Positions 1 to 64,000 of a stretch of 64,000 nt of DNA are shown in pieces. The position numbers were made by a program, and so were the translations under genes. The stretch is taken from positions 1-64,000 of the forward strand of contig CANJPQ010000009.1 of NCBI GenBank assembly GCA_947476275.1, in the 5' to 3' direction. The stretch comes from Fidelibacterota bacterium (GTDB lineage Bacteria > Pseudomonadota > Alphaproteobacteria > Rhodospirillales > Rhodospirillaceae). The notes below the pieces were generated by a model, which saw only the letters and a program-made list of their open reading frames with translations, did not search any database and had not been told where the DNA came from. The stretch's first letter is position 1; each line of letters begins with the position of its first letter.

Positions 1-2
1 AA

Positions 3-23
3 TAGGTCAGCCTCTCTGACCTA
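3..23. promoter_or_regulatory. inverted repeat upstream of gltD, operator-like
   Basis: TAGGTCAG and CTGACCTA form a perfect 8-bp inverted repeat with a 5-nt spacer, about 70 nt before the gltD start. The shape suits a dimeric repressor or activator. I cannot name the regulator, and the promoter lies partly outside the window. Confidence 0.35.
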
Positions 24-95
24 AGCCCCGCATTGCGGTGGCCAGCAGGATTGATCCCGCCGTACGGTGCGGATTCCTTCGGTGGAGTGCCGGCG

Positions 96-1553
96 ATGAC
101 CCGAAACATGCTGCAGTTCGTGACCCTCGGCGCGGAAACGCCGGTAAAGTGCGATGCAGAGTCGCGCCGCAAGGATTTCGGCGAGATCTACGCCAATTTC
201 CCGCAGCCGAAAGCGGAAGCGCAGTCGTCGCGCTGCGAGCAATGCGGCATTCCGTTCTGCCAAGTGCACTGCCCGGTGCAGAACAACATCCCAGACTGGC
301 TGAAGATGGTTGCGGAAGGCCGCTTGGAAGAAGCCTATGCGCTCTCCTCCGCCACCAACAACATGCCGGAAGTATGCGGCCGCATTTGCCCGCAGGATCG
401 CTTGTGCGAGGGCTCCTGCGTGCTCGAGCAATCCGATCACGGCAGCGTCACCATCGGCTCGATCGAGAAGTACATCACCGACACCGCGTGGGAACGCGGG
501 TGGGTGAAGCCTGTACAGCCGGCGGTCGAACGCAGCGAGAGCATCGGCATCGTCGGCGGCGGCCCGGGCGGCATGGCTGCGGCAGAGGAACTGCGCAAGC
601 TCGGCTATCAGGTGGAAATCTACGATCGCTACGACCGCATCGGCGGGTTGCTGATCTATGGCATTCCCAACTTCAAACTCGACAAGGCGGTGGTGAACCG
701 CCGTGTCGATCTGCTCGAGCGTGCGAAGATCAAGCTGCATCGCAATGTCGAGATCGGCAAGACCGTCAGCTTTGCCGACCTGCGTCGCAAGCATGCGGCC
801 GTGCTGATTGCGACCGGCGTCTACAAGGCGCGCGAACTGACCGTGCCGGGCGTGGGCGCCACCGGCGTGTTCAAGGCGATGACCTATCTCACCGCGTCCA
901 ACCGTTCGGGCCTGGGCGACAAGGTCGCGGACTTCGACGACGGCACACTCAATGCCGCGGGCAAGAACGTGGTCGTCATCGGCGGCGGCGATACCGCCAT
1001 GGACTGCGTGCGCACCGCCGTGCGCCAGGGTGCGAAGAGCGTGAAATGCCTCTATCGCCGCGATCGCGAGAATATGCCGGGCTCCCAGCGGGAAGTGGCC
1101 AACGCCATCGAAGAGGGCGTGGAGTTCCTGTGGCAGTCGGCGCCGGAAGCCGTACTACACGACACCGACACCAATGTGACAGGTGTGCGTGCCGTGCGCA
1201 TGCGCTTAGGAACCCCCGACGCCTCGGGCCGCGCCAAGCCCGAGGAACTGGAGAACTCCCAGTTCGTCGTGCCGGCGGACATGGTGATCGAAGCGCTGGG
1301 CTTCGATCCGGAAGATGTGCCGACGATGTTCGGTGAACCGGCGCTCGGCGTCACGCGTTGGGGCACGCTAAAGACCGACTACCGCACGCTTCAAACCACG
1401 ATGGACGGTGTGTTCGCCGCCGGCGACATCGTACGCGGCGCGTCCCTGGTGGTGTGGGCGATCCGTGACGGCCGCGACGCCGCGGCCAACATCCACGCCT
1501 ATATCGAAGCGAAGGCGAGCAAGACGCCTGACCAGTTGAAGAAGGCCTCGTAG
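96..1553 (+). CDS. gltD: glutamate synthase (NADPH) small subunit
   Basis: This is the beta subunit of glutamate synthase. It carries FAD and passes electrons from NADPH through Fe-S clusters to GltB, which makes two glutamates from glutamine and 2-oxoglutarate. The N-terminus has two cysteine clusters for 4Fe-4S binding (RCEQCGIPFCQVHC and CGRICPQDRLCEGSC), then an FAD dinucleotide fold (IGIVGGGPGGMAA) and an NADPH fold (VVVIGGGDTAMDC). The start at 96 is chosen because GGAG lies 8 nt upstream and MTRNMLQF matches the usual N-terminus; the frame stays open to 33 but that extension is not protein-like. The product is 485 aa, normal for the family. It is followed after 2 nt by gltB, so the two are co-translated. 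Confidence 0.96.
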   Translation: MTRNMLQFVTLGAETPVKCDAESRRKDFGEIYANFPQPKAEAQSSRCEQCGIPFCQVHCPVQNNIPDWLKMVAEGRLEEAYALSSATNNMPEVCGRICPQDRLCEGSCVLEQSDHGSVTIGSIEKYITDTAWERGWVKPVQPAVERSESIGIVGGGPGGMAAAEELRKLGYQVEIYDRYDRIGGLLIYGIPNFKLDKAVVNRRVDLLERAKIKLHRNVEIGKTVSFADLRRKHAAVLIATGVYKARELTVPGVGATGVFKAMTYLTASNRSGLGDKVADFDDGTLNAAGKNVVVIGGGDTAMDCVRTAVRQGAKSVKCLYRRDRENMPGSQREVANAIEEGVEFLWQSAPEAVLHDTDTNVTGVRAVRMRLGTPDASGRAKPEELENSQFVVPADMVIEALGFDPEDVPTMFGEPALGVTRWGTLKTDYRTLQTTMDGVFAAGDIVRGASLVVWAIRDGRDAAANIHAYIEAKASKTPDQLKKAS

Positions 1554-1555
1554 CC

Positions 1556-4500
1556 ATGAACGAGATCATCCCCGTGGAATCCGGCGAACAGTTCGTCGCC
1601 ACCTACAAGAGCAACGTCGAAAAGCTCACGGCGGCGCATGCCTACGATCCCGCCCAGGAGCACGATGCCTGTGGTGTCGGCATGGTGGTGGCCATTGACG
1701 GCCGCCCACGCCGCGAAGTGGTGGACTCAGCCATCGAAGCCTTGCGCGTACTGTATCACCGCGGCGCGGTGGATGCGGACGGCAAGACCGGCGACGGCGC
1801 CGGCATTCATCTGCAGATCCCGCAGGACTTCTTCCGCGATCACGTCACCCGCACCGGTCACACGGTCGCGGACGAAGAGACGTTGTGCGTCGGCATGGTG
1901 TTCCTGCCGAAGTCGGACCTCGGCGCGCAGGAGACTTGCCGCACCATCGTCGAGAGCGAGATCCTCGGCGCGGGCTACTACATCTTCGGCTGGCGCCAAG
2001 TGCCCGTGGACATCGCCGTTATCGGCGAGAAGGCCAACGCCACCCGCCCCGAGATCGAGCAGATCATGATCGCCAATCGCCGCGGCCTGAGCGGCGACGA
2101 GTTGGAACGCGATCTGTATCTCGTGCGTCGGCGCATCGAGAAGCGGGTTTTGGACGAGCACATCAACGACTTCTACATCTGCTCCCTGTCGTCGCGCTCG
2201 ATCATCTACAAGGGCATGTTCCTGGCGGAACAGCTGACCGCGTTCTACCCCGACCTGCTCGACGCGCGATTCGAATCGTCCTTCGCGATCTATCACCAGC
2301 GCTATTCCACCAATACCTTCCCGACATGGCGGCTGGCGCAGCCGTTCCGCATGCTCGCCCACAACGGCGAGATCAACACGCTGCTGGGCAACATCAATTG
2401 GATGAAGGCGCACGAGTGCCGCCTCGAGCATGCGGCGTTCGGCGCGACCATCGAAGAACTGAAGCCAATCGTGCAGCCCGGCGGGTCGGATTCCGCAATC
2501 CTCGACAACGTGTTCGAGCTGCTGTGCCGCTCGGGCCGCGATGCGCCCATGGCGCGCTGCATGCTGGTGCCGGAGAGCATCAGCCAGAACGCCGTGATGC
2601 CCGAAGCGCATCGCAACCTGTTCTCCTACTGCAACGCGGTAATGGAGCCGTGGGACGGCCCGGCAGCCATGTGCGCGACCGATGGCCGCTGGGTGTTGGG
2701 CTTCATGGACCGTAACGGTCTTCGGCCGATGCGCTTCACCCGCACCGCGGACATGCTGTTCGTGGGCTCGGAGACCGGCATGGTGCATGTGCCGAGCGCG
2801 GCCGTGATCGAGAAGGGCCGTGTGGGTCCGGGTCAGATGATCGCGGTCGACCTGAAGGAAGGCCGTTTCTACCACGACCTGGAGATCAAAGATCAGCTGG
2901 CCGGCCGCAAGCCGTTCGGCGACTGGATCAAGAACACCACCCATCTCGATTCCATCGTCACCGCCGCGAAGACGCCGAAGGCGGCGTTGAAGAAGGAAGA
3001 GTTGGTCCGCCGTCAGGCCGGCTACGGCATGACGCTGGAAGAACTCGAACTCATCCTTCATCCGATGGTGGCGGAGGCGAAGGAAGCGATCGGCTCCATG
3101 GGCGACGATACGCCGCTTGCGGTGCTGTCGGACAACTATCGCGGTCTGCATCACTTCTTCCGACAGAACTTCAGCCAGGTGACCAATCCGCCGATCGACA
3201 GTTTGCGCGAGACACGGGTGATGACGCTCAACACCCGCCTCGGCAACCTCGGCAACATCCTGGACGAATCGCCGGGCCAATGCGATCTGCTGCAACTGTC
3301 GAGCCCGCTGCTGACCAACGCCCAGTTCGCCGCCATGCGCAAGTACATGGGCGAGACGGCACGCGACATCGACGCCACCTTCGATGTCGACGGCGGCGAC
3401 GATGCCATTCGCGCAGCCCTTCGTCGCATCCAGCTCGAAGCGGAAGAAGCCGTGCGCGGCGGCTGCACCCACGTAATCATTTCAGACGAGAACGTGAGCG
3501 CAACCCGCGCGCCCCTGCCGATGATCCTGGCGGCCGGCGGCGTGCACACGCATCTGATCAAGCAGAAGCTGCGCACGTTCACATCCGTCAATGTGCGCTC
3601 CGGGGAGTGCCTGGACGTGCATTACACCGCCGTGCTGATCGGTGCCGGTGCGACCACGGTCAATCCCTACATGACCGAAGAAGCGATCGCCGACCGGCAG
3701 CGCCGCGGCCTGTTCGGCGACATGACGCTGGAGGTCGCCTTGAAGCGCTATCAGAAGGCCATCAACGACGGCTTGCTGAAGGTGATGTCGAAGATGGGCA
3801 TTTCCGTCATCAGCTCCTACCGCGGCGGCTACAACTTCGAGGCGGTCGGTCTGTCCCGCGCCCTCGTGGCGGAGTTCTTCCCGGGCATGCCGTCGCGCAT
3901 CTCCGGCATCGGCCTTGCCGGCATTCAGAAGAAAGCCCTGGAGCAGCATCGCCGCGCCTTCCGCACAGAAGCCGTCACGTTGCCTGTGGGCGGATTCTAT
4001 CGCTCCCGCGCCAACTCCGGCGAAGCGCATGCCTTCGACGGGCAGCTGATCCACATCCTCCAAAATGCGGTGGAGAAGGACAGCTACGCCACGTACCTGA
4101 AATACTCCGCGGGCATCCGCAAGATGCCGGCGATCTGGCTGCGCGATCTGTTGGACTTCAAGAAGACCGGCACGGCGATCCCGCCGGAGCAGGTGGAATC
4201 CACCACGGAGATCCGCAAGCGCTTTGTCACCCCCGGCATGTCGCTGGGCGCCTTATCGCCTGAAGCGCACGGCACCCTGAACATCGCCATGAACCGCATC
4301 GGCGCGAAGTCCGACAGCGGCGAAGGCGGCGAGGACCGCCGGCGGTATCGCCCGTTCCCGAACGGCGACAACGCCAACTCCGCGATCAAGCAGATCGCGT
4401 CCGGCCGGTTCGGCGTGACCGCGGAATACCTGAACCAGTGCCGCGAGATCGAGATCAAGGTGGCGCAAGGCGCGAAGCCCGGCGAAGGCGGGCAGCTGCC

Positions 4501-6103
4501 CGGCTTCAAGGTGACCGTGGAGATCGCGGCCCTGCGTCATGCCACACCCGGCGTGATGTTGATCTCGCCGCCGCCGCACCACGACATCTACTCGATCGAA
4601 GATCTGGCGCAGTTGATCTACGACCTGAAGCAGATCAATCCCCGCGCGCGCGTGACCGTGAAGCTCGTCTCCCGCACCGGCATCGGCACGATTGCCGCCG
4701 GCGTTGCCAAGGCGAATGCGGACACCATCCTGGTCTCCGGCCATTCCGGCGGCACGGGCGCGTCACCGCAAACCTCGATCAAGCACGCCGGCCTACCCTG
4801 GGAAATGGGCCTGACCGAAGTGCATCAGGTGCTGACGCTCAACCGTCTGCGCCATCGTGTCGTTCTGCGCACTGACGGCGGCCTGAAGACCGGCCGTGAC
4901 ATCGTGATCGCCGCCATGCTTGGTGCTGAAGAGTTCGGCATCGGCACCACGAGCCTGATCGCCATGGGATGCATCATGGTGCGCCAGTGCCATTCCAACA
5001 CCTGCCCCGTCGGCGTGTGTACGCAAGACACCGACCTGCGCAAGAAGTTCACCGGTACGCCGGAGAAGGTCGTCAACCTGTTCAGCTTCATCGCCGAAGA
5101 GGTGCGCGACATTCTGGCGGGTCTCGGCTTCCGGTCGCTCGATGAGATCATCGGACGCAGCGATCTGCTGCACCAAGTGAGCCGCGGTGCAGCGCACCTG
5201 GACGACCTCGATCTCAATCCGCTGCTGGTGCGTCCGGATTCCGGCGGCCTGCCCACGCGCAACATGCTCAAGGGCCGCAACGAAGTGCCCGAGACGCTGG
5301 ATGCGCAGATGATCGCCGATGCGCGCCCGATGCTGGAGGAAGGTGAGAAAATGCAGCTCACCTATAACGTGCGCAACGTGCAGCGCGCGATCGGCACGAA
5401 GCTGTCGCACATGATCGTCAGCAAGTACGGCATGACGGGTCTCGCGCCGGGCCATATCACCGTGCGCCTGCGCGGCTCCGCCGGCCAATCCCTCGGCGCC
5501 TTCGCGGTGCAAGGGCTGAAGCTGGAAGTGCTGGGCGATGCGAACGACTATGTCGGCAAAGGTCTGTCAGGCGGTACCATTCTGATCCGCCCGACCACGG
5601 GCTGCACCTTCCGCTGGTCCGACAACACCATCATCGGCAATACGGTTCTTTATGGCGCGACCTCGGGCAAGCTGTTCGCGGCGGGCCAGGCGGGCGAGCG
5701 CTTCGCCGTGCGCAACTCTGGCGCCACGGCGGTGATCGAAGGCTGTGGCTCCAACGGCTGCGAGTACATGACCGGCGGCACGGTGGTGATCCTCGGCACC
5801 GTCGGCGCAAACTTCGCCGCCGGGATGACCGGCGGCATGGCGTTCGTCTACGACAAAGACAACCTCATGTCGGCGCGCCTGAACGGCGAGAGCGTCATCG
5901 CGCAACGCATCGCGGTGGGCCACTACGAAACCATGCTGCGCAACCTGGTGATCGAGCATCACCGCGAGACGTCATCGCCGCATGCGGAACAGTTGCTAGT
6001 GAACTGGGACCGGGAAGTGCGCAACTTCTGGCAGATCGTGCCCAAGGAGATGCTGCATCGCCTTGAGGTACCGGTGAGCCGCGAAACGGCGAAACGGGCG
6101 TAA
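1556..6103 (+). CDS. gltB: glutamate synthase (NADPH) large subunit
   Basis: This is the 1515-aa alpha subunit of GOGAT. An N-terminal class II glutaminase domain begins at Cys39 (HDACGVG), exposed after removal of a 38-residue propeptide. The ammonia released is channelled to the central FMN-binding synthase domain, which aminates 2-oxoglutarate. A 3Fe-4S cluster site is seen as Cys1139, Cys1145 and Cys1150, and a C-terminal glycine-rich beta-helix (GXGXG) domain follows. It lies 2 nt behind gltD and ends just before a strong hairpin terminator. Length and domain order are those of bacterial GltB, and no lesion is seen. Confidence 0.97.
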   Translation: MNEIIPVESGEQFVATYKSNVEKLTAAHAYDPAQEHDACGVGMVVAIDGRPRREVVDSAIEALRVLYHRGAVDADGKTGDGAGIHLQIPQDFFRDHVTRTGHTVADEETLCVGMVFLPKSDLGAQETCRTIVESEILGAGYYIFGWRQVPVDIAVIGEKANATRPEIEQIMIANRRGLSGDELERDLYLVRRRIEKRVLDEHINDFYICSLSSRSIIYKGMFLAEQLTAFYPDLLDARFESSFAIYHQRYSTNTFPTWRLAQPFRMLAHNGEINTLLGNINWMKAHECRLEHAAFGATIEELKPIVQPGGSDSAILDNVFELLCRSGRDAPMARCMLVPESISQNAVMPEAHRNLFSYCNAVMEPWDGPAAMCATDGRWVLGFMDRNGLRPMRFTRTADMLFVGSETGMVHVPSAAVIEKGRVGPGQMIAVDLKEGRFYHDLEIKDQLAGRKPFGDWIKNTTHLDSIVTAAKTPKAALKKEELVRRQAGYGMTLEELELILHPMVAEAKEAIGSMGDDTPLAVLSDNYRGLHHFFRQNFSQVTNPPIDSLRETRVMTLNTRLGNLGNILDESPGQCDLLQLSSPLLTNAQFAAMRKYMGETARDIDATFDVDGGDDAIRAALRRIQLEAEEAVRGGCTHVIISDENVSATRAPLPMILAAGGVHTHLIKQKLRTFTSVNVRSGECLDVHYTAVLIGAGATTVNPYMTEEAIADRQRRGLFGDMTLEVALKRYQKAINDGLLKVMSKMGISVISSYRGGYNFEAVGLSRALVAEFFPGMPSRISGIGLAGIQKKALEQHRRAFRTEAVTLPVGGFYRSRANSGEAHAFDGQLIHILQNAVEKDSYATYLKYSAGIRKMPAIWLRDLLDFKKTGTAIPPEQVESTTEIRKRFVTPGMSLGALSPEAHGTLNIAMNRIGAKSDSGEGGEDRRRYRPFPNGDNANSAIKQIASGRFGVTAEYLNQCREIEIKVAQGAKPGEGGQLPGFKVTVEIAALRHATPGVMLISPPPHHDIYSIEDLAQLIYDLKQINPRARVTVKLVSRTGIGTIAAGVAKANADTILVSGHSGGTGASPQTSIKHAGLPWEMGLTEVHQVLTLNRLRHRVVLRTDGGLKTGRDIVIAAMLGAEEFGIGTTSLIAMGCIMVRQCHSNTCPVGVCTQDTDLRKKFTGTPEKVVNLFSFIAEEVRDILAGLGFRSLDEIIGRSDLLHQVSRGAAHLDDLDLNPLLVRPDSGGLPTRNMLKGRNEVPETLDAQMIADARPMLEEGEKMQLTYNVRNVQRAIGTKLSHMIVSKYGMTGLAPGHITVRLRGSAGQSLGAFAVQGLKLEVLGDANDYVGKGLSGGTILIRPTTGCTFRWSDNTIIGNTVLYGATSGKLFAAGQAGERFAVRNSGATAVIEGCGSNGCEYMTGGTVVILGTVGANFAAGMTGGMAFVYDKDNLMSARLNGESVIAQRIAVGHYETMLRNLVIEHHRETSSPHAEQLLVNWDREVRNFWQIVPKEMLHRLEVPVSRETAKRA

Positions 6104-6105
6104 GC

Positions 6106-6137
6106 AAAACAGTGCCGGCGGGTGCCGGCACTGTTTT
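6106..6137. terminator. bidirectional intrinsic terminator between gltB and argD
   Basis: A perfect 14-bp stem (AAAACAGTGCCGGC with its complement) has a 4-nt loop and is flanked by A4 on the left and T4 on the right, so it reads as a terminator on both strands. It fills the gap between the convergent gltB and argD stop codons. Confidence 0.9.
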
Positions 6138-7304
6138 CTACAACAGGTGATCCAGAATCCGGATCATCTCCCAGATCTCGTCCTTGCTAACATTCAGAGC
6201 AGGCATGAAACGCAGCGAGTCCGGCCGGGGCGCGTTGAGCAGGAGTCCCGCCGCACGAGCCCGTTCCACGATCTCCGATCCGTTGCGCCGCGGCAGTTCC
6301 AAGGCGAGCAAGAGTCCGCGGCCCCGCACCTCGCCGAGGTTATGCCGGACGGCAAGACCTGATAGTTCGTCGCCAAGCAGTTGGCCCAGGCGCACGACCT
6401 CGTTCAAGAACCCCGGCTTGCTCACTTCCTCCATCACCGCACACCCAACCGCCGCCATGAGCGGATTGCCGTTGAAGGTGCCGCCCTGGTCGCCATGATC
6501 GAAGCAACTGACGACGCCGCGCGCGAGCATGGCGGCAATCGGCACGCCACCGCCGAGCCCTTTGCCAAGGGTCATGATGTCCGGCAACACATCGGCATGC
6601 TGCGCGGCAAACATCTTGCCGGTCCGCCCCACGCCGGTCTGCACCTCGTCGAAGATCAGAAGAAGCCCACGGGCGCGGGTGAGGTCGCGCAGTCCGCGGA
6701 GGAATTCATCCGACGCCGGATAGACCCCCGCCTCGCCCTGGATGGGTTCGAGCATGACAGCGACGGTCGCATCCGTGATCGCCCTGTCGACGGCGGCGAG
6801 ATCGTTCAGTGGCACCTTGTGGAAGCCGGGCACTTTGGGCTCGAACAGGTTTGCCCAATGCGGTTTCCCCGAGGCCGACATGCAGGCGAGCGTGCGGCCG
6901 TGGAAACCTTGTTCCATCGTGACGATGACTGAGGCGCCGCCGCGATATTTCTGGCCCCATTTGCGCGCGAGCTTGATGGCGCCCTCGTTCGCTTCCGCGC
7001 CGGTGTTGGCGAGGAAGACACGATCGAGGCCGCTGTGGTGCGCCAGCAGCGATGCCAGCTGTCCCATGGGCGCATTGAAGAAAGCTGGGCTGCAGTTGAT
7101 CAGCCGTGATGCTTGCAGGATCAACGCGCCGGTCACCGCGGGCGCACAGTGGCCGAGACAGTTCACGGCCCAGCCTTGCACAAAGTCCAGGTAACGCTTG
7201 CCGTCTTGGTCCGTGATCCAGGATCCGCGTCCGGAGACGAATACGGTATCGGGCCGTGGCGCGATGTCCATCACCGCGCTGAAGTCATTTGGTTTAGCGA
7301 GCAT
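6138..7304 (-). CDS. argD: acetylornithine aminotransferase
   Basis: This class III PLP aminotransferase converts N-acetylglutamate semialdehyde to N2-acetylornithine in arginine synthesis, and may also act in lysine synthesis. The 388-aa protein shows [18 protein letters not shown], the pyridine-ring aspartate in [13 protein letters not shown] (D219) and the Schiff-base lysine in TLGKGLGGG (K248). It closely resembles betaproteobacterial ArgD. The start at 7304 has AAGGAGG 5 nt upstream; the upstream in-frame extension runs into the leader and is rejected. It stands alone, without argF or other arg genes. The leader contains a promoter, a short Arg-rich ORF and a terminator (see 7341-7524), so arginine supply probably controls transcription. 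Confidence 0.9.
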
Positions 7305-7340
7305 AAGGTCCTCCTTGGTGAACACAGGACGACCCATCGG

Positions 7341-7382
7341 CACAAAAGAAAAACCCCCACCGATAGGCCATCGGCGGGGGTT
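7341..7382 (-). terminator. intrinsic terminator in the argD leader (attenuator arm 3:4)
   Basis: On the minus strand AACCCCCGCCGAT (7382-7370) pairs with ATCGGTGGGGGTT (7364-7352) through 13 bp including one G-U pair, followed by TTTTTCTTTT. It lies 37 nt before the argD start, so it would cut argD transcription. Its 5' arm can instead pair with an upstream leader segment (7438-7429), as expected of an attenuator. Confidence 0.85.
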
Positions 7383-7406
7383 GGGAATTTTGGAAACGGC
7401 TCTGGC

Positions 7407-7487
7407 TTAGAGCGCGCGCAAAAGTGTCCCCCCGCCGAAAGTACGGCGTCGGCAGGACGGCATCGAGAGGTGCGCGGCGAATGTCAT
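7407..7487 (-). CDS. putative arginine leader peptide of argD
   Basis: This 26-codon ORF lies between the likely promoter and the argD leader terminator. Its middle reads PSCRRRTFGGG, with three consecutive Arg codons (CGA CGC CGT, 7451-7443) and a fourth Arg near the end. No Shine-Dalgarno is visible; the ATG is 8 nt after the -10 hexamer, so the message would be nearly leaderless. The first arm CCTGCCGA (7456-7449) can pair with TCGGCGGG (7438-7431), and TCGGCGGGGG (7438-7429) can pair with CCCCCGCCGA (7380-7371) of the terminator. A ribosome stalled at the Arg codons would block 1:2, allow 2:3 and prevent 3:4. The pairings are read from the sequence; regulation by arginyl-tRNA is inference. 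Confidence 0.65.
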   Translation of the reverse strand: MTFAAHLSMPSCRRRTFGGGTLLRAL

Positions 7488-7495
7488 GGGGCGGT

Positions 7496-7524
7496 GATTT
7501 ACGGCGGGTTGTGGCGAGCGTCAA
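7496..7524 (-). promoter_or_regulatory. candidate promoter of the argD leader
   Basis: TTGACG (7524-7519), a 17-bp spacer and TAAATC (7501-7496) form a sigma70-like promoter on the minus strand. The start point would fall about 7488-7490, at or next to the leader peptide ATG. The -35 box is strong and the -10 box is weak. Confidence 0.5.
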
Positions 7525-7531
7525 TCCCTAC

Positions 7532-8061
7532 TTAGACTTCTTTGCGGTTCGCCATCAGCAGCTTTTGGCCGAACGCGAGTTTCTGTGTGCGGGTGGCGTC
7601 GCGGAGCCAGTCGAGGTTTTCTTGCGCCACGCGCTGTTTGTAGGGGTGATTGTCCGCGAACAGCTCTTGGTACATGACCACGCACCAGGCCGTGAAGGCG
7701 CCCATGGCGCGGCCGAGTGGATTGCCGAGCGCCTCGTACCAATAGCAGCACTGGAACAGCATCAGGTCGTTGATCTCTTCCTGCACGCCGTCGAGCAGCA
7801 CGGCGGCGTCCTGGTCCGGGTAGTGGAAGAAGGCGAGCGTCTGATCCATCAGATCGGCGAACTGATCCTCGCGGCCCGGGCGAATGAAGGCGACCGGATC
7901 GAGTTCGGTGGTGCGCTGATCGGCGAGCGCGCTGAGCGTCCGTCCCGCCGCCGCGACCAGCGTATGGATGGCAATCACATCGCCGCCGTTGAACAAAAGG
8001 CCGGTGGCGGTTTCGATCTGCCGTCGCGCGCCCTAGATCGGCTTGGCGTGGATGACGGCCA

Positions 8062-8062
<1 letters not shown>
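7532..8062 (-). pseudogene. conserved small protein interrupted by an in-frame TAG at codon 10
   Basis: The frame appears to begin at a GTG (8062) that overlaps the pepA stop (TAGTG), the typical layout of a translationally coupled gene. It reads MAVIHAKPI, then TAG (8035-8033), then GARRQIETATGLLFNGGD and on for about 165 residues. The part after the TAG looks like a genuine soluble protein (RRQIETA and GDVIAIHTL recall small hypothetical proteins of proteobacteria); I know no function. No ATG or GTG follows the TAG before conserved-looking sequence, and the first possible restart is a TTG at 7996, which would drop the RRQIETA segment. This may be a nonsense mutation, a sequencing error or a reinitiation case. 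It is the last gene of the choXWV-to-pepA minus-strand run. Confidence 0.6.
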
Positions 8063-9474
<1,412 letters not shown>

Positions 9475-9483
9475 CGGCGCAGC

Positions 9484-10584
9484 TTAGGACGAACGGGCGT
9501 TCGGTGCACGGGTTGGTGGCGGCGCAGGGGCGGTGTCCGGCAGCGGGATCGCGTTAGCGGCATAGTAGCGAATCGCCCCGGGATGGATCGGCACCGAGAC
9601 GCCCAGGGCTGCGCCGGCGCGGACCATCAGTTTCCCGCAGGGGTGCCCGTTCTGGAACAGGGCGACATTGCGTTCATGCCAGATGGCGCGGGCGATGCCG
9701 AAGGCGAGTTCGTCGTCCATGGTATCCCGCGCGATCAGCACCGTGCCGACGTCGAGGGTTTGCACGTCCGCCGTGCTGCCGTAGACGCCGGCAGGGATGA
9801 CGCCTTGCGAATAGAACGGCAAGGCTTGGGCAATCTTCAGCGCCGTCGGGCCGGCGATCGGCACGATACGGATCGGCGTCTTGCGTGCGAGGTCTTCCAG
9901 CGCCAGCACCGGCGCCGCGCTGATCATGAACAGGGCATCCACCTTCCCGCTCGCCAGGGCATCGGTCATGGCGGTGAAGGCGAGCGGCACCAGGGTGACT
10001 TGGTTCCAATGCAGCTTGTGGGCGGAGAGTAGCTGCTTCGCTGTCGCGGCCTGGGCGGAGCCTTCGGCGCCGATGCCGATCTTCTTCCCCTTCAGGTCCG
10101 CAAAGGCGGCAATCGTCGCGTTGGCGCGCACGACCAGATGGATCGTGGTGGGATACAGCCGCGCGATCACCCGCAGATTTGGCATGGGTTCGCTGCTCAA
10201 GAGCGGCGCGCCCGCGAACGCCCAGCTGGCGGCATCGGCTTGCGTGAGCCCGAGTTCGAGATCGCCGCGCGACACGGCGCGCAAATTGTCCGCCGGGCCG
10301 CCGGTGGTCTGGGCGACGGCGATCAGGCCGCGCACGCCGCAATTCCCGCCGCGGTCGCATTCGCGTGAGCCGGGCGGGTTGGAGATAGCGTTGGCGATCA
10401 ACCCGCCGAACAGGAATTCCGTGGCGCCGGTGGGGCCCGAGCCGATGCGGATGACGCGGTTATCGGCCGCTTTGTCCTGCGCGAAGGCAGCCCCCAGCCA
10501 ACCCGCAGCCGGCAGCGCCGCGGCCGTCGCCAGAAACCGACGACGCGCGGTGCGAGGACCAGAGGTGGATGACCGTTGCGACAC
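9484..10584 (-). CDS. TAXI family TRAP transporter solute-binding protein
   Basis: This is an exported binding protein of the TAXI class of TRAP transporters, which deliver small organic acids to a DctM-type membrane unit. After the start comes a twin-arginine-like signal (TARRRFLATAAALPAAG), then IRIGSGPTGATEFLFGG, typical of the TAXI fold, and a body with RGDLELGLTQADAA and GKKIGIGAEGS. The GTG at 10584 is chosen because AGGAAG lies 6 nt upstream and the signal peptide follows; the frame is open to 10722 but the extra residues are not protein-like. No TRAP membrane component is present nearby, so it is an orphan. A 9-bp hairpin (10626-10650) lies in its 5' leader. Confidence 0.82.
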   Translation of the reverse strand: MSQRSSTSGPRTARRRFLATAAALPAAGWLGAAFAQDKAADNRVIRIGSGPTGATEFLFGGLIANAISNPPGSRECDRGGNCGVRGLIAVAQTTGGPADNLRAVSRGDLELGLTQADAASWAFAGAPLLSSEPMPNLRVIARLYPTTIHLVVRANATIAAFADLKGKKIGIGAEGSAQAATAKQLLSAHKLHWNQVTLVPLAFTAMTDALASGKVDALFMISAAPVLALEDLARKTPIRIVPIAGPTALKIAQALPFYSQGVIPAGVYGSTADVQTLDVGTVLIARDTMDDELAFGIARAIWHERNVALFQNGHPCGKLMVRAGAALGVSVPIHPGAIRYYAANAIPLPDTAPAPPPTRAPNARSS

Positions 10585-10755
10585 GTCGCTTCCTAACCGG
10601 CTCGCGCGAGAGAAAAACATCACGCCGGAACACCCGCGCGCGGCGTTCCGCTCGCTTTTGTTCCTATCACATGAAACGCAGCCGTCGACTCTATGACTGC
10701 GAATTCTGGCTTTTTTTCGCACCTGTGCCGCAAGGGCCGCATATTTGGAGCGAAA

Positions 10756-11583
10756 CTAGGTCTGCGCGGCTGCAAGCAACGCAGCGACGTGGTCGTCGGC
10801 AGGGGCGCGCATGAGGGCATCCGGCGCACCGGACTGAACGACTCGGCCTTCGCGCACCACGGCGATGAAGTCCGCAAGGCGCAGCGCCTCATGGGGATCG
10901 TGGGTGATGACAACGACGGTCTTGCGCAGATCACGTTGCAAGCCTTTGAGCTCGTCCTGGACGGCGCGGCGGGTGATCGGGTCCAAGGCTCCGAACGGCT
11001 CGTCCATCAGCAGCACGGGGGCGTCGGTCACTAACGCGCGAGCGAGGCCCACCCGTTGCTTCATGCCGGCAGAAAGCGCCTCGACAGGTTCGCCGGCGAC
11101 CGCGTCGAGGCCGAGGCGGGCCAAGACAGCACGGGCGGCGTCATGCGCGGCAGCGGGCGGCTTGCCGGCGATGCGCAGCGGGAACGCCACGTTCTCTAAG
11201 GCAGAGCGCCGGGGCAGCAGGCCGAAATGCTGAAAGACCATGGCCGCGGAGGTGCGGCGGAAGGCGCGCAGGGCCGCCACATCGAGGGCGGTCACGTCGA
11301 CCTCGCCCACCTGAACACGGCCGGCGAAGGGCGTGACGAGCCGGTTGATGCAGCGGAGCAAGGTCGACTTGCCCGAGCCGGACAAACCCATGACGACGCA
11401 CAGGCTGCCGGCGGGGAGATCGAGGGTCGCGTCCAGCAGACCCGGGACATGGCCGGTCGCGGTGCGGATGGCAGCGATGCTCGCCCCCTCCCGCGCCATC
11501 GCCTGGACGCGCGGCCAGGCGGCGGCGGGCTTAGGTCCGTAAAGAACGGTGATGCCGGAGAGACTGATCGGCGGGCCGCTCAT
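10756..11583 (-). CDS. choV: betaine/choline ABC transporter ATP-binding protein
   Basis: This is the ATPase of a glycine betaine, choline or proline-betaine importer. It shows Walker A (GLSGSGKST), a Q-loop (MVFQHFGLLP), a signature with one change (LSAGMKQRVGLARAL), Walker B (VLLMDEPFGALDP) and the switch histidine (VVITHDP). The N-terminal segment with RTATGHVPGLLDATL is typical of ChoV/ProV. At 275 aa it lacks the C-terminal CBS pair of longer ProV proteins, so osmotic sensing through CBS domains is unlikely. Its ATG overlaps the permease stop (ATGA). The symbol follows the gene order, which resembles choXWV; the exact substrate is not proven. Confidence 0.85.
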   Translation of the reverse strand: MSGPPISLSGITVLYGPKPAAAWPRVQAMAREGASIAAIRTATGHVPGLLDATLDLPAGSLCVVMGLSGSGKSTLLRCINRLVTPFAGRVQVGEVDVTALDVAALRAFRRTSAAMVFQHFGLLPRRSALENVAFPLRIAGKPPAAAHDAARAVLARLGLDAVAGEPVEALSAGMKQRVGLARALVTDAPVLLMDEPFGALDPITRRAVQDELKGLQRDLRKTVVVITHDPHEALRLADFIAVVREGRVVQSGAPDALMRAPADDHVAALLAAAQT

Positions 11584-12431
11584 TTTGATCCGGCGCTGAC
11601 GGCGCGGACGGTGGCCTGGGTCAGGCGGTCGAGCAGGATCGCGAGCACGACAATGCCGAGCCCGGCCACCAGGGCGCGGCCGGTGTCGAGGCGCTGGATG
11701 CCGAGCAGCACCTGCTCGCCCAAGCCGCGCGCGCCGATCATGGCGGCGACCACCACCATCGACAGCGCCATCATGCAGGCCTGGTTGAGGCCCGCGAGGA
11801 TCGACGGGAGCGCAAGCGGCAGTTCCACCCAGAACAGCTTCTGCGTTGGCGTCGCGCCGAAGGCGTCCGCCGCTTCCACCGCGTCCGGGTCCGCGTGACG
11901 CAAGCCGAGGTCCGTGAGCCGGATGATCGGCGGCAACGCGTAAATCACCGTGGCGAGCAGTGCAGGCACCTTGCCGAGACCGAACAGCAGCAGCGCCGGC
12001 ACGAGATAGACGAACGACGGCAAGGTCTGCATCGCATCGAGCACCGGCAGCGTGAAAGCGCGCAGGCGGTTATGCCGCGCCAACAGCACGCCGAGAGGCA
12101 AGCCCACGATCACGGCGACGATGAGGGCTGCGATCATGAGGGCGAGTGTCTGCATGGCGGCATCCCACAGGCCCAGCACGCCGAGCAGGAAGGTCGCGGC
12201 GGCGAGCGTCACTGTCGGCGCGAAGCGGCGCGTGAGCGCGAAAACCAGGGCGGCGATCACCAGAATCACGAGCCACCACGGCGCACCGCGCAGGGCGGAC
12301 TCCAACAGCAGCAGCACGCCCAGCACATGCTTGCTGGCTTCCTTGAAGCCGTCGCCGGATTGAGCGACAAAATTCTCAAGCGCGGCGGTCACCGGAGTTG
12401 CGATGTCGATGATCAGGCTTTCCGGAAACAT
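11580..12431 (-). CDS. choW: betaine/choline ABC transporter permease
   Basis: This 283-aa inner-membrane permease has about six to seven hydrophobic segments and the binding-protein-dependent transport signature around EAADAFGATPTQKLFWVELP, the EAA loop that contacts the ATPase. The sequence from LPVLDAMQTLPSFVYLVPAL is characteristic of ProW/ChoW/OpuAB. The start at 12431 has GGAG 5 nt upstream. A longer frame is open to 13172 but that stretch is the antisense-frame shadow of choX. It sits 8 nt behind choX and overlaps choV by 4 nt. Confidence 0.9.
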   Translation of the reverse strand: MFPESLIIDIATPVTAALENFVAQSGDGFKEASKHVLGVLLLLESALRGAPWWLVILVIAALVFALTRRFAPTVTLAAATFLLGVLGLWDAAMQTLALMIAALIVAVIVGLPLGVLLARHNRLRAFTLPVLDAMQTLPSFVYLVPALLLFGLGKVPALLATVIYALPPIIRLTDLGLRHADPDAVEAADAFGATPTQKLFWVELPLALPSILAGLNQACMMALSMVVVAAMIGARGLGEQVLLGIQRLDTGRALVAGLGIVVLAILLDRLTQATVRAVSAGSK

Positions 12432-12439
12432 GTGCGCTC

Positions 12440-13513
12440 CTACTTCGCCGCTTCGATGTTCGCGGCGATCTCCGCCGGCACCCAGGCGTGCCAGACGTCG
12501 GGATGCTTCTTCAGGAAATCGCGTGCGGCGATCTTGGCGTCGCTTTTGTTGTCCTGCATCACGCCGAGTGCTTCGTTGATCTGCGCCGAGGTGGTGCGAT
12601 AGGCGCGCAGGAACTTCACTGTCTCCAGCGCCTTGTCGATGAATTTGGCATTCGCGCCGATGGCGACGGCGACCTTGGGATAGGCCACAGCGCGTGGATA
12701 CTTCGGATCGGTCGAGAGGCCGTGCCAGTCCGCCTCGTTCCACGCCGGTTCTTCGAGCGCGACGAGATCGTATTTGCCGAGCACCCAGGTCGGGCCCCAG
12801 TAGTAAGCGACGATCGGTTCTTTGCGCAGCATCGCGCCGGCGATGGCGGCGGCCAGGGCCGCACCGGTGCCGGGACGGAAATTGGTGAAGTCCTTCTCCA
12901 GGCCGTAGGTGCGCAGCTTGGCGGTGTTCACGACTTCGCAGTTCCAACCCGACGGGCAATTGTAGAAGCGGCCTTTGACCGGTTCCTCCGCGTCTTTGAA
13001 CAGCGCCTTGAAGCGCGGCAGATCGCTGACGCGTTTCAGCTCCGGGTTCGCCTGTTGCAGCGTGCGCGGGATGTACCAGGCCTGGATCGCATCGTCGAAG
13101 TTGATGCCGAGTTCCTTCACCTGCCCGCGCGTTTCGGCTTTCGTCCAAACTTCCGTGACGTTGTCCTTCCAAATCTCCATGGCGACATCGATGTCGCCCT
13201 GCGCCATCGCCTGCACCAGCGGGATGGTGGAGCCGACGACCACGTCAGTCTTGCAGCCGTAGCCGGCCTCAAGGATGCGCTGCGCCACGGCGGTGTGGAA
13301 TTGGGCGGAATCCCAATCGAGCCCTGCGAACACGATGGGCCGCGACAATTCGCAGGCGAACGACGGCGCGGCGCACAGGAACAGGAGGCCGAACGCGCGA
13401 GCTAACGCGCGAAACGACTCGCCAATACGCCCTTTTGCGCGCCCGGTTTCGCGCGTTTTATCGCGCGAAATACGCGCGAAAATTTTCCGGCTGAGACTGT
13501 GGCGCTTGGACAC
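12440..13513 (-). CDS. choX: betaine/choline ABC transporter substrate-binding protein
   Basis: This periplasmic OpuAC-family protein captures quaternary ammonium compounds. Typical stretches are PIVFAGLDWDSAQFHTAVA, VGSTIPLVQAMAQGDIDVAMEIW and AYYWGPTWVLGKYDLV, which supply aromatic residues of the binding box. A hydrophobic signal (ARAFGLLFLCAAPSFA) is preceded by an unusually long basic stretch. The GTG at 13513 has AAGGG 8 nt upstream; another GTG lies at 13522 and there is no ATG before the signal. The first 25 or so codons lie in a repeat that recurs near 41721, so the true start is uncertain. First gene of the importer operon. Confidence 0.85.
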   Translation of the reverse strand: MSKRHSLSRKIFARISRDKTRETGRAKGRIGESFRALARAFGLLFLCAAPSFACELSRPIVFAGLDWDSAQFHTAVAQRILEAGYGCKTDVVVGSTIPLVQAMAQGDIDVAMEIWKDNVTEVWTKAETRGQVKELGINFDDAIQAWYIPRTLQQANPELKRVSDLPRFKALFKDAEEPVKGRFYNCPSGWNCEVVNTAKLRTYGLEKDFTNFRPGTGAALAAAIAGAMLRKEPIVAYYWGPTWVLGKYDLVALEEPAWNEADWHGLSTDPKYPRAVAYPKVAVAIGANAKFIDKALETVKFLRAYRTTSAQINEALGVMQDNKSDAKIAARDFLKKHPDVWHAWVPAEIAANIEAAK

Positions 13514-13525
13514 GGCGATCACCCT
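13452..13525. repeat. dispersed repeat, copy A
   Basis: The core CGCGTTTTATCGCGCGAAAT continues ACGCGCGAAAATTTT and recurs with few changes at 41721; about 55-60 nt further both copies carry GGACACRGCGAT. The core contains an arm pair TTTCGCGCG/CGCGCGAAA. In this copy it covers the start region of choX. Function unknown. Confidence 0.5.
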
Positions 13526-13591
13526 TCAAAAGCAACCGACCACGGTACAGCCGCTTCGGCCATCCGTCAAAAAACGGTCTGTGCAGTTTTT

Positions 13592-13617
13592 GGGCAGGGA
13601 CGCGTGAGTCCCCGCCC
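13592..13617 (-). terminator. hairpin downstream of phaB
   Basis: GGGCGGGGAC and GTCCCTGCCC form a 10-bp stem (one G-U pair on the minus strand) directly after the phaB stop. A T6 run lies about 20 nt further on rather than at the stem base, so this is only a possible terminator. Confidence 0.4.
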
Positions 13618-14343
13618 TCAGTACATATGCTGGCCGCCGTTGATGGACAGCGTCGAGCCGGTGATGAAATCCGCCTCGTCGGCAGTGAGGAACAACACGC
13701 CGCGCGCAATGTCTTCCGCGCGGCCGAGACGGCCCATCGGAATTTTGGCAATGATCTTCTCGAGCACCGCCGGCGGAACCGCGCGCACCATGTCCGTATC
13801 GACATAGCCGGGCGCGATTGCGTTCACGGTGATGCCCTTGCCCGCGCCTTCCTGGGCGAGTGCCTTGGTGAAGCCGTGGATACCGGACTTGGCTGCGGCG
13901 TAGTTCACCTGGCCGTACTGGCCCATCTGGCCGTTGATGGAGCCGACATTGACGATGCGACCGAAGCTGCGCGCGCGCATGCTGTCGATGACGGCGCGGG
14001 ACATGTTGAAGCACGAGCCCAGGTTGGTGACGATCACCGCATCCCAGCTTTCGCGATCCATCTTGTGGAGTGTGCCGTCGCGGGTGATACCGGCGTTGTT
14101 GACCAGGATGTCGATCGGGCCGAGATCCTTGGTGATCCGGGCTACCGCGTCTTGGACGGCGGGGAAATCGCCGACGTCGAACTTGTAGTGCGGAATCTCG
14201 GTTTCGGCGGTGAAGGCGCGCGCGGCGTCATCGTTGCCGTTGTAGTTCGCAGCGACCGTGCGACCGGCGTTCTTCAAGGCGATGGCAATCGCCTTGCCTA
14301 TCCCCCGGGTTCCCCCGGTGACTAGAGCTACACGTTGCGACAT
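13618..14343 (-). CDS. phaB: acetoacetyl-CoA reductase
   Basis: This short-chain dehydrogenase reduces acetoacetyl-CoA to (R)-3-hydroxybutyryl-CoA with NADPH, the second step of polyhydroxybutyrate synthesis. The 241-aa protein has the nucleotide motif TGGTRGIG (residues 9-16), NNAG, the catalytic Ser135, Tyr148 and Lys152 (YAAAKSG), and the PhaB-like segment SINGQMGQYGQVNYAAAKSG. A GGGAGGAGG ribosome binding site precedes the ATG. It follows phaA and phaC on the same strand. The sequence is FabG-related but the context makes PhaB the better call. Confidence 0.93.
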   Translation of the reverse strand: MSQRVALVTGGTRGIGKAIAIALKNAGRTVAANYNGNDDAARAFTAETEIPHYKFDVGDFPAVQDAVARITKDLGPIDILVNNAGITRDGTLHKMDRESWDAVIVTNLGSCFNMSRAVIDSMRARSFGRIVNVGSINGQMGQYGQVNYAAAKSGIHGFTKALAQEGAGKGITVNAIAPGYVDTDMVRAVPPAVLEKIIAKIPMGRLGRAEDIARGVLFLTADEADFITGSTLSINGGQHMY

Positions 14344-14437
14344 CGTGTGTCCTCCTCCCGGTGAAATGAGTCACCAGGATAGGACGGACGCAGCGAAGAA
14401 TTAAAGGGCCTGCAAGACCACGAACCGATTGGAGCGT

Positions 14438-15613
14438 TTAGAGGGCTTCCACACACAGCGCGATACCCATTCCGCCGCCGATGCACAACGTGGCGAGGCC
14501 TTTCTTGCCGCCGCGCTTCTGCAGTTCATGCAGGAGCGTGACGAGCACGCGGCAGCCCGAAGCACCGATCGGGTGACCAAGAGCAATCGCACCACCGTTG
14601 ACGTTCACTTTCGCGGGATCGAACCCAAGGTCTTTGCACACCGCGAGGGACTGCGCGGCGAAGGCTTCGTTCGCTTCGATCAGGTCGAGGTCGTCCACGC
14701 TCCAACCGGCCTTTTCAAGCGCGCGGCGGGAAGCCGGGATCGGACCCGTGCCCATGATGGCCGGGTCGACGCCAGCTTGCGCCCAGGCGGCAATGCGCGC
14801 CAGAGGCTTCAGGCCGCGGGCCGCGGCTTCGGCTTCGGTCATCAGCGTGACGGCGGCGGCGCCATCGTTGAGGCCCGAGGCGTTGCCGGCGGTGACAGTG
14901 CCGTCCTTGGAGAAGGCGGGCTTGAGTTTGGCGAGCACCTCGGCGGTGGTGCCGGCGCGGGGATATTCGTCGGCGTCGAAGGACTTCTGTTCGCGTTTCA
15001 CGGTAATCGTGACCGGCACGATCTCATCCTTGAAGCGCCCGGCCTTGATCGCGGCTTCCGCTTTGGCCTGGGACCCGGCGGCGAATTCGTCCTGGGCATT
15101 GCGGGTGAGCTGCCATTTCTCCGCGATATTCTCGGCCGTCGTGCCCATGTGGTAGCCATTGAAGGCATCCCACAGACCGTCCTTGATCATGGTATCGACG
15201 AGCGACCCGTCACCCATCTTAATGCCGTTGCGCAGCTGCGCGGCATGGACGGACTGGCTCATGCTTTCCTGCCCGCCCGCGACGACGATCTTGGAATCGC
15301 CGGCGAGTATGGCTTGGGCGCCCATGGCGACGGCTTTCAAGCCCGAGCCGCAGACCATGTTGATGGTCATGGCCGGCACTTCTTTCGGGACGCCGGCCTT
15401 CATCGACGCCTGACGCGCCGGGTTCTGACCGCAGGCCGCCGCCAGCACCTGGCCCATCACCACATCCGACACGTCGGCTGGATTGATCTGCGCGCGCTTG
15501 AGCGCTTCGGCGATCACGACCGTGCCGAGGTCCATGGCGGTGAGCCCGGACAGCGCGCCGCCGAAGGAACCGATCGGCGTGCGGGTCGCGGACGTGATAA
15601 CGACGTTGGTCAT
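14438..15613 (-). CDS. phaA: acetyl-CoA acetyltransferase (beta-ketothiolase)
   Basis: This 391-aa thiolase condenses two acetyl-CoA into acetoacetyl-CoA, feeding PhaB. The nucleophile is Cys88 ([11 protein letters not shown]); the C-terminal catalytic His ([14 protein letters not shown]) and Cys (LCIGGGMG) are intact. The start at 15613 has AAGGAGG 5 nt upstream; the frame is open to 15679 but without a better site. It lies between phaC and phaB, giving the usual phaCAB order. Confidence 0.94.
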
Positions 15614-15691
15614 GGCGGCCTCCTTAGAATTGGTGCCGAGGGTTTTAGGCTTGCCGACCGGCCCGAGCAAGACCGCCAATGCAGTGCAGCA

Positions 15692-16708
15692 TTAGCGGTT
15701 TTGCAACCACCGCACGACAGGGGCAAAGGTGACCTTGGGCGCGCCGCCGCCGGCCATCATCCCGATATGTCCGAGAGGCACTTGAATTGCCTCGGCATTC
15801 GGCAATGCGTCGGCCAAGGCCGCGGCCGAGCGCGGTGGCACGATGCGGTCCTGTGACGGAATCATAACAAGCGCGGGTACCGCGACTTTCGCCGGATCGA
15901 TCACGGTGTCGCCGACGCGCCACTGTTTCAGGAGCGGCGCATTGGCGCCGTACCACTCAAAAAGACACTGCCGCGCCACACCCGCGCTCAAGGGCACACC
16001 GTCGTTGAGCCAGTCTTCCAGCGCGACAAAACGCTTCGCTTCTTCCGAAGCCGGCGCCAAATCGGCGAAGGCGCGGAACTTGCGCCCCACCAGCGACGGA
16101 TCGAGCGACGCGAACAACGCCTGCAAAAGATCCACGGGCGCGCCGTTGTTGGCGGCGAGCATCATCTCCAACAGCGGACGCATATTGGTCATCATCGCGC
16201 GCGACGGCGCATTGTCGGCGTGGAAGTCCCATGGGGCTGCGAGCAGGATCAGCCCGGCGACGTGGGAGGGCGCCAGCACCGCCGGCGCCATCGACAACGT
16301 GCCGCCAAGACAGTAGCCGGCGAGATGCACCGGAGCCCTCTCGCGCATCGCCACCGCGTGCAGGGCGGGCAACAGCACGCGCGCGATATAGGCGCCGACG
16401 TCGTAAGTGAGTTCCTCGGGCCCGGGCGTGCCCCAGTCGAGCAGGTAGGTGGCGATATCTTCCTGGGCGAGCGCGCGCAGGAAACTGCGATCGGGCGACA
16501 GGTCGAGCACCGTGGCGCGATTGACCAAAGACGGCACCACCAGGACCGGCGTCTTGGTGCCGCCGTAGAAACGCAAACTGGCGGCGCCTTGGGTCCAGAC
16601 CGGCGCGGGCGGCGTCGGGCGGTTCGGGATCGGCGCATCCTGGTAGCGCGCGACGCCGCGCACGAAACCTTCGATGCGCGCCTTGGCCGCCACAGCGACC
16701 GCATTCAC
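15692..16708 (-). CDS. phaC: polyhydroxyalkanoate synthase, class III-like catalytic subunit
   Basis: PHA synthase polymerises (R)-3-hydroxyacyl-CoA into storage polyester on granules. The lipase-like box GYCLGGT carries the catalytic Cys; PVLVVPSLVNRATVLDL, YLLDWGTPGPEE, the Asp region (MIPSQDRIVPP) and the His (GHIGMMAGG) match the class III PhaC fold. The start is uncertain: the frame is open to 16987 but overlaps the last 245 nt of the phaE-like gene, whose coiled-coil frame looks genuine. The GTG at 16708 gives 338 aa, close to the class III length of about 355; ATG codons at 16954 and 16939 are alternatives. No clear ribosome binding site was found, so translation may be coupled to the upstream gene. 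Confidence 0.82.
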   Translation of the reverse strand: MNAVAVAAKARIEGFVRGVARYQDAPIPNRPTPPAPVWTQGAASLRFYGGTKTPVLVVPSLVNRATVLDLSPDRSFLRALAQEDIATYLLDWGTPGPEELTYDVGAYIARVLLPALHAVAMRERAPVHLAGYCLGGTLSMAPAVLAPSHVAGLILLAAPWDFHADNAPSRAMMTNMRPLLEMMLAANNGAPVDLLQALFASLDPSLVGRKFRAFADLAPASEEAKRFVALEDWLNDGVPLSAGVARQCLFEWYGANAPLLKQWRVGDTVIDPAKVAVPALVMIPSQDRIVPPRSAAALADALPNAEAIQVPLGHIGMMAGGGAPKVTFAPVVRWLQNR

Positions 16709-16742
16709 AAGCTGAACAGGATCGAGCTGCGCCGCGTCGGCG

Positions 16743-17168
16743 TCAGGGTGGCTTTCGCGCAGGGCGCGGCTTAGGAGGTCCAGGGCGGGAAGGCCCAGGG
16801 GGGGGAGGATTGGCAGCGGCAGCTTCGAGTTCCGCAATCCGGCGCTCGAGAACGTCAATGCGGCGAAGGAGAGCTGCGTGATCCAGGCCTCCACTGCCAG
16901 ATGGAGCGGCAGCGGTCGCGGACCCAGGCGTAAAGGCATTGGGCGTGGAAGCATCGGGGAAGTTCCCCATAAAGGATGGGCCTGCAAATGGAGCGACCCC
17001 GCCGGCGGCGCCGATCATCTTGCCCCAGGACTCGAACATCGTCGCCAGTGCGGTTGGATCCTGGCCGAGTTTGGCGACCTGTTCCTGCCAGAGCTCCAGG
17101 TAGCGGCCGGCCAGGGCGGCGTAATCAATCGCGCCCGGATCGCCTTTGGGTGCATCTGCAGCATTCAT
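16743..17168 (-). CDS. phaE: compact PhaE-like PHA synthase subunit
   Basis: This 141-aa protein resembles the N-terminal signature of PhaE, the partner of class III PhaC: YLELWQEQVAKLGQDPTAL followed by MFESWGKMIG. A short linker is followed by a coiled coil (LLRRIDVLERRIAELEAAAA, about residues 95-118) and a Pro-rich basic tail. Known PhaE of Allochromatium is about 350 aa, so this form is much shorter. It is upstream of and overlaps the open frame of phaC. The symbol is tentative; a class IV PhaR-type subunit or a phasin-like protein are alternatives. Confidence 0.6.
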   Translation of the reverse strand: MNAADAPKGDPGAIDYAALAGRYLELWQEQVAKLGQDPTALATMFESWGKMIGAAGGVAPFAGPSFMGNFPDASTPNAFTPGSATAAAPSGSGGLDHAALLRRIDVLERRIAELEAAAANPPPPGPSRPGPPKPRPARKPP

Positions 17169-17220
17169 GGTCCAATATAACGCCAAGCGCCGGCCCCGCC
17201 ACCCCGCACCGCCGCATGGC

Positions 17221-17303
17221 GATTTATGCATATCCACGGGCCTGGGATGCACTTTGACAGGGCCCCTTTGTGCATAGCACACTCCCTGCAGGACTAGGGG
17301 AGG
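17221..17303. promoter_or_regulatory. phaE/phaR intergenic control region with TGC/GCA motifs
   Basis: The gap between the divergent phaE and phaR genes holds TATGCATA, GATGCA, the inverted repeat GTGCATAGCAC (17270-17280) and CTGCAG (17286-17291). PhaR repressors are known to bind TGC/GCA-rich sites in such gaps, so autoregulation is likely. A TTGACA sits at 17254-17259, but no good -10 pairs with it. GGGGAGG (17297-17303) is the phaR ribosome binding site. Confidence 0.45.
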
Positions 17304-17312
17304 TGCGGTGCA

Positions 17313-17960
17313 ATGGCGGAACCTGCTGAATCCGGCTCGTCGGCGGTCGTGACGATCAAGAAGTACGCGAACCGACGGCTCTACAACACATCCACCTCCA
17401 GCTACGTCACGCTCGACCACCTCGCCGAAATGGTGAAGCAGGGCGTGGAGTTCGTCGTCACGGACGCAAAAACCGGCGAAGACATCACCCGCTCGGTGCT
17501 GACCCAGATCATCGTTGAGCAGGAGGGCAAAGGGCAGAACCTGCTGCCCATCAAGTTCCTGCGCCAGATCATCGGATTCTATGGCGACTCGCTCGGCGGA
17601 CTGGTGCCGCGGTACCTGGAATCGAGCATGGAGGCCTTCGCCGAGAACGAAACCCACATGCGGCGGATCATGCAGGAGACCTTCAAGGGCCTGTTCCCCA
17701 TGCAGCGCATGGAGGAGATGGGCAAACAGAACATGGCACTGTTTGAAAATGCGATGCGGATGTTTAACCCGTTTGCACAAATGGCCCGGGGCGGACAGGG
17801 CGGCGGTATGGGCGGCCCAAGCGCCGGCAACACGACTTCTGGTTCTGCGTCGAACCCATCAACCCCGGACGCAGCCAAAACCCAGGATATTGATGCGTTG
17901 AAGTCACAGCTGAACCAGATGCAAAGCCAACTGGAGAAGCTGGTGAAAGAGCGCGGTTAG
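17313..17960 (+). CDS. phaR: polyhydroxyalkanoate synthesis repressor PhaR
   Basis: PhaR is a DNA-binding repressor that also binds PHA granules; when polymer forms, it leaves the DNA and phasin genes are induced. The N-terminal PHB accumulation domain is clear (IKKYANRRLYNTSTSSYVTL, about residues 15-34), followed by the PHB_acc domain (FLRQIIGFYGDSLGGLVPRY, ESSMEAFAENE) and a Gly/Ser linker with a C-terminal coiled coil (about 190-213). The start has GGGGAGG 9 nt upstream. It is divergent from the phaE-phaC-phaA-phaB run. Confidence 0.95.
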   Translation: MAEPAESGSSAVVTIKKYANRRLYNTSTSSYVTLDHLAEMVKQGVEFVVTDAKTGEDITRSVLTQIIVEQEGKGQNLLPIKFLRQIIGFYGDSLGGLVPRYLESSMEAFAENETHMRRIMQETFKGLFPMQRMEEMGKQNMALFENAMRMFNPFAQMARGGQGGGMGGPSAGNTTSGSASNPSTPDAAKTQDIDALKSQLNQMQSQLEKLVKERG

Positions 17961-18125
17961 AAACGCTCTATTTTTCGCCGCTTTTAACAATTTAACGGAG
18001 TTGTCGAACAATTTTTTACAAATAACTCCGGGTGTTTGGCAGGGTGATGCCTACAATCCTGAGTGCTTAGCTGATCGTAGCCAACGGTCGGCGAGACAAA
18101 ACTCCAGGTGGGACACCTCAACACA

Positions 18126-18527
18126 ATGGACGCATCGGCCACCCAGCCCGTTAAGAAGGCCGTCCCCGCGAACCGCGCCTCCTCGATCGACCGCCACGTT
18201 GGCACCCGGATCCGTGAGCGCCGCATCATGCTGGGACTGTCCCAGCAGCAGATTGCCGACATGATCGGCGTAACCTACCAGCAGGCGCACAAGTACGAGC
18301 GCGGCATCAACCGCATCTCAGCGGGCCGGCTGTACGAGATCACCCGCGTGCTGAATGTGCCCATCACGTATTTCTTCGAGGGTCTCGACATCACCGAAGA
18401 CGATGAGACCCTGAACCCGCGGCAGCGCATGTGCCTGGAACTGGCGCGCAACTTCGCCAGCATCTCCAACCAGCGCCACCAAGAAGCGCTGAGCCAGCTG
18501 GCCCGCGCACTGGCTGCTCAGCAGTAA
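18126..18527 (+). CDS. XRE-family HTH regulator, PraR-like
   Basis: This 133-aa protein has one HTH_XRE domain (about residues 24-80): IDRHVGTRIRERRIMLGLSQ, DMIGVTYQQAHKYERGINRI, followed by LYEITRVLNVPITYFFEG. This layout matches the PraR group of alphaproteobacteria, linked in rhizobia to stress and quorum or biofilm control. The ATG at 18126 is taken; a GTG at 18108 is possible. A strong hairpin terminator follows at 18577. The 165-bp AT-rich gap after phaR (with CGGAGTT/AACTCCG arms at about 17996-18031) probably carries its promoter. Confidence 0.85.
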   Translation: MDASATQPVKKAVPANRASSIDRHVGTRIRERRIMLGLSQQQIADMIGVTYQQAHKYERGINRISAGRLYEITRVLNVPITYFFEGLDITEDDETLNPRQRMCLELARNFASISNQRHQEALSQLARALAAQQ

Positions 18528-18576
18528 ATCCAGAAATTCAGAGATCTGGCCTTTCCGGGGGGAAAGTGCGCCGGAC

Positions 18577-18618
18577 CATGGGGCGGTATCGGTTCCGCCG
18601 ATCCCGCCCCATGCTTTT
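18577..18618 (+). terminator. intrinsic terminator after the XRE regulator
   Basis: CATGGGGCGG (18577-18586) pairs perfectly with CCGCCCCATG (18604-18613); the loop has a smaller ATCGG/CCGAT stem, and CTTTT follows. The T-run is short, but the stem is very stable. Confidence 0.7.
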
Positions 18619-18761
18619 CTGCACACGCTTTTCTGGAAGTGATTTGACGCGCGTCGATTTTTTGTTTGGTCGCATTTTCTGCGGCAAACCGGCTTCCACT
18701 TCGCCGCAAAATGGTCGGTTTAAGTATGTTGGGAGTCAGTACGTGAGCGTTCTTCCCCGCC

Positions 18762-19898
18762 CTAGCCCGCGCCGGGCACGTCCCATTCTTGCAGCACGTC
18801 TGAATCGCACTCCGCGGGCCTATGGGTTGCAACAGCGGCGTTCCATACAGCCGCGTCGCAAAGACGCCGTAGCGCCCAAACCGCAGCTCCGCGCACGAGC
18901 GCCGAACTGTCTGCCAATAATTCCGAACACACTTCACTAAGCTCAGCCCGGCCGCTGTTGCCGACGGCGATCAGGACATTGCGCACGAAGCGGTCGCGCC
19001 CGATGCGCTTGACCGGTGAGCCGGAAAACTTCGCGCGAAACCCGACATCGTCCAGCCGCGCGAGATCGGCCAAGCGCGGAGACGACAGCTCCGCGCGCGG
19101 CAGAAAGCCGGGCTCGGATGTCGTGACGGCGAACTTGTTCCACGGGCACACCGCCAGACAATCATCGCAGCCGTAGATGCGATTGCCCATGAGCGGGCGC
19201 AGGTCCCGCGGGATCGGGCCTTTGTGTTCAATCGTCAGATACGAGATGCAGCGGCGCGCATCGATCTCGCGTTCGCCGGTAAAAGCATGTGTCGGGCACA
19301 CATCGAGGCAGGCGCGGCAGGAGCCGCAGTGATCCACCTCGGCCTCATCGGGTTCGCAGTCCAGAGTGGTGAACACTTCGCCGAGAAACAGCCAAGAGCC
19401 GAAGTCGCGCGAGACGAGATTGGTGTGCTTGCCCTGCCAGCCGATGCCGGCGGACTGGGCGAGCGGCTTTTCCAGAACCGGCGCGGTGTCCACGAACACC
19501 TTCACCTCCGCGCCGCTTTCGGTGGCGAGCCAAGACGCGAGCCGCTTCAGGCGCTTCTTGATGACGTCGTGATAGTCCTTGTTGCGCGCGTAGACGCTGA
19601 TGGCGGCGCGGTCGGTGTGGCCCTGCAGATCGCGCGGGTCGCTGTCGGGGCCGTAGTTCATGGCCAACACGATGACGGTGCGGGCCGCGGGCCACAGCAC
19701 TTGCGGATCGGCGCGGCGCGCGGCGGTGTCGCTCATCCACGCCATGTCGCCGTGGCGGCCGTCCGACAGAAACGCGGCGAACTGCTGTTTGGCGGCGGCG
19801 CTGGTCTCGGCGCGCGCGAAGCGAACGGCGTCGAAGCCCAACGCCAGGGCGCGGGCGCGAATTTGCTCGCGACTAATCACTCCCATTGTCTTGGGCAT
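18762..19898 (-). CDS. queG: epoxyqueuosine reductase
   Basis: QueG reduces epoxyqueuosine to queuosine in tRNA with a cobalamin and two 4Fe-4S clusters. The two ferredoxin-like clusters are visible ([16 protein letters not shown] and [14 protein letters not shown]), as are [17 protein letters not shown] and the C-terminal HEAT-like helices ([13 protein letters not shown]). The 378-aa length is normal. It overlaps the end of tgt by 26 nt, or 14 if it begins at the second Met (19886). Together with tgt and queA it covers the late steps of queuosine synthesis. Confidence 0.94.
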
Positions 19899-21015
19899 CT
19901 ATGTCGCCGCGGGCTTGATCGGCTGTGAACTGTTCGACAAACGCGCTCAGGTGCTTCTCTCGGATGGCCTGACGCAGGTCGGCCATCATCTTTTGATAGA
20001 ACGCGACGTTGTGCCAGGACAACAGCATCAGACCGAGCAACTCCTCGCTGCGAATCAGGTGATGCAGGTAGGCGCGGCTGTAGTTCTGGCTGGCGGGACA
20101 CGGCACGGACGCATCGAGCGGACGCGGATCGTCGGCGTGGCGCGCGTTGCGCATGTTGAGGGGCCCGAGACGCGTGAACGCCTGCGCGGTGCGGCCGGAG
20201 CGCGTCGGCAGCACGCAGTCGAACATGTCGATGCCGCGCACGACCGCACCGACGATATCGAGCGGCTTGCCGACACCCATGAGATAGCGCGGCCGGTCGT
20301 GCGGCAGATGGGGCATGGTGACATCGAGAGTGGAGAACATCAGCTCCTGCCCCTCACCCACGGCAAGGCCGCCGACGGCGTAGCCATCGAAGCCGATGGC
20401 TTGCAGGGCGGCGGCGGATTCCGCACGCAGGTCCGCGTGGATGCCGCCTTGGACAATGCCGAACAGCCCGTAACCCGGGCGCGGCACGAACGCAGACATT
20501 GAGCGCTTCGCCCAACGCATGGACATGCGCATGCTTTCGGCGACGGCGTCCTTCTCCGCCGGGAACGGCGTGCATTCGTCGAACGCCATGGTGATGGTGG
20601 CGTCGAGCTGGTGCTGGATCTGGATCGAGCGCTCCGGCGTGAGGTGATGGCGCGAGCCGTCCAGGTGGGATTGGAACGTCACCCCGTCCTCACTCATGGT
20701 GCGCAGCTTGGCGAGCGACATGACCTGAAAGCCGCCGGAGTCCGTTAGCGTCGGGCCGTCCCAGTTCATGAATTTGCGCAAACCCCCGAACGCGGCGACG
20801 CGATCGGCGCCGGGGCGCAGCATGAGGTGGTAGGTGTTGCCGAGCACGATCTGCGCGCCGGTGGCGGCGACATGCTCAGGGAACATCGCCTTCACCGTGG
20901 CCGCGGTGCCGACCGGCATGAAGGCCGGCGTATCGACCGGGCCGTGGGCGGTCATGATGCGCCCGACGCGCGCCGCGCCGTCGGTGCCTTCAAGGACGAG
21001 ACGGAAGTCGGTCAT
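19873..21015 (-). CDS. tgt: queuine tRNA-ribosyltransferase
   Basis: Tgt exchanges guanine-34 for preQ1 in tRNAs with GUN anticodons. The 380-aa protein shows [11 protein letters not shown], the nucleophile region [38 protein letters not shown], and a C-terminal zinc site. The zinc cysteine region is read as [18 protein letters not shown], where the usual pattern is CxCxxC; here only one Cys of the first CxC pair is seen (VPCPA), so the zinc site deserves an alignment. It overlaps queA by 4 nt (ATGA). Confidence 0.94.
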
Positions 21016-22040
21016 CGCTTCGGTTCCAGCAGGCAGGCGTCGCCATAGGAATAGAAGCGGTATTCATCGGCGATGGCGTGGGCGTAGGCGGCGTGCATCA
21101 CATCAGTTCCGGCAAAGGCGCACACCAGCATATAGAGGGTGGAGCGCGGCAGGTGAAAATTGGTCATCAACACGTCGACGGCGTTGAACGTATAGCCCGG
21201 CGTGATGAACAGGCGCGTGTCGCCAGCGAAGGGCGTGACCGCGCCGTCGGTCGCAGCACTTTCCAGGATGCGCAAGGACGTCGTGCCGACGGCGACGATG
21301 CGCCCGCCGGCGGCGCGTGTCTGCGCGATCGCGTGCGCGGTGGCTGCGCTCACCTCGCCCCACTCGGCGTGCATGATGTGCTGATCGGTGTCGTCCACTT
21401 TCACCGGCAGGAAGGTGCCGGCACCGACATGCAATGTCACCGTGGCGCGGCGGATACCGGCATGGCCGAGGGCGTCGAACAACGCCGGGGTGAAGTGCAG
21501 GCCGGCCGTGGGCGCGGCAACCGCCCCGTCGTGCGCGGCGTAGATCGTCTGATAGTCGTGCCGGTCGGCGGCGGTATCGTCGCGCTTGATGTAGGGCGGC
21601 AGCGGCATATGACCGACGAGATCCAATGCAGCGCGCAGCTCCGCGCCGGTGCGGTTGAAGCGCACCTCCACCAAGCCGTCGGGGGTCTTGGCGATGACCG
21701 TAGCGGACAGGCCATGGTCGAACACGATCTCCTGGCCGGGCTTGAGACGTTTCGCGGGTTTGGCGAAGGCGTGCCACGCGCCGGGCGCAGGCAGCGCGCG
21801 ATGCAACAGCAGCTCCACCTTCACCACGCCGCGTTGTCCGACCAGACGGGCCGGGATCACGCGCGTGTCGTTGACGACTAGCAGATCGCCACTGCGCAAC
21901 AGCTGCGGAAGATCGTGCACGCGAGCATCGGACAGGGTGTGTCCTGAGACATGCAGCAGACGCGCGGCTTCGCGCGGCTCCACCGGGTGATCGGCGATGC
22001 GCTCCGCAGGCAGGTGGAAATCGAACAGGTCGACGCGCAT
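21012..22040 (-). CDS. queA: S-adenosylmethionine:tRNA ribosyltransferase-isomerase
   Basis: QueA transfers and isomerises the ribosyl part of SAM to preQ1-tRNA, giving epoxyqueuosine. The 342-aa protein starts [19 protein letters not shown] and ends [14 protein letters not shown], both typical. It also has [16 protein letters not shown] and [10 protein letters not shown]. The ATG at 22040 is chosen over a GTG at 22052. First gene of the queA-tgt-queG operon. Confidence 0.95.
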
Positions 22041-22065
22041 CGGCACGGCCACAGCCGGTAAGGCA

Positions 22066-22095
22066 TTGAGGGTTTTGTGTTTTGCGCCTTATAGT
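22066..22095 (+). promoter_or_regulatory. candidate promoter for the DUF2937-like gene
   Basis: TTGAGG (22066-22071), an 18-bp spacer and TATAGT (22090-22095) lie 70 nt before the ORF in the divergent gap with queA. Good -10 box, moderate -35 box. Confidence 0.5.
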
Positions 22096-22163
22096 CAAGC
22101 CGAGGCTCTAAGGAAAGGCGACGATACGGCGCATGTGCCGGTCGTGCGGGGTAAGCAACGCGG

Positions 22164-22655
22164 ATGAGCTGGTTCGGCGAAAAAGTCGATTCCTTTCTGG
22201 CGGCGGTCTTCATTGCCGTTTTCGGCATCGCCGGCTCGCAAGGGCAGGCCTTCGCCGTGCAGTACATCCAGCGCCTGGGCGGCCACCTGGACGAAGCCCG
22301 CGACCACCTGGCCGACGTGCAGACCGGCTTGCGCTATCGGGTGATGGGCGACACGGTGCGCGGCGAGCTTGAAGCGGAAGCCAAGGGCCGCGTCGCGGTG
22401 CTGGATCTGGCCTACACCAAGGTGAAGGGTGCGAACGTGCTGACGCGACCAATCGCGATCCTGCGCTACGGCGAGCCGAGCATCCTGGCCGGAACCGAGC
22501 GTGATTTCGTGCCCGCCCTGCCTGGGAGCCGCGACGGGATCATCTACACAGTGTTCGGAATGATTGCCGGCTTCGTACTTTACGAAATCCTGCGGCTGCC
22601 GGTCATGGCCATCCTGCGCGCACCGCCGCGGCGCAAATTCCGCAAGCGCGGCTAG
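22164..22655 (+). CDS. DUF2937-like membrane protein
   Basis: This 163-aa protein has an N-terminal hydrophobic segment (about residues 10-28), a soluble middle with SQGQAFAVQYIQRLGGHLDEARDHL in two overlapping parts, and a C-terminal membrane segment (about 132-155) ending in a basic tail (PPRRKFRKRG). The QYIQRLGG/HLDEA pattern recalls DUF2937, a family of unknown function. It stands alone, divergent from the queuosine operon and convergent with the protease gene. Confidence 0.65.
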   Translation: MSWFGEKVDSFLAAVFIAVFGIAGSQGQAFAVQYIQRLGGHLDEARDHLADVQTGLRYRVMGDTVRGELEAEAKGRVAVLDLAYTKVKGANVLTRPIAILRYGEPSILAGTERDFVPALPGSRDGIIYTVFGMIAGFVLYEILRLPVMAILRAPPRRKFRKRG

Positions 22656-22658
22656 TTT

Positions 22659-24809
22659 TTAGTTGGCGGCGACGCTGGTGGACGCGCTGATCGGGCAGCG
22701 CGCGGTGAAATCCGTGAAGGCGCTGGCGCGGCGGTTCTCGATCACGTGCTGCAGATAACCGCTCAGGGATTCGAGCGTCACGTTGAACTGCAGCGCGCCC
22801 GCCTTGGTGGCATCCGAGATCGCCGAGACTGCGGCTTCGATATCCGGCTCCGCTACGTCCAGGGACGCATTCGGCGCGATCGACGGTGACGTCCAGGACG
22901 CGATCCGGGCGCCGGTCGTGGCATTGGAGAACGTCAGAATCGCCGACCCGGCAACCGCGCCGGTGTTGGTGACGCGCAGCCGTGAGACGTAATCCGCCAC
23001 GCTGGAGGTGTTCACGTTCATCAAGGCCGTGCTGTCGCCGGTGGTGAGGCCATCGCGGCAGCTGGTCATATTGGCGAACACGCCGCCGGGCGCCAGCAGA
23101 AGATACTGCACATAGCCGCCGAAGCTGCTTTCGATTTCCAGGTTGTAGCCGGTGCGCGCGGCGAAGGTTTGCGGCGCTGTCGCCGAGATCGCCGCTTCAA
23201 TGGTGGTGATCGGCACCTGCGGTGAGGCATGCGCCGGAATGCTGGGGCTGGTCCACTTGCCCAGGACCGCGCCGCTGTCGACGTCGCGCACGGTGGCGAC
23301 AACCACGCCGGCGGCATTGGTGTTGTTGAAGATGCGCAAGTAGGACTGGCCGCGGGAAGTGGCGCCTGCGCCGCTGACGATCTGATTGAACAGCTGTCCG
23401 TTGCGACCCTTGAGGTAGTTGAGCGCGCGGCCGACCTGGATGCGCGGCACGCTGTACCCGGCGTTCGTGCGGGTCACGCGCGCGCCGGTCGTCTTCAACG
23501 CGTCTTCAAGCTGATCGGTGGTGCTGTTGGGCATGGCGGACCGCAGCACGGCGAAGGCGCCGGCCACATGCGGCGCGGCCATGGACGTGCCCGTCATGGT
23601 GGCGAGCAGCGTGTTCGACGACGCGGACGCGGCGACGATGCGCGTGCCGGGCGCCATTAGGTCGAGCGTGGTGGCGAAGTTGGAGAAGCTCGCGACATTG
23701 GTGCCGTTGTCGGTGGCACCGACGGCGACCGCGCTGGAGATGCAGGCCGGCTTCTCGATCATCCCGGTCGCGCCGTCGTTACCCGCGGAAACCACAACCG
23801 CCACGCCCTTCTTGCGCAACATGTCGATGACCGCCTTACGCGGATCGTCGTCGCAGTAGCCGGCGACGGTCGCGCCGCCAAGGCTGAGGTTCACTGCGGC
23901 GACGTGGAACTCGATCGCGTGATCGTTGATGTAGTCGAGTGCGTCGAGCACAGCGAGGGAGTTGGTGACTTCACACGGCGCCGGATCGGGGCTGCAGTCT
24001 GCAGCGTCCGTGTCCTTCGAGAACACGTCGATCGGCACGATCTTGGCGCCGCGGGCGACGCCGAAGTTGGTGCCGTCGTTGCCGGCCGCGATCGACGCCA
24101 CATGGGTGCCGTGGGCGCAACGGGTCGCATCAGAGCAGTTGGAGGCGGCGCCATCGGCGATCTGTGGCGTGGCGCCGGAGGGGCAATTCGGCTTCAAGGT
24201 GGTGCCGTAGCTGTCGGCGAAGCAGGCGTCGCCGATCGACTTCCCCTTGAGCATCGCGTGCGCAAAATTGAAGCCGCCATCGACAACCGCCACAGTGGTT
24301 CCGGTGCCGTCAGCACCCTGCGCCCAGGCGGACGGCACGTCGATCGACGGCACCGAATTGGCGAGGGACTGGCGTTCCACGTCGCCCAGGGTCACGTCGC
24401 TGACCTGGTGCTTGCGCTCATTGCGCACGAGTTGGATGCCGGTGACTTCGGGCATGCCCGCGAGTTTCAGGAGCTGCTCGCGATTCACGCGCGCGCCGGC
24501 GAACGGCAGGGTGCGGTAGCGCTTGCGCACGGGGATCTCGGCCGCGCTCATGCTGCGCGCGAAGCGTTCGGAGGCATCCGCCACCACCGCCCGCTGTTGC
24601 TCGACCGAGCGCGCTGCTTCCCACGCCGCACGACCGTCGCCGGTCTTCATGGTGATGATGACGCGGGCGTCGCCGGCGCGTTCGATCTCACGCATGACGT
24701 CGGTGACGTCGGCACGGGCGGGGCTGACAACCAGGAACGCAGCGAACGCGAACAGGCCGGCCGCAAACGACCGCTTCAGACCTGACCTAAGCACGTTCGG
24801 AACTGACAT
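22659..24809 (-). CDS. secreted S8 (subtilisin-like) serine protease with duplicated C-terminal domain
   Basis: This 716-aa exported protease begins with a Sec signal (residues 1-33, cleaved near ARA), followed by an I9-like propeptide (about 45-130). The catalytic triad is intact: Asp177 (VAVVDGGF), His233 (CAHGTHVAS) and Ser409 (TGTSMAAPHVAGA), with the oxyanion Asn344 (SAGNDG). After the catalytic domain come two related modules (about 490-590 and 605-705), each with YL/RLR strands, a T/SG.R/VL.W-TSPSI segment, IEAA and ES..GY.Q. Cys pairs around residues 209-231 and 272-279 suggest disulfides. It is transcribed alone, with a 234-bp upstream gap in which I find no clear promoter. Confidence 0.88.
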   Translation of the reverse strand: MSVPNVLRSGLKRSFAAGLFAFAAFLVVSPARADVTDVMREIERAGDARVIITMKTGDGRAAWEAARSVEQQRAVVADASERFARSMSAAEIPVRKRYRTLPFAGARVNREQLLKLAGMPEVTGIQLVRNERKHQVSDVTLGDVERQSLANSVPSIDVPSAWAQGADGTGTTVAVVDGGFNFAHAMLKGKSIGDACFADSYGTTLKPNCPSGATPQIADGAASNCSDATRCAHGTHVASIAAGNDGTNFGVARGAKIVPIDVFSKDTDAADCSPDPAPCEVTNSLAVLDALDYINDHAIEFHVAAVNLSLGGATVAGYCDDDPRKAVIDMLRKKGVAVVVSAGNDGATGMIEKPACISSAVAVGATDNGTNVASFSNFATTLDLMAPGTRIVAASASSNTLLATMTGTSMAAPHVAGAFAVLRSAMPNSTTDQLEDALKTTGARVTRTNAGYSVPRIQVGRALNYLKGRNGQLFNQIVSGAGATSRGQSYLRIFNNTNAAGVVVATVRDVDSGAVLGKWTSPSIPAHASPQVPITTIEAAISATAPQTFAARTGYNLEIESSFGGYVQYLLLAPGGVFANMTSCRDGLTTGDSTALMNVNTSSVADYVSRLRVTNTGAVAGSAILTFSNATTGARIASWTSPSIAPNASLDVAEPDIEAAVSAISDATKAGALQFNVTLESLSGYLQHVIENRRASAFTDFTARCPISASTSVAAN

Positions 24810-25043
24810 AAAAATGACACGGCCTACAAACGCAAATACTCGCCAACGAAAGCAATCGTTGCGCGTCGCTCAGGACCGTGGAGACCCGCGGCCGGGCCTT
24901 TCTCGTGTTCGCAGCGAGTATGGCCCAGTGGCTTCGGTCTTGTCCACCATCCGTTGCGGCACCATCCCCCGGCGCGTTTAACAAACCTTTGCTGGGAAAG
25001 GCATAAGTATCGCCGGCGCACAAAGCCCATAACTTGAAAGTGG

Positions 25044-26159
25044 CTATGGAGCTGGCGCTTCTTTTCCCGCAAATGGCGCGGCGAGGTCCGGAATGAGCCC
25101 GAAGGGGAAGCGATCCCGGGTGATCGGCCCCAGGACGACCCAAAAGCAGCAATACATGATGACCGGAAAGGCCAGCCAGGCGGCCATGGACCGGATCTTG
25201 GGCATGGCGAACCGGACCCAGGCGACCAAGGGCAATAGCCCTATCAATGCAATGGGTAAAAACGCTGCTCCCGCGACGAGGTAAGCCGGCCCGGGAGCTT
25301 GGCTGCCTGCCGCCGCCAGGGCAAGAAGGCCGGCAAAGGCCGGTGGGCCGGCGCGGCACACCCAGGTGACGCGCAGCCCGAGTCGGTATTTGGTCGCGGC
25401 CGCACGGGATGCGACGGCGCCGAGGAGGCTGCCGACCCAGATCATGGCGAACGGCAGCACAGCGCCGAACATCACCGCGGCACGATCCGGCGGCACCCAA
25501 GAGGCGTCACCGGCGAACGGCGATCCCGGACTGCCGATGGCAGCGATGGCGAGCCCCACGCCGATGACGGGCGCAAGGATGGTCCACAAGCGCAGCCGCA
25601 GCAGGAGCATCAGCGTCACGCCGGCGAGGGACGCCCAGGCACCGGCCGCGCCGAACAACGCCGCGAACATCAAAGCTAGCGCGCCCACGGCGTCCCGGAC
25701 GCGTGACGCACCTCTGAGTCCGCCTCGTATCCCACTCGGGCCCGGCCATAACGCTGCCAGCCCCACCGTCACCAACAGGGTGGCCGGGGCAATCGGCGTC
25801 GCGAGCGCCTGCACGGCCAGCACGGGCGGAAACAGGATCCAGGCCAGCGCAAGGAAAGCACCGGCCGCCATATCGCCGGTTGCGCGGCGGCCGAGATGCA
25901 CGGTCGCGATCACGACGGCGACGACACACCCCACCGAGACGGACCGGGGCGCGACGCCCGCCGCGGCGATCAGCGCGCGCAATGCGGCGTCGGCGGGGGC
26001 AAGGCTTTGGGTCGCCGATTCGAGTGCTGCGGGGGGCAGCGCTTCGGCAAGAAATGCGGCGGCCAGGCCGGCTGTCGCGGTCACGATGCCGGCGATGGCG
26101 TAACCGACCCTGTCGGCAACGCTGCGACCGCGCGCCGGTGAAATGTGTATGTCAGTCAT
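25044..26159 (-). CDS. polytopic membrane protein of unknown function
   Basis: This 371-aa, very Ala/Leu/Gly-rich protein has about nine to ten predicted membrane segments and short loops, without a recognisable catalytic motif. The ATG at 26159 begins MTDIHISPARGRSVADR; the frame continues to 26195. It is divergent from the glycosyltransferase-like membrane protein at 26355, so it may belong to the polysaccharide cluster, for example as a precursor-handling or assembly protein. No family is recognised. Confidence 0.6.
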   Translation of the reverse strand: MTDIHISPARGRSVADRVGYAIAGIVTATAGLAAAFLAEALPPAALESATQSLAPADAALRALIAAAGVAPRSVSVGCVVAVVIATVHLGRRATGDMAAGAFLALAWILFPPVLAVQALATPIAPATLLVTVGLAALWPGPSGIRGGLRGASRVRDAVGALALMFAALFGAAGAWASLAGVTLMLLLRLRLWTILAPVIGVGLAIAAIGSPGSPFAGDASWVPPDRAAVMFGAVLPFAMIWVGSLLGAVASRAAATKYRLGLRVTWVCRAGPPAFAGLLALAAAGSQAPGPAYLVAGAAFLPIALIGLLPLVAWVRFAMPKIRSMAAWLAFPVIMYCCFWVVLGPITRDRFPFGLIPDLAAPFAGKEAPAP

Positions 26160-26188
26160 GGCGATGCGGACGGCGGACGGCCATTTCC

Positions 26189-26216
26189 TTGGCAATTGTC
26201 GCCGAGTCGCTACAAT
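26189..26216 (+). promoter_or_regulatory. candidate promoter of the polysaccharide cluster
   Basis: TTGGCA (26189-26194), a 16-bp spacer and TACAAT (26211-26216) make a good sigma70-like promoter, leaving a 5' leader of about 130 nt before the ATG at 26355. Confidence 0.6.
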
Positions 26217-26354
26217 GGAGCGCGTCGGCCGGGGAAACGGTGCGGTGGGGCACGGGAGCCATCGCGCGTTATAGCCCGCCGGCTAAGACTCGAAAACGCA
26301 TTCACGACGCATCCGACAGCGACGTCGCGGGCGACAAGGGGCGCCAACCGTTAC

Positions 26355-28001
26355 ATGCCGGAATCCGAGACCAAATCAAAAGTTGGCCGCAACGTCGGGA
26401 TGATCGCCCTGTTGCTCGGCGCCGTTGCCGCCTATGGGGCGGTGGCGTTGAACACACTGCGCCATGGCCGCACCACGTTCGACGAGGTTGGTTACCTGAT
26501 CCGGTCCTGGTGGTACGCCACAGGGGCTGCGGAGGCGTACACGGGTATCGACGCCACATGGCAGATGCCGCTGTATTTCTACGAGCTTGGCTGGTGGCAA
26601 CGCCTGGCCGGGGTCGGCCATCATCCCGGTCGCATCCTGTCGGTGATTGCCGGCGTGCTGGGGGCCGCGATCCTGTTCGCGATCGTGCGGCGCCTCACCG
26701 GCAATATGCTTGCCGCCGCCGCCGCCGTGCTCATTTTCATTGCCACCCCCGCGACCGCCTATGCGTTCTCCATGGCGACGCCGGCGGCCATCGTCTCCAC
26801 GCTCCATCTCGCGGCGATCTGGCTGATCGTCAGCGGGCTCGGACGTCCGCGGACGTGGGCGAGTTGCGCGCTGGGCGTTTTGTGCGCGCTGATCTTCTTC
26901 ACCCGGCAGAACATGCTGCTGGGCATCGTCGTGTTGATCCCGCTGTACATCGCCGCCATCGGGCGCGATCGACAGATCCATGGCGTCGTGGTGGTCGCCA
27001 CCGCGGCGATCGTGACCGCCACCATCCTCGTGTTGTTCCCCACGCCGCTGGCGGCGCAGGCGATCCACCTGCCCGTGCTGACGCCGTACCTGATCCGCTG
27101 GGGCGTGCTGCCGCCCGACTTCGGCCTGATCGAGCAGGGCACCATCGGCGTTGGCACCATGGCGCCGGCTTTCGGCGCTGTGCGCTGGGCGGAACTGCTC
27201 GACACACTCGTGTTGCCGTTCGCCGGCGTGATCCTGTCCGCGCTGATCGTGTTTCTCGTCGCGCGCGGCCCCCTGAAGGTGCTGTGGATCGCGCCGCTGT
27301 ATTTCCTGTGGCTGATCGTCGCGCACGTCTTCGCCAGCGCCGGCTACTGCCAAGGCTGCATGATCGACTACACGCCGTACTTCGCGGGCGTTGGCGCGCT
27401 GGCAGGCGGACTGGGCCTTGCGGTGATGGCGAGCCTCGCGCGCAAAGGCGGCGTATCGCCGGTGCTGGTGATCTGCCTGGGCGCAGCCCTTGCCACGGCG
27501 TTGAGCACCTTCGCGCCGATCCTCGCGCGCAATCAGGCCTATCGTTACTACCCCGCGCCGCAGCTGGTGCAGACCGCGGGCGAAGATGAAGTCGGCGATA
27601 TGGACCTGTTGGCGCGCTGGCTGAAAGCCACGGTGCCGGCGCGGGAGCCAATTCTGGTGATCCACACGTTCCCGGCGGTGCCTTACGCTGCGTTCCTGGC
27701 AGGCCAAGTGTTCCCGGTGCAGAACATCGATCCCGCGCAATCGCGGCGCACCATCCGCCCGACGCGCAATCCCGATACGCGTGAGAAGATTCAAGCCGCG
27801 GTGGAAGCGCAATCCCTCTGGACCGAGGACACGCTCAAACGATGGCTGGAGCGCGACTATGAGGTGGTGCTGTTCCAGCGCGCGACGGATCCGGATCAAG
27901 CCGCGGTCACGGCGGCCCTGGCCCAGAACTTCGAGGTCATCGGCACGCAGCCTTTCCGCGGGCAAACCTTGACGCTGTATAAGCGCAAGGCGCAGCAGTA
28001 G
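26355..28001 (+). CDS. GT-C type membrane glycosyltransferase (ArnT/PMT-like)
   Basis: This 548-aa protein has about ten to twelve membrane helices and, right after the first, a periplasmic loop with an acidic pair ([15 protein letters not shown]), the position of the catalytic Asp-Glu in lipid-linked-sugar-dependent GT-C enzymes. The C-terminal 150 residues are soluble and probably periplasmic. The ATG at 26355 is taken; the open frame begins at 26145 but the extra residues are not protein-like. It is followed after 2 nt by the DegT gene, so it heads an operon for a surface glycan or glycolipid. The donor and acceptor are unknown. Confidence 0.7.
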
Positions 28002-28003
28002 CC

Positions 28004-29170
28004 GTGACGGCCTCGCATCCACCGCGCGCGGTCCCTTTCGCCCTGCCCGACATCGGTGAAGACGAGATCGCGGAGGTGGTGGCCTGCCTGCGGTCCGGCT
28101 GGATCACCACGGGCCCGCGCGCCAAGCAATTCGAACAAGACCTGGCGGCGTTCATTGGCGGCGGCGTGGCGGGCATCGCCGTGAACTCGGCGACGGCGGG
28201 GCTGCACCTCGCTTTGGAAGCCGTGGGCGTTTCCCCCGGCGACGAGGTGATCGTGCCGACCATGACATTCACGGCGAGCGCCGAGGTGGTGCGCTATCTC
28301 GGCGCACATCCGCGCATTGTCGATGTGGATGCAGGGACCATGAACCTGACGGCGGAGACGATTGCCGCCCACGCCGATGCCAAGACCAAAGCCGTGATGC
28401 CGGTGCATATCGCCGGACTGGCCTGCGACATGGCGGCTATCGGCGCGGTGGCGCGGGAAAAGAACCTGCGGGTGATCGAGGATGCCGCCCACGCCCTGCC
28501 GGCCAGCAGCGGCGGCAAGCGCATCGGCACCCACGACAGCGACGCGATCGTGTTCAGCTTCTATGCCAACAAGACCATCACCACCGGCGAAGGCGGGCTT
28601 GTGGCGACGAAACACGCCGATGTCGCCGCACGCTGCAAGGTGATGCGCCTGCACGGCATCGATCGCGACGCGTTTGCGCGGTACACGTCCGCCCAGGCCG
28701 CCTGGTACTACGAGGTGATCGCGCCGGGCTTCAAGTACAACATGACCGACCTGGCCGCGGCGATCGGTCTGCACCAGATCAAGCGGCTGCCCGGCTTCCA
28801 AGCGCAACGCGAGCAACTGGCGGCGCGGTATCGCGCAGCCTTTGCCGATCTTCCCGTGACCTTGCCGCCGTTGCCGCCCGCCGGCGACGTGCATGCGTGG
28901 CACCTATTCATCCTGCGCCTCACGCCGGATGCGCCGCTGGATCGGGACACCTTCATTGCGCGCATGGCGGAACAGGGCATTACGTGCAGCGTGCATTTCA
29001 TCCCGCTGCACCGCCATCCCTATTGGCGCGACACCTACGGCTTGAGGCCCGAGATGTTCCCAAATGCCGAGGCGATCTTCCGCGGCAACGTCAGCCTGCC
29101 CCTGTTCACGCGCATGACCGACGCCGACCAGGACCGCGTGATCGCGGCCGTGCGCGGACTTTTGCGCTGA
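28004..29170 (+). CDS. DegT/DnrJ/EryC1/StrS family aminotransferase
   Basis: This PLP enzyme makes amino sugars (nucleotide-linked 3- or 4-keto sugars to amines) for surface polysaccharides. The 388-aa protein shows [22 protein letters not shown], and the PLP lysine in [14 protein letters not shown] with the following Gly-rich loop; the C-terminal domain has the usual HAWHLFILR and [13 protein letters not shown] substrate-site motifs. It starts with GTG 2 nt after the previous gene and is followed 2 nt later by a sugar-phosphate transferase, a pair typical of pgl-like clusters (PglE/PglC). Confidence 0.9.
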
Positions 29171-29172
29171 CC

Positions 29173-29772
29173 ATGCGCAAGCGGCTGTTCGATCTGATCG
29201 CAGCGGGCATCGGTTTGATCGTCTTGTCGCCGCTGTTGCTCTCGCTGGCGCTGTGGGTGAAGCTCGACTCACCCGGCCCGGCGCTGTTCCGCCAGATCCG
29301 GATCGGCCGCGGCGGTGCGCCGTTCCGGATCCTCAAATTCCGCACCATGGCCGTGCCCAACGCGGGGACAAACGACGGCCCGCAGATCACCGTCGGCGCG
29401 GATCGGCGCATCACCACGGCGGGCGCCATATTGCGGCGGTTCAAGCTGGACGAACTGCCGCAATTGCTCAATGTGCTGCGGGGCGAGATGAGCCTGGTGG
29501 GGCCACGCCCCGAAGTTCCGACATACGTGGAGCTGTGGCCGGCGGACGTGCGCGCCATCGTGCTGTCGGTACGCCCCGGCGTCACCGATCCCGCCTCCCT
29601 GCGCTATGCGGACGAAGCCAGCATCCTCAGCGGCTATCCCGATCCGGAGGCGGCCTATCGCACGATCGTGATGCCGGACAAGCTTCGGCTTTATGTCGAC
29701 TATGTGGGGCACGCGACATTTTTGGGCGATCTTGCGATCATCCTTCGCACCTTGCATATCCTGGCAGTATAA
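29173..29772 (+). CDS. monotopic phosphoglycosyl transferase (PglC/WcaJ-type)
   Basis: This 199-aa enzyme would transfer a sugar phosphate from a UDP-sugar to undecaprenyl phosphate, starting glycan assembly. It has the re-entrant membrane helix (LFDLIAAGIGLIVLSPLLL), the FRQIRIGRGGAPFRILKFRTM segment in two overlapping parts, the catalytic Asp-Glu (FKLDELPQLLNVL) and MSLVGPRPEVP. Its small PglC-like size and the upstream aminotransferase suggest an amino-sugar substrate. The ATG at 29173 is chosen; the longer open frame is a shadow of the upstream gene. Confidence 0.92.
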   Translation: MRKRLFDLIAAGIGLIVLSPLLLSLALWVKLDSPGPALFRQIRIGRGGAPFRILKFRTMAVPNAGTNDGPQITVGADRRITTAGAILRRFKLDELPQLLNVLRGEMSLVGPRPEVPTYVELWPADVRAIVLSVRPGVTDPASLRYADEASILSGYPDPEAAYRTIVMPDKLRLYVDYVGHATFLGDLAIILRTLHILAV

Positions 29773-29778
29773 AACGCC

Positions 29779-31686
29779 ATGGTCGACCTCGCCACCGCGC
29801 CCGCCCTTGCCGACACGGACATGAGTAGCGGGCTGCATTTCCTGATGGTCGATCCGACCTTTCACGATCACAGCCGGGCCGGAGGCACGCGCGGCTTCGA
29901 TGTCGCCGTGCGTCTGATCGCGGCCGGCCATCGCGTCACCGTGCTGACCACCACCCTGGGCTTCGACAACGACGGCACCAAACGGGCACGCGATTTCACC
30001 GTCGGCGGCGTCTTGGTGCGGGCGCGGCCCGCGCCGCGTGCGCCCGGATGGTCCCTCGCGCGCTCGGAAGAAGGCGCGTTTGGGCGTTGGGCGACCTCGG
30101 AGATGTGGTCCGTTAAGGATGTCGATGCGCTGATCCTCACGGCACAGCCGTGGGGCATGGCAATCGCCAGCGCGTTATACGCCAAGGTGCGCGCCATCCC
30201 GTTTTTCCTCGACGTGCGCCACCTGCCGCCGGCGCGTCCGCCGGCGAACGCAGCCTTCGCGGCACGCATGGGTGGGGCGTGGGCGCGGCTGATGCGGCGG
30301 CTGTCGCTCAAGCTAGCGCGGCGCACGATCGTCGCCTCGCCGGCCATCGCCCAGGCGCTTGCGGAGCTTGGCCTCGCAGATGCCAAGCGCGTGCAGCTGC
30401 CCGTGGGCTGCGATGTCGGCCTGATGACCTTCCTGCCGGGCCGCGACAACGCGCTGTTGCGCGCAAATCCGGAATTGGACGGGCGGCCTTTGGTGGTGTG
30501 GGCCGGGAGCTTCACGCCGGCGCGGAACGTGGGCGGCGTGGTCGCCCTCGCGGCGGCGCTGCAGGACGCGGCGCCGCAGGTGTGCGTGGTGCTGTGCGGC
30601 GACGGGCCGACCAAAGCCGACGTGATCCGCGCGATCCACGCGCGCGGCCTGCCCGAGAGCGCCCTGTGCACCCTCGATGCGCTACCGCGCAATCGGATGA
30701 ACGAACTGCTGGCGGCGGCCACGCTGGTGCTGTCGGTGCCCGCGCCGAACGACACCGCGAGCGACTTCTTCGATGGCCTGGCGGCGGGCAAGCCCGTGGT
30801 GGTCCTGGGCGACGGCTGGCAGCGCACGCTGTTGGAGAGCCGCAGCGCCGGCTTCGGCGTGTCGCTGGAAGATCCCGCCGCCGCGGCGCGGGAGATTGCC
30901 GACTTCATCCGCAATCCGGACGGCCTGCGCCGCACCAGCCAACAGGCCGCGGCGTTGGCGGCAAGCCGCTTCAACATCGACCGGCTGATTGGCGAGATGC
31001 GCGTCGGCCTCGAGGCGCTGATCGCCGGCACGCCGCGCGCCGAGATCCTGCGGGAGCGCACCCTGACCGCCAAGCGCGTGTTCGACGTGGTCGCGTCCCT
31101 GGCCGTGTTGATCGTGTTGTCGCCGGTGGCGCTGATTTTAAGCGTGCTGATCGGTGTGAAACTTGGCTGGCCGATTGTCGTGTCGCATGCGCGCACCGGC
31201 CTCAAAGGACACACGTTCCGGATGTTGAAATTCCGCACGCTCAGCAACGCGGAGGACTCCACCGGCGCGCTATTGCCGGAACGGGAGCGCATGGCACCCT
31301 TGGGCAAGTTCCTGCGGCGGATGTCGCTGGATGAATTGCCGACCTTGCTCAACGTGCTGATCGGCGACATGAGCCTGGTGGGCCCGCGCGCCCTGCCGGC
31401 GGATTACGCGGCGTACTACACCCTGGCGCAGCGCCGCCGCCACGAATTGCGCCCCGGCCTTACGGGCTGGGCGCAGGTGGATGACAACCCGGACCGCAGC
31501 TGGGAGCGCAAGTTCGCCCGCGACATCGCGTATATCGATCAGGTCTCGCTGGGCTTGGACGCGAAGATCATCGCCAAGACCATCGGCATGTTATTGCGCG
31601 GCCGCGATCTCGACCACGGCGGCCAAACCCCGCTGCCGCGTTTCGACGAGATGATCGCGCGCCGAGAAGGTGCGGAGGACGTTTAG
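29779..31686 (+). CDS. fused GT-B glycosyltransferase and phosphoglycosyl transferase
   Basis: This 635-aa protein joins a GT4-like glycosyltransferase (about residues 15-410; HSRAGGTRGFDVAVRL, PLVVWAGSFTPARNVGG, DFFDGLAAGKPVVV) to a monotopic phosphoglycosyl transferase (about 415-620) with a membrane helix (VFDVVASLAVLIVLSPVALI), HTFRMLKFRTL, the catalytic Asp-Glu (MSLDELPTLLNVL) and MSLVGPRALP. One polypeptide could thus load the first sugar phosphate on undecaprenyl phosphate and add the next sugar. It is the second phosphoglycosyl transferase in a row. The stop overlaps the convergent dienelactone hydrolase stop by 4 nt. Confidence 0.88.
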   Translation: MVDLATAPALADTDMSSGLHFLMVDPTFHDHSRAGGTRGFDVAVRLIAAGHRVTVLTTTLGFDNDGTKRARDFTVGGVLVRARPAPRAPGWSLARSEEGAFGRWATSEMWSVKDVDALILTAQPWGMAIASALYAKVRAIPFFLDVRHLPPARPPANAAFAARMGGAWARLMRRLSLKLARRTIVASPAIAQALAELGLADAKRVQLPVGCDVGLMTFLPGRDNALLRANPELDGRPLVVWAGSFTPARNVGGVVALAAALQDAAPQVCVVLCGDGPTKADVIRAIHARGLPESALCTLDALPRNRMNELLAAATLVLSVPAPNDTASDFFDGLAAGKPVVVLGDGWQRTLLESRSAGFGVSLEDPAAAAREIADFIRNPDGLRRTSQQAAALAASRFNIDRLIGEMRVGLEALIAGTPRAEILRERTLTAKRVFDVVASLAVLIVLSPVALILSVLIGVKLGWPIVVSHARTGLKGHTFRMLKFRTLSNAEDSTGALLPERERMAPLGKFLRRMSLDELPTLLNVLIGDMSLVGPRALPADYAAYYTLAQRRRHELRPGLTGWAQVDDNPDRSWERKFARDIAYIDQVSLGLDAKIIAKTIGMLLRGRDLDHGGQTPLPRFDEMIARREGAEDV

Positions 31687-32360
31687 TTCTCCGTCACGTC
31701 CCTCAGGAAATCGAGGGTGCGCTGCTTAGCGATCTGCTTGGCGGCTTCGTTGTAGGTCGGCCGCTCGGTGCAGGTGAACCCGTGATCGGCGCCGTCGTAG
31801 ACGTAGAACGAGCCGATGGGATGCGCCGCTTTGATCTTGGTGATGGCTTCCGGCGGGATGCTCTTGTCGTTGGCGCCGAAGTGATATTGCACCGGCACCT
31901 TCGGCAGCATGGTCTCGCTGTATTGGATGATGCGCGTGCCGTAATACGCAACCGCGCCGGCGACGCCGTCGACCTTCGACGCGGCGAGATAGGCAACCGC
32001 GCCGCCCCAGCAATAGCCGGTGACGACAACCTTGCCGCCTTCGCTCGCTGCTTTCACGCAGGCGGCGAGGTCCGCCAGGATCATCGGTTCGGTGAGCTTA
32101 CCGATCGCGTCGCGCCCGGCCTGGAACTCGGTGTAGCCGATGACGAGGTTCTTCTGGATGCGATCGAACATCGCCGGCACCACGCACAGGTAGCCTTCTG
32201 CCGCGTATTCATCGCCGACGTGCTTCATGTGGTCGTTGAGGCCGAAGATTTCCTGGATGATGACGAGGCCGCCCTTGGGCGTGCCGGTGGGCCGCGCGAT
32301 GTAAGCGTCGAGCGTGTGACCGTCCGTGGTCTTCAGCGTGGTGATCGAACCTTTGGCCAT
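31683..32360 (-). CDS. dienelactone hydrolase family protein
   Basis: This 225-aa alpha/beta hydrolase has the DLH hallmark residues: Glu37 (IIQEIFGLN), nucleophile Cys117 (GYCWGG), Asp165 (GANDKSIP) and His193 (GADHGF). Known members hydrolyse dienelactone in chloroaromatic breakdown, but many have other or unknown substrates. The ATG at 32360 has GAGGGA 7 nt upstream and is preferred over 32381. It is convergent with the polysaccharide operon and stands alone. Confidence 0.88.
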   Translation of the reverse strand: MAKGSITTLKTTDGHTLDAYIARPTGTPKGGLVIIQEIFGLNDHMKHVGDEYAAEGYLCVVPAMFDRIQKNLVIGYTEFQAGRDAIGKLTEPMILADLAACVKAASEGGKVVVTGYCWGGAVAYLAASKVDGVAGAVAYYGTRIIQYSETMLPKVPVQYHFGANDKSIPPEAITKIKAAHPIGSFYVYDGADHGFTCTERPTYNEAAKQIAKQRTLDFLRDVTEN

Positions 32361-32679
32361 CGCGGATTCCCTCTGAGACATGAAACGGCAACACGAGTCG
32401 GCACCGTTGAAGACGAAGCGCGCTTATGTGGCGCAGCAACAAGTGATTGGTCAATGGGGGTTAGCCCGTGCCCGTTGACCTGCTCACGACACGGGCGCAG
32501 AGTTTTCTGGTTCGCGCGACGGATCGGAGCACTCCGGCCAAAGCACGAGGCGGTCGACAAGGAGCGAGCCCAGTCCGTGGCTCGCGATCCCCGGCCATCA
32601 AAAGCCTCGCACGTGCCGTGACGCCTTCGCCGCCGGGCCAATGACCGCGCGCATGGTGCTGAGGCGGTCCGTAATTAGC
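32361..32679. other. non-coding gap, upstream of the dienelactone hydrolase gene
   Basis: This 319-nt stretch should hold the dienelactone hydrolase promoter on the minus strand. A weak inverted repeat (CCCGTG/CACGGG at about 32466-32496) is the only structure I see. No convincing ORF. Confidence 0.5.
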
Positions 32680-32863
32680 ACAGGAGGGTGTCCAAAAAAC
32701 ATGACTCCACCGAAGCAGCCGCAGTCTTGAAAAAACAAGAACTGCCGACCCAAGGGCTTCCATGAAGCCCTATCAAACGGCGCTCTGGCGCCTCACAGAC
32801 GGGACCTTGGTGTCCCGATAGAAACCTCGCCCGGCAAGTGTCGCGGCGGGGTTTCTGCTTTTT
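32680..32863 (+). ncRNA. candidate structured small RNA with five hairpins
   Basis: Five stems follow each other on the plus strand: CAGTCTTG/CAAGAACTG around an A6 loop (32722-32744), AGGGCTTC/GAAGCCCT with loop CAT (32753-32771), GGCGC/GCGCC (32779-32792), GGGAC/GTCCC (32801-32816) and a 12-bp terminator stem with T5 (32820-32863). It runs towards leuC and no plus-strand gene lies upstream, so the terminator needs its own transcript. It matches none of 6S, tmRNA, RNase P or SRP RNA that I can recognise. Two overlapping tiny ORFs (32688-32765 GTG start, 32762-32821 ATG start) lie inside, so a small-protein mRNA is an alternative. The 5' end is a guess; TAATTA at 32672-32677 could be a -10 box. 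Confidence 0.5.
32820..32863 (+). terminator. intrinsic terminator facing the leuC 3' end
   Basis: AGAAACCTCGCC (32820-32831) pairs with GGCGGGGTTTCT (32845-32856), 12 bp with one G-U pair, then GCTTTTT. The T-run is only on the plus strand, so it ends a plus-strand RNA; the same stem may also slow leuC transcription. Confidence 0.75.
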
Positions 32864-34262
32864 AGATTTGGCGCACGTCGACGAGATGGCCGGCGATGCC
32901 CGCCGCCGCCGCCATGGCGGGGCTGACGAGATGAGTGCGACCGCCCTTGCCCTGACGCCCCTCGAAATTGCGGTTCGAGGTGGACGCACAGTGCTGGCCG
33001 GATTCGATACGGTCCGGGTTCATGCCCACGCACATGGAGCAGCCCGCTTCGCGCCAGGAGAAGCCCGCTTCGGTGAAGACCTTGTCGAGGCCTTCGCGTT
33101 CCGCCTGCTTCTTCACCAGGCCCGAGCCGGGCACCACGATTGCCTTCACATGGGACGCGAGCTTCTTACCCTTCACGACGGCGGCGGCGGCGCGGAGGTC
33201 CTCGATGCGGCTGTTGGTGCACGAGCCGATGAACACGCGATCGATGCGAATGTCGGTGAGCGGCGTGCCGGGCGTGAGACCCATGTAGGCGAGACTGCGT
33301 TCGACCGCGGCGCGCTTGTTGGGATCCTTATAGTCCGCCGGGCTCGGTACCTTGCCGGTGATCGGCAGGGAGTCTTCAGGACTTGTACCCCAGGTGACGC
33401 GCGGCACGAGCTTGGTCGCGTCGAGCTTCACTTCGAGATCGAACGTCGCATCGGCATCGGTGGTAAGCGTGCGCCAGTAGGCGACGGCTTTGTCCCAATC
33501 CGCGCCCTTGGGCGACATCGGCCGGCCCTTGAGGTAGGCGAAGGTGGTCTCGTCCGGCGCGACCATGCCGGTGCGGGCGCCGGCCTCGATCGTCATGTTG
33601 CAGAGCGTGAAGCGGCCTTCCATGGAAAGTGCGCGCACCGCACTCCCGGCGTATTCGATCGCACAGCCCGTGCCGCCCGCTGTACCGATCTCGGCGATCA
33701 CGGCGAGCGCCATGTCCTTCGCAGTCACCCCCGGCGGCAGGACGCCGTCGATGGTGATGCGCATGGTCTTGGAGCGCGGCATGACGTGACACTCGGTGGC
33801 GAGCACGTGTTCGATCTCGGAGGTGCCGATGCCGAATGCCAGCGCGCCGACCGCGCCGTGGGTGGAGGTGTGGGAATCGCCGCAGACTACGGTGGTGCCA
33901 GGCAGCGTCATGCCCTGCTCCGGCCCGATCACGTGGACGATGCCCTGGCGGTCGTCGTCGATCGGGATATAAGGCATCCCGAAGTCCTTCACGTTCTTCT
34001 TCAGCAGATCGAGCTGGGCCACGGACTCTGGGTCGTCGATGCGGGTATTGCGATCGGGAGTCGTGGGGACGTTGTGGTCGGGCGTGGCCAGCGCCGCGTC
34101 GGGGCGATGGAGCTTGCGGCCGGCGGCAGCGAGACCTTCGAACGCCTGGGGACTCGACACCTCGTGCACGAGATGGCGGTCGATATAGATGATGCAATCG
34201 CCGTTGTCGTAGCGATGCACGACGTGCGCATCCCAGATCTTGTCGTAGAGGGTCTTGGCCAC
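32862..34262 (-). CDS. leuC: 3-isopropylmalate dehydratase large subunit
   Basis: LeuC with LeuD isomerises 2- to 3-isopropylmalate in leucine synthesis, using a 4Fe-4S cluster. The 466-aa length equals that of E. coli LeuC. Cluster cysteines are seen in FIGSCTNSR and in [11 protein letters not shown]. Also present are [15 protein letters not shown] and [20 protein letters not shown] in two parts. The start is a GTG at 34262 ([15 protein letters not shown]) with GGAG 8 nt upstream; the open frame to 34382 is not used. leuD is not in the window. It lies 55 nt behind the TonB receptor gene. Confidence 0.95.
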
Positions 34263-34317
34263 GGTATGAGCTCCGAAAATGTGCCCCAGATGTAGGTCAA
34301 AGCCGCCTGCGCGGCAA

Positions 34318-36897
34318 TCACCAGCCGGCGCGTAACCGCACATAGACCACCCGGCCGCGGGGGTCGTGGACTTTCGAATCATAGCCCGCGTTGGTGACCA
34401 CCGGCGGCGGGTCCTTGTCGGTCAGATTCTGGGCGCCCAGGGTCAAATCCACGGCCCGCGCACCGGCTATGCCGCCCAGCGCCAGGGTGTATTGCGCGTC
34501 CAGGGTGGCTTGGGCGGCGATCGGCCGATTGGCGTTCTGATCGTCGCGATAGCTGCCCACGATTCGGACGCTCATACCCAGGGTGTGGCGATCGTGTTCC
34601 CACGTCGCGCCGCCCTGACCGCGCCACTTCGGCAGGGAGCGGGCGAAGTTGGTGAAGTTGCGGTTGCCCGCCACATCGCGCACGGCCGAGGTCGGCGAGT
34701 CCTGGATCAGGAAGCGGCGGAGATAAGTGCCCTCGCCGGTGAGCACGATGTCGCCGATGCGATACTTCGCGGCGAAGTCGAGGCCGTCGGTGAGCGCCTT
34801 GGAGGCGTTGATGTAGCTGGTGTCGATGCGCACGATCTGGCCCGCCTGGCGCTGGATGCGCGCGTCGAGCGGATTGGCATTCACCAGGGCTTGGGCGCTC
34901 TGCTTCACAATGATGTCGGTGTAGTCGTAGCGCCACGCGTCGGCGGACAGGGTGAGATGCGGGAGCGGCGCAAGCGTGACGCCGACGTTGGCGACGTTCG
35001 CCTGCTCCGGCAGCAACGCCGCCGCGCCCCGCGTGCGCACGCCGCGGAACGAGGTTGTGCCCGAGAGCGGATCGGCGATGTTCTCGAGTACGACTTGCAC
35101 GGCTGACGTTTGGAAAACCGACGGCGCGCGGAACGATGTCGCAAACGAGCCGCGCAAACTGACGCCGTCCGTCGGCCGCCACAGCAGGCCGATCTTGGGA
35201 TCGGTTGAGCTGAAGCTTCCGCCGCCGTCCTCATGCCGCAGGGCGAGTTGTGCTTCGAGACGCGCGGTGATCGGCACTTGCGCCTCGGCGAACAGCGCCC
35301 ACACGGTGCGCGCGCCGCCGAAATCCGGACCGCCGATGGAGAACAAGAAGCGCTCCGCGTTGGCGGCGTCGCTCAAATTACCGTGGAATGTCTCGCGCCG
35401 AAGCTGACCGCCGGCGGCGATGCCGATGTTGCCGAGCTTGCCGCTGACACTGGCATCGAGGGCGGCGAGCGATGCGGTGTAGTCGTAGCTGTTGACGGAA
35501 ACGAAATCGCGCACGACGGCGGGATCGTTGTAGGTGGCGTCGCCGGGCCGCGCGGTTGCCGCGGACCCGAACGGATTGAAATACTGATTGTTGTTCGGCC
35601 CGCCGCGACCGTTGAGCGCGGCGATGAAACGATCCGCCAGCACATCGTGAATGCCGACATAGAACGCATTGGCGCTGTAGGTGCCCGTCACGTCCCAATG
35701 CCAGGCGCCGAGATCGCCGCGCGCCCCGACCACGCCGCGCCAGGTGTCGGAGGCATGTGTCACCGTATCGCGGCCGGCGGTGGCGCCCAGCGCACGGCCG
35801 AGGAACAGCACCGGCGTGCGGAAGACGTTGCCCGGGTTGTCCGCCGGCACGGTGACGAGATTCAGGATCGGGAACGACGGCGATGTGCCGCGCGAGATGC
35901 GATCGCGGGCGTAACCGACTTCCGAGAACAGCTCGACCGAGTCACTCGCGGCGATATGGCCGGTGGCGTAGGTGTTCCATTTCCGCTCCTGCGCGACCAG
36001 ATCGTAGTAGGAGCTGAAATCGAAGGTGCAGGTGCCGATGCGCTGCGAGGTGACGCCCGCGGGCTGGGGATTGCGCGGGTTGGGGATGCCGCCGGCCGCG
36101 CCGCCGCAAGCCGGGTCGATCACCGTAAACGCGCTACCCACCGGCAGATCCGGATAGGCCGGCGACGGACTGAGCAGGCTGAAGGCGCCGGGCTGACCGA
36201 ACGAGGAGAACGCCTTGCCCGCGGTGAAGGCGCGGTCCCGGGTCGAAAGTGGGCTGCGATGCAGATAGCTCGCGCCCGCCACCACATGCCAGCGATCGTT
36301 GCCGCGACCGATGAGGCCGCTGACGGTGAGATCGTTCTGGCCGGAGCGTGTCGTGGTTCCGTTCTCGATGCGCGCTTCGGCACCGGTGAAATCGTCGCGG
36401 GTGATGTAGTTGGCGACACCCGCCACGGCGTCGCTGCCGTAGAGCGCGGCGGCACCGTCTTTCAACACTTCCAACCGCTGCAGCATGATCATCGGCATCA
36501 GCGCGTTGAGATCGACGAAGGTGCTGCCGTCGTCGGCGACGCCGCCGGACATGGTCTGCCGCCGCCCGTTGAGCAGGACGAGGGTCGCGTTCAAGCCGAG
36601 GCCGCGCAGATTAAAGTTCGAAGTGCCGACGGACAGGTTCTGGGTGAAGACATCGGTGTTGAACTCGGAACCGATGTTCGCCGGCAGCAGGCGCACGGCG
36701 TCCGCGACGGAGGTGAGGCCGGCGCGGCTCAGATCGTCTGCGGTCACCACCGACAACGGCGACGGGCTCGCCGCGGGATCGCGCAGGATGCGCGAGCCGG
36801 TGACCACGATCTCCTCGATGTCGGCGGCGCGGCCAGCCTGTGCCGCGAAGACGATAGCGCAAGCTGCAAGACACGCGGTGCGGCGCAGTGCGAACAT
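34318..36897 (-). CDS. TonB-dependent outer-membrane receptor
   Basis: This 859-aa outer-membrane receptor takes up a large substrate using TonB energy. A Sec signal (residues 1-26, ending AAQAGRA) is followed by a TonB-box-like [11 protein letters not shown], a plug domain ([26 protein letters not shown]) and a beta-barrel ending in a C-terminal aromatic (RLRAGW). It resembles the alphaproteobacterial receptors with an N-terminal VVTGSRI and a [20 protein letters not shown] plug, usually for carbohydrates, peptides or unknown substrates rather than siderophores. The ATG at 36897 is taken instead of a GTG at 36915. Confidence 0.9.
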
Positions 36898-36986
36898 GAA
36901 CAAGGTACCCGACACATTTTTAAGGCGGCGTGTTTAGGCGATCAGGTCGGCAATGAGAAGCTTGACGTTGCGGAATGCGCCGTATG

Positions 36987-37580
36987 TCAGGCCAGCGGCG
37001 GGCCTGCGGGCGTGCCTGCGCCAATATCGAGCCATACCCGATCTCCGGTGCGGAAGAAGGTATCGTTGTGCTCCTTCCGGCCGAGGGTATCGAGCATGTG
37101 GCTGTAGGCGATCAGCCGCGGCGGCCGACCCGCTTCCACGCCAAGCGGCAACAGCACCGCCTCGAAATGCACCGTGCGCCCGGTGCTGGAGTGGATCTCG
37201 CCCAGCTGGCGCATGCCGCAGGGATGCGTCGCGACGGCAGTGCCGTTGTGACACAGCACATCGAATTTATCTTTCGGCAGGCCTTCGCCGAGGTATCGGC
37301 CAGTGATGTCGCGCTGCCAGCGCTCCACCATGGCCGTGCCCATAAACCGCACCTTCAATCCTTGGGGCAAAACTTCCTCGAGCATCGCATAGGGCATCAG
37401 CGCAACCGGTGGACAATCGAGAAATGTCCGCGACAGGGGCATGAGCCCTTCTTTCGGGAGGCTGTCCCAATGAGACAGGAAGGCCTTGCAGCTTTCGCTC
37501 TGGAATGTGGTCTGGATCGCTGCCGCGGTCATGCGGGCCTCGGCGCGGTGCCGCTTGCTCAATGCCGTGTCGCTCGTCAT
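36987..37580 (-). CDS. PAS-domain protein
   Basis: This 197-aa cytosolic protein has one PAS-like fold of the type common in alphaproteobacteria: FLSHWDSLPKEGLMPLSRTF, FMGTAMVERWQRDITGRYLG and RTVHFEAVLLPLGVEAGR. No output domain follows. Such proteins are generally of unknown role and may be sensors or adaptors. It lies just upstream of the TonB receptor gene on the same strand and 39 nt from the divergent hydrolase. The long open frame upstream is the antisense shadow of that hydrolase. Confidence 0.75.
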   Translation of the reverse strand: MTSDTALSKRHRAEARMTAAAIQTTFQSESCKAFLSHWDSLPKEGLMPLSRTFLDCPPVALMPYAMLEEVLPQGLKVRFMGTAMVERWQRDITGRYLGEGLPKDKFDVLCHNGTAVATHPCGMRQLGEIHSSTGRTVHFEAVLLPLGVEAGRPPRLIAYSHMLDTLGRKEHNDTFFRTGDRVWLDIGAGTPAGPPLA

Positions 37581-37619
37581 GCTCGCTGCCCCAGTCCCAC
37601 GCGAAGGCGTCCCGCCGCG

Positions 37620-38483
37620 ATGTCTCCCCACGCCACACAGAATGCGCCGACAGCGCCATTGATGGAACGGCGCTTTGTGCGCATTGCCGAAGGCCTGGTC
37701 CATCTGCGGGAATTGCCGGGGGATGGCATTCCCCTGGTGATGGTCCATGCCTCTCCGGCCTCGGCCCGGGGCTTGGAACCCTTGATGGAGGCGCTGAAGA
37801 AAGCCGGGGTCACGGGCCCCTTGCTGGCGCCGGACACCCTCGGCAACGGCGATTCCGCAGCGCCGACCGCGGACGCCCCAGAGGCAGACTACTACGCCGA
37901 TAGCCTGCGGCGGGTGCTGGACGCCTTGGGCGTCGACAAGATCGATCTGTACGGTGCCCACACCGGGGCGCGGACGGCCTGCGAGTTCGCCATCCTGTTC
38001 CCGGAGCGGGTGCGACGCTTGGTCCTGGATGGGATCGTCGATTATCCGCCGGACCTGAAGCAGGAAATCCTGGCCCACTATGCCCCCGCCGTTGTCCCCC
38101 AGGAGGACGGCACGCACCTGCTGTGGGCGTTCAATTTCGTCCGCGACCAGGTGTTCCACTTCCCATACTTCCGGCGCGACGCGGCCCATCGCCAGACGAA
38201 CCGGCCCATGCCGACGCCGGATGCCCTGCACGCCCATGTCGTCGATGTGCTGAAGGGGCTGACGACCTATCACAAGGCGTACGCGGCTGCGTTCCGCTAC
38301 CCCGTGAAGGAGCGGCTGCCCCTGATCCGGCGCCCAACCCTGGTGCTGCAGGCGGATGTGGAACCCCAGGCGCTGCAAACCGCAGCGCCCAATATCGCCG
38401 GACTGATCCCGGACGCCGTCCGCCAGGTGACGACCGGCGGAGTCGCGGGAAAAGCCACGGCGATCGCGGCCTTCCTGACGTGA
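37620..38483 (+). CDS. alpha/beta hydrolase with GAHTG in place of the lipase box
   Basis: This 287-aa protein has an alpha/beta-hydrolase fold: the oxyanion region (LVMVHASPASARG), the nucleophile elbow (IDLYGAHTGARTACEFA), and RRLVLDGIVDYPP. At the elbow the usual G-x-S-x-G reads G-A-H-T-G, so His replaces the catalytic Ser; related proteobacterial proteins with GYHTG are known. This suggests altered chemistry or a non-hydrolytic role. The C-terminal catalytic His is also not obvious. The ATG at 37620 gives the protein-like start MSPHATQNAPT. Confidence 0.72.
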   Translation: MSPHATQNAPTAPLMERRFVRIAEGLVHLRELPGDGIPLVMVHASPASARGLEPLMEALKKAGVTGPLLAPDTLGNGDSAAPTADAPEADYYADSLRRVLDALGVDKIDLYGAHTGARTACEFAILFPERVRRLVLDGIVDYPPDLKQEILAHYAPAVVPQEDGTHLLWAFNFVRDQVFHFPYFRRDAAHRQTNRPMPTPDALHAHVVDVLKGLTTYHKAYAAAFRYPVKERLPLIRRPTLVLQADVEPQALQTAAPNIAGLIPDAVRQVTTGGVAGKATAIAAFLT

Positions 38484-38553
38484 TGTTAGACCGCAAAATT
38501 GCCCCAATTTGCGCATAGGCAGACCGATGGGCGCTGAGGGTATGGAGGTGAGG

Positions 38554-38910
38554 ATGCGACGGCTTTTCTTGCCGTTGATCGGGCTTTGGGTCGCAGCCGT
38601 CGCGAGTCCCGCGATGGCGGCGGACGGGAACAGCAGTTGCCTCGATCTGGCACGCATGCGCACCACCAAACCTGTCGACAACCGCACCATCGTCGTGACG
38701 CTGCGCGACGGGTCGTTTCGCAAAATCGCGCTCGCTAGCAATTGCATCGGTTTGAAGATCCAGGGCGGGTTTGCCTACGAAACATCGATCTCGCAATTGT
38801 GTCCGGGCGACATCATCACAGTTCTTGGCGGTGGCGGTGACCGCTGCGGAATCGCCACAATTACACCGCTAGATTCGGCTGAAGCGAAAAGCCTGCTCGC
38901 CAAGCGTTGA
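38554..38910 (+). CDS. secreted small protein, paralogue of the next gene
   Basis: This 118-aa protein has a signal peptide (MRRLFLPLIGLWVAAVASPA) and four cysteines in the mature part. The shared pattern with its neighbour is CLDL...PVDNRTIVVTLRDGSFRKIAL, then CIGLKIQGGFAYETS and LCPGD. It resembles the DUF6491-like group of small exported proteins, of unknown role. The ATG at 38554 has GGAGG 5 nt upstream and is preferred over earlier starts. It is followed 21 nt later by its paralogue. Confidence 0.7.
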   Translation: MRRLFLPLIGLWVAAVASPAMAADGNSSCLDLARMRTTKPVDNRTIVVTLRDGSFRKIALASNCIGLKIQGGFAYETSISQLCPGDIITVLGGGGDRCGIATITPLDSAEAKSLLAKR

Positions 38911-38931
38911 ACGATTTGAAGGAGAATGATC

Positions 38932-39306
38932 ATGAAGCATGCCTCAAGTTATCTGCTCGCAGCGGTCGTGGTGTTTGGGTTCGGCGAGGCCGCCAATGCC
39001 GCCAAAGGCGACATGGTCGGTGACACGCAGCAGTGCATCCGCCTTAGCTCCATCGATGAAACGCCGGTGATCGACGACAAGACCATCGCCGTGCGTATGA
39101 AGGGCGGCGGCTACAAGCGCATCGACCTCTTGAACAAGTGCAGCGGCCTGAAGATTCAGGGCGGGTTCTCGCACGCCACGTCCACCAACGACCTCTGCAC
39201 CACGGATCCGTTGCGGGTGCTGGAGCCGGTGGGCTCCACCTGCATGATCGATAAGATCGTTACGATCGACGCGGCGGAATACAAGGAACTGCGCAAACGG
39301 AAGTAA
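38932..39306 (+). CDS. secreted small protein, paralogue of the previous gene
   Basis: This 124-aa exported protein (signal about residues 1-23, ending AANAA) shares with the upstream gene CIRLSSIDETPVIDDKTIAV, CSGLKIQGGFSHATS, LCTTDPLRVLE and a Cys near the end (GSTCMIDKIV), so the two arose by tandem duplication. The four cysteines could form two disulfides. The start at 38932 has AAGGAG 7 nt upstream. A strong terminator follows. Confidence 0.7.
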   Translation: MKHASSYLLAAVVVFGFGEAANAAKGDMVGDTQQCIRLSSIDETPVIDDKTIAVRMKGGGYKRIDLLNKCSGLKIQGGFSHATSTNDLCTTDPLRVLEPVGSTCMIDKIVTIDAAEYKELRKRK

Positions 39307-39332
39307 GAACGCCTTCCGACCACTCCGCGAAG

Positions 39333-39360
39333 AAGCGCCCGCAACAACGGGCGCTTTTTT
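39333..39360 (+). terminator. intrinsic terminator after the paralogous pair
   Basis: AAGCGCCCG (39333-39341) pairs with CGGGCGCTT (39348-39356) around CAACAA, followed by a T6 run. Textbook rho-independent terminator. Confidence 0.92.
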
Positions 39361-39384
39361 GTTGCGGCTTGGTATAACGGACGG

Positions 39385-40728
39385 ATGACCACTTCTGCGC
39401 GTCCCGTCTCGACCGGTGTGCTTGCGTCCTACGGCCTCGGCTGGATCGGCGGACAGGTCTTCCGTGATGTGCCCGCACTCGCGCTCATCCCGTTCATGAC
39501 CACGGCGATCGGCGTGCCGCCGGCCGTGGCGGGCGCGGCCATCTTCCTGCCGAAGCTCTGGGTCGTGATCTGCGATCCGCTGATGGGGTTCCTGTCGGAT
39601 CGGACGACCTCGAAATGGGGACGGCGACGACCGTTCCTGTTCTGGGGCTCGATCCTGTGCGGCATCACCATGGTCATGCTGTTCCATGTGCCGGCGTTGG
39701 AATCGGGTGTGGCGCGCGGCATCTATGTCGGCGCGATCTATCTGATCGCCTCCACCGCCTTCAGCATCTACTCCGTGCCCTATCTGACGTTCGCCTCGGA
39801 GCTGAGCAATGACACCCACCAGAACACGGTGGTGATGCATTGGCGGCAGATGGGCCTGGGTTTGGGCCTGATCGCCGGCAATGCGATGCCCTTGTGGCTG
39901 GTGAGCCAGGGCGGCGGCGGCGCGAGCGGCTTCGCCTTCATGTCGTGGGTGCTGGGTGCGATCTGTTTCGTGACCATGTTCACCACCTTCGCCGGCACCG
40001 CGTCGGTGCCGGTCGTCGTGCGCCCAAGCCACGCCGCCGTGCCGCTCAAAGAACAAGTGCGCCTGGTGATCCAGAACAAACCATTCCTGGTGCTGGTGGC
40101 GGCGAACTTCGTGCAACTGGTCGGCAGCGCCGCGGGCTATGGGGTGACGGCGCTGTACTTCATCTACTTCCTCGACAAGAGCATCGACTACCTGAGCACC
40201 TTCCTGCTGATCATGTCGGTCACCGCGATGCTGATCCCGCCGGTGTGGACCGCGATCTCGCGGCGCATCGGCAAGCGGGCGGTGTATACGCTCTCGGCGA
40301 TCTGCTTCGCGGCGACCTACGCGTCCCTGCCCTTCGCGCGCGGCGACGGCGACGTGGCCATCATGTTGCGCGCCGTGTGCGTGGCGGTGTTCAACGGCGG
40401 CTTCAGCCTGATGGCGTTTTCCCTGATGCTCGATTGCATCGCTCATGACCGCGCCATCAGCGGGCTGAACCGCGAAGGGGTGTATTCGGGGATCTGGTCG
40501 GCGATGGACAAGGTCGCGTTCGCGTTCGGCGCCTTGCTGGCCGGCGTGCTGTTGAGCGATTTCGGTTTTGTCGAAAGCACCGAGGGCTTCGTGCCGCAGA
40601 GTGCGCAGGCGATCGAAGGTATTGCGATCATCCTCAGCGGCTGCGTCGGGGTGGCGTCGATCCTGGCGGCGCTGATCATGACGCGCTTTCCGCTGCGGGA
40701 TGACCCGCGCGCGCCCGCCTCAGCGTGA
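39385..40728 (+). CDS. MFS transporter, glycoside-pentoside-hexuronide symporter-like
   Basis: This 447-aa inner-membrane protein has 12 likely helices and the MFS loop motif DPLMGFLSDRTTSKWGRRRPF in two overlapping parts, which is typical of the GPH:cation symporter (MelB-like) family. The substrate is unknown, probably a sugar or glycoside. The gene is convergent with and overlaps the LysR gene by 9 nt. Its own promoter must lie in the short gap after the terminator at 39333. Confidence 0.85.
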   Translation: MTTSARPVSTGVLASYGLGWIGGQVFRDVPALALIPFMTTAIGVPPAVAGAAIFLPKLWVVICDPLMGFLSDRTTSKWGRRRPFLFWGSILCGITMVMLFHVPALESGVARGIYVGAIYLIASTAFSIYSVPYLTFASELSNDTHQNTVVMHWRQMGLGLGLIAGNAMPLWLVSQGGGGASGFAFMSWVLGAICFVTMFTTFAGTASVPVVVRPSHAAVPLKEQVRLVIQNKPFLVLVAANFVQLVGSAAGYGVTALYFIYFLDKSIDYLSTFLLIMSVTAMLIPPVWTAISRRIGKRAVYTLSAICFAATYASLPFARGDGDVAIMLRAVCVAVFNGGFSLMAFSLMLDCIAHDRAISGLNREGVYSGIWSAMDKVAFAFGALLAGVLLSDFGFVESTEGFVPQSAQAIEGIAIILSGCVGVASILAALIMTRFPLRDDPRAPASA

Positions 40729-41583
40729 GGGATTGCCCGCCTCGACCGCGGCAATCGCGCGCAGGGATGCGAGGGCGATGGTCGTGGTTTCGCTTGCACT
40801 TTCCGACGGCGAAATGACATGGGCGGGCCGCAGGAACTGCGGCGCGTTGGCGACCGGGTGGAGCTTGCCGGCCTTCATGTCGGCGGCGATGACGCGTGCG
40901 GGAAAGTAGCCCGCGCCGCCGTGGGCGAGAATGTAGCGCAGGCCGAGCGACCCGAGACTGACGTGGAACCGCGCCGCGTTGTAGTCGGGGTAATGGTCCG
41001 AATGCCAGGCATCGAAATCCGGGCCCCAGTCGACGAATACATAATCCGGCGCGCCGGGGCCGGCGTGATCGGGGCGCGTGGCCACCATCACCAGGTGTTC
41101 GTCCATCAGCTTTTCGATCTTGAAGCCGGGGCGCGCCTCAGGCGCGTACATCACGGCAAAGTCGAGCAGGCCATCGGCGAGATGGCGCATGAGCGATTCC
41201 GGGGTGCCGACTTCGGCGCGCACCGCCACATCCGGCCGGTCGCTGCGGAAGCGGCCGACCCAATCGAGCAGGATGCGTTCCCACAAGCTGAACTGTCCGC
41301 CGACGTTCAGCACGGCGCGCATCTCCGCCGGGAGCGCGATGTCCTGGCGCGCCTGCTGGAGGACGTGCAGCAGCGTCGCCGCATGGGGCTGGAAGCGCTT
41401 GCCGGCGGTGGTGAGGGTGACGCCGGATTTGCGCCGCACGAACAGCGGTTGGCCGAGGCGCAGTTCGAGTTCCTTGATGCGCGCGCTGACGGTCGACTGC
41501 GTCACATGCAGGGCGTCGGCCGCGCGGATGAAGCTGCCGGCCTCGACGACCTCCAGGAACGTGCGGACTTGATCCATATCCAT
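40720..41583 (-). CDS. LysR-family transcriptional regulator
   Basis: This 287-aa regulator has the N-terminal winged HTH (VRTFLEVVEAGSFIRAADAL, LHVTQSTVSARIKELE, LGQPLFVRRKSGVTLT) and a LysR effector-binding domain. The effector is unknown. ATG codons at 41583 and 41577 and a GTG at 41592 are possible starts. Direct repeats at 41633-41676 could be its own site. No divergent target gene lies next to it, so its regulon is not evident; the convergent MFS gene is a neighbour but not a clear target. Confidence 0.9.
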   Translation of the reverse strand: MDMDQVRTFLEVVEAGSFIRAADALHVTQSTVSARIKELELRLGQPLFVRRKSGVTLTTAGKRFQPHAATLLHVLQQARQDIALPAEMRAVLNVGGQFSLWERILLDWVGRFRSDRPDVAVRAEVGTPESLMRHLADGLLDFAVMYAPEARPGFKIEKLMDEHLVMVATRPDHAGPGAPDYVFVDWGPDFDAWHSDHYPDYNAARFHVSLGSLGLRYILAHGGAGYFPARVIAADMKAGKLHPVANAPQFLRPAHVISPSESASETTTIALASLRAIAAVEAGNPSR

Positions 41584-41632
41584 GGCAGGCACTTACCCCA
41601 ATGATGCGCCGCGGTCGTTTGTGAATTCGGCT

Positions 41633-41676
41633 TATCGAATAGCTGCCGCGTTCATGCGCAACAATATCGATAGCTG
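41633..41676. promoter_or_regulatory. direct repeats upstream of the LysR gene
   Basis: TATCGAATAGCTG (41633-41645) and TATCGATAGCTG (41665-41676) repeat about 32 nt apart, 50-90 nt before the LysR start. TATCGATA is itself palindromic. Candidate autoregulatory site. Confidence 0.35.
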
Positions 41677-42040
41677 AGGAAAAGCAACGGGTCGAGATGG
41701 CGTCGGCAGCCCGTCCGCGCCGCGTTTTAACGCGGGAAATACGCGGTGAAATTTCGGGACTTGTTCCGGGGCGTTGGGGCATCGGACACAGCGATGGGAA
41801 CAAAACCGGAACGATAGCGCTGCGGCTGAGGTTCGTCAAATGGCGCAGCGTCTGGCAGTTCCGGCGGCCTTCACCGCTGCGAAGGCCGGAGTCGCCACTG
41901 TGATCATGGGCGGCGCTTCGTCCGGCACCACAGCCAGAGAGCGAACTACTAATGCGCCTCTACTCAGTTCGGACATCCAGCTATAGTTACCTTGTGCGGA
42001 CGCTTGCAAATAGAGTTGCCAAAGGGCGATATAGACTTAT
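41677..42040. repeat. intergenic gap with dispersed repeat copy B
   Basis: This 364-nt gap marks the left edge of the low-GC insert. At 41721-41758 it holds CGCGTTTTAACGCGGGAAAT followed by ACGCGGTGAAATTT, matching copy A at 13452, and GGACACAGCGAT (41784-41795) likewise. I see no convincing gene; a 48-codon ORF from 41839 has no ribosome binding site. No tRNA or obvious att site is visible. Confidence 0.5.
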
Positions 42041-42562
42041 ATGTCTATTGACTTAAAAATCCAGGAGCTGTTGCACGCCAGGAAGCTGTGCTTGTACTCT
42101 CCCGCCTATCCCGACCCGGACTTTCATATGGGCCGGGAGCTTTACATGACCGACGACGTGCGAAGCAGATGCCCGGCCTCGGGGCGATCCTGTGACAATA
42201 CCATCACTCCCCAGATGTTGGCTGAGGCAAGGGCTTTGTTCGACAAGTTCGTCGGCGGTGAGGAACTTGAGGAAGACGTGCATCTTAAGATTTTGGACCC
42301 AAAGCTTCACGGCATCGTGGAATTACGAATCACGCAACCCCACAGGCAGCAAAACCGGATCGTCGGTTTCTTTCCGCGCAAGAACCTGATGATTGCCGTG
42401 CGAGCGCGATTGCGAGGAACTCTTGGCGACCGTGGAGACGGCGGGTGGACCAACGCGATCGGCGCAACTTCGACGTTCAAAGCCAGCCACCTAGGCGATG
42501 AGTGCATTAAGAGCGTCCGCATTGATGACTATATATCGAATGGGGTATCGGCATGGAAATGA
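42041..42562 (+). CDS. RelE/HigB-like putative toxin
   Basis: This 173-aa protein has a C-terminal half that recalls RelE/HigB-type ribosome-dependent mRNA nucleases: LHGIVELRITQPHRQQNRIV followed by GFFPRKNLMIAVRARLRGTL. The N-terminal half has several cysteines (LCLYSP, SRCPASGRSC) and is not part of the usual toxin. It overlaps the downstream XRE gene by 10 nt, the toxin-first order of HigBA systems. Base composition and codon use differ from the GC-rich neighbours, so it was probably acquired. The family call is moderate, since the usual C-terminal Lys/Tyr residues are not clear. Confidence 0.5.
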   Translation: MSIDLKIQELLHARKLCLYSPAYPDPDFHMGRELYMTDDVRSRCPASGRSCDNTITPQMLAEARALFDKFVGGEELEEDVHLKILDPKLHGIVELRITQPHRQQNRIVGFFPRKNLMIAVRARLRGTLGDRGDGGWTNAIGATSTFKASHLGDECIKSVRIDDYISNGVSAWK

Positions 42563-43050
42563 GCGAGAAAATGAATCAACCGGTGCCATTTACCAACGAA
42601 CAAAAGCTGCTCTATCGAGCGAAATTTCGTCAGCACACAGTCGATGCCCTGCGCGCGCTGTTTCGGCGAGCGCACAAGAAAAACGGTCTGACTCAAAAGC
42701 AGATTGCGAGCATCCTTCGAGCAGACGAGGCTCAAATTTCAAAGCAACTTAGCTCCGAAGCAAACCTTACGCTGAATTCGGTTGCAGACCTCGCACGTGC
42801 TATGGGCGCACGTCCTGAGTTCAACTTCAAATCGTTGGACGAGATCAAGCCAGTTACGACGGCAACGAAGAGCGACGAGGGCTTAGTTTTCCTGTGCCAT
42901 TCTGCCTCTTCTACAGAACTCATTGAGATCAATGACGTCCAAGTAGGACCCATCTCCCCTGAAAAAATTCGTGGGATGCAGAGATGGAAACTCGGCAAAG
43001 GCGATTCTACAAAGCTGGATCAAACCCCCAAGATGCTCCAACTACTTTAA
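42553..43050 (+). CDS. XRE-family antitoxin-like regulator
   Basis: This 165-aa protein carries one HTH (about residues 38-85: LTQKQIASILRADEAQISKQ, then LTLNSVADLARAMGARPEFN). The extra 75 C-terminal residues (VFLCHSASSTELIEINDVQV) are not from a known domain. Overlap with the upstream RelE/HigB-like gene fits an antitoxin that also represses the pair. It lies 5 nt before the third insert gene. Confidence 0.65.
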   Translation: MEMSEKMNQPVPFTNEQKLLYRAKFRQHTVDALRALFRRAHKKNGLTQKQIASILRADEAQISKQLSSEANLTLNSVADLARAMGARPEFNFKSLDEIKPVTTATKSDEGLVFLCHSASSTELIEINDVQVGPISPEKIRGMQRWKLGKGDSTKLDQTPKMLQLL

Positions 43051-43055
43051 GACCG

Positions 43056-43859
43056 ATGGCCACAGCACCTTGCATCTCGGCGTCGCTGATTGTCTGTGAC
43101 GACATTCGTCACGAAAACAATGGCAAGCGACAATACATCGGCATCTACACCGACGGACTGATCGTGTCGGAGGTGCCTTTCACTCTTCCGCAATTATGGT
43201 TTATTGGAACTATCCAAGGGCCCCGAACTGGAGGATTTCCCGCGCACGTCCAGATGAGAATTGAGCTTCCGGGCGGTGCGATTCACACATCGCAGCCTCT
43301 GAAGTCGCCCAGCAATCTTCCTACATTTGACAACCCCGAAACTCCGATGTGGAAAGCTGTTCTCGTTCATCGCCTAGCCCCGTTCGAGATTTCCAAACCA
43401 GGGCGAGCAAAGGTGTGGATGGTAACGGAACACGAAGAATTTTATGCCGGAAGTTTGAAGATAGGGACGCAAGAAGGAACTGAAGATTCTGTAGATATCG
43501 TACCAATACTTTCGACATTAGCGTTCATCAAACAGCACAAGGAAGCTGTTGAGGAAGACTCCTCGCTCCAATCTGAACTACTGACTTTAATGACAAATTT
43601 CATTCCTAACGCCGCTTTATTCAAAGAAGCGACAAACGAATTGATAGTCCCAAACGGGCCGAACAATTATCTTTTGATTTCTATCAGCCCGATTAAGCGA
43701 ATGGAGGACATCTCAGTTGAGTTTTCTGAAGGCGCCACGGGCGAGTGGAAAGCAAAGAGAATTGGTCCTCATATAGCCACGCTGGAAATCTCACATTTGG
43801 TTCCTGGTGCAACCGGGGCTAACTTCACTGTACGAAACATTGCCGGACGTCAGGCCTAA
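43056..43859 (+). CDS. unknown protein of the low-GC insert (DUF6941-like)
   Basis: This 267-aa soluble protein has no signal. Its N-terminal half reads CDDIRHENNGKRQYIGIYTD and PFTLPQLWFIGTIQGPRTGG, a pattern I associate loosely with DUF6941, small proteins of unknown function; the C-terminal part (NNYLLISISPIKRMEDISVE) looks like a beta-rich domain. The start at 43056 is 5 nt after the antitoxin stop, so all three genes form one transcript. The stop overlaps the stop of the convergent exported-protein gene by 4 nt. It is clearly lower in G+C than its flanks. Confidence 0.5.
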   Translation: MATAPCISASLIVCDDIRHENNGKRQYIGIYTDGLIVSEVPFTLPQLWFIGTIQGPRTGGFPAHVQMRIELPGGAIHTSQPLKSPSNLPTFDNPETPMWKAVLVHRLAPFEISKPGRAKVWMVTEHEEFYAGSLKIGTQEGTEDSVDIVPILSTLAFIKQHKEAVEEDSSLQSELLTLMTNFIPNAALFKEATNELIVPNGPNNYLLISISPIKRMEDISVEFSEGATGEWKAKRIGPHIATLEISHLVPGATGANFTVRNIAGRQA

Positions 43860-44920
43860 TTCCCCGTGCCTTGCATCGGCAGGCCGGAGCGCATGATGGC
43901 TTGGAAGCGGCGGTCGCCGCTGCGGATGCCGAGGATGCTGCCGGGGAGGACGTCCTTCTTGTAGGTGAACAGCAGCTGGCCCTTGTGGGTCCATTGCTGC
44001 GACCCATCCTCGAGCGTGACCACGGCCCAACTGCCGACCGGCGCGGCGGTCTTGTCCGCCAACAGCGGGGTCCAGTCGGTCAGGGAGGCGATATTGACGT
44101 TGCCGTTGCGACCGCGCCGGTTCTCCTCCAGCACGTAGATCGTATGCCCCTGGGCATCGGCGATCAGTTCGCCCGCGTCGGACTGACGGTAGGATGTCCA
44201 CGTCGGCACCGGCGGCGGCGGCTCGAGCACCACGGCGTGCCAGTCCTTGGACGCCTTTTCGCCGGACACCTCGGCGATGAGTTCATCGCCGCTGTAGCGG
44301 TACACGGGCTTGCCGCGGAACGCCCATTGCTTGGCGCCGCTTTTGCGGACGATCGGCTTCCAGTCTGCGAGTGGGTGCGCGAGTTCCGGCGCCAGCACGG
44401 GAAGCCAGGTGCGGGTGCAGGCTGCGTCGCAGCGGCTGCCGTCCGTGTCGCCGTCGCGGGAATACAGCGTGAGCGCCTTACTGTCGGTCAGCACGTAGCC
44501 GATGATCGTGCGCTGGATGCCGATGCCCGGCGGCACGGGGATCGGCACATAGGCCGTCTGCCATTGATTCTGGACGCCGTCGCCGTTGGTGTCGCCGGCG
44601 AGCACGTCACGGCTGTAGCGATAGAGCGGCTTGCCGCGAAACGCCCACTGCTTCGAACCATCCGCGCGGGCGAAGATCGTCCACTCAGGCTCAGGCTTGG
44701 CATCGGCGGCGGCGATGAGCGGCGGCCACACTTGGGCGCACGGTCCGACGCAGGTGGACTTCTCCGGCTGGTCGTCACGTTCGAACATGTAGAGCGTCAT
44801 GCCCTTGGTGTCGGTGATCAACGCGCCGCGGCCGCGCTGCTGCAAGACGACATCGGCCGGAGCGGCAAACGCAGGCGCCGCCAACGCAATCAGCGCGGCG
44901 ATGGAAAGCAGCCGGCGCAT
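43856..44920 (-). CDS. exported protein with PF03640-type secreted repeats
   Basis: This 354-aa protein has a signal peptide (MRRLLSIAALIALAAPAFA) followed by three copies of a module of the secreted-repeat family (PF03640): LITDTKGMTLYMFERD, VLTDSKALTLYSRDGD and LIADAQGHTIYVLEEN, the first two with paired Cys (C..PC/C..AC) and KQWAFRGKPLYRYS-like ends. Function is unknown; such proteins are secreted or lipoprotein-like, and some occur with cytochromes. Its ATG overlaps the stop of the DUF1552 gene (TGATG), so it is the last gene of this operon. Confidence 0.8.
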   Translation of the reverse strand: MRRLLSIAALIALAAPAFAAPADVVLQQRGRGALITDTKGMTLYMFERDDQPEKSTCVGPCAQVWPPLIAAADAKPEPEWTIFARADGSKQWAFRGKPLYRYSRDVLAGDTNGDGVQNQWQTAYVPIPVPPGIGIQRTIIGYVLTDSKALTLYSRDGDTDGSRCDAACTRTWLPVLAPELAHPLADWKPIVRKSGAKQWAFRGKPVYRYSGDELIAEVSGEKASKDWHAVVLEPPPPVPTWTSYRQSDAGELIADAQGHTIYVLEENRRGRNGNVNIASLTDWTPLLADKTAAPVGSWAVVTLEDGSQQWTHKGQLLFTYKKDVLPGSILGIRSGDRRFQAIMRSGLPMQGTGN

Positions 44921-46293
44921 CACGCCAGAATCTCGGTGATGGGCTTGGAGGTTTGCAGGGACTTGGTGCCCCACTTTTCGATCGGCACGCCCATGGCGCG
45001 CATGAGGGTGAAGCCGATGCGGGTGATCGGGTCGCCGTTGCCGACCACATGCAGGCCGGTCTTGAGGCGACCGCCGGCGGAGCCCGCAAGATAGGTCGGG
45101 ATGCCGTCGATGGTGTGGACGCGGGCGTAGTTGGTTTCGCTGGTGGCGAACACCACGGAGTTGTCGAGCAAGGTGCGGTCGCCTTCCTTGATGCTCGAGA
45201 GCGCCTCGATGTAGGTCGCAAAGGCGTTCATGCAGGTCTGATTGAACCAGAACGTCAACGGCTGGTAGCCGAGATGCGGATCGATCGCTTCTTCGTGCGT
45301 GAGCAGATGATGGGTATAGGTCTCGCCGTTGCGGCGCACGTTGCCGAAATTGTCGGTGAAGACCATGTTGAAGACGCGCGTCTGATTGCAGGCCACGGCC
45401 ATGACCAGCAGCTTGGTCATGAGCTTGTGGGAGTCGATGACGTTGCCCATCTCGCGCACGGAGGCGAGGCGATCCGCCGCCGGATCGGCGGGACGCTGCG
45501 GCACCGCGCAGGCTTCGTTCTTGGGCGGCTTCTCAAGTTGCAGCGCGAGCTGATTCTCGACCTGGCGGACCGAGGTGAAATATTCGTCCAGTCGCGCCTT
45601 GTCCGCAGCGCCGACGCCTTTGATGAAGTCTTTGCTTTCCTCCAGGTAGGATGACAGCACGCTTTTCTGGAGCATGATCGCCGGGTCGGGCTTGAAGGCC
45701 GCTTGGTTGGGATCGACGAACTCCGGCCCGAACAGGCGCGAGTACAGCGCGACCGGCGAGCCTTCCGCCGCGCCGCGGCTGTTGGTGCCGCGCGCGCTGT
45801 AATTCTCGCGCGCGATGCCGACCGATGTGACGTCGAGGGTCTTGAAGCGGGTGGTGGCGCCGATCACGTCGGCGATCATCAGATCCAGCGTCGTGCCCGG
45901 AATTTCGCCGGCGCGCTTGGGCGCGGAGCCGACGCGGTTGGTGACCCAGCCGGTGAAGTGGGTGTAGTTCGAGTTGCCGTCGAGGGGCACATTGAAGTTG
46001 CCGAGATACGTGATCTTGTCGCGGAACGGCTTCAGGGCCTGGGTTTCCTCCAGGAATTCGATGCCCGGTCCGGTCTGCGCCTTGTCGACAATGGCGCGGC
46101 CGGGCGTGTGGCCCATGCCCCAATACCAAGTGCCGAAGCGCACCGGGATGGGCGCGCCGGTGGCGGCGAGCGCGGTGCCGTTCTCGTTCAGGAAGCAATC
46201 CAGGAACGGCAGCGCCATGGTTCCGACACCGCCGCCGAACGCTGCGCGCAGAGCGCGCCGGCGGGAAAAGGGCTTCGGGACGAGCACGGTCAT
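44920..46293 (-). CDS. DUF1552 family protein with Tat signal
   Basis: This 457-aa protein begins with a twin-arginine signal (FSRRRALRAAFGGGVGTMAL) and matches DUF1552: RFGTWYWGMGHTPG, FNMVFTDNFGNVRRNG, YTHHLLTHEE, and SVVFATSETNYAR. DUF1552 proteins usually lie next to DUF1592/DUF1588/DUF1585 proteins, as here, mostly in planctomycetes and myxobacteria but also in proteobacteria. Their role is unknown; part of the fold resembles alkaline-phosphatase-like or DUF1501 proteins. The ATG overlaps the stop of the DUF1592-type gene by 4 nt. Confidence 0.85.
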   Translation of the reverse strand: MTVLVPKPFSRRRALRAAFGGGVGTMALPFLDCFLNENGTALAATGAPIPVRFGTWYWGMGHTPGRAIVDKAQTGPGIEFLEETQALKPFRDKITYLGNFNVPLDGNSNYTHFTGWVTNRVGSAPKRAGEIPGTTLDLMIADVIGATTRFKTLDVTSVGIARENYSARGTNSRGAAEGSPVALYSRLFGPEFVDPNQAAFKPDPAIMLQKSVLSSYLEESKDFIKGVGAADKARLDEYFTSVRQVENQLALQLEKPPKNEACAVPQRPADPAADRLASVREMGNVIDSHKLMTKLLVMAVACNQTRVFNMVFTDNFGNVRRNGETYTHHLLTHEEAIDPHLGYQPLTFWFNQTCMNAFATYIEALSSIKEGDRTLLDNSVVFATSETNYARVHTIDGIPTYLAGSAGGRLKTGLHVVGNGDPITRIGFTLMRAMGVPIEKWGTKSLQTSKPITEILA

Positions 46294-47954
46294 GACTTGC
46301 TCTCCTCATGTGAAAGGGCGGCATTTGCCGGAGTTGTGCCAGCGCTTGTGGGGCGCACGTCGTAGAACGCTTTGCTGGTGGCGATGCGGTGCAGAAGCTT
46401 GCGCACGCTGTAGCCGTCGCCGGCGAAGGACGATTGGAAATACGCAAGCACGTCCTTGTCGTCGCGCTGCGGCGCACGGCCGAGGGCGTAGGAATACAAG
46501 CGGTTGACCAGACAAGACGACGTGGCGGGATTGTCGTGGATCTGTTGCGCCAGCCCGGCGGCGTCCTTGAACGGCTTGCCGTCGAGATCGCCGGAGGGAT
46601 CGATGGTCTCGCCGTTCTCGGTGGAGCGCAGGGCGCCGGCGCCGTCGAAGTTCTCAAGCCCCAGGCCGATCGGATCGGTGATCTTGTGGCAGCCCGCGCA
46701 AGCATCCGCGGTGCGATGGCTGGTCAACCGGGCTTTCGCGGTCTTGTCCGGCGAGTTGTTGTCATTGAACTTCGAGAAGTCCACGTCGCCCGGCGGATCG
46801 GGCACTTTCTGACACAGCAGGGTTTCGCGGATGGCGCGGCCGCGGATGGTGGGCGAACTGCGGCCGGGATGGGAGTTCACGGCGAGGAACGCGATCTGCG
46901 TGAGGATGCCGGCGCGCGGATCGGTCTTGGCGAATTCGTAGGTGGACCAGCCGCCATCGGGACGACCGGCCGGCACCTTGTAGATGCGCGCGAGCGGCGG
47001 CGACACGAAGGTGCGCCGCGTCGTGAACAGATCGCGGTAGTCGAGATCGCGCACGGCGACATGATCGACGATGGTGCGCAGCAGTTCTTCTTTCGCGTCC
47101 TCGTTCGCCTTCACATTGAAGGTCGGGTAGATGACCTGATCCTTCTCCAACGTCTCGAACTTCTGCAGGTCGAGGAAGTCGGTGAAGAACGCGCGCACGC
47201 CGTTCTCGAACTTCGGCGATTCCATCATGCGTTCGGCCTGCTTCTCGAGGCCGTCGGCGCTGTCGAGGGCGCCCTTCGCGGCCGCGTCGAGCAGCATGGT
47301 ATCCGGTGCCGAATTCCACAGCAGATAGCTCAACCGGGTGGCGCGGGCGTAGGGGGTCAAGCGCTGCTGCCCCGGACGCACCGGGTCCGGCTCGGTCATG
47401 TCGATCACGAACAGGAACTTCGGCGTCATCATCAGGCCGGAGAGCGAATAGGTCAGGCCTTCGTAGAAGTCGCGGCGCTCCGCCGCGACGTCATGGGCGG
47501 CCTTCACCGAGAGCGAAAGTTCAGTCGCCGTGAGCGGCCGGCGGTAGAGCAAGCGGCCAACCTCGGTCAGGAACGCTTGGGCGCAGGCATCATCGGGCGC
47601 GTCCACGGCGGTGGGTTTGCACGCGACCAGGGTGGCGCGGTTGGCGGGACTCATCGCCTGCGCGGCGATGGAGCGGGCGAGCGCGTAATACTGCTCGAAG
47701 CCTGCCGGCGTCACGCGGGCCGCGCGCGCATCGAGCTGGATCAGGCCGTCGACGCGCGCGAGGGGATCGAAGCGGCCGCCGTAGGTGATGGTGGGGCCGA
47801 AGATATCGAGGATGGTGTTGCGGTACTGTTCCTCCGTCAGACGGCGCATGTCCGGCGGGGCGCCACTGCTCTGCGGCTCTTTGGGTCCGCACGCCGTCAG
47901 CAGGAACGCCGCGGCGATCACACTCGAAGAAAGTTTCAACAAACCGGCGCGCAT
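46290..47954 (-). CDS. DUF1592/DUF1588/DUF1585-type lipoprotein with heme motif
   Basis: This 554-aa lipoprotein has a lipobox (LLTACG, Cys at about 22) and then the modules of this family: RRLTEEQYRNTILDIFG (DUF1587), LYRRPLTATE (DUF1595), FLFVIDM and RLSYLLWNSAPD (DUF1592), GRSSPTIRGRAIRETLLC (DUF1588) and DPSGDLDGK...LVNRLYSYALGR (DUF1585). A CxxCH motif (DACAGCHKITDPIG) suggests a covalently bound heme. It is co-transcribed with DUF1552, overlapping by 4 nt. A redox or polymer-degrading function has been suggested for such pairs but is not proven. Confidence 0.87.
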   Translation of the reverse strand: MRAGLLKLSSSVIAAAFLLTACGPKEPQSSGAPPDMRRLTEEQYRNTILDIFGPTITYGGRFDPLARVDGLIQLDARAARVTPAGFEQYYALARSIAAQAMSPANRATLVACKPTAVDAPDDACAQAFLTEVGRLLYRRPLTATELSLSVKAAHDVAAERRDFYEGLTYSLSGLMMTPKFLFVIDMTEPDPVRPGQQRLTPYARATRLSYLLWNSAPDTMLLDAAAKGALDSADGLEKQAERMMESPKFENGVRAFFTDFLDLQKFETLEKDQVIYPTFNVKANEDAKEELLRTIVDHVAVRDLDYRDLFTTRRTFVSPPLARIYKVPAGRPDGGWSTYEFAKTDPRAGILTQIAFLAVNSHPGRSSPTIRGRAIRETLLCQKVPDPPGDVDFSKFNDNNSPDKTAKARLTSHRTADACAGCHKITDPIGLGLENFDGAGALRSTENGETIDPSGDLDGKPFKDAAGLAQQIHDNPATSSCLVNRLYSYALGRAPQRDDKDVLAYFQSSFAGDGYSVRKLLHRIATSKAFYDVRPTSAGTTPANAALSHEESKS

Positions 47955-47958
47955 GACT

Positions 47959-48477
47959 TTAACCCTCTGGCGGCGTGCTGCCGGCGGGCCGCTGCCGCGA
48001 CAGCTGGCCGCGGATTTCGCCGTTGGGATATTTCACCGTGTGCAGATTCACATACATGCGGCCCGTGAGCAGGTACTCGAGCTGGCCCTCGTTGAGGGTC
48101 ACCGAACCTTCCAAGGGGGCGCGCGGACCTTTGGGCGCCAGGTCGATCAGCACGCCGGCTTCGCAGCCGGGCGTTTGCGGGCCGTGGATGGAGGCGCTGG
48201 TCAACGGCGAGGTGAGACCGCTGTAGGTGACCTTCCAGGTGAACTTGAGGGTCTTGCGGTCCAGCGTGACGTCGAAGCGGCCTTTGCCCGGACTATAGGT
48301 CTCCGCACTTTCTTCGTCGGCGGATAGCTCGGTGTAGAAGGCGATCGGCGGACCTTCGGTGTCGGCCGACTTGTTGGCGGCGTCGCCCTGAAGCTTGCTG
48401 ATGTTCGAGCTTTGCGCAAAGGCCGGCACGGCGAACGGCAACGCAACTAAAACGACGGCCACACACGACAAACGCAT
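47959..48477 (-). CDS. secreted CHRD-domain protein
   Basis: This 172-aa exported protein (signal about residues 1-21, ending AFA) has one CHRD domain: SADEESAETYSPGKGRFDVT, SASIHGPQTPG, NLHTVKYPNGEIRGQLSRQ. CHRD domains occur in chordin and in many secreted bacterial proteins of unknown function. The ATG at 48477 has GGGAG 6 nt upstream. It lies 4 nt before the DUF1592-type gene and 10 nt behind the next upstream gene, so it belongs to the same operon. Confidence 0.87.
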   Translation of the reverse strand: MRLSCVAVVLVALPFAVPAFAQSSNISKLQGDAANKSADTEGPPIAFYTELSADEESAETYSPGKGRFDVTLDRKTLKFTWKVTYSGLTSPLTSASIHGPQTPGCEAGVLIDLAPKGPRAPLEGSVTLNEGQLEYLLTGRMYVNLHTVKYPNGEIRGQLSRQRPAGSTPPEG

Positions 48478-48487
48478 CACGAACTCC

Positions 48488-49609
48488 CTAACGGGCCGCT
48501 TGGCGGCTCTGTTTTTCCGGATGCAAGGCGAAGGCGGCGAAAGCGTTGATCTTGAAGGCCGAGGACAACATGGTGCACGCGCCGGTCTTCGGATCCGGGT
48601 AGCCGTCGGCGAGTTTCTGGGCGGCCTCGTACATGGCGTTGCAGCTGAAATAGCTGATCACGATGGCCACGCCCAAACCGCTGACGTAGTGCATGAAGGA
48701 TTCGACATCGTAGTAGCCGGTGACCATGCCGGTGGCGGTGCGCCCGTCTTCGGCGATCTCGAGCTTCAGGCCCAAGTCCTTGATGACCGGATTGATGAAG
48801 TTGTAGTTGCCATAGAACGGCAGGCGCACGTCGCCGCGGCCGGTTTCCAAGACGCCGTTGACGATCTTGCCTTTGACCGAATCCGCGTAGCGCGGTTTCC
48901 CATCCACGGTTTCGATGCGATAGGTGGAGAACGGCAAGGGTGTGCCGGCGGAATCCAGAGCGAATTGGTCGATCGAGCGGTAGAAGGTGACGGTCACGTC
49001 GTCGTCGTTGCGCGGATTGTCGACGCCGGTGATCTCGATCAGGATCATGCCCAGGCCGCTGGTGCCGCGCATTTCATTGGCGTTCAGATCGACCAGCCCG
49101 CCCTTGCGCCAGCCGTAGGTGCACCCGACCAGACGATAGAGTTGGTTGTCGATGCCGGCTTTGCCATCCGGCGTGGTGAACTTCGTGTGCTTGCAGGTTT
49201 TCGCGGTGGCGTGGCCGTCGGTCGTGCCGTCGAGGTTCTCGCCGTAGGCGAGCTTGCCTTCGACGACGCGCAGCGGCGGATCCTTCACCAGGGTGGGGAT
49301 AAGGCAGACATCCTCGCCCTTGGGTCCGCGGGCGACGGCGAGGTTGTGGCGGTTCAGCGTCTGCACCAGGCCGTCTTCGGTGAGGCGGGCCCGATCTTTT
49401 TTCGACAGGCCGCGCCACCAGTATTCGTCGTTGCCGACATTGAGACCTTCAGGACATTCGTCCATGAAGCGGCTCTCGTACATGGCGGTGAACCAATCGC
49501 GCACGACGAAGGTGAGCGTGCCGGATTGTTCGGCCGCCATGCTTGGCCGCAAAGACAGCGCGGCGAGGAACGCCAAAGCTCCGGCAGTAGCGGCTAAGCG
49601 GGTGTTCAT
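48488..49609 (-). CDS. exported protein of unknown function
   Basis: This 373-aa protein has a signal peptide (residues 1-25, ending SMA) and a mature part with several Cys and a Trp-rich start (MDECPEGLNVGNDEYWWRGL). I recognise no family. It is the first gene of the exported-protein operon that continues with CHRD, DUF1592, DUF1552 and PF03640-repeat proteins, so it probably acts with them outside the cytoplasm. The ATG at 49609 has GAAGGG upstream; the open frame goes to 49678. Confidence 0.72.
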   Translation of the reverse strand: MNTRLAATAGALAFLAALSLRPSMAAEQSGTLTFVVRDWFTAMYESRFMDECPEGLNVGNDEYWWRGLSKKDRARLTEDGLVQTLNRHNLAVARGPKGEDVCLIPTLVKDPPLRVVEGKLAYGENLDGTTDGHATAKTCKHTKFTTPDGKAGIDNQLYRLVGCTYGWRKGGLVDLNANEMRGTSGLGMILIEITGVDNPRNDDDVTVTFYRSIDQFALDSAGTPLPFSTYRIETVDGKPRYADSVKGKIVNGVLETGRGDVRLPFYGNYNFINPVIKDLGLKLEIAEDGRTATGMVTGYYDVESFMHYVSGLGVAIVISYFSCNAMYEAAQKLADGYPDPKTGACTMLSSAFKINAFAAFALHPEKQSRQAAR

Positions 49610-49893
49610 GAAGACGCCCTTCGCATGCACAGCTGATCTGCCGCAAACGTACGCGAAGGTGTTGGCCAAAGCTGGCAAAGGCGAATGTGCATTTCACTCC
49701 GTGAAATCGCACAGCGCGAATAAGGACACAGCGTCCCACGCCGCGAGAGCACGGCCATGGCATTGATCGACCATTGCGCGCTTCGCTCTTCTCTTCTCGA
49801 GGCGCAAGTCTCCCGGGGCTTCTCGCAATGCGCGCTGTGGGAAGGTCCGTCCGGATGATCAAGCCATCGCATTGGCATTGGCCGCGTTTTCAT

Positions 49894-49914
49894 AATATCG
49901 AAACATTCGATATT
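49894..49914. promoter_or_regulatory. palindromic operator candidate
   Basis: AATATCGAA and TTCGATATT form a perfect 9-bp inverted repeat around ACA in an AT-rich patch. This shape is typical of an ArsR- or TetR-type site. The controlled gene is not clear: the exported-protein operon starts 285 nt to the left. Confidence 0.4.
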
Positions 49915-49969
49915 AAGGTCACAAACAATTCATTTGCCCGATAGAAGGCCGTCCCCTAAAAGCAGCCCC

Positions 49970-50197
49970 ATGACAGCGCCTGGAACCCCCGTGGAGACCC
50001 TGCCACTGGCCCAGCCGTTCGGTAACGGTCACCGGGAGCCCCAGGCGCTGCGAGAGACACAACCGGCTGACGCGATACGTGCAGCCGAAGCGGCGCCCAA
50101 GGCGCCTTTGCATCACCCCGCCCGCGCCAGGGGATGGACAGGGTTCCTGACCCGAATCCTCGGCACCACCACCGACATATCCGGATCGCGCGCGTAG
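49970..50197 (+). CDS. possible small protein, uncertain
   Basis: A 75-codon ORF with a moderately GC-rich third position, ending WTGFLTRILGTTTDISGSRA. It has no clear ribosome binding site and no recognised family, and fills a gap convergent with the cupin gene. It could equally be chance. Confidence 0.25.
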   Translation: MTAPGTPVETLPLAQPFGNGHREPQALRETQPADAIRAAEAAPKAPLHHPARARGWTGFLTRILGTTTDISGSRA

Positions 50198-50217
50198 GCC
50201 CCCGGTCCTGGGCGCGA

Positions 50218-50754
50218 TCAGTCCGGCTCGACCCAGAACTTTTCCATGTCAGTGCTGCCCGATGGCAGGCATTGCGACTTCAGGAACTGCACCTGAACGG
50301 TGAAGGAGCCCTGCGCCCCCGCCTGGGAGGTATGGCCCTTGCCGTTGCAGTCCTCGGCGAAAGCGAAGTCGCCGTGGCCGAACTCGTAGGTCTTGCCGTC
50401 GGCGAGGCCAACGATGATCGAGCCGAACAGCGGGATCAACAGGGTCGGCTGATTGGCCGGGTGGAAGTCGAGGAAGTTGTGCGGGGGGGCTGCGTTCAGC
50501 GTCAGCCGCTCGACCTTCCGCCGCAGCAGCCGTGGCATGCCGCCTTGGCTGGGCGGCGGGGGCACCTTCACTTCTTCCGCGCGGGTCAGTCCATCTGGCC
50601 CGGTGTAGAGGTGATAGACGCGCTTGATCCACGGGATCGTGCTGGCGACCGCGGCTTGGGCCGCATCGCCGGTCAGACCGCTCCAGCCCAAGGCCGCGCC
50701 CGCGCCTGTAACGGCATTCCGCAAGAGATTGCGACGCGCCAGGGTGCTCGTCAT
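50218..50754 (-). CDS. exported cupin-like protein
   Basis: This 178-aa protein has a twin-arginine-like signal (LARRNLLRNAVTGAGAALG) and a cupin-type beta-barrel: PHNFLDFHPANQPTLLIPLF, GKTYEFGHGDFAFAEDCNGKG in two parts, HTSQAGAQGSFTVQVQF. The metal-binding His/Glu pattern of classical cupins is incomplete. It is the last gene of a run with the BNR-repeat protein and the MoaD/ThiS-like carrier, 15 nt after the former. Confidence 0.7.
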   Translation of the reverse strand: MTSTLARRNLLRNAVTGAGAALGWSGLTGDAAQAAVASTIPWIKRVYHLYTGPDGLTRAEEVKVPPPPSQGGMPRLLRRKVERLTLNAAPPHNFLDFHPANQPTLLIPLFGSIIVGLADGKTYEFGHGDFAFAEDCNGKGHTSQAGAQGSFTVQVQFLKSQCLPSGSTDMEKFWVEPD

Positions 50755-50769
50755 GGGGTGGCCTCTCGG

Positions 50770-51855
50770 TTAAGCGGCGAATTGCACAGCGTAGACCGGC
50801 GGCAAATGGGCCGATAGCTGATGCCAGGCTTCACCACCGTTTTCCGACACCCACAGGCTGCCGGTGGTGGACCCCATGGCGAGCCGCGTGCCGGTCCGGT
50901 CGATCGCCAGGCCATGGCGGTAGATCAGGTCGAAGGCGTTGTCTTGTGGGAGACCTTCGCGAAATTCGCTGAAGGTCTTGCCGCCGTCGGTGGTGCGGGT
51001 GACCACCACCTTGCCGTCCACCGGAATACGGTCCTGATCCGAGTGCGCCGGCACGAACCAGGCGGTGTTCGGGTCGTGGGGATGCACCGCCACGGCGAAG
51101 CCGAAACTCGACACCGGCGCGGTCGTGATCTCGTGCCAGCTATTTAAGCCGTCGGTGGAGCGGAAGATGCCGTTGTGGTGCTGGCACCAGTACACATCCG
51201 GCGACGACGGGCATTGCACCACCATGTGCGGATCCTGGATCTCCGGATCGTTCTGCAGGTCCGGCGGCATGAAGCGGGCAATCATGCCCTGCGCGCCGAC
51301 AGCCTATGTCTTGCCGCCATCGGCCGTGCGCCACACGCCGCCGCAGGACACGGCCACCGCCACGCCGTTTGGATCGCGGGGATCGACCACGATGGAATGC
51401 AGCGCCGGGTCGACCGTGCCGCCGCCCATCCAGCGCTTGCGTGACGGATGGTTCCAAAGACTTTCATTCAAGGCCCATGTGGCGCCGTGGTCGGCGGAAT
51501 GGAACAGGCCGCCCGGCGCGGTGCCGCACCACAGTTGGCCGGGACGCGCCCAGGCCAGCGACCAGATGCCGACGACAGCGGGCGCCTTCTCCGTCTCCTC
51601 AGCGCCTTCGACTTTCGGGAATGCCGGCGGCGCAAGCTCGGTCCACGTCGCGCCGCCGTCGTCGGAGCGATGCAGCTTGGTGCCGAAATGACCGAGGTTG
51701 AGGGCGGCGAACACGGTGCGGCCGTCGTCGGATGCGAGCGATAGGGACACCGGCGCACCGGCGAATGCGGTGCGCAAATGCGTCCAGCCCGCGCCTGCGC
51801 GCTCGTAAATCATCAGCCCCTTGCGGGTGGCGACGTGCAGGCGATTTTGACTCAT
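50770..51855 (-). pseudogene. BNR-repeat (sialidase-like beta-propeller) protein interrupted by in-frame TAG
   Basis: Two same-frame segments separated by one TAG (51306-51304, codon 184) read as one 361-codon gene. Asp-box repeats are clear on both sides: SDDGGATWTEL, SADHGATWALN, STDGLNSWHEI, TTDGGKTFSEF, SENGGEAWHQL. The TAG sits exactly where the conserved Trp (TGG) of RTADGGKT-W is expected, so a TGG-to-TAG change is the simplest reading. The start at 51855 has GGGAGGG upstream and overlaps the MoaD-like stop (ATGA). It could be a nonsense mutation, an assembly error or suppression. These propellers usually act as cytosolic or exported binding proteins, often next to a MoaD/ThiS-like gene. 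Confidence 0.78.
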
Positions 51856-52142
51856 GCGGTATTCCCTCCCGAAAGGGCTTGCAGCACATGCAGGTCGCTG
51901 GCGGCCTGAAGCGGATAGTTTAGGGCGTCGGCGCGGACATGCGCGCCGTCGACGAAGATCGCGATGTGCAGCCGCAAGCGGTCTTGATCGTCCAGGACGT
52001 AGCCGCGCAAAGCCGGGTAGCGCGTGAACACATCCCGCAAGGCCTCGGCAACGGTGGTGCCGGCGGCATCCACCGGCGCGGGCGGCGCGATGCGGGCAAG
52101 ATGCGCGGTGAAAGTAACCAGGGCCATGTCGGGATGCTGCAT
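51852..52142 (-). CDS. MoaD/ThiS-like sulfur-carrier protein
   Basis: This protein of 91-96 aa (ATG at 52127 or 52142) has a ubiquitin-like beta-grasp pattern: VTFTAHLARI, TTVAEALRDVFTRYPALRGY, LHIAIFVDG and near the end QALSGG. Sulfur carriers end in Gly-Gly for thiocarboxylation; here three residues (NTA) follow, so activation would need trimming unless the extension arose from overlap with the next gene (ATGA). MoaD-like genes beside a BNR-repeat gene are seen in many bacteria, with unknown function. Confidence 0.78.
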   Translation of the reverse strand: MQHPDMALVTFTAHLARIAPPAPVDAAGTTVAEALRDVFTRYPALRGYVLDDQDRLRLHIAIFVDGAHVRADALNYPLQAASDLHVLQALSGGNTA

Positions 52143-52186
52143 AACCGCGCTTGAGCTTGCAAGCGGGCGCGGCGAAAGTGGGCGCC

Positions 52187-53182
52187 ATGGATGTGGCGGG
52201 CGCTCTCAAACAAATCGCGGCGGTGGGCACGGAGTCCGCGGAAGGCCGCGCCGCGTTGGCCGCCCTGCCCCGCACGGCGGCGTGCATCCAGCTGCTGCTG
52301 GACGCCGCGCAAAATGCCTGGATCGCCGATCAGCGCACACCCGCCGGGACACTGGCGCGGGACCTTGCGCGGCGCATGGTGGAACTCGTGCCGGATTTCG
52401 CCGATGGCTATCGCTTGCTGGGCTTCGCGCATCTGAGCCGGGGCGAGCCACGCGAGGCTTATCTCGCGTTGAGCGCCATGAAGGCCGCGCCGAACGCCGG
52501 CAACTTCGACAACTTCCGCGCGCTTGCCCGCCATCTCATGACCGGGCTGACGCCGGTGAGCTTCGATCTCGGGGGACAGCGCTACACCTTCGAGCTGACC
52601 ACCCACAATGCGGCGGCGATCGAGGCCGGCGCCTTCCACAGCATCGGCCTGCTGACCGAGTGGGAGGAACTGCAGTTCCTCGGCGCGCATCTGGGCCAGC
52701 CGAAGCGCATCGCCGAAGTCGGCGTGCTGGTGGGCAACCACACCGCTTACTTCCTGAAGGCATTCGCGCCAACGCACGTGACCCTGATCGACGCAGACCC
52801 GGCGAATGTGCCGTTCATCCGGGCGAACGTCGGCCACAACTTAGACCCCCTCGCCGCACCCGAGGTGACGCTGCACACCGCGTTCGTCGGGGCGAAGGCG
52901 GCAAGCGATGTGCCGTTCGCCGGGGTGACGGTGCCGCAGAAGCCGTTGCGTGACCTTGTGCAAGGGCCGGTCGATTTCCTGAAGATCGATGTCGACGGCG
53001 GCGAACTGGGATTGCTGGAGGGCGCGGCCTCCGTGATCGAAACCTATCGGCCGTCGATCATGATCGAAACCACGCCCGCCACACACGATCCGGTGGTCGC
53101 GTGGTTTACCGCGCGCCGCTACACCCTGCTGCGCGTGTTCGACCGTGGCGGGTATCGGAATGTGGTATTGACGCCGACATGA
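52187..53182 (+). CDS. FkbM-family methyltransferase
   Basis: This 331-aa protein has an N-terminal helical, TPR-like part (ARRMVELVPDFADGYRLLGF) and a C-terminal SAM-dependent methyltransferase domain: IAEVGVLVGNHTAYFLKAFA, VTLIDADPANVPFIRANV, and VDFLKIDVDGGELGLLEGA with the FkbM motif. The substrate is unknown, often a sugar or polyketide hydroxyl. The start is ATG 52187. The stop overlaps the start of the glycosyltransferase-like gene (ATGA), so the two act together. Confidence 0.82.
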   Translation: MDVAGALKQIAAVGTESAEGRAALAALPRTAACIQLLLDAAQNAWIADQRTPAGTLARDLARRMVELVPDFADGYRLLGFAHLSRGEPREAYLALSAMKAAPNAGNFDNFRALARHLMTGLTPVSFDLGGQRYTFELTTHNAAAIEAGAFHSIGLLTEWEELQFLGAHLGQPKRIAEVGVLVGNHTAYFLKAFAPTHVTLIDADPANVPFIRANVGHNLDPLAAPEVTLHTAFVGAKAASDVPFAGVTVPQKPLRDLVQGPVDFLKIDVDGGELGLLEGAASVIETYRPSIMIETTPATHDPVVAWFTARRYTLLRVFDRGGYRNVVLTPT

Positions 53183-54234
53183 GCGCTTCAGCCGACGACC
53201 TTCGCAAAGCCTTCGCCCGGGCGGTATATTTCCATTCCGTCGGCGGCATCCTGACGCACAACTCAGGCTGCCTGCTGGAAGGCTGCCTGGACCTCAATAT
53301 CCCGGTGAAGGTCTGCGCCCCCAAGATCACGTCGCGGCCGATTTCCATGCCGTTGCAGGACGTGGACCTGACACCGCTGGTGACGCCGCCCTACGCTGGC
53401 TACGCGGGCTACATCGTCGACATCACCCATACCAATCATTACGCGCCGTTCGAGGGCATCCAGGACGGCCACATTGCTTATCTGAACCAGAACGATGTCG
53501 GCATCTTCAGCCGTATCCCCGACAACCAGCTGATGTTCATCGCCCATGCCAACCGCTTTGCCTCGCGCGGCGGCCTGCGGCGGCCGATCGCGTTCGGCAT
53601 GAGCAAGGGCCTGATCGCGGCGACGGAGCGGCGCAAACCGTTCGCGCAGCGCAAAGACCGGGCCTTGCGCAGCTTCCGCGCCTCTATGAACCAAAGCGTG
53701 CGCGCGGCCTTGGACATCAGCTACGTGCCCATGTTGGAACGCCATCTGCCGATTGACCGGACGATCTTCGAGCCCGGGCCCTACCTCGACTCGATGCTGG
53801 AGGCGCCGATCTGCCTGGCTTATGGCGGGGATTTCTACAGCCCCCTGATGGAGAACCCGTTCTTCGCCGAACGGGAGAAGGCCCTGGCTGCGATGCATCA
53901 TTTCGAGCGGTTCGAAAAACCCGCAATCGTCATGCGTTGGGATAGCTGGCGGCTTTGGGAATCTTTCACAGCCGGCTGCGTGACCGTGCATCTCGACTTT
54001 CAGAAGTACGGGTTCGACCTGCCGCACCTGCCGGAGCCGTGGGTGCATTACGCGCCGCTCGACATCGACAACCTCGCCGCTTGCGTCGAACAGTTGATGG
54101 ATCGGCGCAAGGAGTGGGAACAGATCGGCGAAGCCGGTCGCGCATGGGCGATCGCACACTACGCACCCGCACCCACGGCCATGCGCGCGCTCTCAACGCT
54201 GCTCGAGTGTGGCGCGAAGGTCGCAGCGCCGTGA
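53179..54234 (+). CDS. glycosyltransferase-like protein
   Basis: This 351-aa protein is not a clear member of a named family. The C-terminal region (AGCVTVHLDFQKYGFDLPHL, then WVHYAPLDIDNLAACVEQLM and IGEAGRAWAIAHYAP) follows the pattern of the GT1/exostosin-like C-terminal lobe, with the usual final helix. The N-terminal part (FHSVGGILTHNSGCLLEGCL) is unusual. Co-translated with the FkbM methyltransferase, it probably adds or recognises a sugar on a surface glycan. Confidence 0.55.
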   Translation: MSASADDLRKAFARAVYFHSVGGILTHNSGCLLEGCLDLNIPVKVCAPKITSRPISMPLQDVDLTPLVTPPYAGYAGYIVDITHTNHYAPFEGIQDGHIAYLNQNDVGIFSRIPDNQLMFIAHANRFASRGGLRRPIAFGMSKGLIAATERRKPFAQRKDRALRSFRASMNQSVRAALDISYVPMLERHLPIDRTIFEPGPYLDSMLEAPICLAYGGDFYSPLMENPFFAEREKALAAMHHFERFEKPAIVMRWDSWRLWESFTAGCVTVHLDFQKYGFDLPHLPEPWVHYAPLDIDNLAACVEQLMDRRKEWEQIGEAGRAWAIAHYAPAPTAMRALSTLLECGAKVAAP

Positions 54235-54272
54235 AACCTGCGTGAACTTGCCGCAATGTCGCGCCGCTGCGA

Positions 54273-54301
54273 TTGACAGAAATCGCGCGCACTTTTATTC
54301 A
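54273..54301 (+). promoter_or_regulatory. strong promoter of the MATE leader
   Basis: TTGACA (54273-54278), a 17-bp spacer and TATTCA (54296-54301). The expected start near 54308 lies 42 nt before the leader ORF. Confidence 0.65.
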
Positions 54302-54349
54302 ACGCACACGTTCCGCTACTTCACCGCAACAACAGCAGGAGGGCCGCAC

Positions 54350-54526
54350 ATGATTTGCAACCGCGCAGACAGCTTCGCGCGCCGTTCCGCGTTTGCGGTA
54401 CCGGGCACGACGACCGTTGCCGTTGAAGCCTTTTGGCTCACGCACTCCGTCACGACCACGGTCGTCCACCTTCACGGGATGCGACCGAATTCGAAGCGTA
54501 AAAACAACCGCTTCCCCGTTTTCTAA
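54350..54526 (+). CDS. leader ORF upstream of the MATE efflux gene
   Basis: This 58-aa ORF has the best ribosome binding site nearby: AGGAGG 7 nt before its ATG. It starts MICNRADSFARRSAF and ends in a basic, aromatic tail (PNSKRKNNRFPVF). It ends 5 nt before a hairpin that reaches to the MATE start codon, so a ribosome ending or stalling at its last codons would cover the left arm. This is the layout of translational attenuators before resistance genes. No family is recognised, so the peptide may act only in cis. The ORF, RBS and hairpin are seen; regulation is inference. Confidence 0.55.
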   Translation: MICNRADSFARRSAFAVPGTTTVAVEAFWLTHSVTTTVVHLHGMRPNSKRKNNRFPVF

Positions 54527-54530
54527 GCCG

Positions 54531-54577
54531 CGCGGTCCTTCGGGAGCCTCGCGAGGCCAACCCGAAGAAAGACCGCG
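54531..54577 (+). promoter_or_regulatory. hairpin masking the MATE ribosome binding site
   Basis: CGCGGTC-CTTCGGG (54531-54544) pairs with CCCGAAG-AAA-GACCGCG (54561-54577), 14 bp with an AAA bulge, and the loop holds the self-pairing GCCTCGCGAGGC. The MATE ATG follows 2 nt later, so its Shine-Dalgarno (GAAGAAAG) lies in the right arm. No T-run, so not a terminator. Confidence 0.65.
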
Positions 54578-54579
54578 TC

Positions 54580-55989
54580 ATGAGACCCTTCCCCCCGCAT
54601 TCTCCCCGCTTCACCCAGGAACTGGGCGCGACCCTGCATCTGGCAGCACCGATCGCGCTGGCCATGGTCGCGCAGTTCGGCATGGGCGTGACCGATACCA
54701 TCATGCTCGGCGCTTTGGGCCGCGAGCCGCTCGCCGCGGGCGGTCTCGCCACCGGCATGTTCTTCTTTAGCGGCAGCGTGTTGCAGGGATTCACCACGGC
54801 GGTTGCGATCCTGATCGCCCATGCCCGCGGCGGCCGCGAGGAACACCGCATCACGCCGATCCTGAAGGCCGGCTATGCGCTGGCGGTGATCGCGGCGCTG
54901 CCGCTGATGGTGGTGCTGTGGTTCGTGGAACCGATCTTGCTGAAGGTCGGCGAGCCTGCCGCCTTGGCCGCGAACGTGAAGGCGTATCTGCATGTCCTGA
55001 TGTGGGCCGCACCCGGCTTCCTGTGGGTGGCCACGCAACGCTCGTTCCTGTCTGCGATGGCGCGGCCGCAGCTGGTGTTGTTCGTGAGCTTGGGCGCGTT
55101 GGTGACCAACGGCGTGCTGAACTACGGCCTGATCCACGGCAGGTTCGGCCTGCCGGAGCTGGGCTTCGTCGGATCCGCTGTGGCGAGCTTGGCGACAATC
55201 TATCTGCAGCTGGGCGCGTACTCCGTGTCCATGCGCGTGATGCGCGGGCTGCCGCGCGCGAAAGTGAAAGGCGCCATCGCGTGGAAGATCGTGCGGGAGC
55301 TGGTGCATCTCGGCTGGCCGATCGGCATCACCGTCGGCGTGGAAGCCGGGTTGTTCTTCGCCGGCGCGTTGTTGATGGGCCTGTTGGGCACCACCAGCCT
55401 GGCGGCGCATCAGGTCACCATCCAGGTGGCAGCGACCCTGTTCATGATCCCGCTCGCGCTCGGCCAAGCGGCCAATGTGCGGGTGGGGTATCACGCCGGT
55501 GCCGGCGCGATCCACGCGGCGCGCACGGCGGGCTTCGCGTCGCTGACGATCTGCCTGGCGACCGCCCTCACCGGCGCGACCCTGACGATCGTGTTCGCCA
55601 AGGAGATCGTGCTGCTGTTCGGCCTGGAGGAATCGCGCGATGCCGAAGTGATCGCGCTGGCGACCCGGTTGCTGGCCGTGGCGGCGGCCTTCCAGCTGGC
55701 CGACGGCGTGCAAGCGGTGGCCGCCGGCGCGTTGCGCGGCCTGAAGGACACGCGCGTGCCGATGATCGTGGCCGCGCTTGGCTACTGGGCGGTCGGGTTT
55801 CCGGCCGCATGGCTGCTCGCGTTCCCCTTGGGCTTCGGCGCGGTCGGTGTCTGGTGGGGCCTCGCGTTGGGCTTGGCCGTTGTGGCGTTCCCGCTGACGT
55901 GGCGCTTCGTCTACGTCAGCGGCCATAGCCGCGACGGCGCGTCGATAGAAGATGCTGCGCGCATGGCGTTCGCGCCTGTCGCAGCCTGA
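54580..55989 (+). CDS. norM: MATE family multidrug efflux transporter (NorM-like)
   Basis: This 469-aa inner-membrane antiporter exports drugs or metabolites in exchange for Na+ or H+. It has twelve predicted helices in two MatE halves; typical segments are LAAPIALAMVAQFGMGVTDT, GLATGMFFFSGSVLQGF and GWPIGITVGVEAG (start of the second half). The Gln/Glu-rich residues of helix 7 fit the NorM subgroup. The start at 54580 is directly after the leader hairpin. Expression is probably controlled by that leader, which suggests an inducer such as a translation inhibitor. Confidence 0.88.
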   Translation: MRPFPPHSPRFTQELGATLHLAAPIALAMVAQFGMGVTDTIMLGALGREPLAAGGLATGMFFFSGSVLQGFTTAVAILIAHARGGREEHRITPILKAGYALAVIAALPLMVVLWFVEPILLKVGEPAALAANVKAYLHVLMWAAPGFLWVATQRSFLSAMARPQLVLFVSLGALVTNGVLNYGLIHGRFGLPELGFVGSAVASLATIYLQLGAYSVSMRVMRGLPRAKVKGAIAWKIVRELVHLGWPIGITVGVEAGLFFAGALLMGLLGTTSLAAHQVTIQVAATLFMIPLALGQAANVRVGYHAGAGAIHAARTAGFASLTICLATALTGATLTIVFAKEIVLLFGLEESRDAEVIALATRLLAVAAAFQLADGVQAVAAGALRGLKDTRVPMIVAALGYWAVGFPAAWLLAFPLGFGAVGVWWGLALGLAVVAFPLTWRFVYVSGHSRDGASIEDAARMAFAPVAA

Positions 55990-56051
55990 GGCAGACCTTC
56001 CCCCGAGGCTGCCTCTGCCGGCCGGCGTCTCTCCCCCACGCCGGTGTGTTG

Positions 56052-56083
56052 CGTGGCGTAGGAGTACCCCCTCCTACGCCACG
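56052..56083. terminator. long perfect hairpin between the MATE and ThDP genes
   Basis: CGTGGCGTAGGAG (56052-56064) pairs perfectly with CTCCTACGCCACG (56071-56083). The right arm includes the stop codon of the minus-strand ThDP gene. No T-run on either strand, so it may block read-through between convergent genes without being a canonical terminator. Confidence 0.5.
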
Positions 56084-57828
56084 TCCGGCGCGTAATGGGT
56101 TTTCAGCGACGAGACTAGATCTTCGAACGCGATGGTCTGCACGCGCGGATCTGTCTTGCGCACCATGCCGGCGTCGGGGTCGGTGATCACGTTGATGACC
56201 GTGGTGCCTTCGGATGCGAGGGCGCGTTGGATCGCCGGGGAAATATCAGCGGGATTTTCCACGCGCACGCCGTGGGCGCCGTAAGCCTGGCCGATGAGGT
56301 GATAATCGCAGTGGCCAAGTTCGCAATTGATATGCGTGCCCATGTTCTTGATCTGGCCGTGCTTCTCCGTGCCCCAGCCGGCGTCGTTGGAGATCAGGCA
56401 GACGATCTTCAGGCCCGCCAAGGTCGCCGCATTGAATTCCGATGGATAGAACCCGAACGCGCCGTCGCCGGTGACGAGCACCACGGGGCGCACCGGCGTG
56501 CCGTTCGCCGCTGCTTCTTCCTTCATGGCCGCAGCGGCGCCGATCGCGAGCGGCGTGCCGACACCCATGGAGCCGAACGGGTAGTGGTCCATATACGCGC
56601 GTTCGCCGCGAATGCGGAGAATGGCATGGGCCCAATTCTGGATATCCGCGCCGTCGCCGGCGTAGATCGCGTTCGCTGGCATTTGCGTCATGAGGTCGCG
56701 CATCATGCGGTAGGGGTGGATGGGTGCGGCCGGTTCATTGCCGAGTTCGGCGATGCGGGCCTGGCGCACCTTCATGCCGTCGTTCACCCACGCCGTGCTC
56801 AACGCCTTCATGCCGCGAGCGGCGAGGGCCGCATCGAGCTTCTCAACGAACAGGCGGGCATCGGCGACGATCGGGAGATCGGGCACACGATTACGACCCA
56901 GTTCCTCGCCGTGCACGTCGACCTGAATGAACTTCGCTGTGTTGGAGAACCGCGGCGGCAAGCCGTAGCCGAAGCGTTGGGTGAAGCGCAGGCCGAGCGC
57001 CAGCACGACGTCGGCCTGTTTTGCCGACACTTGGGCGAGCGGCCAGGGGAAGCCGAGCTTCAGATCTTCCGGCACGAGGCCGCGACCCAGGGCGTTCGCG
57101 AGGACCGGAATGCCGTAACGGGCGGCAAGCGCGCGCAACGCCGGACCCGCGCCCGACAAAGCGGCGCCGGTGCCGGCGAGGATCATCGGCCGCTGTGCGC
57201 CGGCGATCATGTCGGCCGCGCGGGCGACGGCGTCGTCGTTCGGTTCCGGCGGAAGCGGCAGGGCGAGAGATCTGCTGCTGCGCTCTGCGACCTCCGCGGT
57301 TTGCGCTTCCATGCCGCTGGGGATCCCGAGCACCGCCACACCGGGGCGGCCCGATAGCGCGTGACGCGCGGCGACGTGGATGTATTCCTCCAGCCGGTTC
57401 ACATCCGGAACGGTGCGCGCCCACTTCACATAGGGTGCGACCATGTCGAGGCTGTCGGGCTTCTCGCCCGCCGCTTCGATCTGCGACGGCGCGGTAGTGG
57501 ACACCAGGACCAGGACCGGCGAGCACGCCGCTTGCGCGGTGCAGAAGCCGGTCATGGCATTCGGGATGCCTTGTTCACCGACGATCATGGCGATGCCGAG
57601 CTTGCCGGAGGCGCGGGCGTAGCCGTCGGCCTCAAGCACCGTGGCGGCCTCGTGGCGCCCGGAGATGAACGTCCACGGATGCTGCGCCTTGTGCTTCTCC
57701 ATGGAGAGCAACAGATGCGCATGCGCGGTGCCGGCGAGCGCGAAGCAGGTGTGGACGCCATAGTGCTGCAGCGCGCGATTGATCACGTCGCCGCCGGTCA
57801 TTTTGTTGGTGGGGGTCATGAGATGCAT
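56074..57828 (-). CDS. thiamine diphosphate-dependent enzyme (acetolactate synthase/decarboxylase-like)
   Basis: This 584-aa enzyme has the three ThDP-family domains: N-terminal Pyr domain with the catalytic Glu60 (ISGRHEAATVLEADGYARA), a central domain, and the C-terminal PP domain with the metal site LVTGDGAFGF (454-457) to SNDAG (about 480). It is about the length of ALS and benzoylformate or oxalyl-CoA decarboxylases, but nothing fixes the substrate, and no small ALS subunit is near. Starts at 57828 or 57819. It lies 185 nt before the M24 peptidase and zinc alcohol dehydrogenase, suggesting a common catabolic role. Confidence 0.78.
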   Translation of the reverse strand: MHLMTPTNKMTGGDVINRALQHYGVHTCFALAGTAHAHLLLSMEKHKAQHPWTFISGRHEAATVLEADGYARASGKLGIAMIVGEQGIPNAMTGFCTAQAACSPVLVLVSTTAPSQIEAAGEKPDSLDMVAPYVKWARTVPDVNRLEEYIHVAARHALSGRPGVAVLGIPSGMEAQTAEVAERSSRSLALPLPPEPNDDAVARAADMIAGAQRPMILAGTGAALSGAGPALRALAARYGIPVLANALGRGLVPEDLKLGFPWPLAQVSAKQADVVLALGLRFTQRFGYGLPPRFSNTAKFIQVDVHGEELGRNRVPDLPIVADARLFVEKLDAALAARGMKALSTAWVNDGMKVRQARIAELGNEPAAPIHPYRMMRDLMTQMPANAIYAGDGADIQNWAHAILRIRGERAYMDHYPFGSMGVGTPLAIGAAAAMKEEAAANGTPVRPVVLVTGDGAFGFYPSEFNAATLAGLKIVCLISNDAGWGTEKHGQIKNMGTHINCELGHCDYHLIGQAYGAHGVRVENPADISPAIQRALASEGTTVINVITDPDAGMVRKTDPRVQTIAFEDLVSSLKTHYAPDVA

Positions 57829-57849
57829 TCCGTCCGCTGAAATCTCAAC

Positions 57850-57986
57850 CTGTCATCCCGGGCGAGCGCAGCGAGGCCCGGGATCCACTCATCAACGTGC
57901 ACCCATCACCACGGATCGCACAGTTCGTGCGCCCTGTGGAGTGGCCCCCGGATCGCGCCGCTGACGCGGCTTGTCCGGGGTGACAG
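57850..57986. repeat. palindromic intergenic repeat with inverted ends
   Basis: The element begins CTGTCATCCCGGG and ends TCCGGGGTGACAG, inverted copies with two mismatches. Inner arms pair too: CCCGGG near both GAGC and GGATCC boxes, and CCGCTGACGCGG. Such CTGTCATCCCGGG-type dispersed repeats are common between genes of alphaproteobacteria. It fills the gap between the ThDP and M24 genes. Confidence 0.6.
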
Positions 57987-58013
57987 CCTGAGCGTGGGCT
58001 GGTGCTTTGCATC

Positions 58014-59306
58014 CTACTCCGCTGCGCGGGGGACGCCGCCGGGGGTGAGCCCTTCCGGCGGGATGATGCGCAAAGACACATCGAGGGAGTTGAACGCCTC
58101 GATGCCGGTCTTGGTGACGCGCACGGTGTCTTCGAGGTGCAGGTTGCCCCAGCCGACTTCGTAGTAGGGCATGTCCAGCGTGAAGACCATGTTCTCGCGG
58201 AATTCGAATTCGCCCTGGCTGCCGGGCATCATCGGGCCGATGGGCAATGGGTGATCCGTGTGCTCGAGGCCCACGGAATGGGGCGTGCAAATGTAGAAGC
58301 CCTCGAAGCCTTTCGCCTTCACCGCATCGAGCACGGCCTTGGTGAGATCCTTGCCCTTCAGGCCGGGCTTGATCATGTCGTAGGCGACGTCGCAGCCGAA
58401 CTTCACGGCTTCGGCGCGCTTGAGCATTTCATCCGTGGGCGTGCCGCAGATCGCGAAGCGGCCGATGTCGCCGTGATAGTGCTGGTATTCGCACAGGCCG
58501 TCGAAGGTGATCAGATGATCCTTCTGGATGATGCCTTTGCGTTTGCCCATGTGGCCGTTGGACATGTAGACGGCCTTGCCGCCTTGCTTGGCGATCTCGA
58601 CGTTGTAGATCAACTCCAGTTCCGTCTGCGGCAAGCCGACGTGCAGGGAGCTGATGCATTTGTTGACCGCGATCTCGTTCATGGCCGAGGCCTTGCGCAG
58701 CAGCGCGAGTTCCGGCTCCGACTTCACCATGCGGATTTCGCGAAAGATGGTGGTCGCCTCTTTGCCCTTGAGATTCGGCAGGCCCATCTCGTTGAGCCAG
58801 GTGATCACCCGCGGATCGTCGGTGCCGACGGTGGCATTCTCAAGGCCCGCATCCTTGATCGCTTTCTTGAGCGCGTAGGTGGCGTTCACGGAATAGGTGC
58901 CGGTAAACTTTTGCGCGAACGCGAGATAGTCGCGTTCCGCCGGACCTTGATCGCCGGGCCTCACCGGCCAGCGCATGCCTTCCTGAACCGCTTCCGGCTC
59001 TTCGACATCGGGATCGAAATCGCGGCGGTCATAATAGAGCGGATGGGTGTAGGCGCAGATGTTCGGCACCCAGGTGGCGTTGGGCGTTTCGTGGAAGCGC
59101 AGCAGTTCCACTGCCGTTGCCACCAGCGCGGCGGGCGCGTCTTCCTTCCGCGGCAACACCGCGTAATTGAAGAACGTGCGCCGCATGCGCATCAACGGAC
59201 CCCAATAGTCCGTCAGGTAGTAGATGTTGATCTGGTTGACCGCGACCAGGCCATCCAGCTTGTGCTTGTCCATGATCTCGTAAGCGCGCGGCTTATTTAA
59301 AAGCAT
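58014..59306 (-). CDS. M24 family metallopeptidase (Xaa-Pro peptidase-like)
   Basis: This 430-aa protein has a creatinase-like N-terminal domain and a C-terminal pita-bread domain. Metal-ligand candidates are the aspartates of LITFDGLC and HGDIGRF, His in TPHSVGLEHTDH and the last Glu in LEDTVRVT. The first expected Glu (TIEP) is TLDM here, so one ligand may differ and the enzyme may not be a typical peptidase. It might be a related hydrolase acting with the neighbouring ThDP and dehydrogenase genes. Confidence 0.82.
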   Translation of the reverse strand: MLLNKPRAYEIMDKHKLDGLVAVNQINIYYLTDYWGPLMRMRRTFFNYAVLPRKEDAPAALVATAVELLRFHETPNATWVPNICAYTHPLYYDRRDFDPDVEEPEAVQEGMRWPVRPGDQGPAERDYLAFAQKFTGTYSVNATYALKKAIKDAGLENATVGTDDPRVITWLNEMGLPNLKGKEATTIFREIRMVKSEPELALLRKASAMNEIAVNKCISSLHVGLPQTELELIYNVEIAKQGGKAVYMSNGHMGKRKGIIQKDHLITFDGLCEYQHYHGDIGRFAICGTPTDEMLKRAEAVKFGCDVAYDMIKPGLKGKDLTKAVLDAVKAKGFEGFYICTPHSVGLEHTDHPLPIGPMMPGSQGEFEFRENMVFTLDMPYYEVGWGNLHLEDTVRVTKTGIEAFNSLDVSLRIIPPEGLTPGGVPRAAE

Positions 59307-59347
59307 GGACGGGTTCCTTTCGGGGCGCGGACTAGAAGACGTCGACT

Positions 59348-60472
59348 TTAGAAGACGATGACTTGCCGCACCGTAGCGCCGGAGGCGAGACGATCAAACG
59401 CCTCATTGATGTCGTCGAGCTTTACCTTGTCGCTCATCAAGCGATCCACCGGCAATTTACCGGCGCGGTAGAGGTCGATATAGATCGGTATATCGCGTAG
59501 GGGCACGCAGGAACCGAGATAGCTTCCCTTCAACGTGCGCTCCTCGCCGACCAACTGCACCGGCGCGAACGACATGGTCTTTTGCGGATGGGGCAGACCG
59601 GCGGTGACGGTCTCGCCGCCGCGGCGGGTGATCTTCCAGGCCAGTTCCAGCGCCGGGATCGAGCCGGCCATTTCGAAGGCGTAATCCACGCCGCCGCTGG
59701 TGATGGCCTTGATCTGCTCCGCCGCGTCGGGCGCGGTCGCATTCACCGTGTGGGTGGCGCCGAGTTGCTTGGCCAGCGCCAGCTTGTCGTCGCGTACGTC
59801 AACGGCGATCACTTGGCGCGCGCCGGCTGCCACCGCAGCGAGCAAGCTGTTCAAGCCGACGCCGCCGAGACCGATGACCGCGACGCGCGCGCCGGCCTTC
59901 ACCTTCGCCGTGTTGAAGACCGCGCCGACGCCGGTGATGACCGCGCAGCCGAACAGGGCGGCTTCCTCAAACGACAACGTCTTGTCGACCTTCACGCAGG
60001 AGTTTGCCGCGACGACCGCGTGATCGGCGAACGCCGATACGCCGAGGTGATGGTTCACATCCGTCTTGCCCTCATGCAGGCGCCGCTTGCCGGAGAGCAA
60101 GGTGCCGCTGCCGTTCGCCACCGCACCCGGTTCGCACAGGGCCGGGCGGCCTTCGGCGCAGGGGATGCAGTGGCCGCAACTGGGCACGAACACCAGGACG
60201 ACGTGATCGCCGACAGCAAGCGAATGTACGCCGCTGCCGATTTCCTTAACGATGCCGGCGGCTTCGTGGCCGATCGCCATCGGCATGGGGCGGGGCCGCG
60301 CGCCCTCGATGACGGACAGGTCGGAATGGCACAAGCCGGCCGCCTTGATCTGCACCAGCACTTCGCCCTCGCCCGGCGGATCGAGGTCCAACGTCTCGAT
60401 CTTCAGGGGCTTGCTCGTGGCGTAGGGGGCCGGGGCGCCCATTTCGTGGAGAACGGCGGCGCGAATCTTCAT
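59348..60472 (-). CDS. zinc-dependent alcohol dehydrogenase
   Basis: This 374-aa MDR-family dehydrogenase has the catalytic zinc ligands (GLCHSDL, GHEAAG), the structural-zinc cysteines (CGHCIPCAEGRPALC) and the NAD fold (VAVIGLGGVGLNSL). The length and the FGCAVITGVGAVFNTAKV segment suggest class III-like or aryl/alkyl alcohol dehydrogenases. The start at 60472 has AGGAAG upstream. The long open frame further upstream is a shadow of the EamA gene. With the ThDP and M24 genes it may form a catabolic unit. Confidence 0.9.
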   Translation of the reverse strand: MKIRAAVLHEMGAPAPYATSKPLKIETLDLDPPGEGEVLVQIKAAGLCHSDLSVIEGARPRPMPMAIGHEAAGIVKEIGSGVHSLAVGDHVVLVFVPSCGHCIPCAEGRPALCEPGAVANGSGTLLSGKRRLHEGKTDVNHHLGVSAFADHAVVAANSCVKVDKTLSFEEAALFGCAVITGVGAVFNTAKVKAGARVAVIGLGGVGLNSLLAAVAAGARQVIAVDVRDDKLALAKQLGATHTVNATAPDAAEQIKAITSGGVDYAFEMAGSIPALELAWKITRRGGETVTAGLPHPQKTMSFAPVQLVGEERTLKGSYLGSCVPLRDIPIYIDLYRAGKLPVDRLMSDKVKLDDINEAFDRLASGATVRQVIVF

Positions 60473-60553
60473 GGCTTGCTTCCTGTCTAAAGATGCCGCG
60501 GTTTTAGGACAGGCTTGCCGGCCTGTCATCCGAGACGTAAGACAGACCACATC

Positions 60554-60760
60554 ATGAGCATTGGCTGGTATTTTCTTTGTGCGATCTTTTTCCTGATCGT
60601 CATCATCCTGGCGGTGCCCAGCGATGGCGCTCAGCCTTCGGACGCTTTCCGGTCCCCGACGTCGGCGCGCCAGATGATGAACAGCCCTGATCCGACGATC
60701 AACGCCATGCCGGTCACGACCAGCGGACCCGGCAGCACCCCGAACAGCGCCCAGCCGTAG
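60554..60760 (+). CDS. possible small membrane protein, partly antisense to the EamA gene
   Basis: The ORF starts with a hydrophobic segment (IGWYFLCAIFFLIVIILAV) in the gap after the dehydrogenase, then runs antisense into the EamA 3' end. No strong ribosome binding site. The membrane segment is suggestive, but the C-terminal part is probably only a shadow. Confidence 0.25.
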   Translation: MSIGWYFLCAIFFLIVIILAVPSDGAQPSDAFRSPTSARQMMNSPDPTINAMPVTTSGPGSTPNSAQP

Positions 60761-61554
60761 AACGTGGCCCACACCAGGGCGGTGTAATCGAGCGGCGCGA
60801 GCAGCGACGCGGGCGCGTAGCGGAATGCGATGGTCAGGGCGAGATGCCCGAGGCCGGCGGCGGCGCCGGCCAGCAGCATGGCGGCCAGGATGGGCCAGGT
60901 CGGCGTAACCCACAGGAACGGCAGCGTGGCGGCGGACACGGCCAGGATGGCGAGCTGTGGGAACAGCGTGAGCGTGGTCATGGATTCCGTGCCGCTCAAG
61001 ACACGGTTGGTCACCATATAGAGCGCGTAGCCGAAGGCCGCGAAGATCGGCAGCAGCGAGATCCAGCGAAACACGTCCGTGCCGGGCTGGACGATCAGCA
61101 GCATGCCGGAAAAGCCGATGCCCACGGCGATCATGCGCCGCCAACCGACATGCTCTTTCAAAAGGGGCACGGAGAGGAGCGTCATGAACAGGGGCGCACA
61201 CATCGCAATCGCCGCCGCGTCCGCGAGATGCATGACTTCCAGCGCCAGGAACCAGCCGTAGTTCACCGCGACCAGGAGCACGCTGCGGCCGACATGGGGC
61301 CACGGGCGGCGCGTGCGCCAGCCGGCGGCCCCCTCGCTGCGCCACAGCAGCGGCACCAGGATCGCGACCGCCACCACGCCGCGGAAGAAATTCATCTCCA
61401 TCAGCGGCGCGCCCTGGAGCGCCCATTTGCCGGCGGCATCCGTGACGCACAACACAGCCGCGCCGCCGAGCATCACCAGCACCCCGAACAACCGCCGTTC
61501 GGGGTAGAGCGCACCGGCCTCCCGGATCGGCTTCGGCGGGGGTTCAATGTCCAT
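60631..61554 (-). CDS. EamA/DMT family transporter
   Basis: This 307-aa inner-membrane protein has ten predicted helices in two EamA repeats: LVMLGGAAVLCVTDAAGKWA with FFRGVVAVAILVPL, and FAAFGYALYMVTNRVLSG with LGHLALTIAFRYAPASLLAP. Members export amino acids or metabolites. The start is the ATG at 61554 (MDIEPPPKP); a GTG at 61569 is possible. It is divergent from the threonine dehydratase leader, which might hint at amino-acid export, but that is only context. Confidence 0.85.
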   Translation of the reverse strand: MDIEPPPKPIREAGALYPERRLFGVLVMLGGAAVLCVTDAAGKWALQGAPLMEMNFFRGVVAVAILVPLLWRSEGAAGWRTRRPWPHVGRSVLLVAVNYGWFLALEVMHLADAAAIAMCAPLFMTLLSVPLLKEHVGWRRMIAVGIGFSGMLLIVQPGTDVFRWISLLPIFAAFGYALYMVTNRVLSGTESMTTLTLFPQLAILAVSAATLPFLWVTPTWPILAAMLLAGAAAGLGHLALTIAFRYAPASLLAPLDYTALVWATFYGWALFGVLPGPLVVTGMALIVGSGLFIIWRADVGDRKASEG

Positions 61555-61612
61555 AACCGCTTGTGACACAGCGACTTAACGCAGTCCAGGCGGGCCGGTA
61601 CTTCACCCCACC

Positions 61613-61641
61613 TTGCCGGGGACAAGAGGTCCTGCTAAGCC
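61613..61641 (+). promoter_or_regulatory. candidate promoter of the threonine dehydratase leader
   Basis: TTGCCG (61613-61618), a 17-bp spacer and TAAGCC (61636-61641), 8 nt before the leader ATG. Weak -10, but the same spacing as at argD. Confidence 0.4.
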
Positions 61642-61649
61642 TCGGCTCC

Positions 61650-61697
61650 ATGACGCAGCGGATTATCGACGGCCGAATTACCCGCCCGATTCTCTAA
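61650..61697 (+). CDS. putative Ile/Thr/Leu-rich leader peptide
   Basis: This 15-codon ORF reads MTQRIIDGRITRPIL: four Ile, two Thr and one Leu, the substrate, product and related end product of the pathway of the downstream enzyme. No Shine-Dalgarno is seen; the ATG is 8 nt after the -10 box, so the message would be nearly leaderless. Its TAA lies in the loop of a 10-bp hairpin. This fits an ilv-type leader, although no classical terminator with T-run follows. Confidence 0.55.
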   Translation: MTQRIIDGRITRPIL

Positions 61698-61707
61698 GAG
61701 AATCGGG
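61685..61707 (+). promoter_or_regulatory. hairpin enclosing the leader peptide stop codon
   Basis: CCCGATTCTC (61685-61694) pairs perfectly with GAGAATCGGG (61698-61707); the loop TAA is the leader stop. What follows is a U/C-rich, unstructured stretch (about 61711-61740) without a T-run, so Rho-dependent control is conceivable. Confidence 0.5.
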
Positions 61708-61757
61708 TTGCCGGTATTTCGTCTGTCGTCATCTGTCCCTAAAGGACCTCCGCTGCC

Positions 61758-62987
61758 ATGAATGCTTCCAGCACACTCTCTGCCGACACCGTGAAGCGCG
61801 CTGCTGCGCGCATCAAAGGTCAGATCGTGCACACGCCTACCCTGTTCTCCGAAGCGCTGTCCCGCGCCACCGGTGCGAATGTCTTCGTCAAATACGAGAA
61901 CATGCAGCACACCGGCGCCTTTAAGGCGCGCGGCGCCATCGCCAAGCTGACGACGATGAGCGAGGCGCAGAAGAAGGCGGGTGTGATCGCCATGTCCGCC
62001 GGCAATCATGCGCAAGGTGTCGCATTCCATGCGGGCCGTCTGGGCGTGCCGGCGACCATCGTGATGCCCAAGGGCACGCCGTTCATCAAGATCCGCAGGA
62101 CCCGCGACTATGGCGCGACGGTCGTACTGGAAGGCGAAACGCTGGTGGATGCGGCGAACGCGGCCACCAAGCTTGCGGACGAACAGGGCCTGACGTTCAT
62201 CCATCCCTATGACGACGACGAAGTGATCGCCGGCCAGGGCAGCCTGGCGCTGGAGATGTTGGGCGACGTGCCCGATCTCGAGGTGATCGTGGTGCCCGTC
62301 GGCGGCGGCGGGCTGATCGCCGGCTGTGCGCTGGCGGCCAAGAGCATGAAGAACGACATCGATATCGTCGGCGTGGAGCCGGCGTTGTATCCGTCCATGA
62401 CCAATGCCCTGCAGGGCCGCCAGAAGCCGTGCGCGGGGTCGACGCTGGCCGAGGGCATCGCCGTGCGCGACATCGGCGCGAAGGCCGTCCCGATCGTGAA
62501 GGCGCTCACGCGCGCGGTGGTGACCGTGGACGAGACCAACATCGAGCGCGGCATCGCGATGTTCGCGACCTTGGGCAAGACGGTTGCGGAAGGTGCGGGG
62601 GCGGCATCGCTCTCCGCCCTGCTGGAACACCCCGACATGTTCCAGGGCCGCAACGTCGGTTTGGTGCTGTCCGGCGGCAATGTGGATGCGCGGCTGCTGT
62701 CGTCGGTGCTGATGCGCAGCCTTGTGCGCAGCGGCCAGGTGCTGACGCTGCTGATCGAGATGCCCGACAAGCCGGGCCAGCTGCATGCCATCGCCGGCAT
62801 CTGCGCGGAATTGGGGGCGAACGTGCTGGAAGTCTCCCATGGCCGTTTCGCCATGGACCTATCCGCGAGTTCAGCGCGCCTGGCGATCACCATCGAGACC
62901 CGCGACGAGGACCACGCCCGCGAGGTGATGGACTCGATCCGCGCCGCCGGCTTCAAGCTGCACGTGCGCGACCCGAACGCGCCTTGA
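61758..62987 (+). CDS. ilvA: threonine dehydratase with ACT-like domain
   Basis: This PLP enzyme deaminates threonine to 2-oxobutyrate, the first step of isoleucine synthesis. The 409-aa protein has the PLP lysine K56 (HTGAFKARGA), the phosphate loop (VPVGGGGLIAG, Gly182-185), and SAGNHAQG. A single C-terminal ACT-like domain (about residues 330-405; VLTLLIEMPDKPGQLHAIAG) suggests allosteric control. This short form is often named TdcB/IlvA in alphaproteobacteria; the Ile-rich leader favours a biosynthetic role. AGGA lies 11 nt before the ATG. Confidence 0.9.
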   Translation: MNASSTLSADTVKRAAARIKGQIVHTPTLFSEALSRATGANVFVKYENMQHTGAFKARGAIAKLTTMSEAQKKAGVIAMSAGNHAQGVAFHAGRLGVPATIVMPKGTPFIKIRRTRDYGATVVLEGETLVDAANAATKLADEQGLTFIHPYDDDEVIAGQGSLALEMLGDVPDLEVIVVPVGGGGLIAGCALAAKSMKNDIDIVGVEPALYPSMTNALQGRQKPCAGSTLAEGIAVRDIGAKAVPIVKALTRAVVTVDETNIERGIAMFATLGKTVAEGAGAASLSALLEHPDMFQGRNVGLVLSGGNVDARLLSSVLMRSLVRSGQVLTLLIEMPDKPGQLHAIAGICAELGANVLEVSHGRFAMDLSASSARLAITIETRDEDHAREVMDSIRAAGFKLHVRDPNAP

Positions 62988-62996
62988 GACGCGGCG

Positions 62997-63548
62997 CTAT
63001 TTGATAAGCCGCGACACGGCCTTGAACTGCGGTGTCCCGGCGATGTGGAGCCACTCGAACAGCACCATCTCCGTGTTCACCACGGAGATCGCGTTGTGGC
63101 GCATACGTTTGGTCGCGAGGTCGATGCTCTCGGTTTTGCGCGAGCTGACCGCGTCGGCGACGACGTAGACATCGAGCCCCATGTCCTTGAAGCCGAGCGC
63201 GCTTTGCAGCACGCAGACATGGGCCTCGATCCCCGCCACCACGAGCTGATGGCGCCCGGCCCCGGCGAGGGCACGCACGCGCGCAGCCATCGCCGGATCC
63301 GCCGCTGCGGAGAAGTGCATCTTTTCCAGCACCGGCGCATCGCCGCGGGCGTTGCCGAGACGCTCCACCGTTGCGCCGAGGCCTTTGCGGTATTGCTCCG
63401 ACACGGTGCCCGGCACCTTCAGCTCCGACGCGGCCTCGAGCAGGATGGCGCAGCGATCGAGCAGCGCGTCCTTCTCGTGCATCGCCGGAACCAGACGCTC
63501 CTGCATGTCGACCAGCAGGAACTGGGAACGGGCCGCATCCAGCAGCAC
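62997..63548 (-). CDS. isochorismatase-like hydrolase
   Basis: This 183-aa cysteine hydrolase of the YcaC-like group has Asp (LLVDMQERL), Lys (VLEKMHFSA) and Cys (IEAHVCVLQSA) in the usual triad order. Substrates of this group are mostly unknown amides. The GTG at 63548 lies 2 nt after the GST stop, so the two genes are co-transcribed. The longer open frame to 63740 is not used. Confidence 0.88.
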   Translation of the reverse strand: MLLDAARSQFLLVDMQERLVPAMHEKDALLDRCAILLEAASELKVPGTVSEQYRKGLGATVERLGNARGDAPVLEKMHFSAAADPAMAARVRALAGAGRHQLVVAGIEAHVCVLQSALGFKDMGLDVYVVADAVSSRKTESIDLATKRMRHNAISVVNTEMVLFEWLHIAGTPQFKAVSRLIK

Positions 63549-63550
63549 GG

Positions 63551-64000
63551 TCAGACCGACTTCTGCTTGGTGAACAGGTTCTTGAACGCTTCCTTGTCCG
63601 GATTGCCGAGTTTCATCACATCGTCGAGCAACGTCACGCCACGCTGCACGGCCGGGCGTGCGGCAACGCGATCGCGCCACTTGCTGACGTTGGGGTACTT
63701 CTTGATGTCGATCTTGTGGAACCACTCGATCTTCACCCACGGATAGGTGGCCATGTCGGCGATGGAGTACTTCTTGCCGGCGAGGTAGGGCTGCGTCTTG
63801 AGGCGCTTGTCCATGACGCGATAGAGCCGCTCAGTCTCGGTCTTATAGCGGTCGATGGCGTAGGGGATCTTCTTCGGCGCATAGCGCAGGAAGTGGCCGC
63901 ACTGGCCGAACATGGGGCCGACGTTGGCGACCTGGAAGATGGTCCACTGGATCACCTCGGAGCGGCCGGCCGGATCCTTGGGCATGAACTTGCCGGTCTT
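63551..64000 (-). CDS. glutathione S-transferase (YfcG/YghU-like), C-terminal part
   Basis: The gene runs off the right edge, so only about 150 C-terminal residues are present. IQWTIFQVANVGPMFGQCGH, AIDRYKTETERLYRVMDKRL and YSIADMATYPWVKIEW match the all-helical C-terminal domain of Nu-class GSTs and disulfide-bond oxidoreductases YfcG/YghU. The thioredoxin-like N-terminal domain that binds glutathione lies outside the window. Confidence 0.88.
   Translation of the reverse strand, partial: KTGKFMPKDPAGRSEVIQWTIFQVANVGPMFGQCGHFLRYAPKKIPYAIDRYKTETERLYRVMDKRLKTQPYLAGKKYSIADMATYPWVKIEWFHKIDIKKYPNVSKWRDRVAARPAVQRGVTLLDDVMKLGNPDKEAFKNLFTKQKSV

Follow-up and report, generated by a model that had tools for sequence, protein, structure and literature searches.

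A probable arginine-sensing transcription attenuator ahead of a second acetylornithine transaminase gene in a Rhodospirillaceae bacterium, and recurrence of its plan before argD in other genomes

The window, i.e., the whole 64,000-nucleotide stretch that was analysed (contig CANJPQ010000009.1, positions 1 to 64,000, from a bacterium of the Rhodospirillaceae), carries on its minus strand a gene for an acetylornithine transaminase family protein (6138-7304), the product of which scored 594 bits against the NCBIfam equivalog profile PRK03715, over the cut-off of 568. Another argD copy, of the PRK01278 type and followed by the ornithine carbamoyltransferase gene argF, was present elsewhere in the genome; the gene in the window is the second argD (argD2), beside the housekeeping argD1. 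Judged by its sequence, argD2 belongs to the arginine pathway, with a predicted enzyme activity. Its ATG at 7304 (minus strand) is preceded by the Shine-Dalgarno sequence AAGGAGG (7310-7316, minus). Because the next gene past its 3' end, gltB (1556-6103, plus strand), is convergent, argD2 is apparently alone under the leader described here. The block of promoter, leader ORF and terminator sits between the argD ATG and an ORF at 7996-7532. The latter ORF (7532-7996, minus; 154 aa), flanked by the leader and a leucyl aminopeptidase-like gene, gave no Pfam or NCBIfam matches at E 0.001.

The initial annotation had read the region upstream of argD as an attenuator composed of a promoter-like pair, a 26-codon ORF with the codons CGA CGC CGT and four complementary RNA segments. 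The promoter-like pair was found on the minus strand as a -35 element TTGACG (7519-7524) and a -10 element TAAATC (7496-7501) with a spacer of 17, giving a consensus score of 8/12; at this score it was not listed by a general promoter scan of the window, for which the threshold was 9/12 matches. Eight nucleotides separate the -10 element from the leader ATG (7487-7485), and transcription probably begins at this ATG or no more than 1-2 nt away from it. The 26-codon ORF (7407-7487, minus), present letter for letter, encodes MTFAAHLSMPSCRRRTFGGGTLLRAL, terminates with TAA at 7409-7407 and has counterparts in homologous leaders. As there is no Shine-Dalgarno sequence before its ATG, the leader ORF is predicted to be leaderless. 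The control codons (7443-7451, minus) are CGA (7451-7449), CGC (7448-7446) and CGT (7445-7443), corresponding to Arg13-15, and a single additional Arg codon, CGC (7416-7418, minus), is located near the stop (R24 in a C-terminal LLRAL). Arg at the latter place was kept in four homologous leaders (L013-L016), which end in RAL or RAI.

The coordinates and complementarity of the four arms held base for base, all on the minus strand. Arm 1 (7449-7456), which overlaps the first Arg codon, pairs with arm 2 in a helix (7456-7449/7438-7431) of 8 pairs, including one G-U, at -13.7 kcal/mol. Arm 2 (7429-7438) pairs with arm 3 (7371-7380) in the antiterminator (7438-7429/7380-7371; 10 perfect pairs, -22.5 kcal/mol), and arm 3, common to both structures, pairs with arm 4 in an intrinsic terminator hairpin (7352-7382; 14 pairs, -24.0 kcal/mol) that was also located by a terminator scan and is followed by the T5CT4 tail of the initial annotation, T-rich to 7344. 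The 1:2, 2:3 and 3:4 pairings are mutually exclusive and are placed such that a ribosome halted at the Arg codons would hide arm 1 and leave arm 2 free. In agreement with the original claim that stalling at the Arg codons favours 2:3, the arm layout fits such a response: when the RNA left free by a ribosome with CGA in its A site was folded as far as arm 3, 2:3 formed; with arm 2 covered, the terminator formed. The ribosome-free leader ending at arm 3 preferred 2:3 to 1:2. Once arm 4 was included, the terminator was the lowest-energy state in each case folded, even with arm 1 masked. Since equilibrium folds favour the terminator, the choice between 2:3 and 3:4 must be kinetic, as hairpin choice is held to be in classical attenuators. 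A conserved stretch that follows the T tract at 7340-7331 (CCGATGGGTC; its counterpart in L013-L016 is GCCGGCGGG) is similar to arm 2 and, in transcripts that read through, might base-pair with arm 3.

Compared with chance, the leader in the window taken alone is only suggestive. Thus, the fold energy of 7524-7300 gave z = -2.05 (4 of 200 shuffles equally low), the 2:3 pairing was stronger than 97.7% of shuffles (p 0.023), and the terminator scan of the window returned 3 sites versus 2.6 expected, with the leader terminator having the longest stem. The leader stands far above chance because of its recurrence in homologues. The closest of these form a window-family set (i.e., the window and L013-L017), defined by ArgD homologues at E <= 1e-100 and comprising 6 of 73 family genomes. 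Whether relatives keep the Arg codons and the 2:3 pairing had been named as a check on the attenuator reading, and both were kept in this set: at least two successive Arg codons were present in the leaders of 6/6 homologues, and the 2:3 pairing beat at least 97% of shuffles in 5/6. A terminator followed the leader ORF in all six, and three Arg codons in a row were noted in two (L012 and L016). The leader peptides of the family include, besides that of the window, MHFAATLFRPIRRHRHASGGDGHSRAL and MTLAAHLFATSRRRRRIHIGGAGAVRAI, while that of L017 was less similar.

Recurrence was assessed further in 124 upstream regions, all collected through argD: 72 loci from the homologue searches, 26 picked by genus and 26 of 40 named loci, the other 14 (31-41% identity) having been dropped. 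An ATG ORF, 8-45 codons long and with a run of three or more Arg codons, was found within 283 nt upstream at 78 of the 124 loci, compared with 4.8 expected from dinucleotide shuffles; the remaining 46 had no run of three. At least half of the loci passed in 24 of 45 genus labels (1.6 expected), among which Bradyrhizobium and f199/g377 probably represent a single genus that entered the count twice. Of 2507 real sequence segments drawn from these loci, 131 (5%) contained a three-Arg run in an ATG ORF. The same leader test, applied to the best 30 of 63 places for housekeeping argD1 in the window's family, was passed by one region of 30, and runs of at least two in ATG ORFs occurred in 95 of 124 argD2 regions (30.8 expected) versus 11 of 30 argD1 regions.

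These counts bear on one alternative, which is that an ordinary terminator of the upstream gene happens to lie behind a chance ORF. The hairpin is indeed also 3' of the ORF at 7532-7996, and Arg runs appear by chance in about 5% of windows; however, a promoter-like pair and an ORF intervene between the stop at 7532 and the terminator, the 35 nt from the hairpin (7352) to the Shine-Dalgarno sequence (7316) offer scant space for another promoter, and the same plan occurs before argD in different genomes. On the strength of this recurrence the explanation was rejected, and we regard it as exceedingly improbable.

Other arginine genes of the same genome were inspected for comparable features. When any start codon was allowed, three-Arg runs were noted in 2 of the 30 argD1 regions, including that of the window's own genome, where a GTG/TTG ORF before argD1 ends in CGT CGC CGG. 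By eye, argG was preceded by a TTG ORF with RR but by no ATG leader, and no ATG leader was seen before the argC candidate, the gene start of which is uncertain. This candidate, the best argC match in the genome (G000:C53:12337-13158), scored 152.7 bits, below the TIGR01850 cut-off of 233.6, and is perhaps a different argC type. In 26 of 30 regions upstream of argD1-argF in the window's family (L185-L214), a hairpin arm with the sequence CCGCCC precedes a T run, directly behind a TTGACA-type promoter where one was visible by eye; this is possibly a second, different attenuation element or 5' end element.

The plan found before argD2 reaches Bradyrhizobium, a family termed here Burkholderiaceae-like (f244) because its leaders match a Burkholderia RNA family, and further families; as read from these sequences, the device is widespread and not local. 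Leaders of the Bradyrhizobium type (MKLNRTHRRAICRRRTRDDAGLRRVRRHR and kin) were also present in f199 members of the same class as the window, which grouped with Bradyrhizobium in the ArgD tree, and f244 leaders were of the form MNRIQSELRRRRSPLP and kin. The peptides differed between groups while the plan was kept. A search for Arg-run ATG ORFs gave no evident leader in, among others, f214, f246, f222, Candidimonas or a Desulfobacterales locus, nor in the f244 genera g498, g565, g574, g575, g577, g578 and g581. The distribution of this ArgD is itself patchy: at E <= 1e-115 it was found in 9 of 297 genomes from the order, in 8 of 385 from the class and in 33 of 398 from the phylum, in samples that overlap and with the best few candidates scored in larger genomes, and within f244 it was present in 128 of 150 genomes. 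At the DNA level, a search of 61 genomes recovered the leader itself, beyond the window, only in L003 (69% identity), and a distant DNA search in plasmids gave no matches. The leader label, mapped onto a 48-row ArgD tree, required 9 changes, which indicates that the leader is old with losses or has often moved. The labelled rows include a Verrucomicrobiaceae homologue (L021), in which an Ala-rich ORF with two Arg (MKNLTLSTIAAIAAARATARAAAAICELEGSD; 2735-2833) and a terminator precede this argD, perhaps as an attenuator for another amino acid.

Counts for individual leaders refer to 90 loci, obtained from the 95 with at least two successive Arg codons by removing five by eye (L032, L071, L073, L111 and L113) in which the ORF apparently fell within coding sequence or was without promoter or terminator; L021 is outside the 90, and in 15 loci the leader start was chosen by hand among nested ATGs. 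In 81 of the 90, a -35/-10 pair scoring at least 8/12 preceded the leader ATG at a constant, short spacing, compared with 1.8% of 1800 random positions, and an SD-like motif preceded the ATG in 2 of the 90. With the promoter at this constant short distance and SD-like motifs rare, a leaderless ORF is the natural reading. The trpL leader of Sinorhizobium meliloti is likewise described as leaderless (PMC10117765).

A restricted choice of codons was evident in the Arg runs. Thus, the 293 run codons comprised 123 CGC, 108 CGT, 61 CGA and 1 CGG, with no AGA or AGG, so that CGA, CGC and CGT accounted for 292 of 293, whereas among 1497 Arg codons of the corresponding argD genes CGG made up 31% and CGA 3.2%. 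The first codon of the run was CGA at 57 of 90 loci, and the commonest first codon per genus label was CGA in 27 of 30, the exceptions being Bradyrhizobium, f199/g377 and g17 with CGT; in the Bradyrhizobium type the run was taken, by rule, at the middle cluster. CGA, CGC and CGT are decoded by tRNA-Arg with anticodon ACG (ICG). Genes for tRNA-Arg with anticodons ACG, CCG, CCT and TCT were found in the window's genome (among the loci of 30 of 42 tRNA places). Since the run codons are almost confined to the set of one tRNA, a single isoacceptor is apparently what the leader reads. According to theory, for which there is experimental support that includes Arg, charge is lost to differing degrees among isoacceptors, and attenuators rely on those codons that are most sensitive (PMC1183508). 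CGA may in addition have been fixed partly through base pairing, as the Arg run lies in arm 1; the structure line of the matching Rfam family (see below) also places the run there. In L066, L072, L018 and kin, a second Arg cluster (RRVRRHR or RHVRRRR) was noted at the stop of Bradyrhizobium-type leaders, and a ribosome paused there would cover arm 2.

Codon identity also bears on whether the leader might be a general sensor of translation speed, in which any slow translation of the ORF, and not arginine in particular, would lead to read-through. CGA is slow to decode in general, and the three g19 leaders of the window-family set read RRHRH, with two His among the control codons. Arg was nevertheless common to the leaders of all groups having one, except the Ala-rich L021 with its two Arg, and argD makes an arginine precursor; we hold an unspecific sensor to be highly improbable. 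Another possibility is arrest by the nascent peptide, in which the leader peptide itself would stall the ribosome in response to arginine, ornithine or a similar ligand, perhaps with a response of reversed sign. Ligand-dependent stalling has been proposed for leaders of the SpeFL/ORF34 type. The leader peptides here are Arg-rich and the metabolism is arginine-related, and orf34 of speF is described as having two consecutive Arg codons (PMC6386406). Outside the Arg run, however, the peptides are hardly alike between groups, and conservation resides in tandem codons for one tRNA, which peptide recognition does not need. This makes arrest by the peptide very unlikely.

Returning to attenuation by alternative RNA pairing, the antiterminator duplex was compared with shuffled sequences in 86 leaders, of which 19 gave p <= 0.05 (4.3 expected). 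With the Bradyrhizobium type left aside, the proportion was 19 of 54 (2.7 expected). Values were 0.023 for the window, as given above, and 0.007-0.03 for L013-L016. In the Bradyrhizobium type, the 2:3 duplex exceeded shuffles at p <= 0.05 in 0 of 32 leaders; the script had begun at the second Arg cluster in some f199 rows. A hairpin was picked for 91 of the 95 loci; it was weak in L071 (-2.5), lay inside the ORF in L065, L068, L125 and L126, and lay behind the apparent real terminator in L085.

Covariation between the arms, the other conservation named as a check by the initial annotation, was seen at single positions. At one position in the 32 Bradyrhizobium-type leaders, the bases in arms 2, 3 and 4 were C/G/C in 17, T/A/T in 9 and T/G/C in 5, with one unmatched; the T/G/C state corresponds to a G-U intermediate in 2:3. 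In an alignment of 30 Bradyrhizobium-type rows (A1), 97.1% of 2:3 cells and 99.7% of 3:4 cells were paired, compared with 30-64% and 29-54%, respectively, when the arms were slid, and none of 500 shuffles reached the covariation score. The changing 2:3 position in A1 was C-G in 16 rows, U-A in 6, U-G in 5 and unpaired in 3, these last being rows that pair in a shifted register. In the alignment of the window set (A2, 7 rows), 87.1% of 2:3 cells were paired versus 34-57% when slid, with one exchanging pair (C-G in 5, U-A in 2); shuffles reached the covariation score in 19 of 500 cases and the percentage paired in 122 of 500. The 3:4 cells of A2 were paired at 94.1%, a value reached by 139 of 500 shuffles. 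Covariation therefore amounts to one changing pair per helix (1/8, 1/11, 1/10 and 1/10). The other pairs were mostly invariant, and the Bradyrhizobium-type duplex was not above shuffles.

A different output was noted at four loci (L062, L063, L064 and L068), where an Arg-run leader was present, a terminator was not evident and a long hairpin covered the argD Shine-Dalgarno sequence instead. Three of these (L062, L064 and L068) were in the ArgD tree, on which the masking label changed once; L063 was outside it. Between the leader and this hairpin, L062, L063 and L068 contained a near-identical stretch, GCGACTGYCGCCGRGAGGCGGGGG, which is perhaps the anti-sequester element of a translational version. 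In the window, folding of the 48 nt around the argD Shine-Dalgarno sequence gave a possible hairpin of 9 pairs over it (7306-7335, minus; -16.0 kcal/mol, 16 of 200 shuffles as low), behind the terminator. Corresponding folds of 48 nt in L013-L015 did not show such a hairpin, and in L016 one covering the Shine-Dalgarno sequence was seen by eye near the argD start, besides an upstream terminator. The combination of both structures in the window and L016 is perhaps a double output.

A known RNA family coincides with the leader in part of its range. The Rfam family RF02884 (BcKCsr7), filed as an sRNA, gave a full-model match to the leader at 10 of 18 f244/f249 loci (2/4 and 8/14), and we take BcKCsr7, from this sequence match, to be this argD leader in Burkholderia-type genomes. 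The window itself gave no matches to 4227 Rfam families at the gathering score, and its Rfam matches up to E 5 offered nothing usable, BcKCsr7 not being among them. Bc_KC_sr7 is listed with nc5U30 and RIT34 as an expressed RNA of 147 nt on chromosome 1 of B. cenocepacia J2315 (2,967,641-2,967,787; PMC10987360), and short 5'UTRs have been described as due to processing or attenuation (PMC5688073). We infer that the nc5U names denote the latter RNAs, although neither nc5U nor argD appears in the main text of PMC5688073. From the equivalent B. cenocepacia leader, a short RNA with the anticipated length has thus been seen, and its reading as the product of an arginine attenuator is suggested by sequence; in the portions of the literature covered, the Bc_KC_sr7/nc5U30 RNA was not found called an arginine attenuator. 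Both the filing of BcKCsr7 by Rfam and the trans action of rnTrpL and peTrpL in Sinorhizobium (PMC10117765) would suit an RNA or peptide that functions mainly in trans, with read-through into argD secondary, a view compatible with attenuation. The kept features are nevertheless those of a cis attenuator, in loci that were all collected via argD, and a mainly trans-acting role is considered very unlikely.

We conclude that the leader is very probably a ribosome-mediated transcription attenuator that senses arginine, as charged tRNA-Arg (ICG), and controls the second acetylornithine transaminase gene. The sequence parts, their recurrence, the choice of codons and some covariation in pairing are observed; recurrence before argD supports the attenuator reading of the initial annotation, and the response to arginine is predicted from sequence. 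RNA polymerase would start at or beside the leader AUG, and a ribosome would load on the leaderless end. With ample arginine, the ribosome would pass CGA CGC CGT and then either follow the polymerase over arm 2 or let 1:2 form, so that arms 3:4 would fold as the terminator and only a short leader RNA would be made. With Arg-tRNA (ICG) scarce, the ribosome would stall with its A site at CGA, covering arm 1 (7456-7449), and its leading edge, for a footprint of the size generally assumed, would reach only about the start of arm 2 (7438). Arm 2 would then pair with arm 3 once the latter is made, the terminator would come too late and argD would be transcribed. In this model, stalling and both the sign and the size of the response are predictions, as are the start site and leaderless initiation.

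Classical attenuators of proteobacteria include the his, trp, thr, leu, ilv and phe leaders. The leader described here is like these in having an ORF with tandem codons for the product, mutually exclusive 1:2, 2:3 and 3:4 hairpins and a terminator before a biosynthetic gene, and unlike them in that the amino acid is arginine and the gene argD; arginine is reportedly not listed in a 2004 survey of proteobacterial attenuators. Similarities were noted with three further systems. S. meliloti rnTrpL also has its leader ORF at the RNA 5' end and is an attenuator with a short RNA product, with Trp codons and trpE there as opposed to Arg codons and argD here (PMC10117765). In Salmonella speF, consecutive Arg codons in orf34 are described as sensing arginine, which makes it the nearest precedent met for such sensing, although Rho, RNase G, access to the ribosome-binding site and ornithine decarboxylase are involved there and an intrinsic terminator here (PMC6386406). 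Lastly, uORFC-8-2 in the cysS leader of Rhodobacterales is a proposed alphaproteobacterial ribosome-mediated attenuator with tandem codons and a terminator, in this case Cys codons before cysS (PMC8632094). The suggestion that an Arg-codon attenuator before argD may be new agrees with a full-text search of mostly open-access papers, in which no description of one was met; novelty is accordingly unproven.

To our knowledge, the question of how arginine synthesis is adjusted in proteobacterial classes without ArgR is largely open. A study of 196 genomes reported that ArgR is conserved among gammaproteobacteria and that the other proteobacterial classes covered lack it (PMC5343134). For the control of argD in these classes, the leader offers a direct and testable answer. 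The device is predicted from its sequence to work like the his and trp attenuators in responding to arginine, which would then join the amino acids sensed by classical attenuation. BcKCsr7, an Rfam RNA filed only as sRNA, gains a likely function, and the leader lends itself to a test of the theory that the codons employed in attenuators are those with the tRNA that is first to lose its charge (PMC1183508). More tentatively, and with somewhat less than even confidence in the whole, we suggest a widespread and probably old arginine-starvation attenuator that serves as the direct sensor for argD in alpha- and beta-type proteobacteria, reported to be without ArgR. It would read the charging of tRNA-Arg (ICG) alone, with the inefficient CGA as trigger, and its output would have been switched in some lineages to masking of the argD ribosome site. 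BcKCsr7 would be its terminated product, and pausing at the second Arg cluster near the stop, with the ribosome then lying over arm 2, may make the response sharper.
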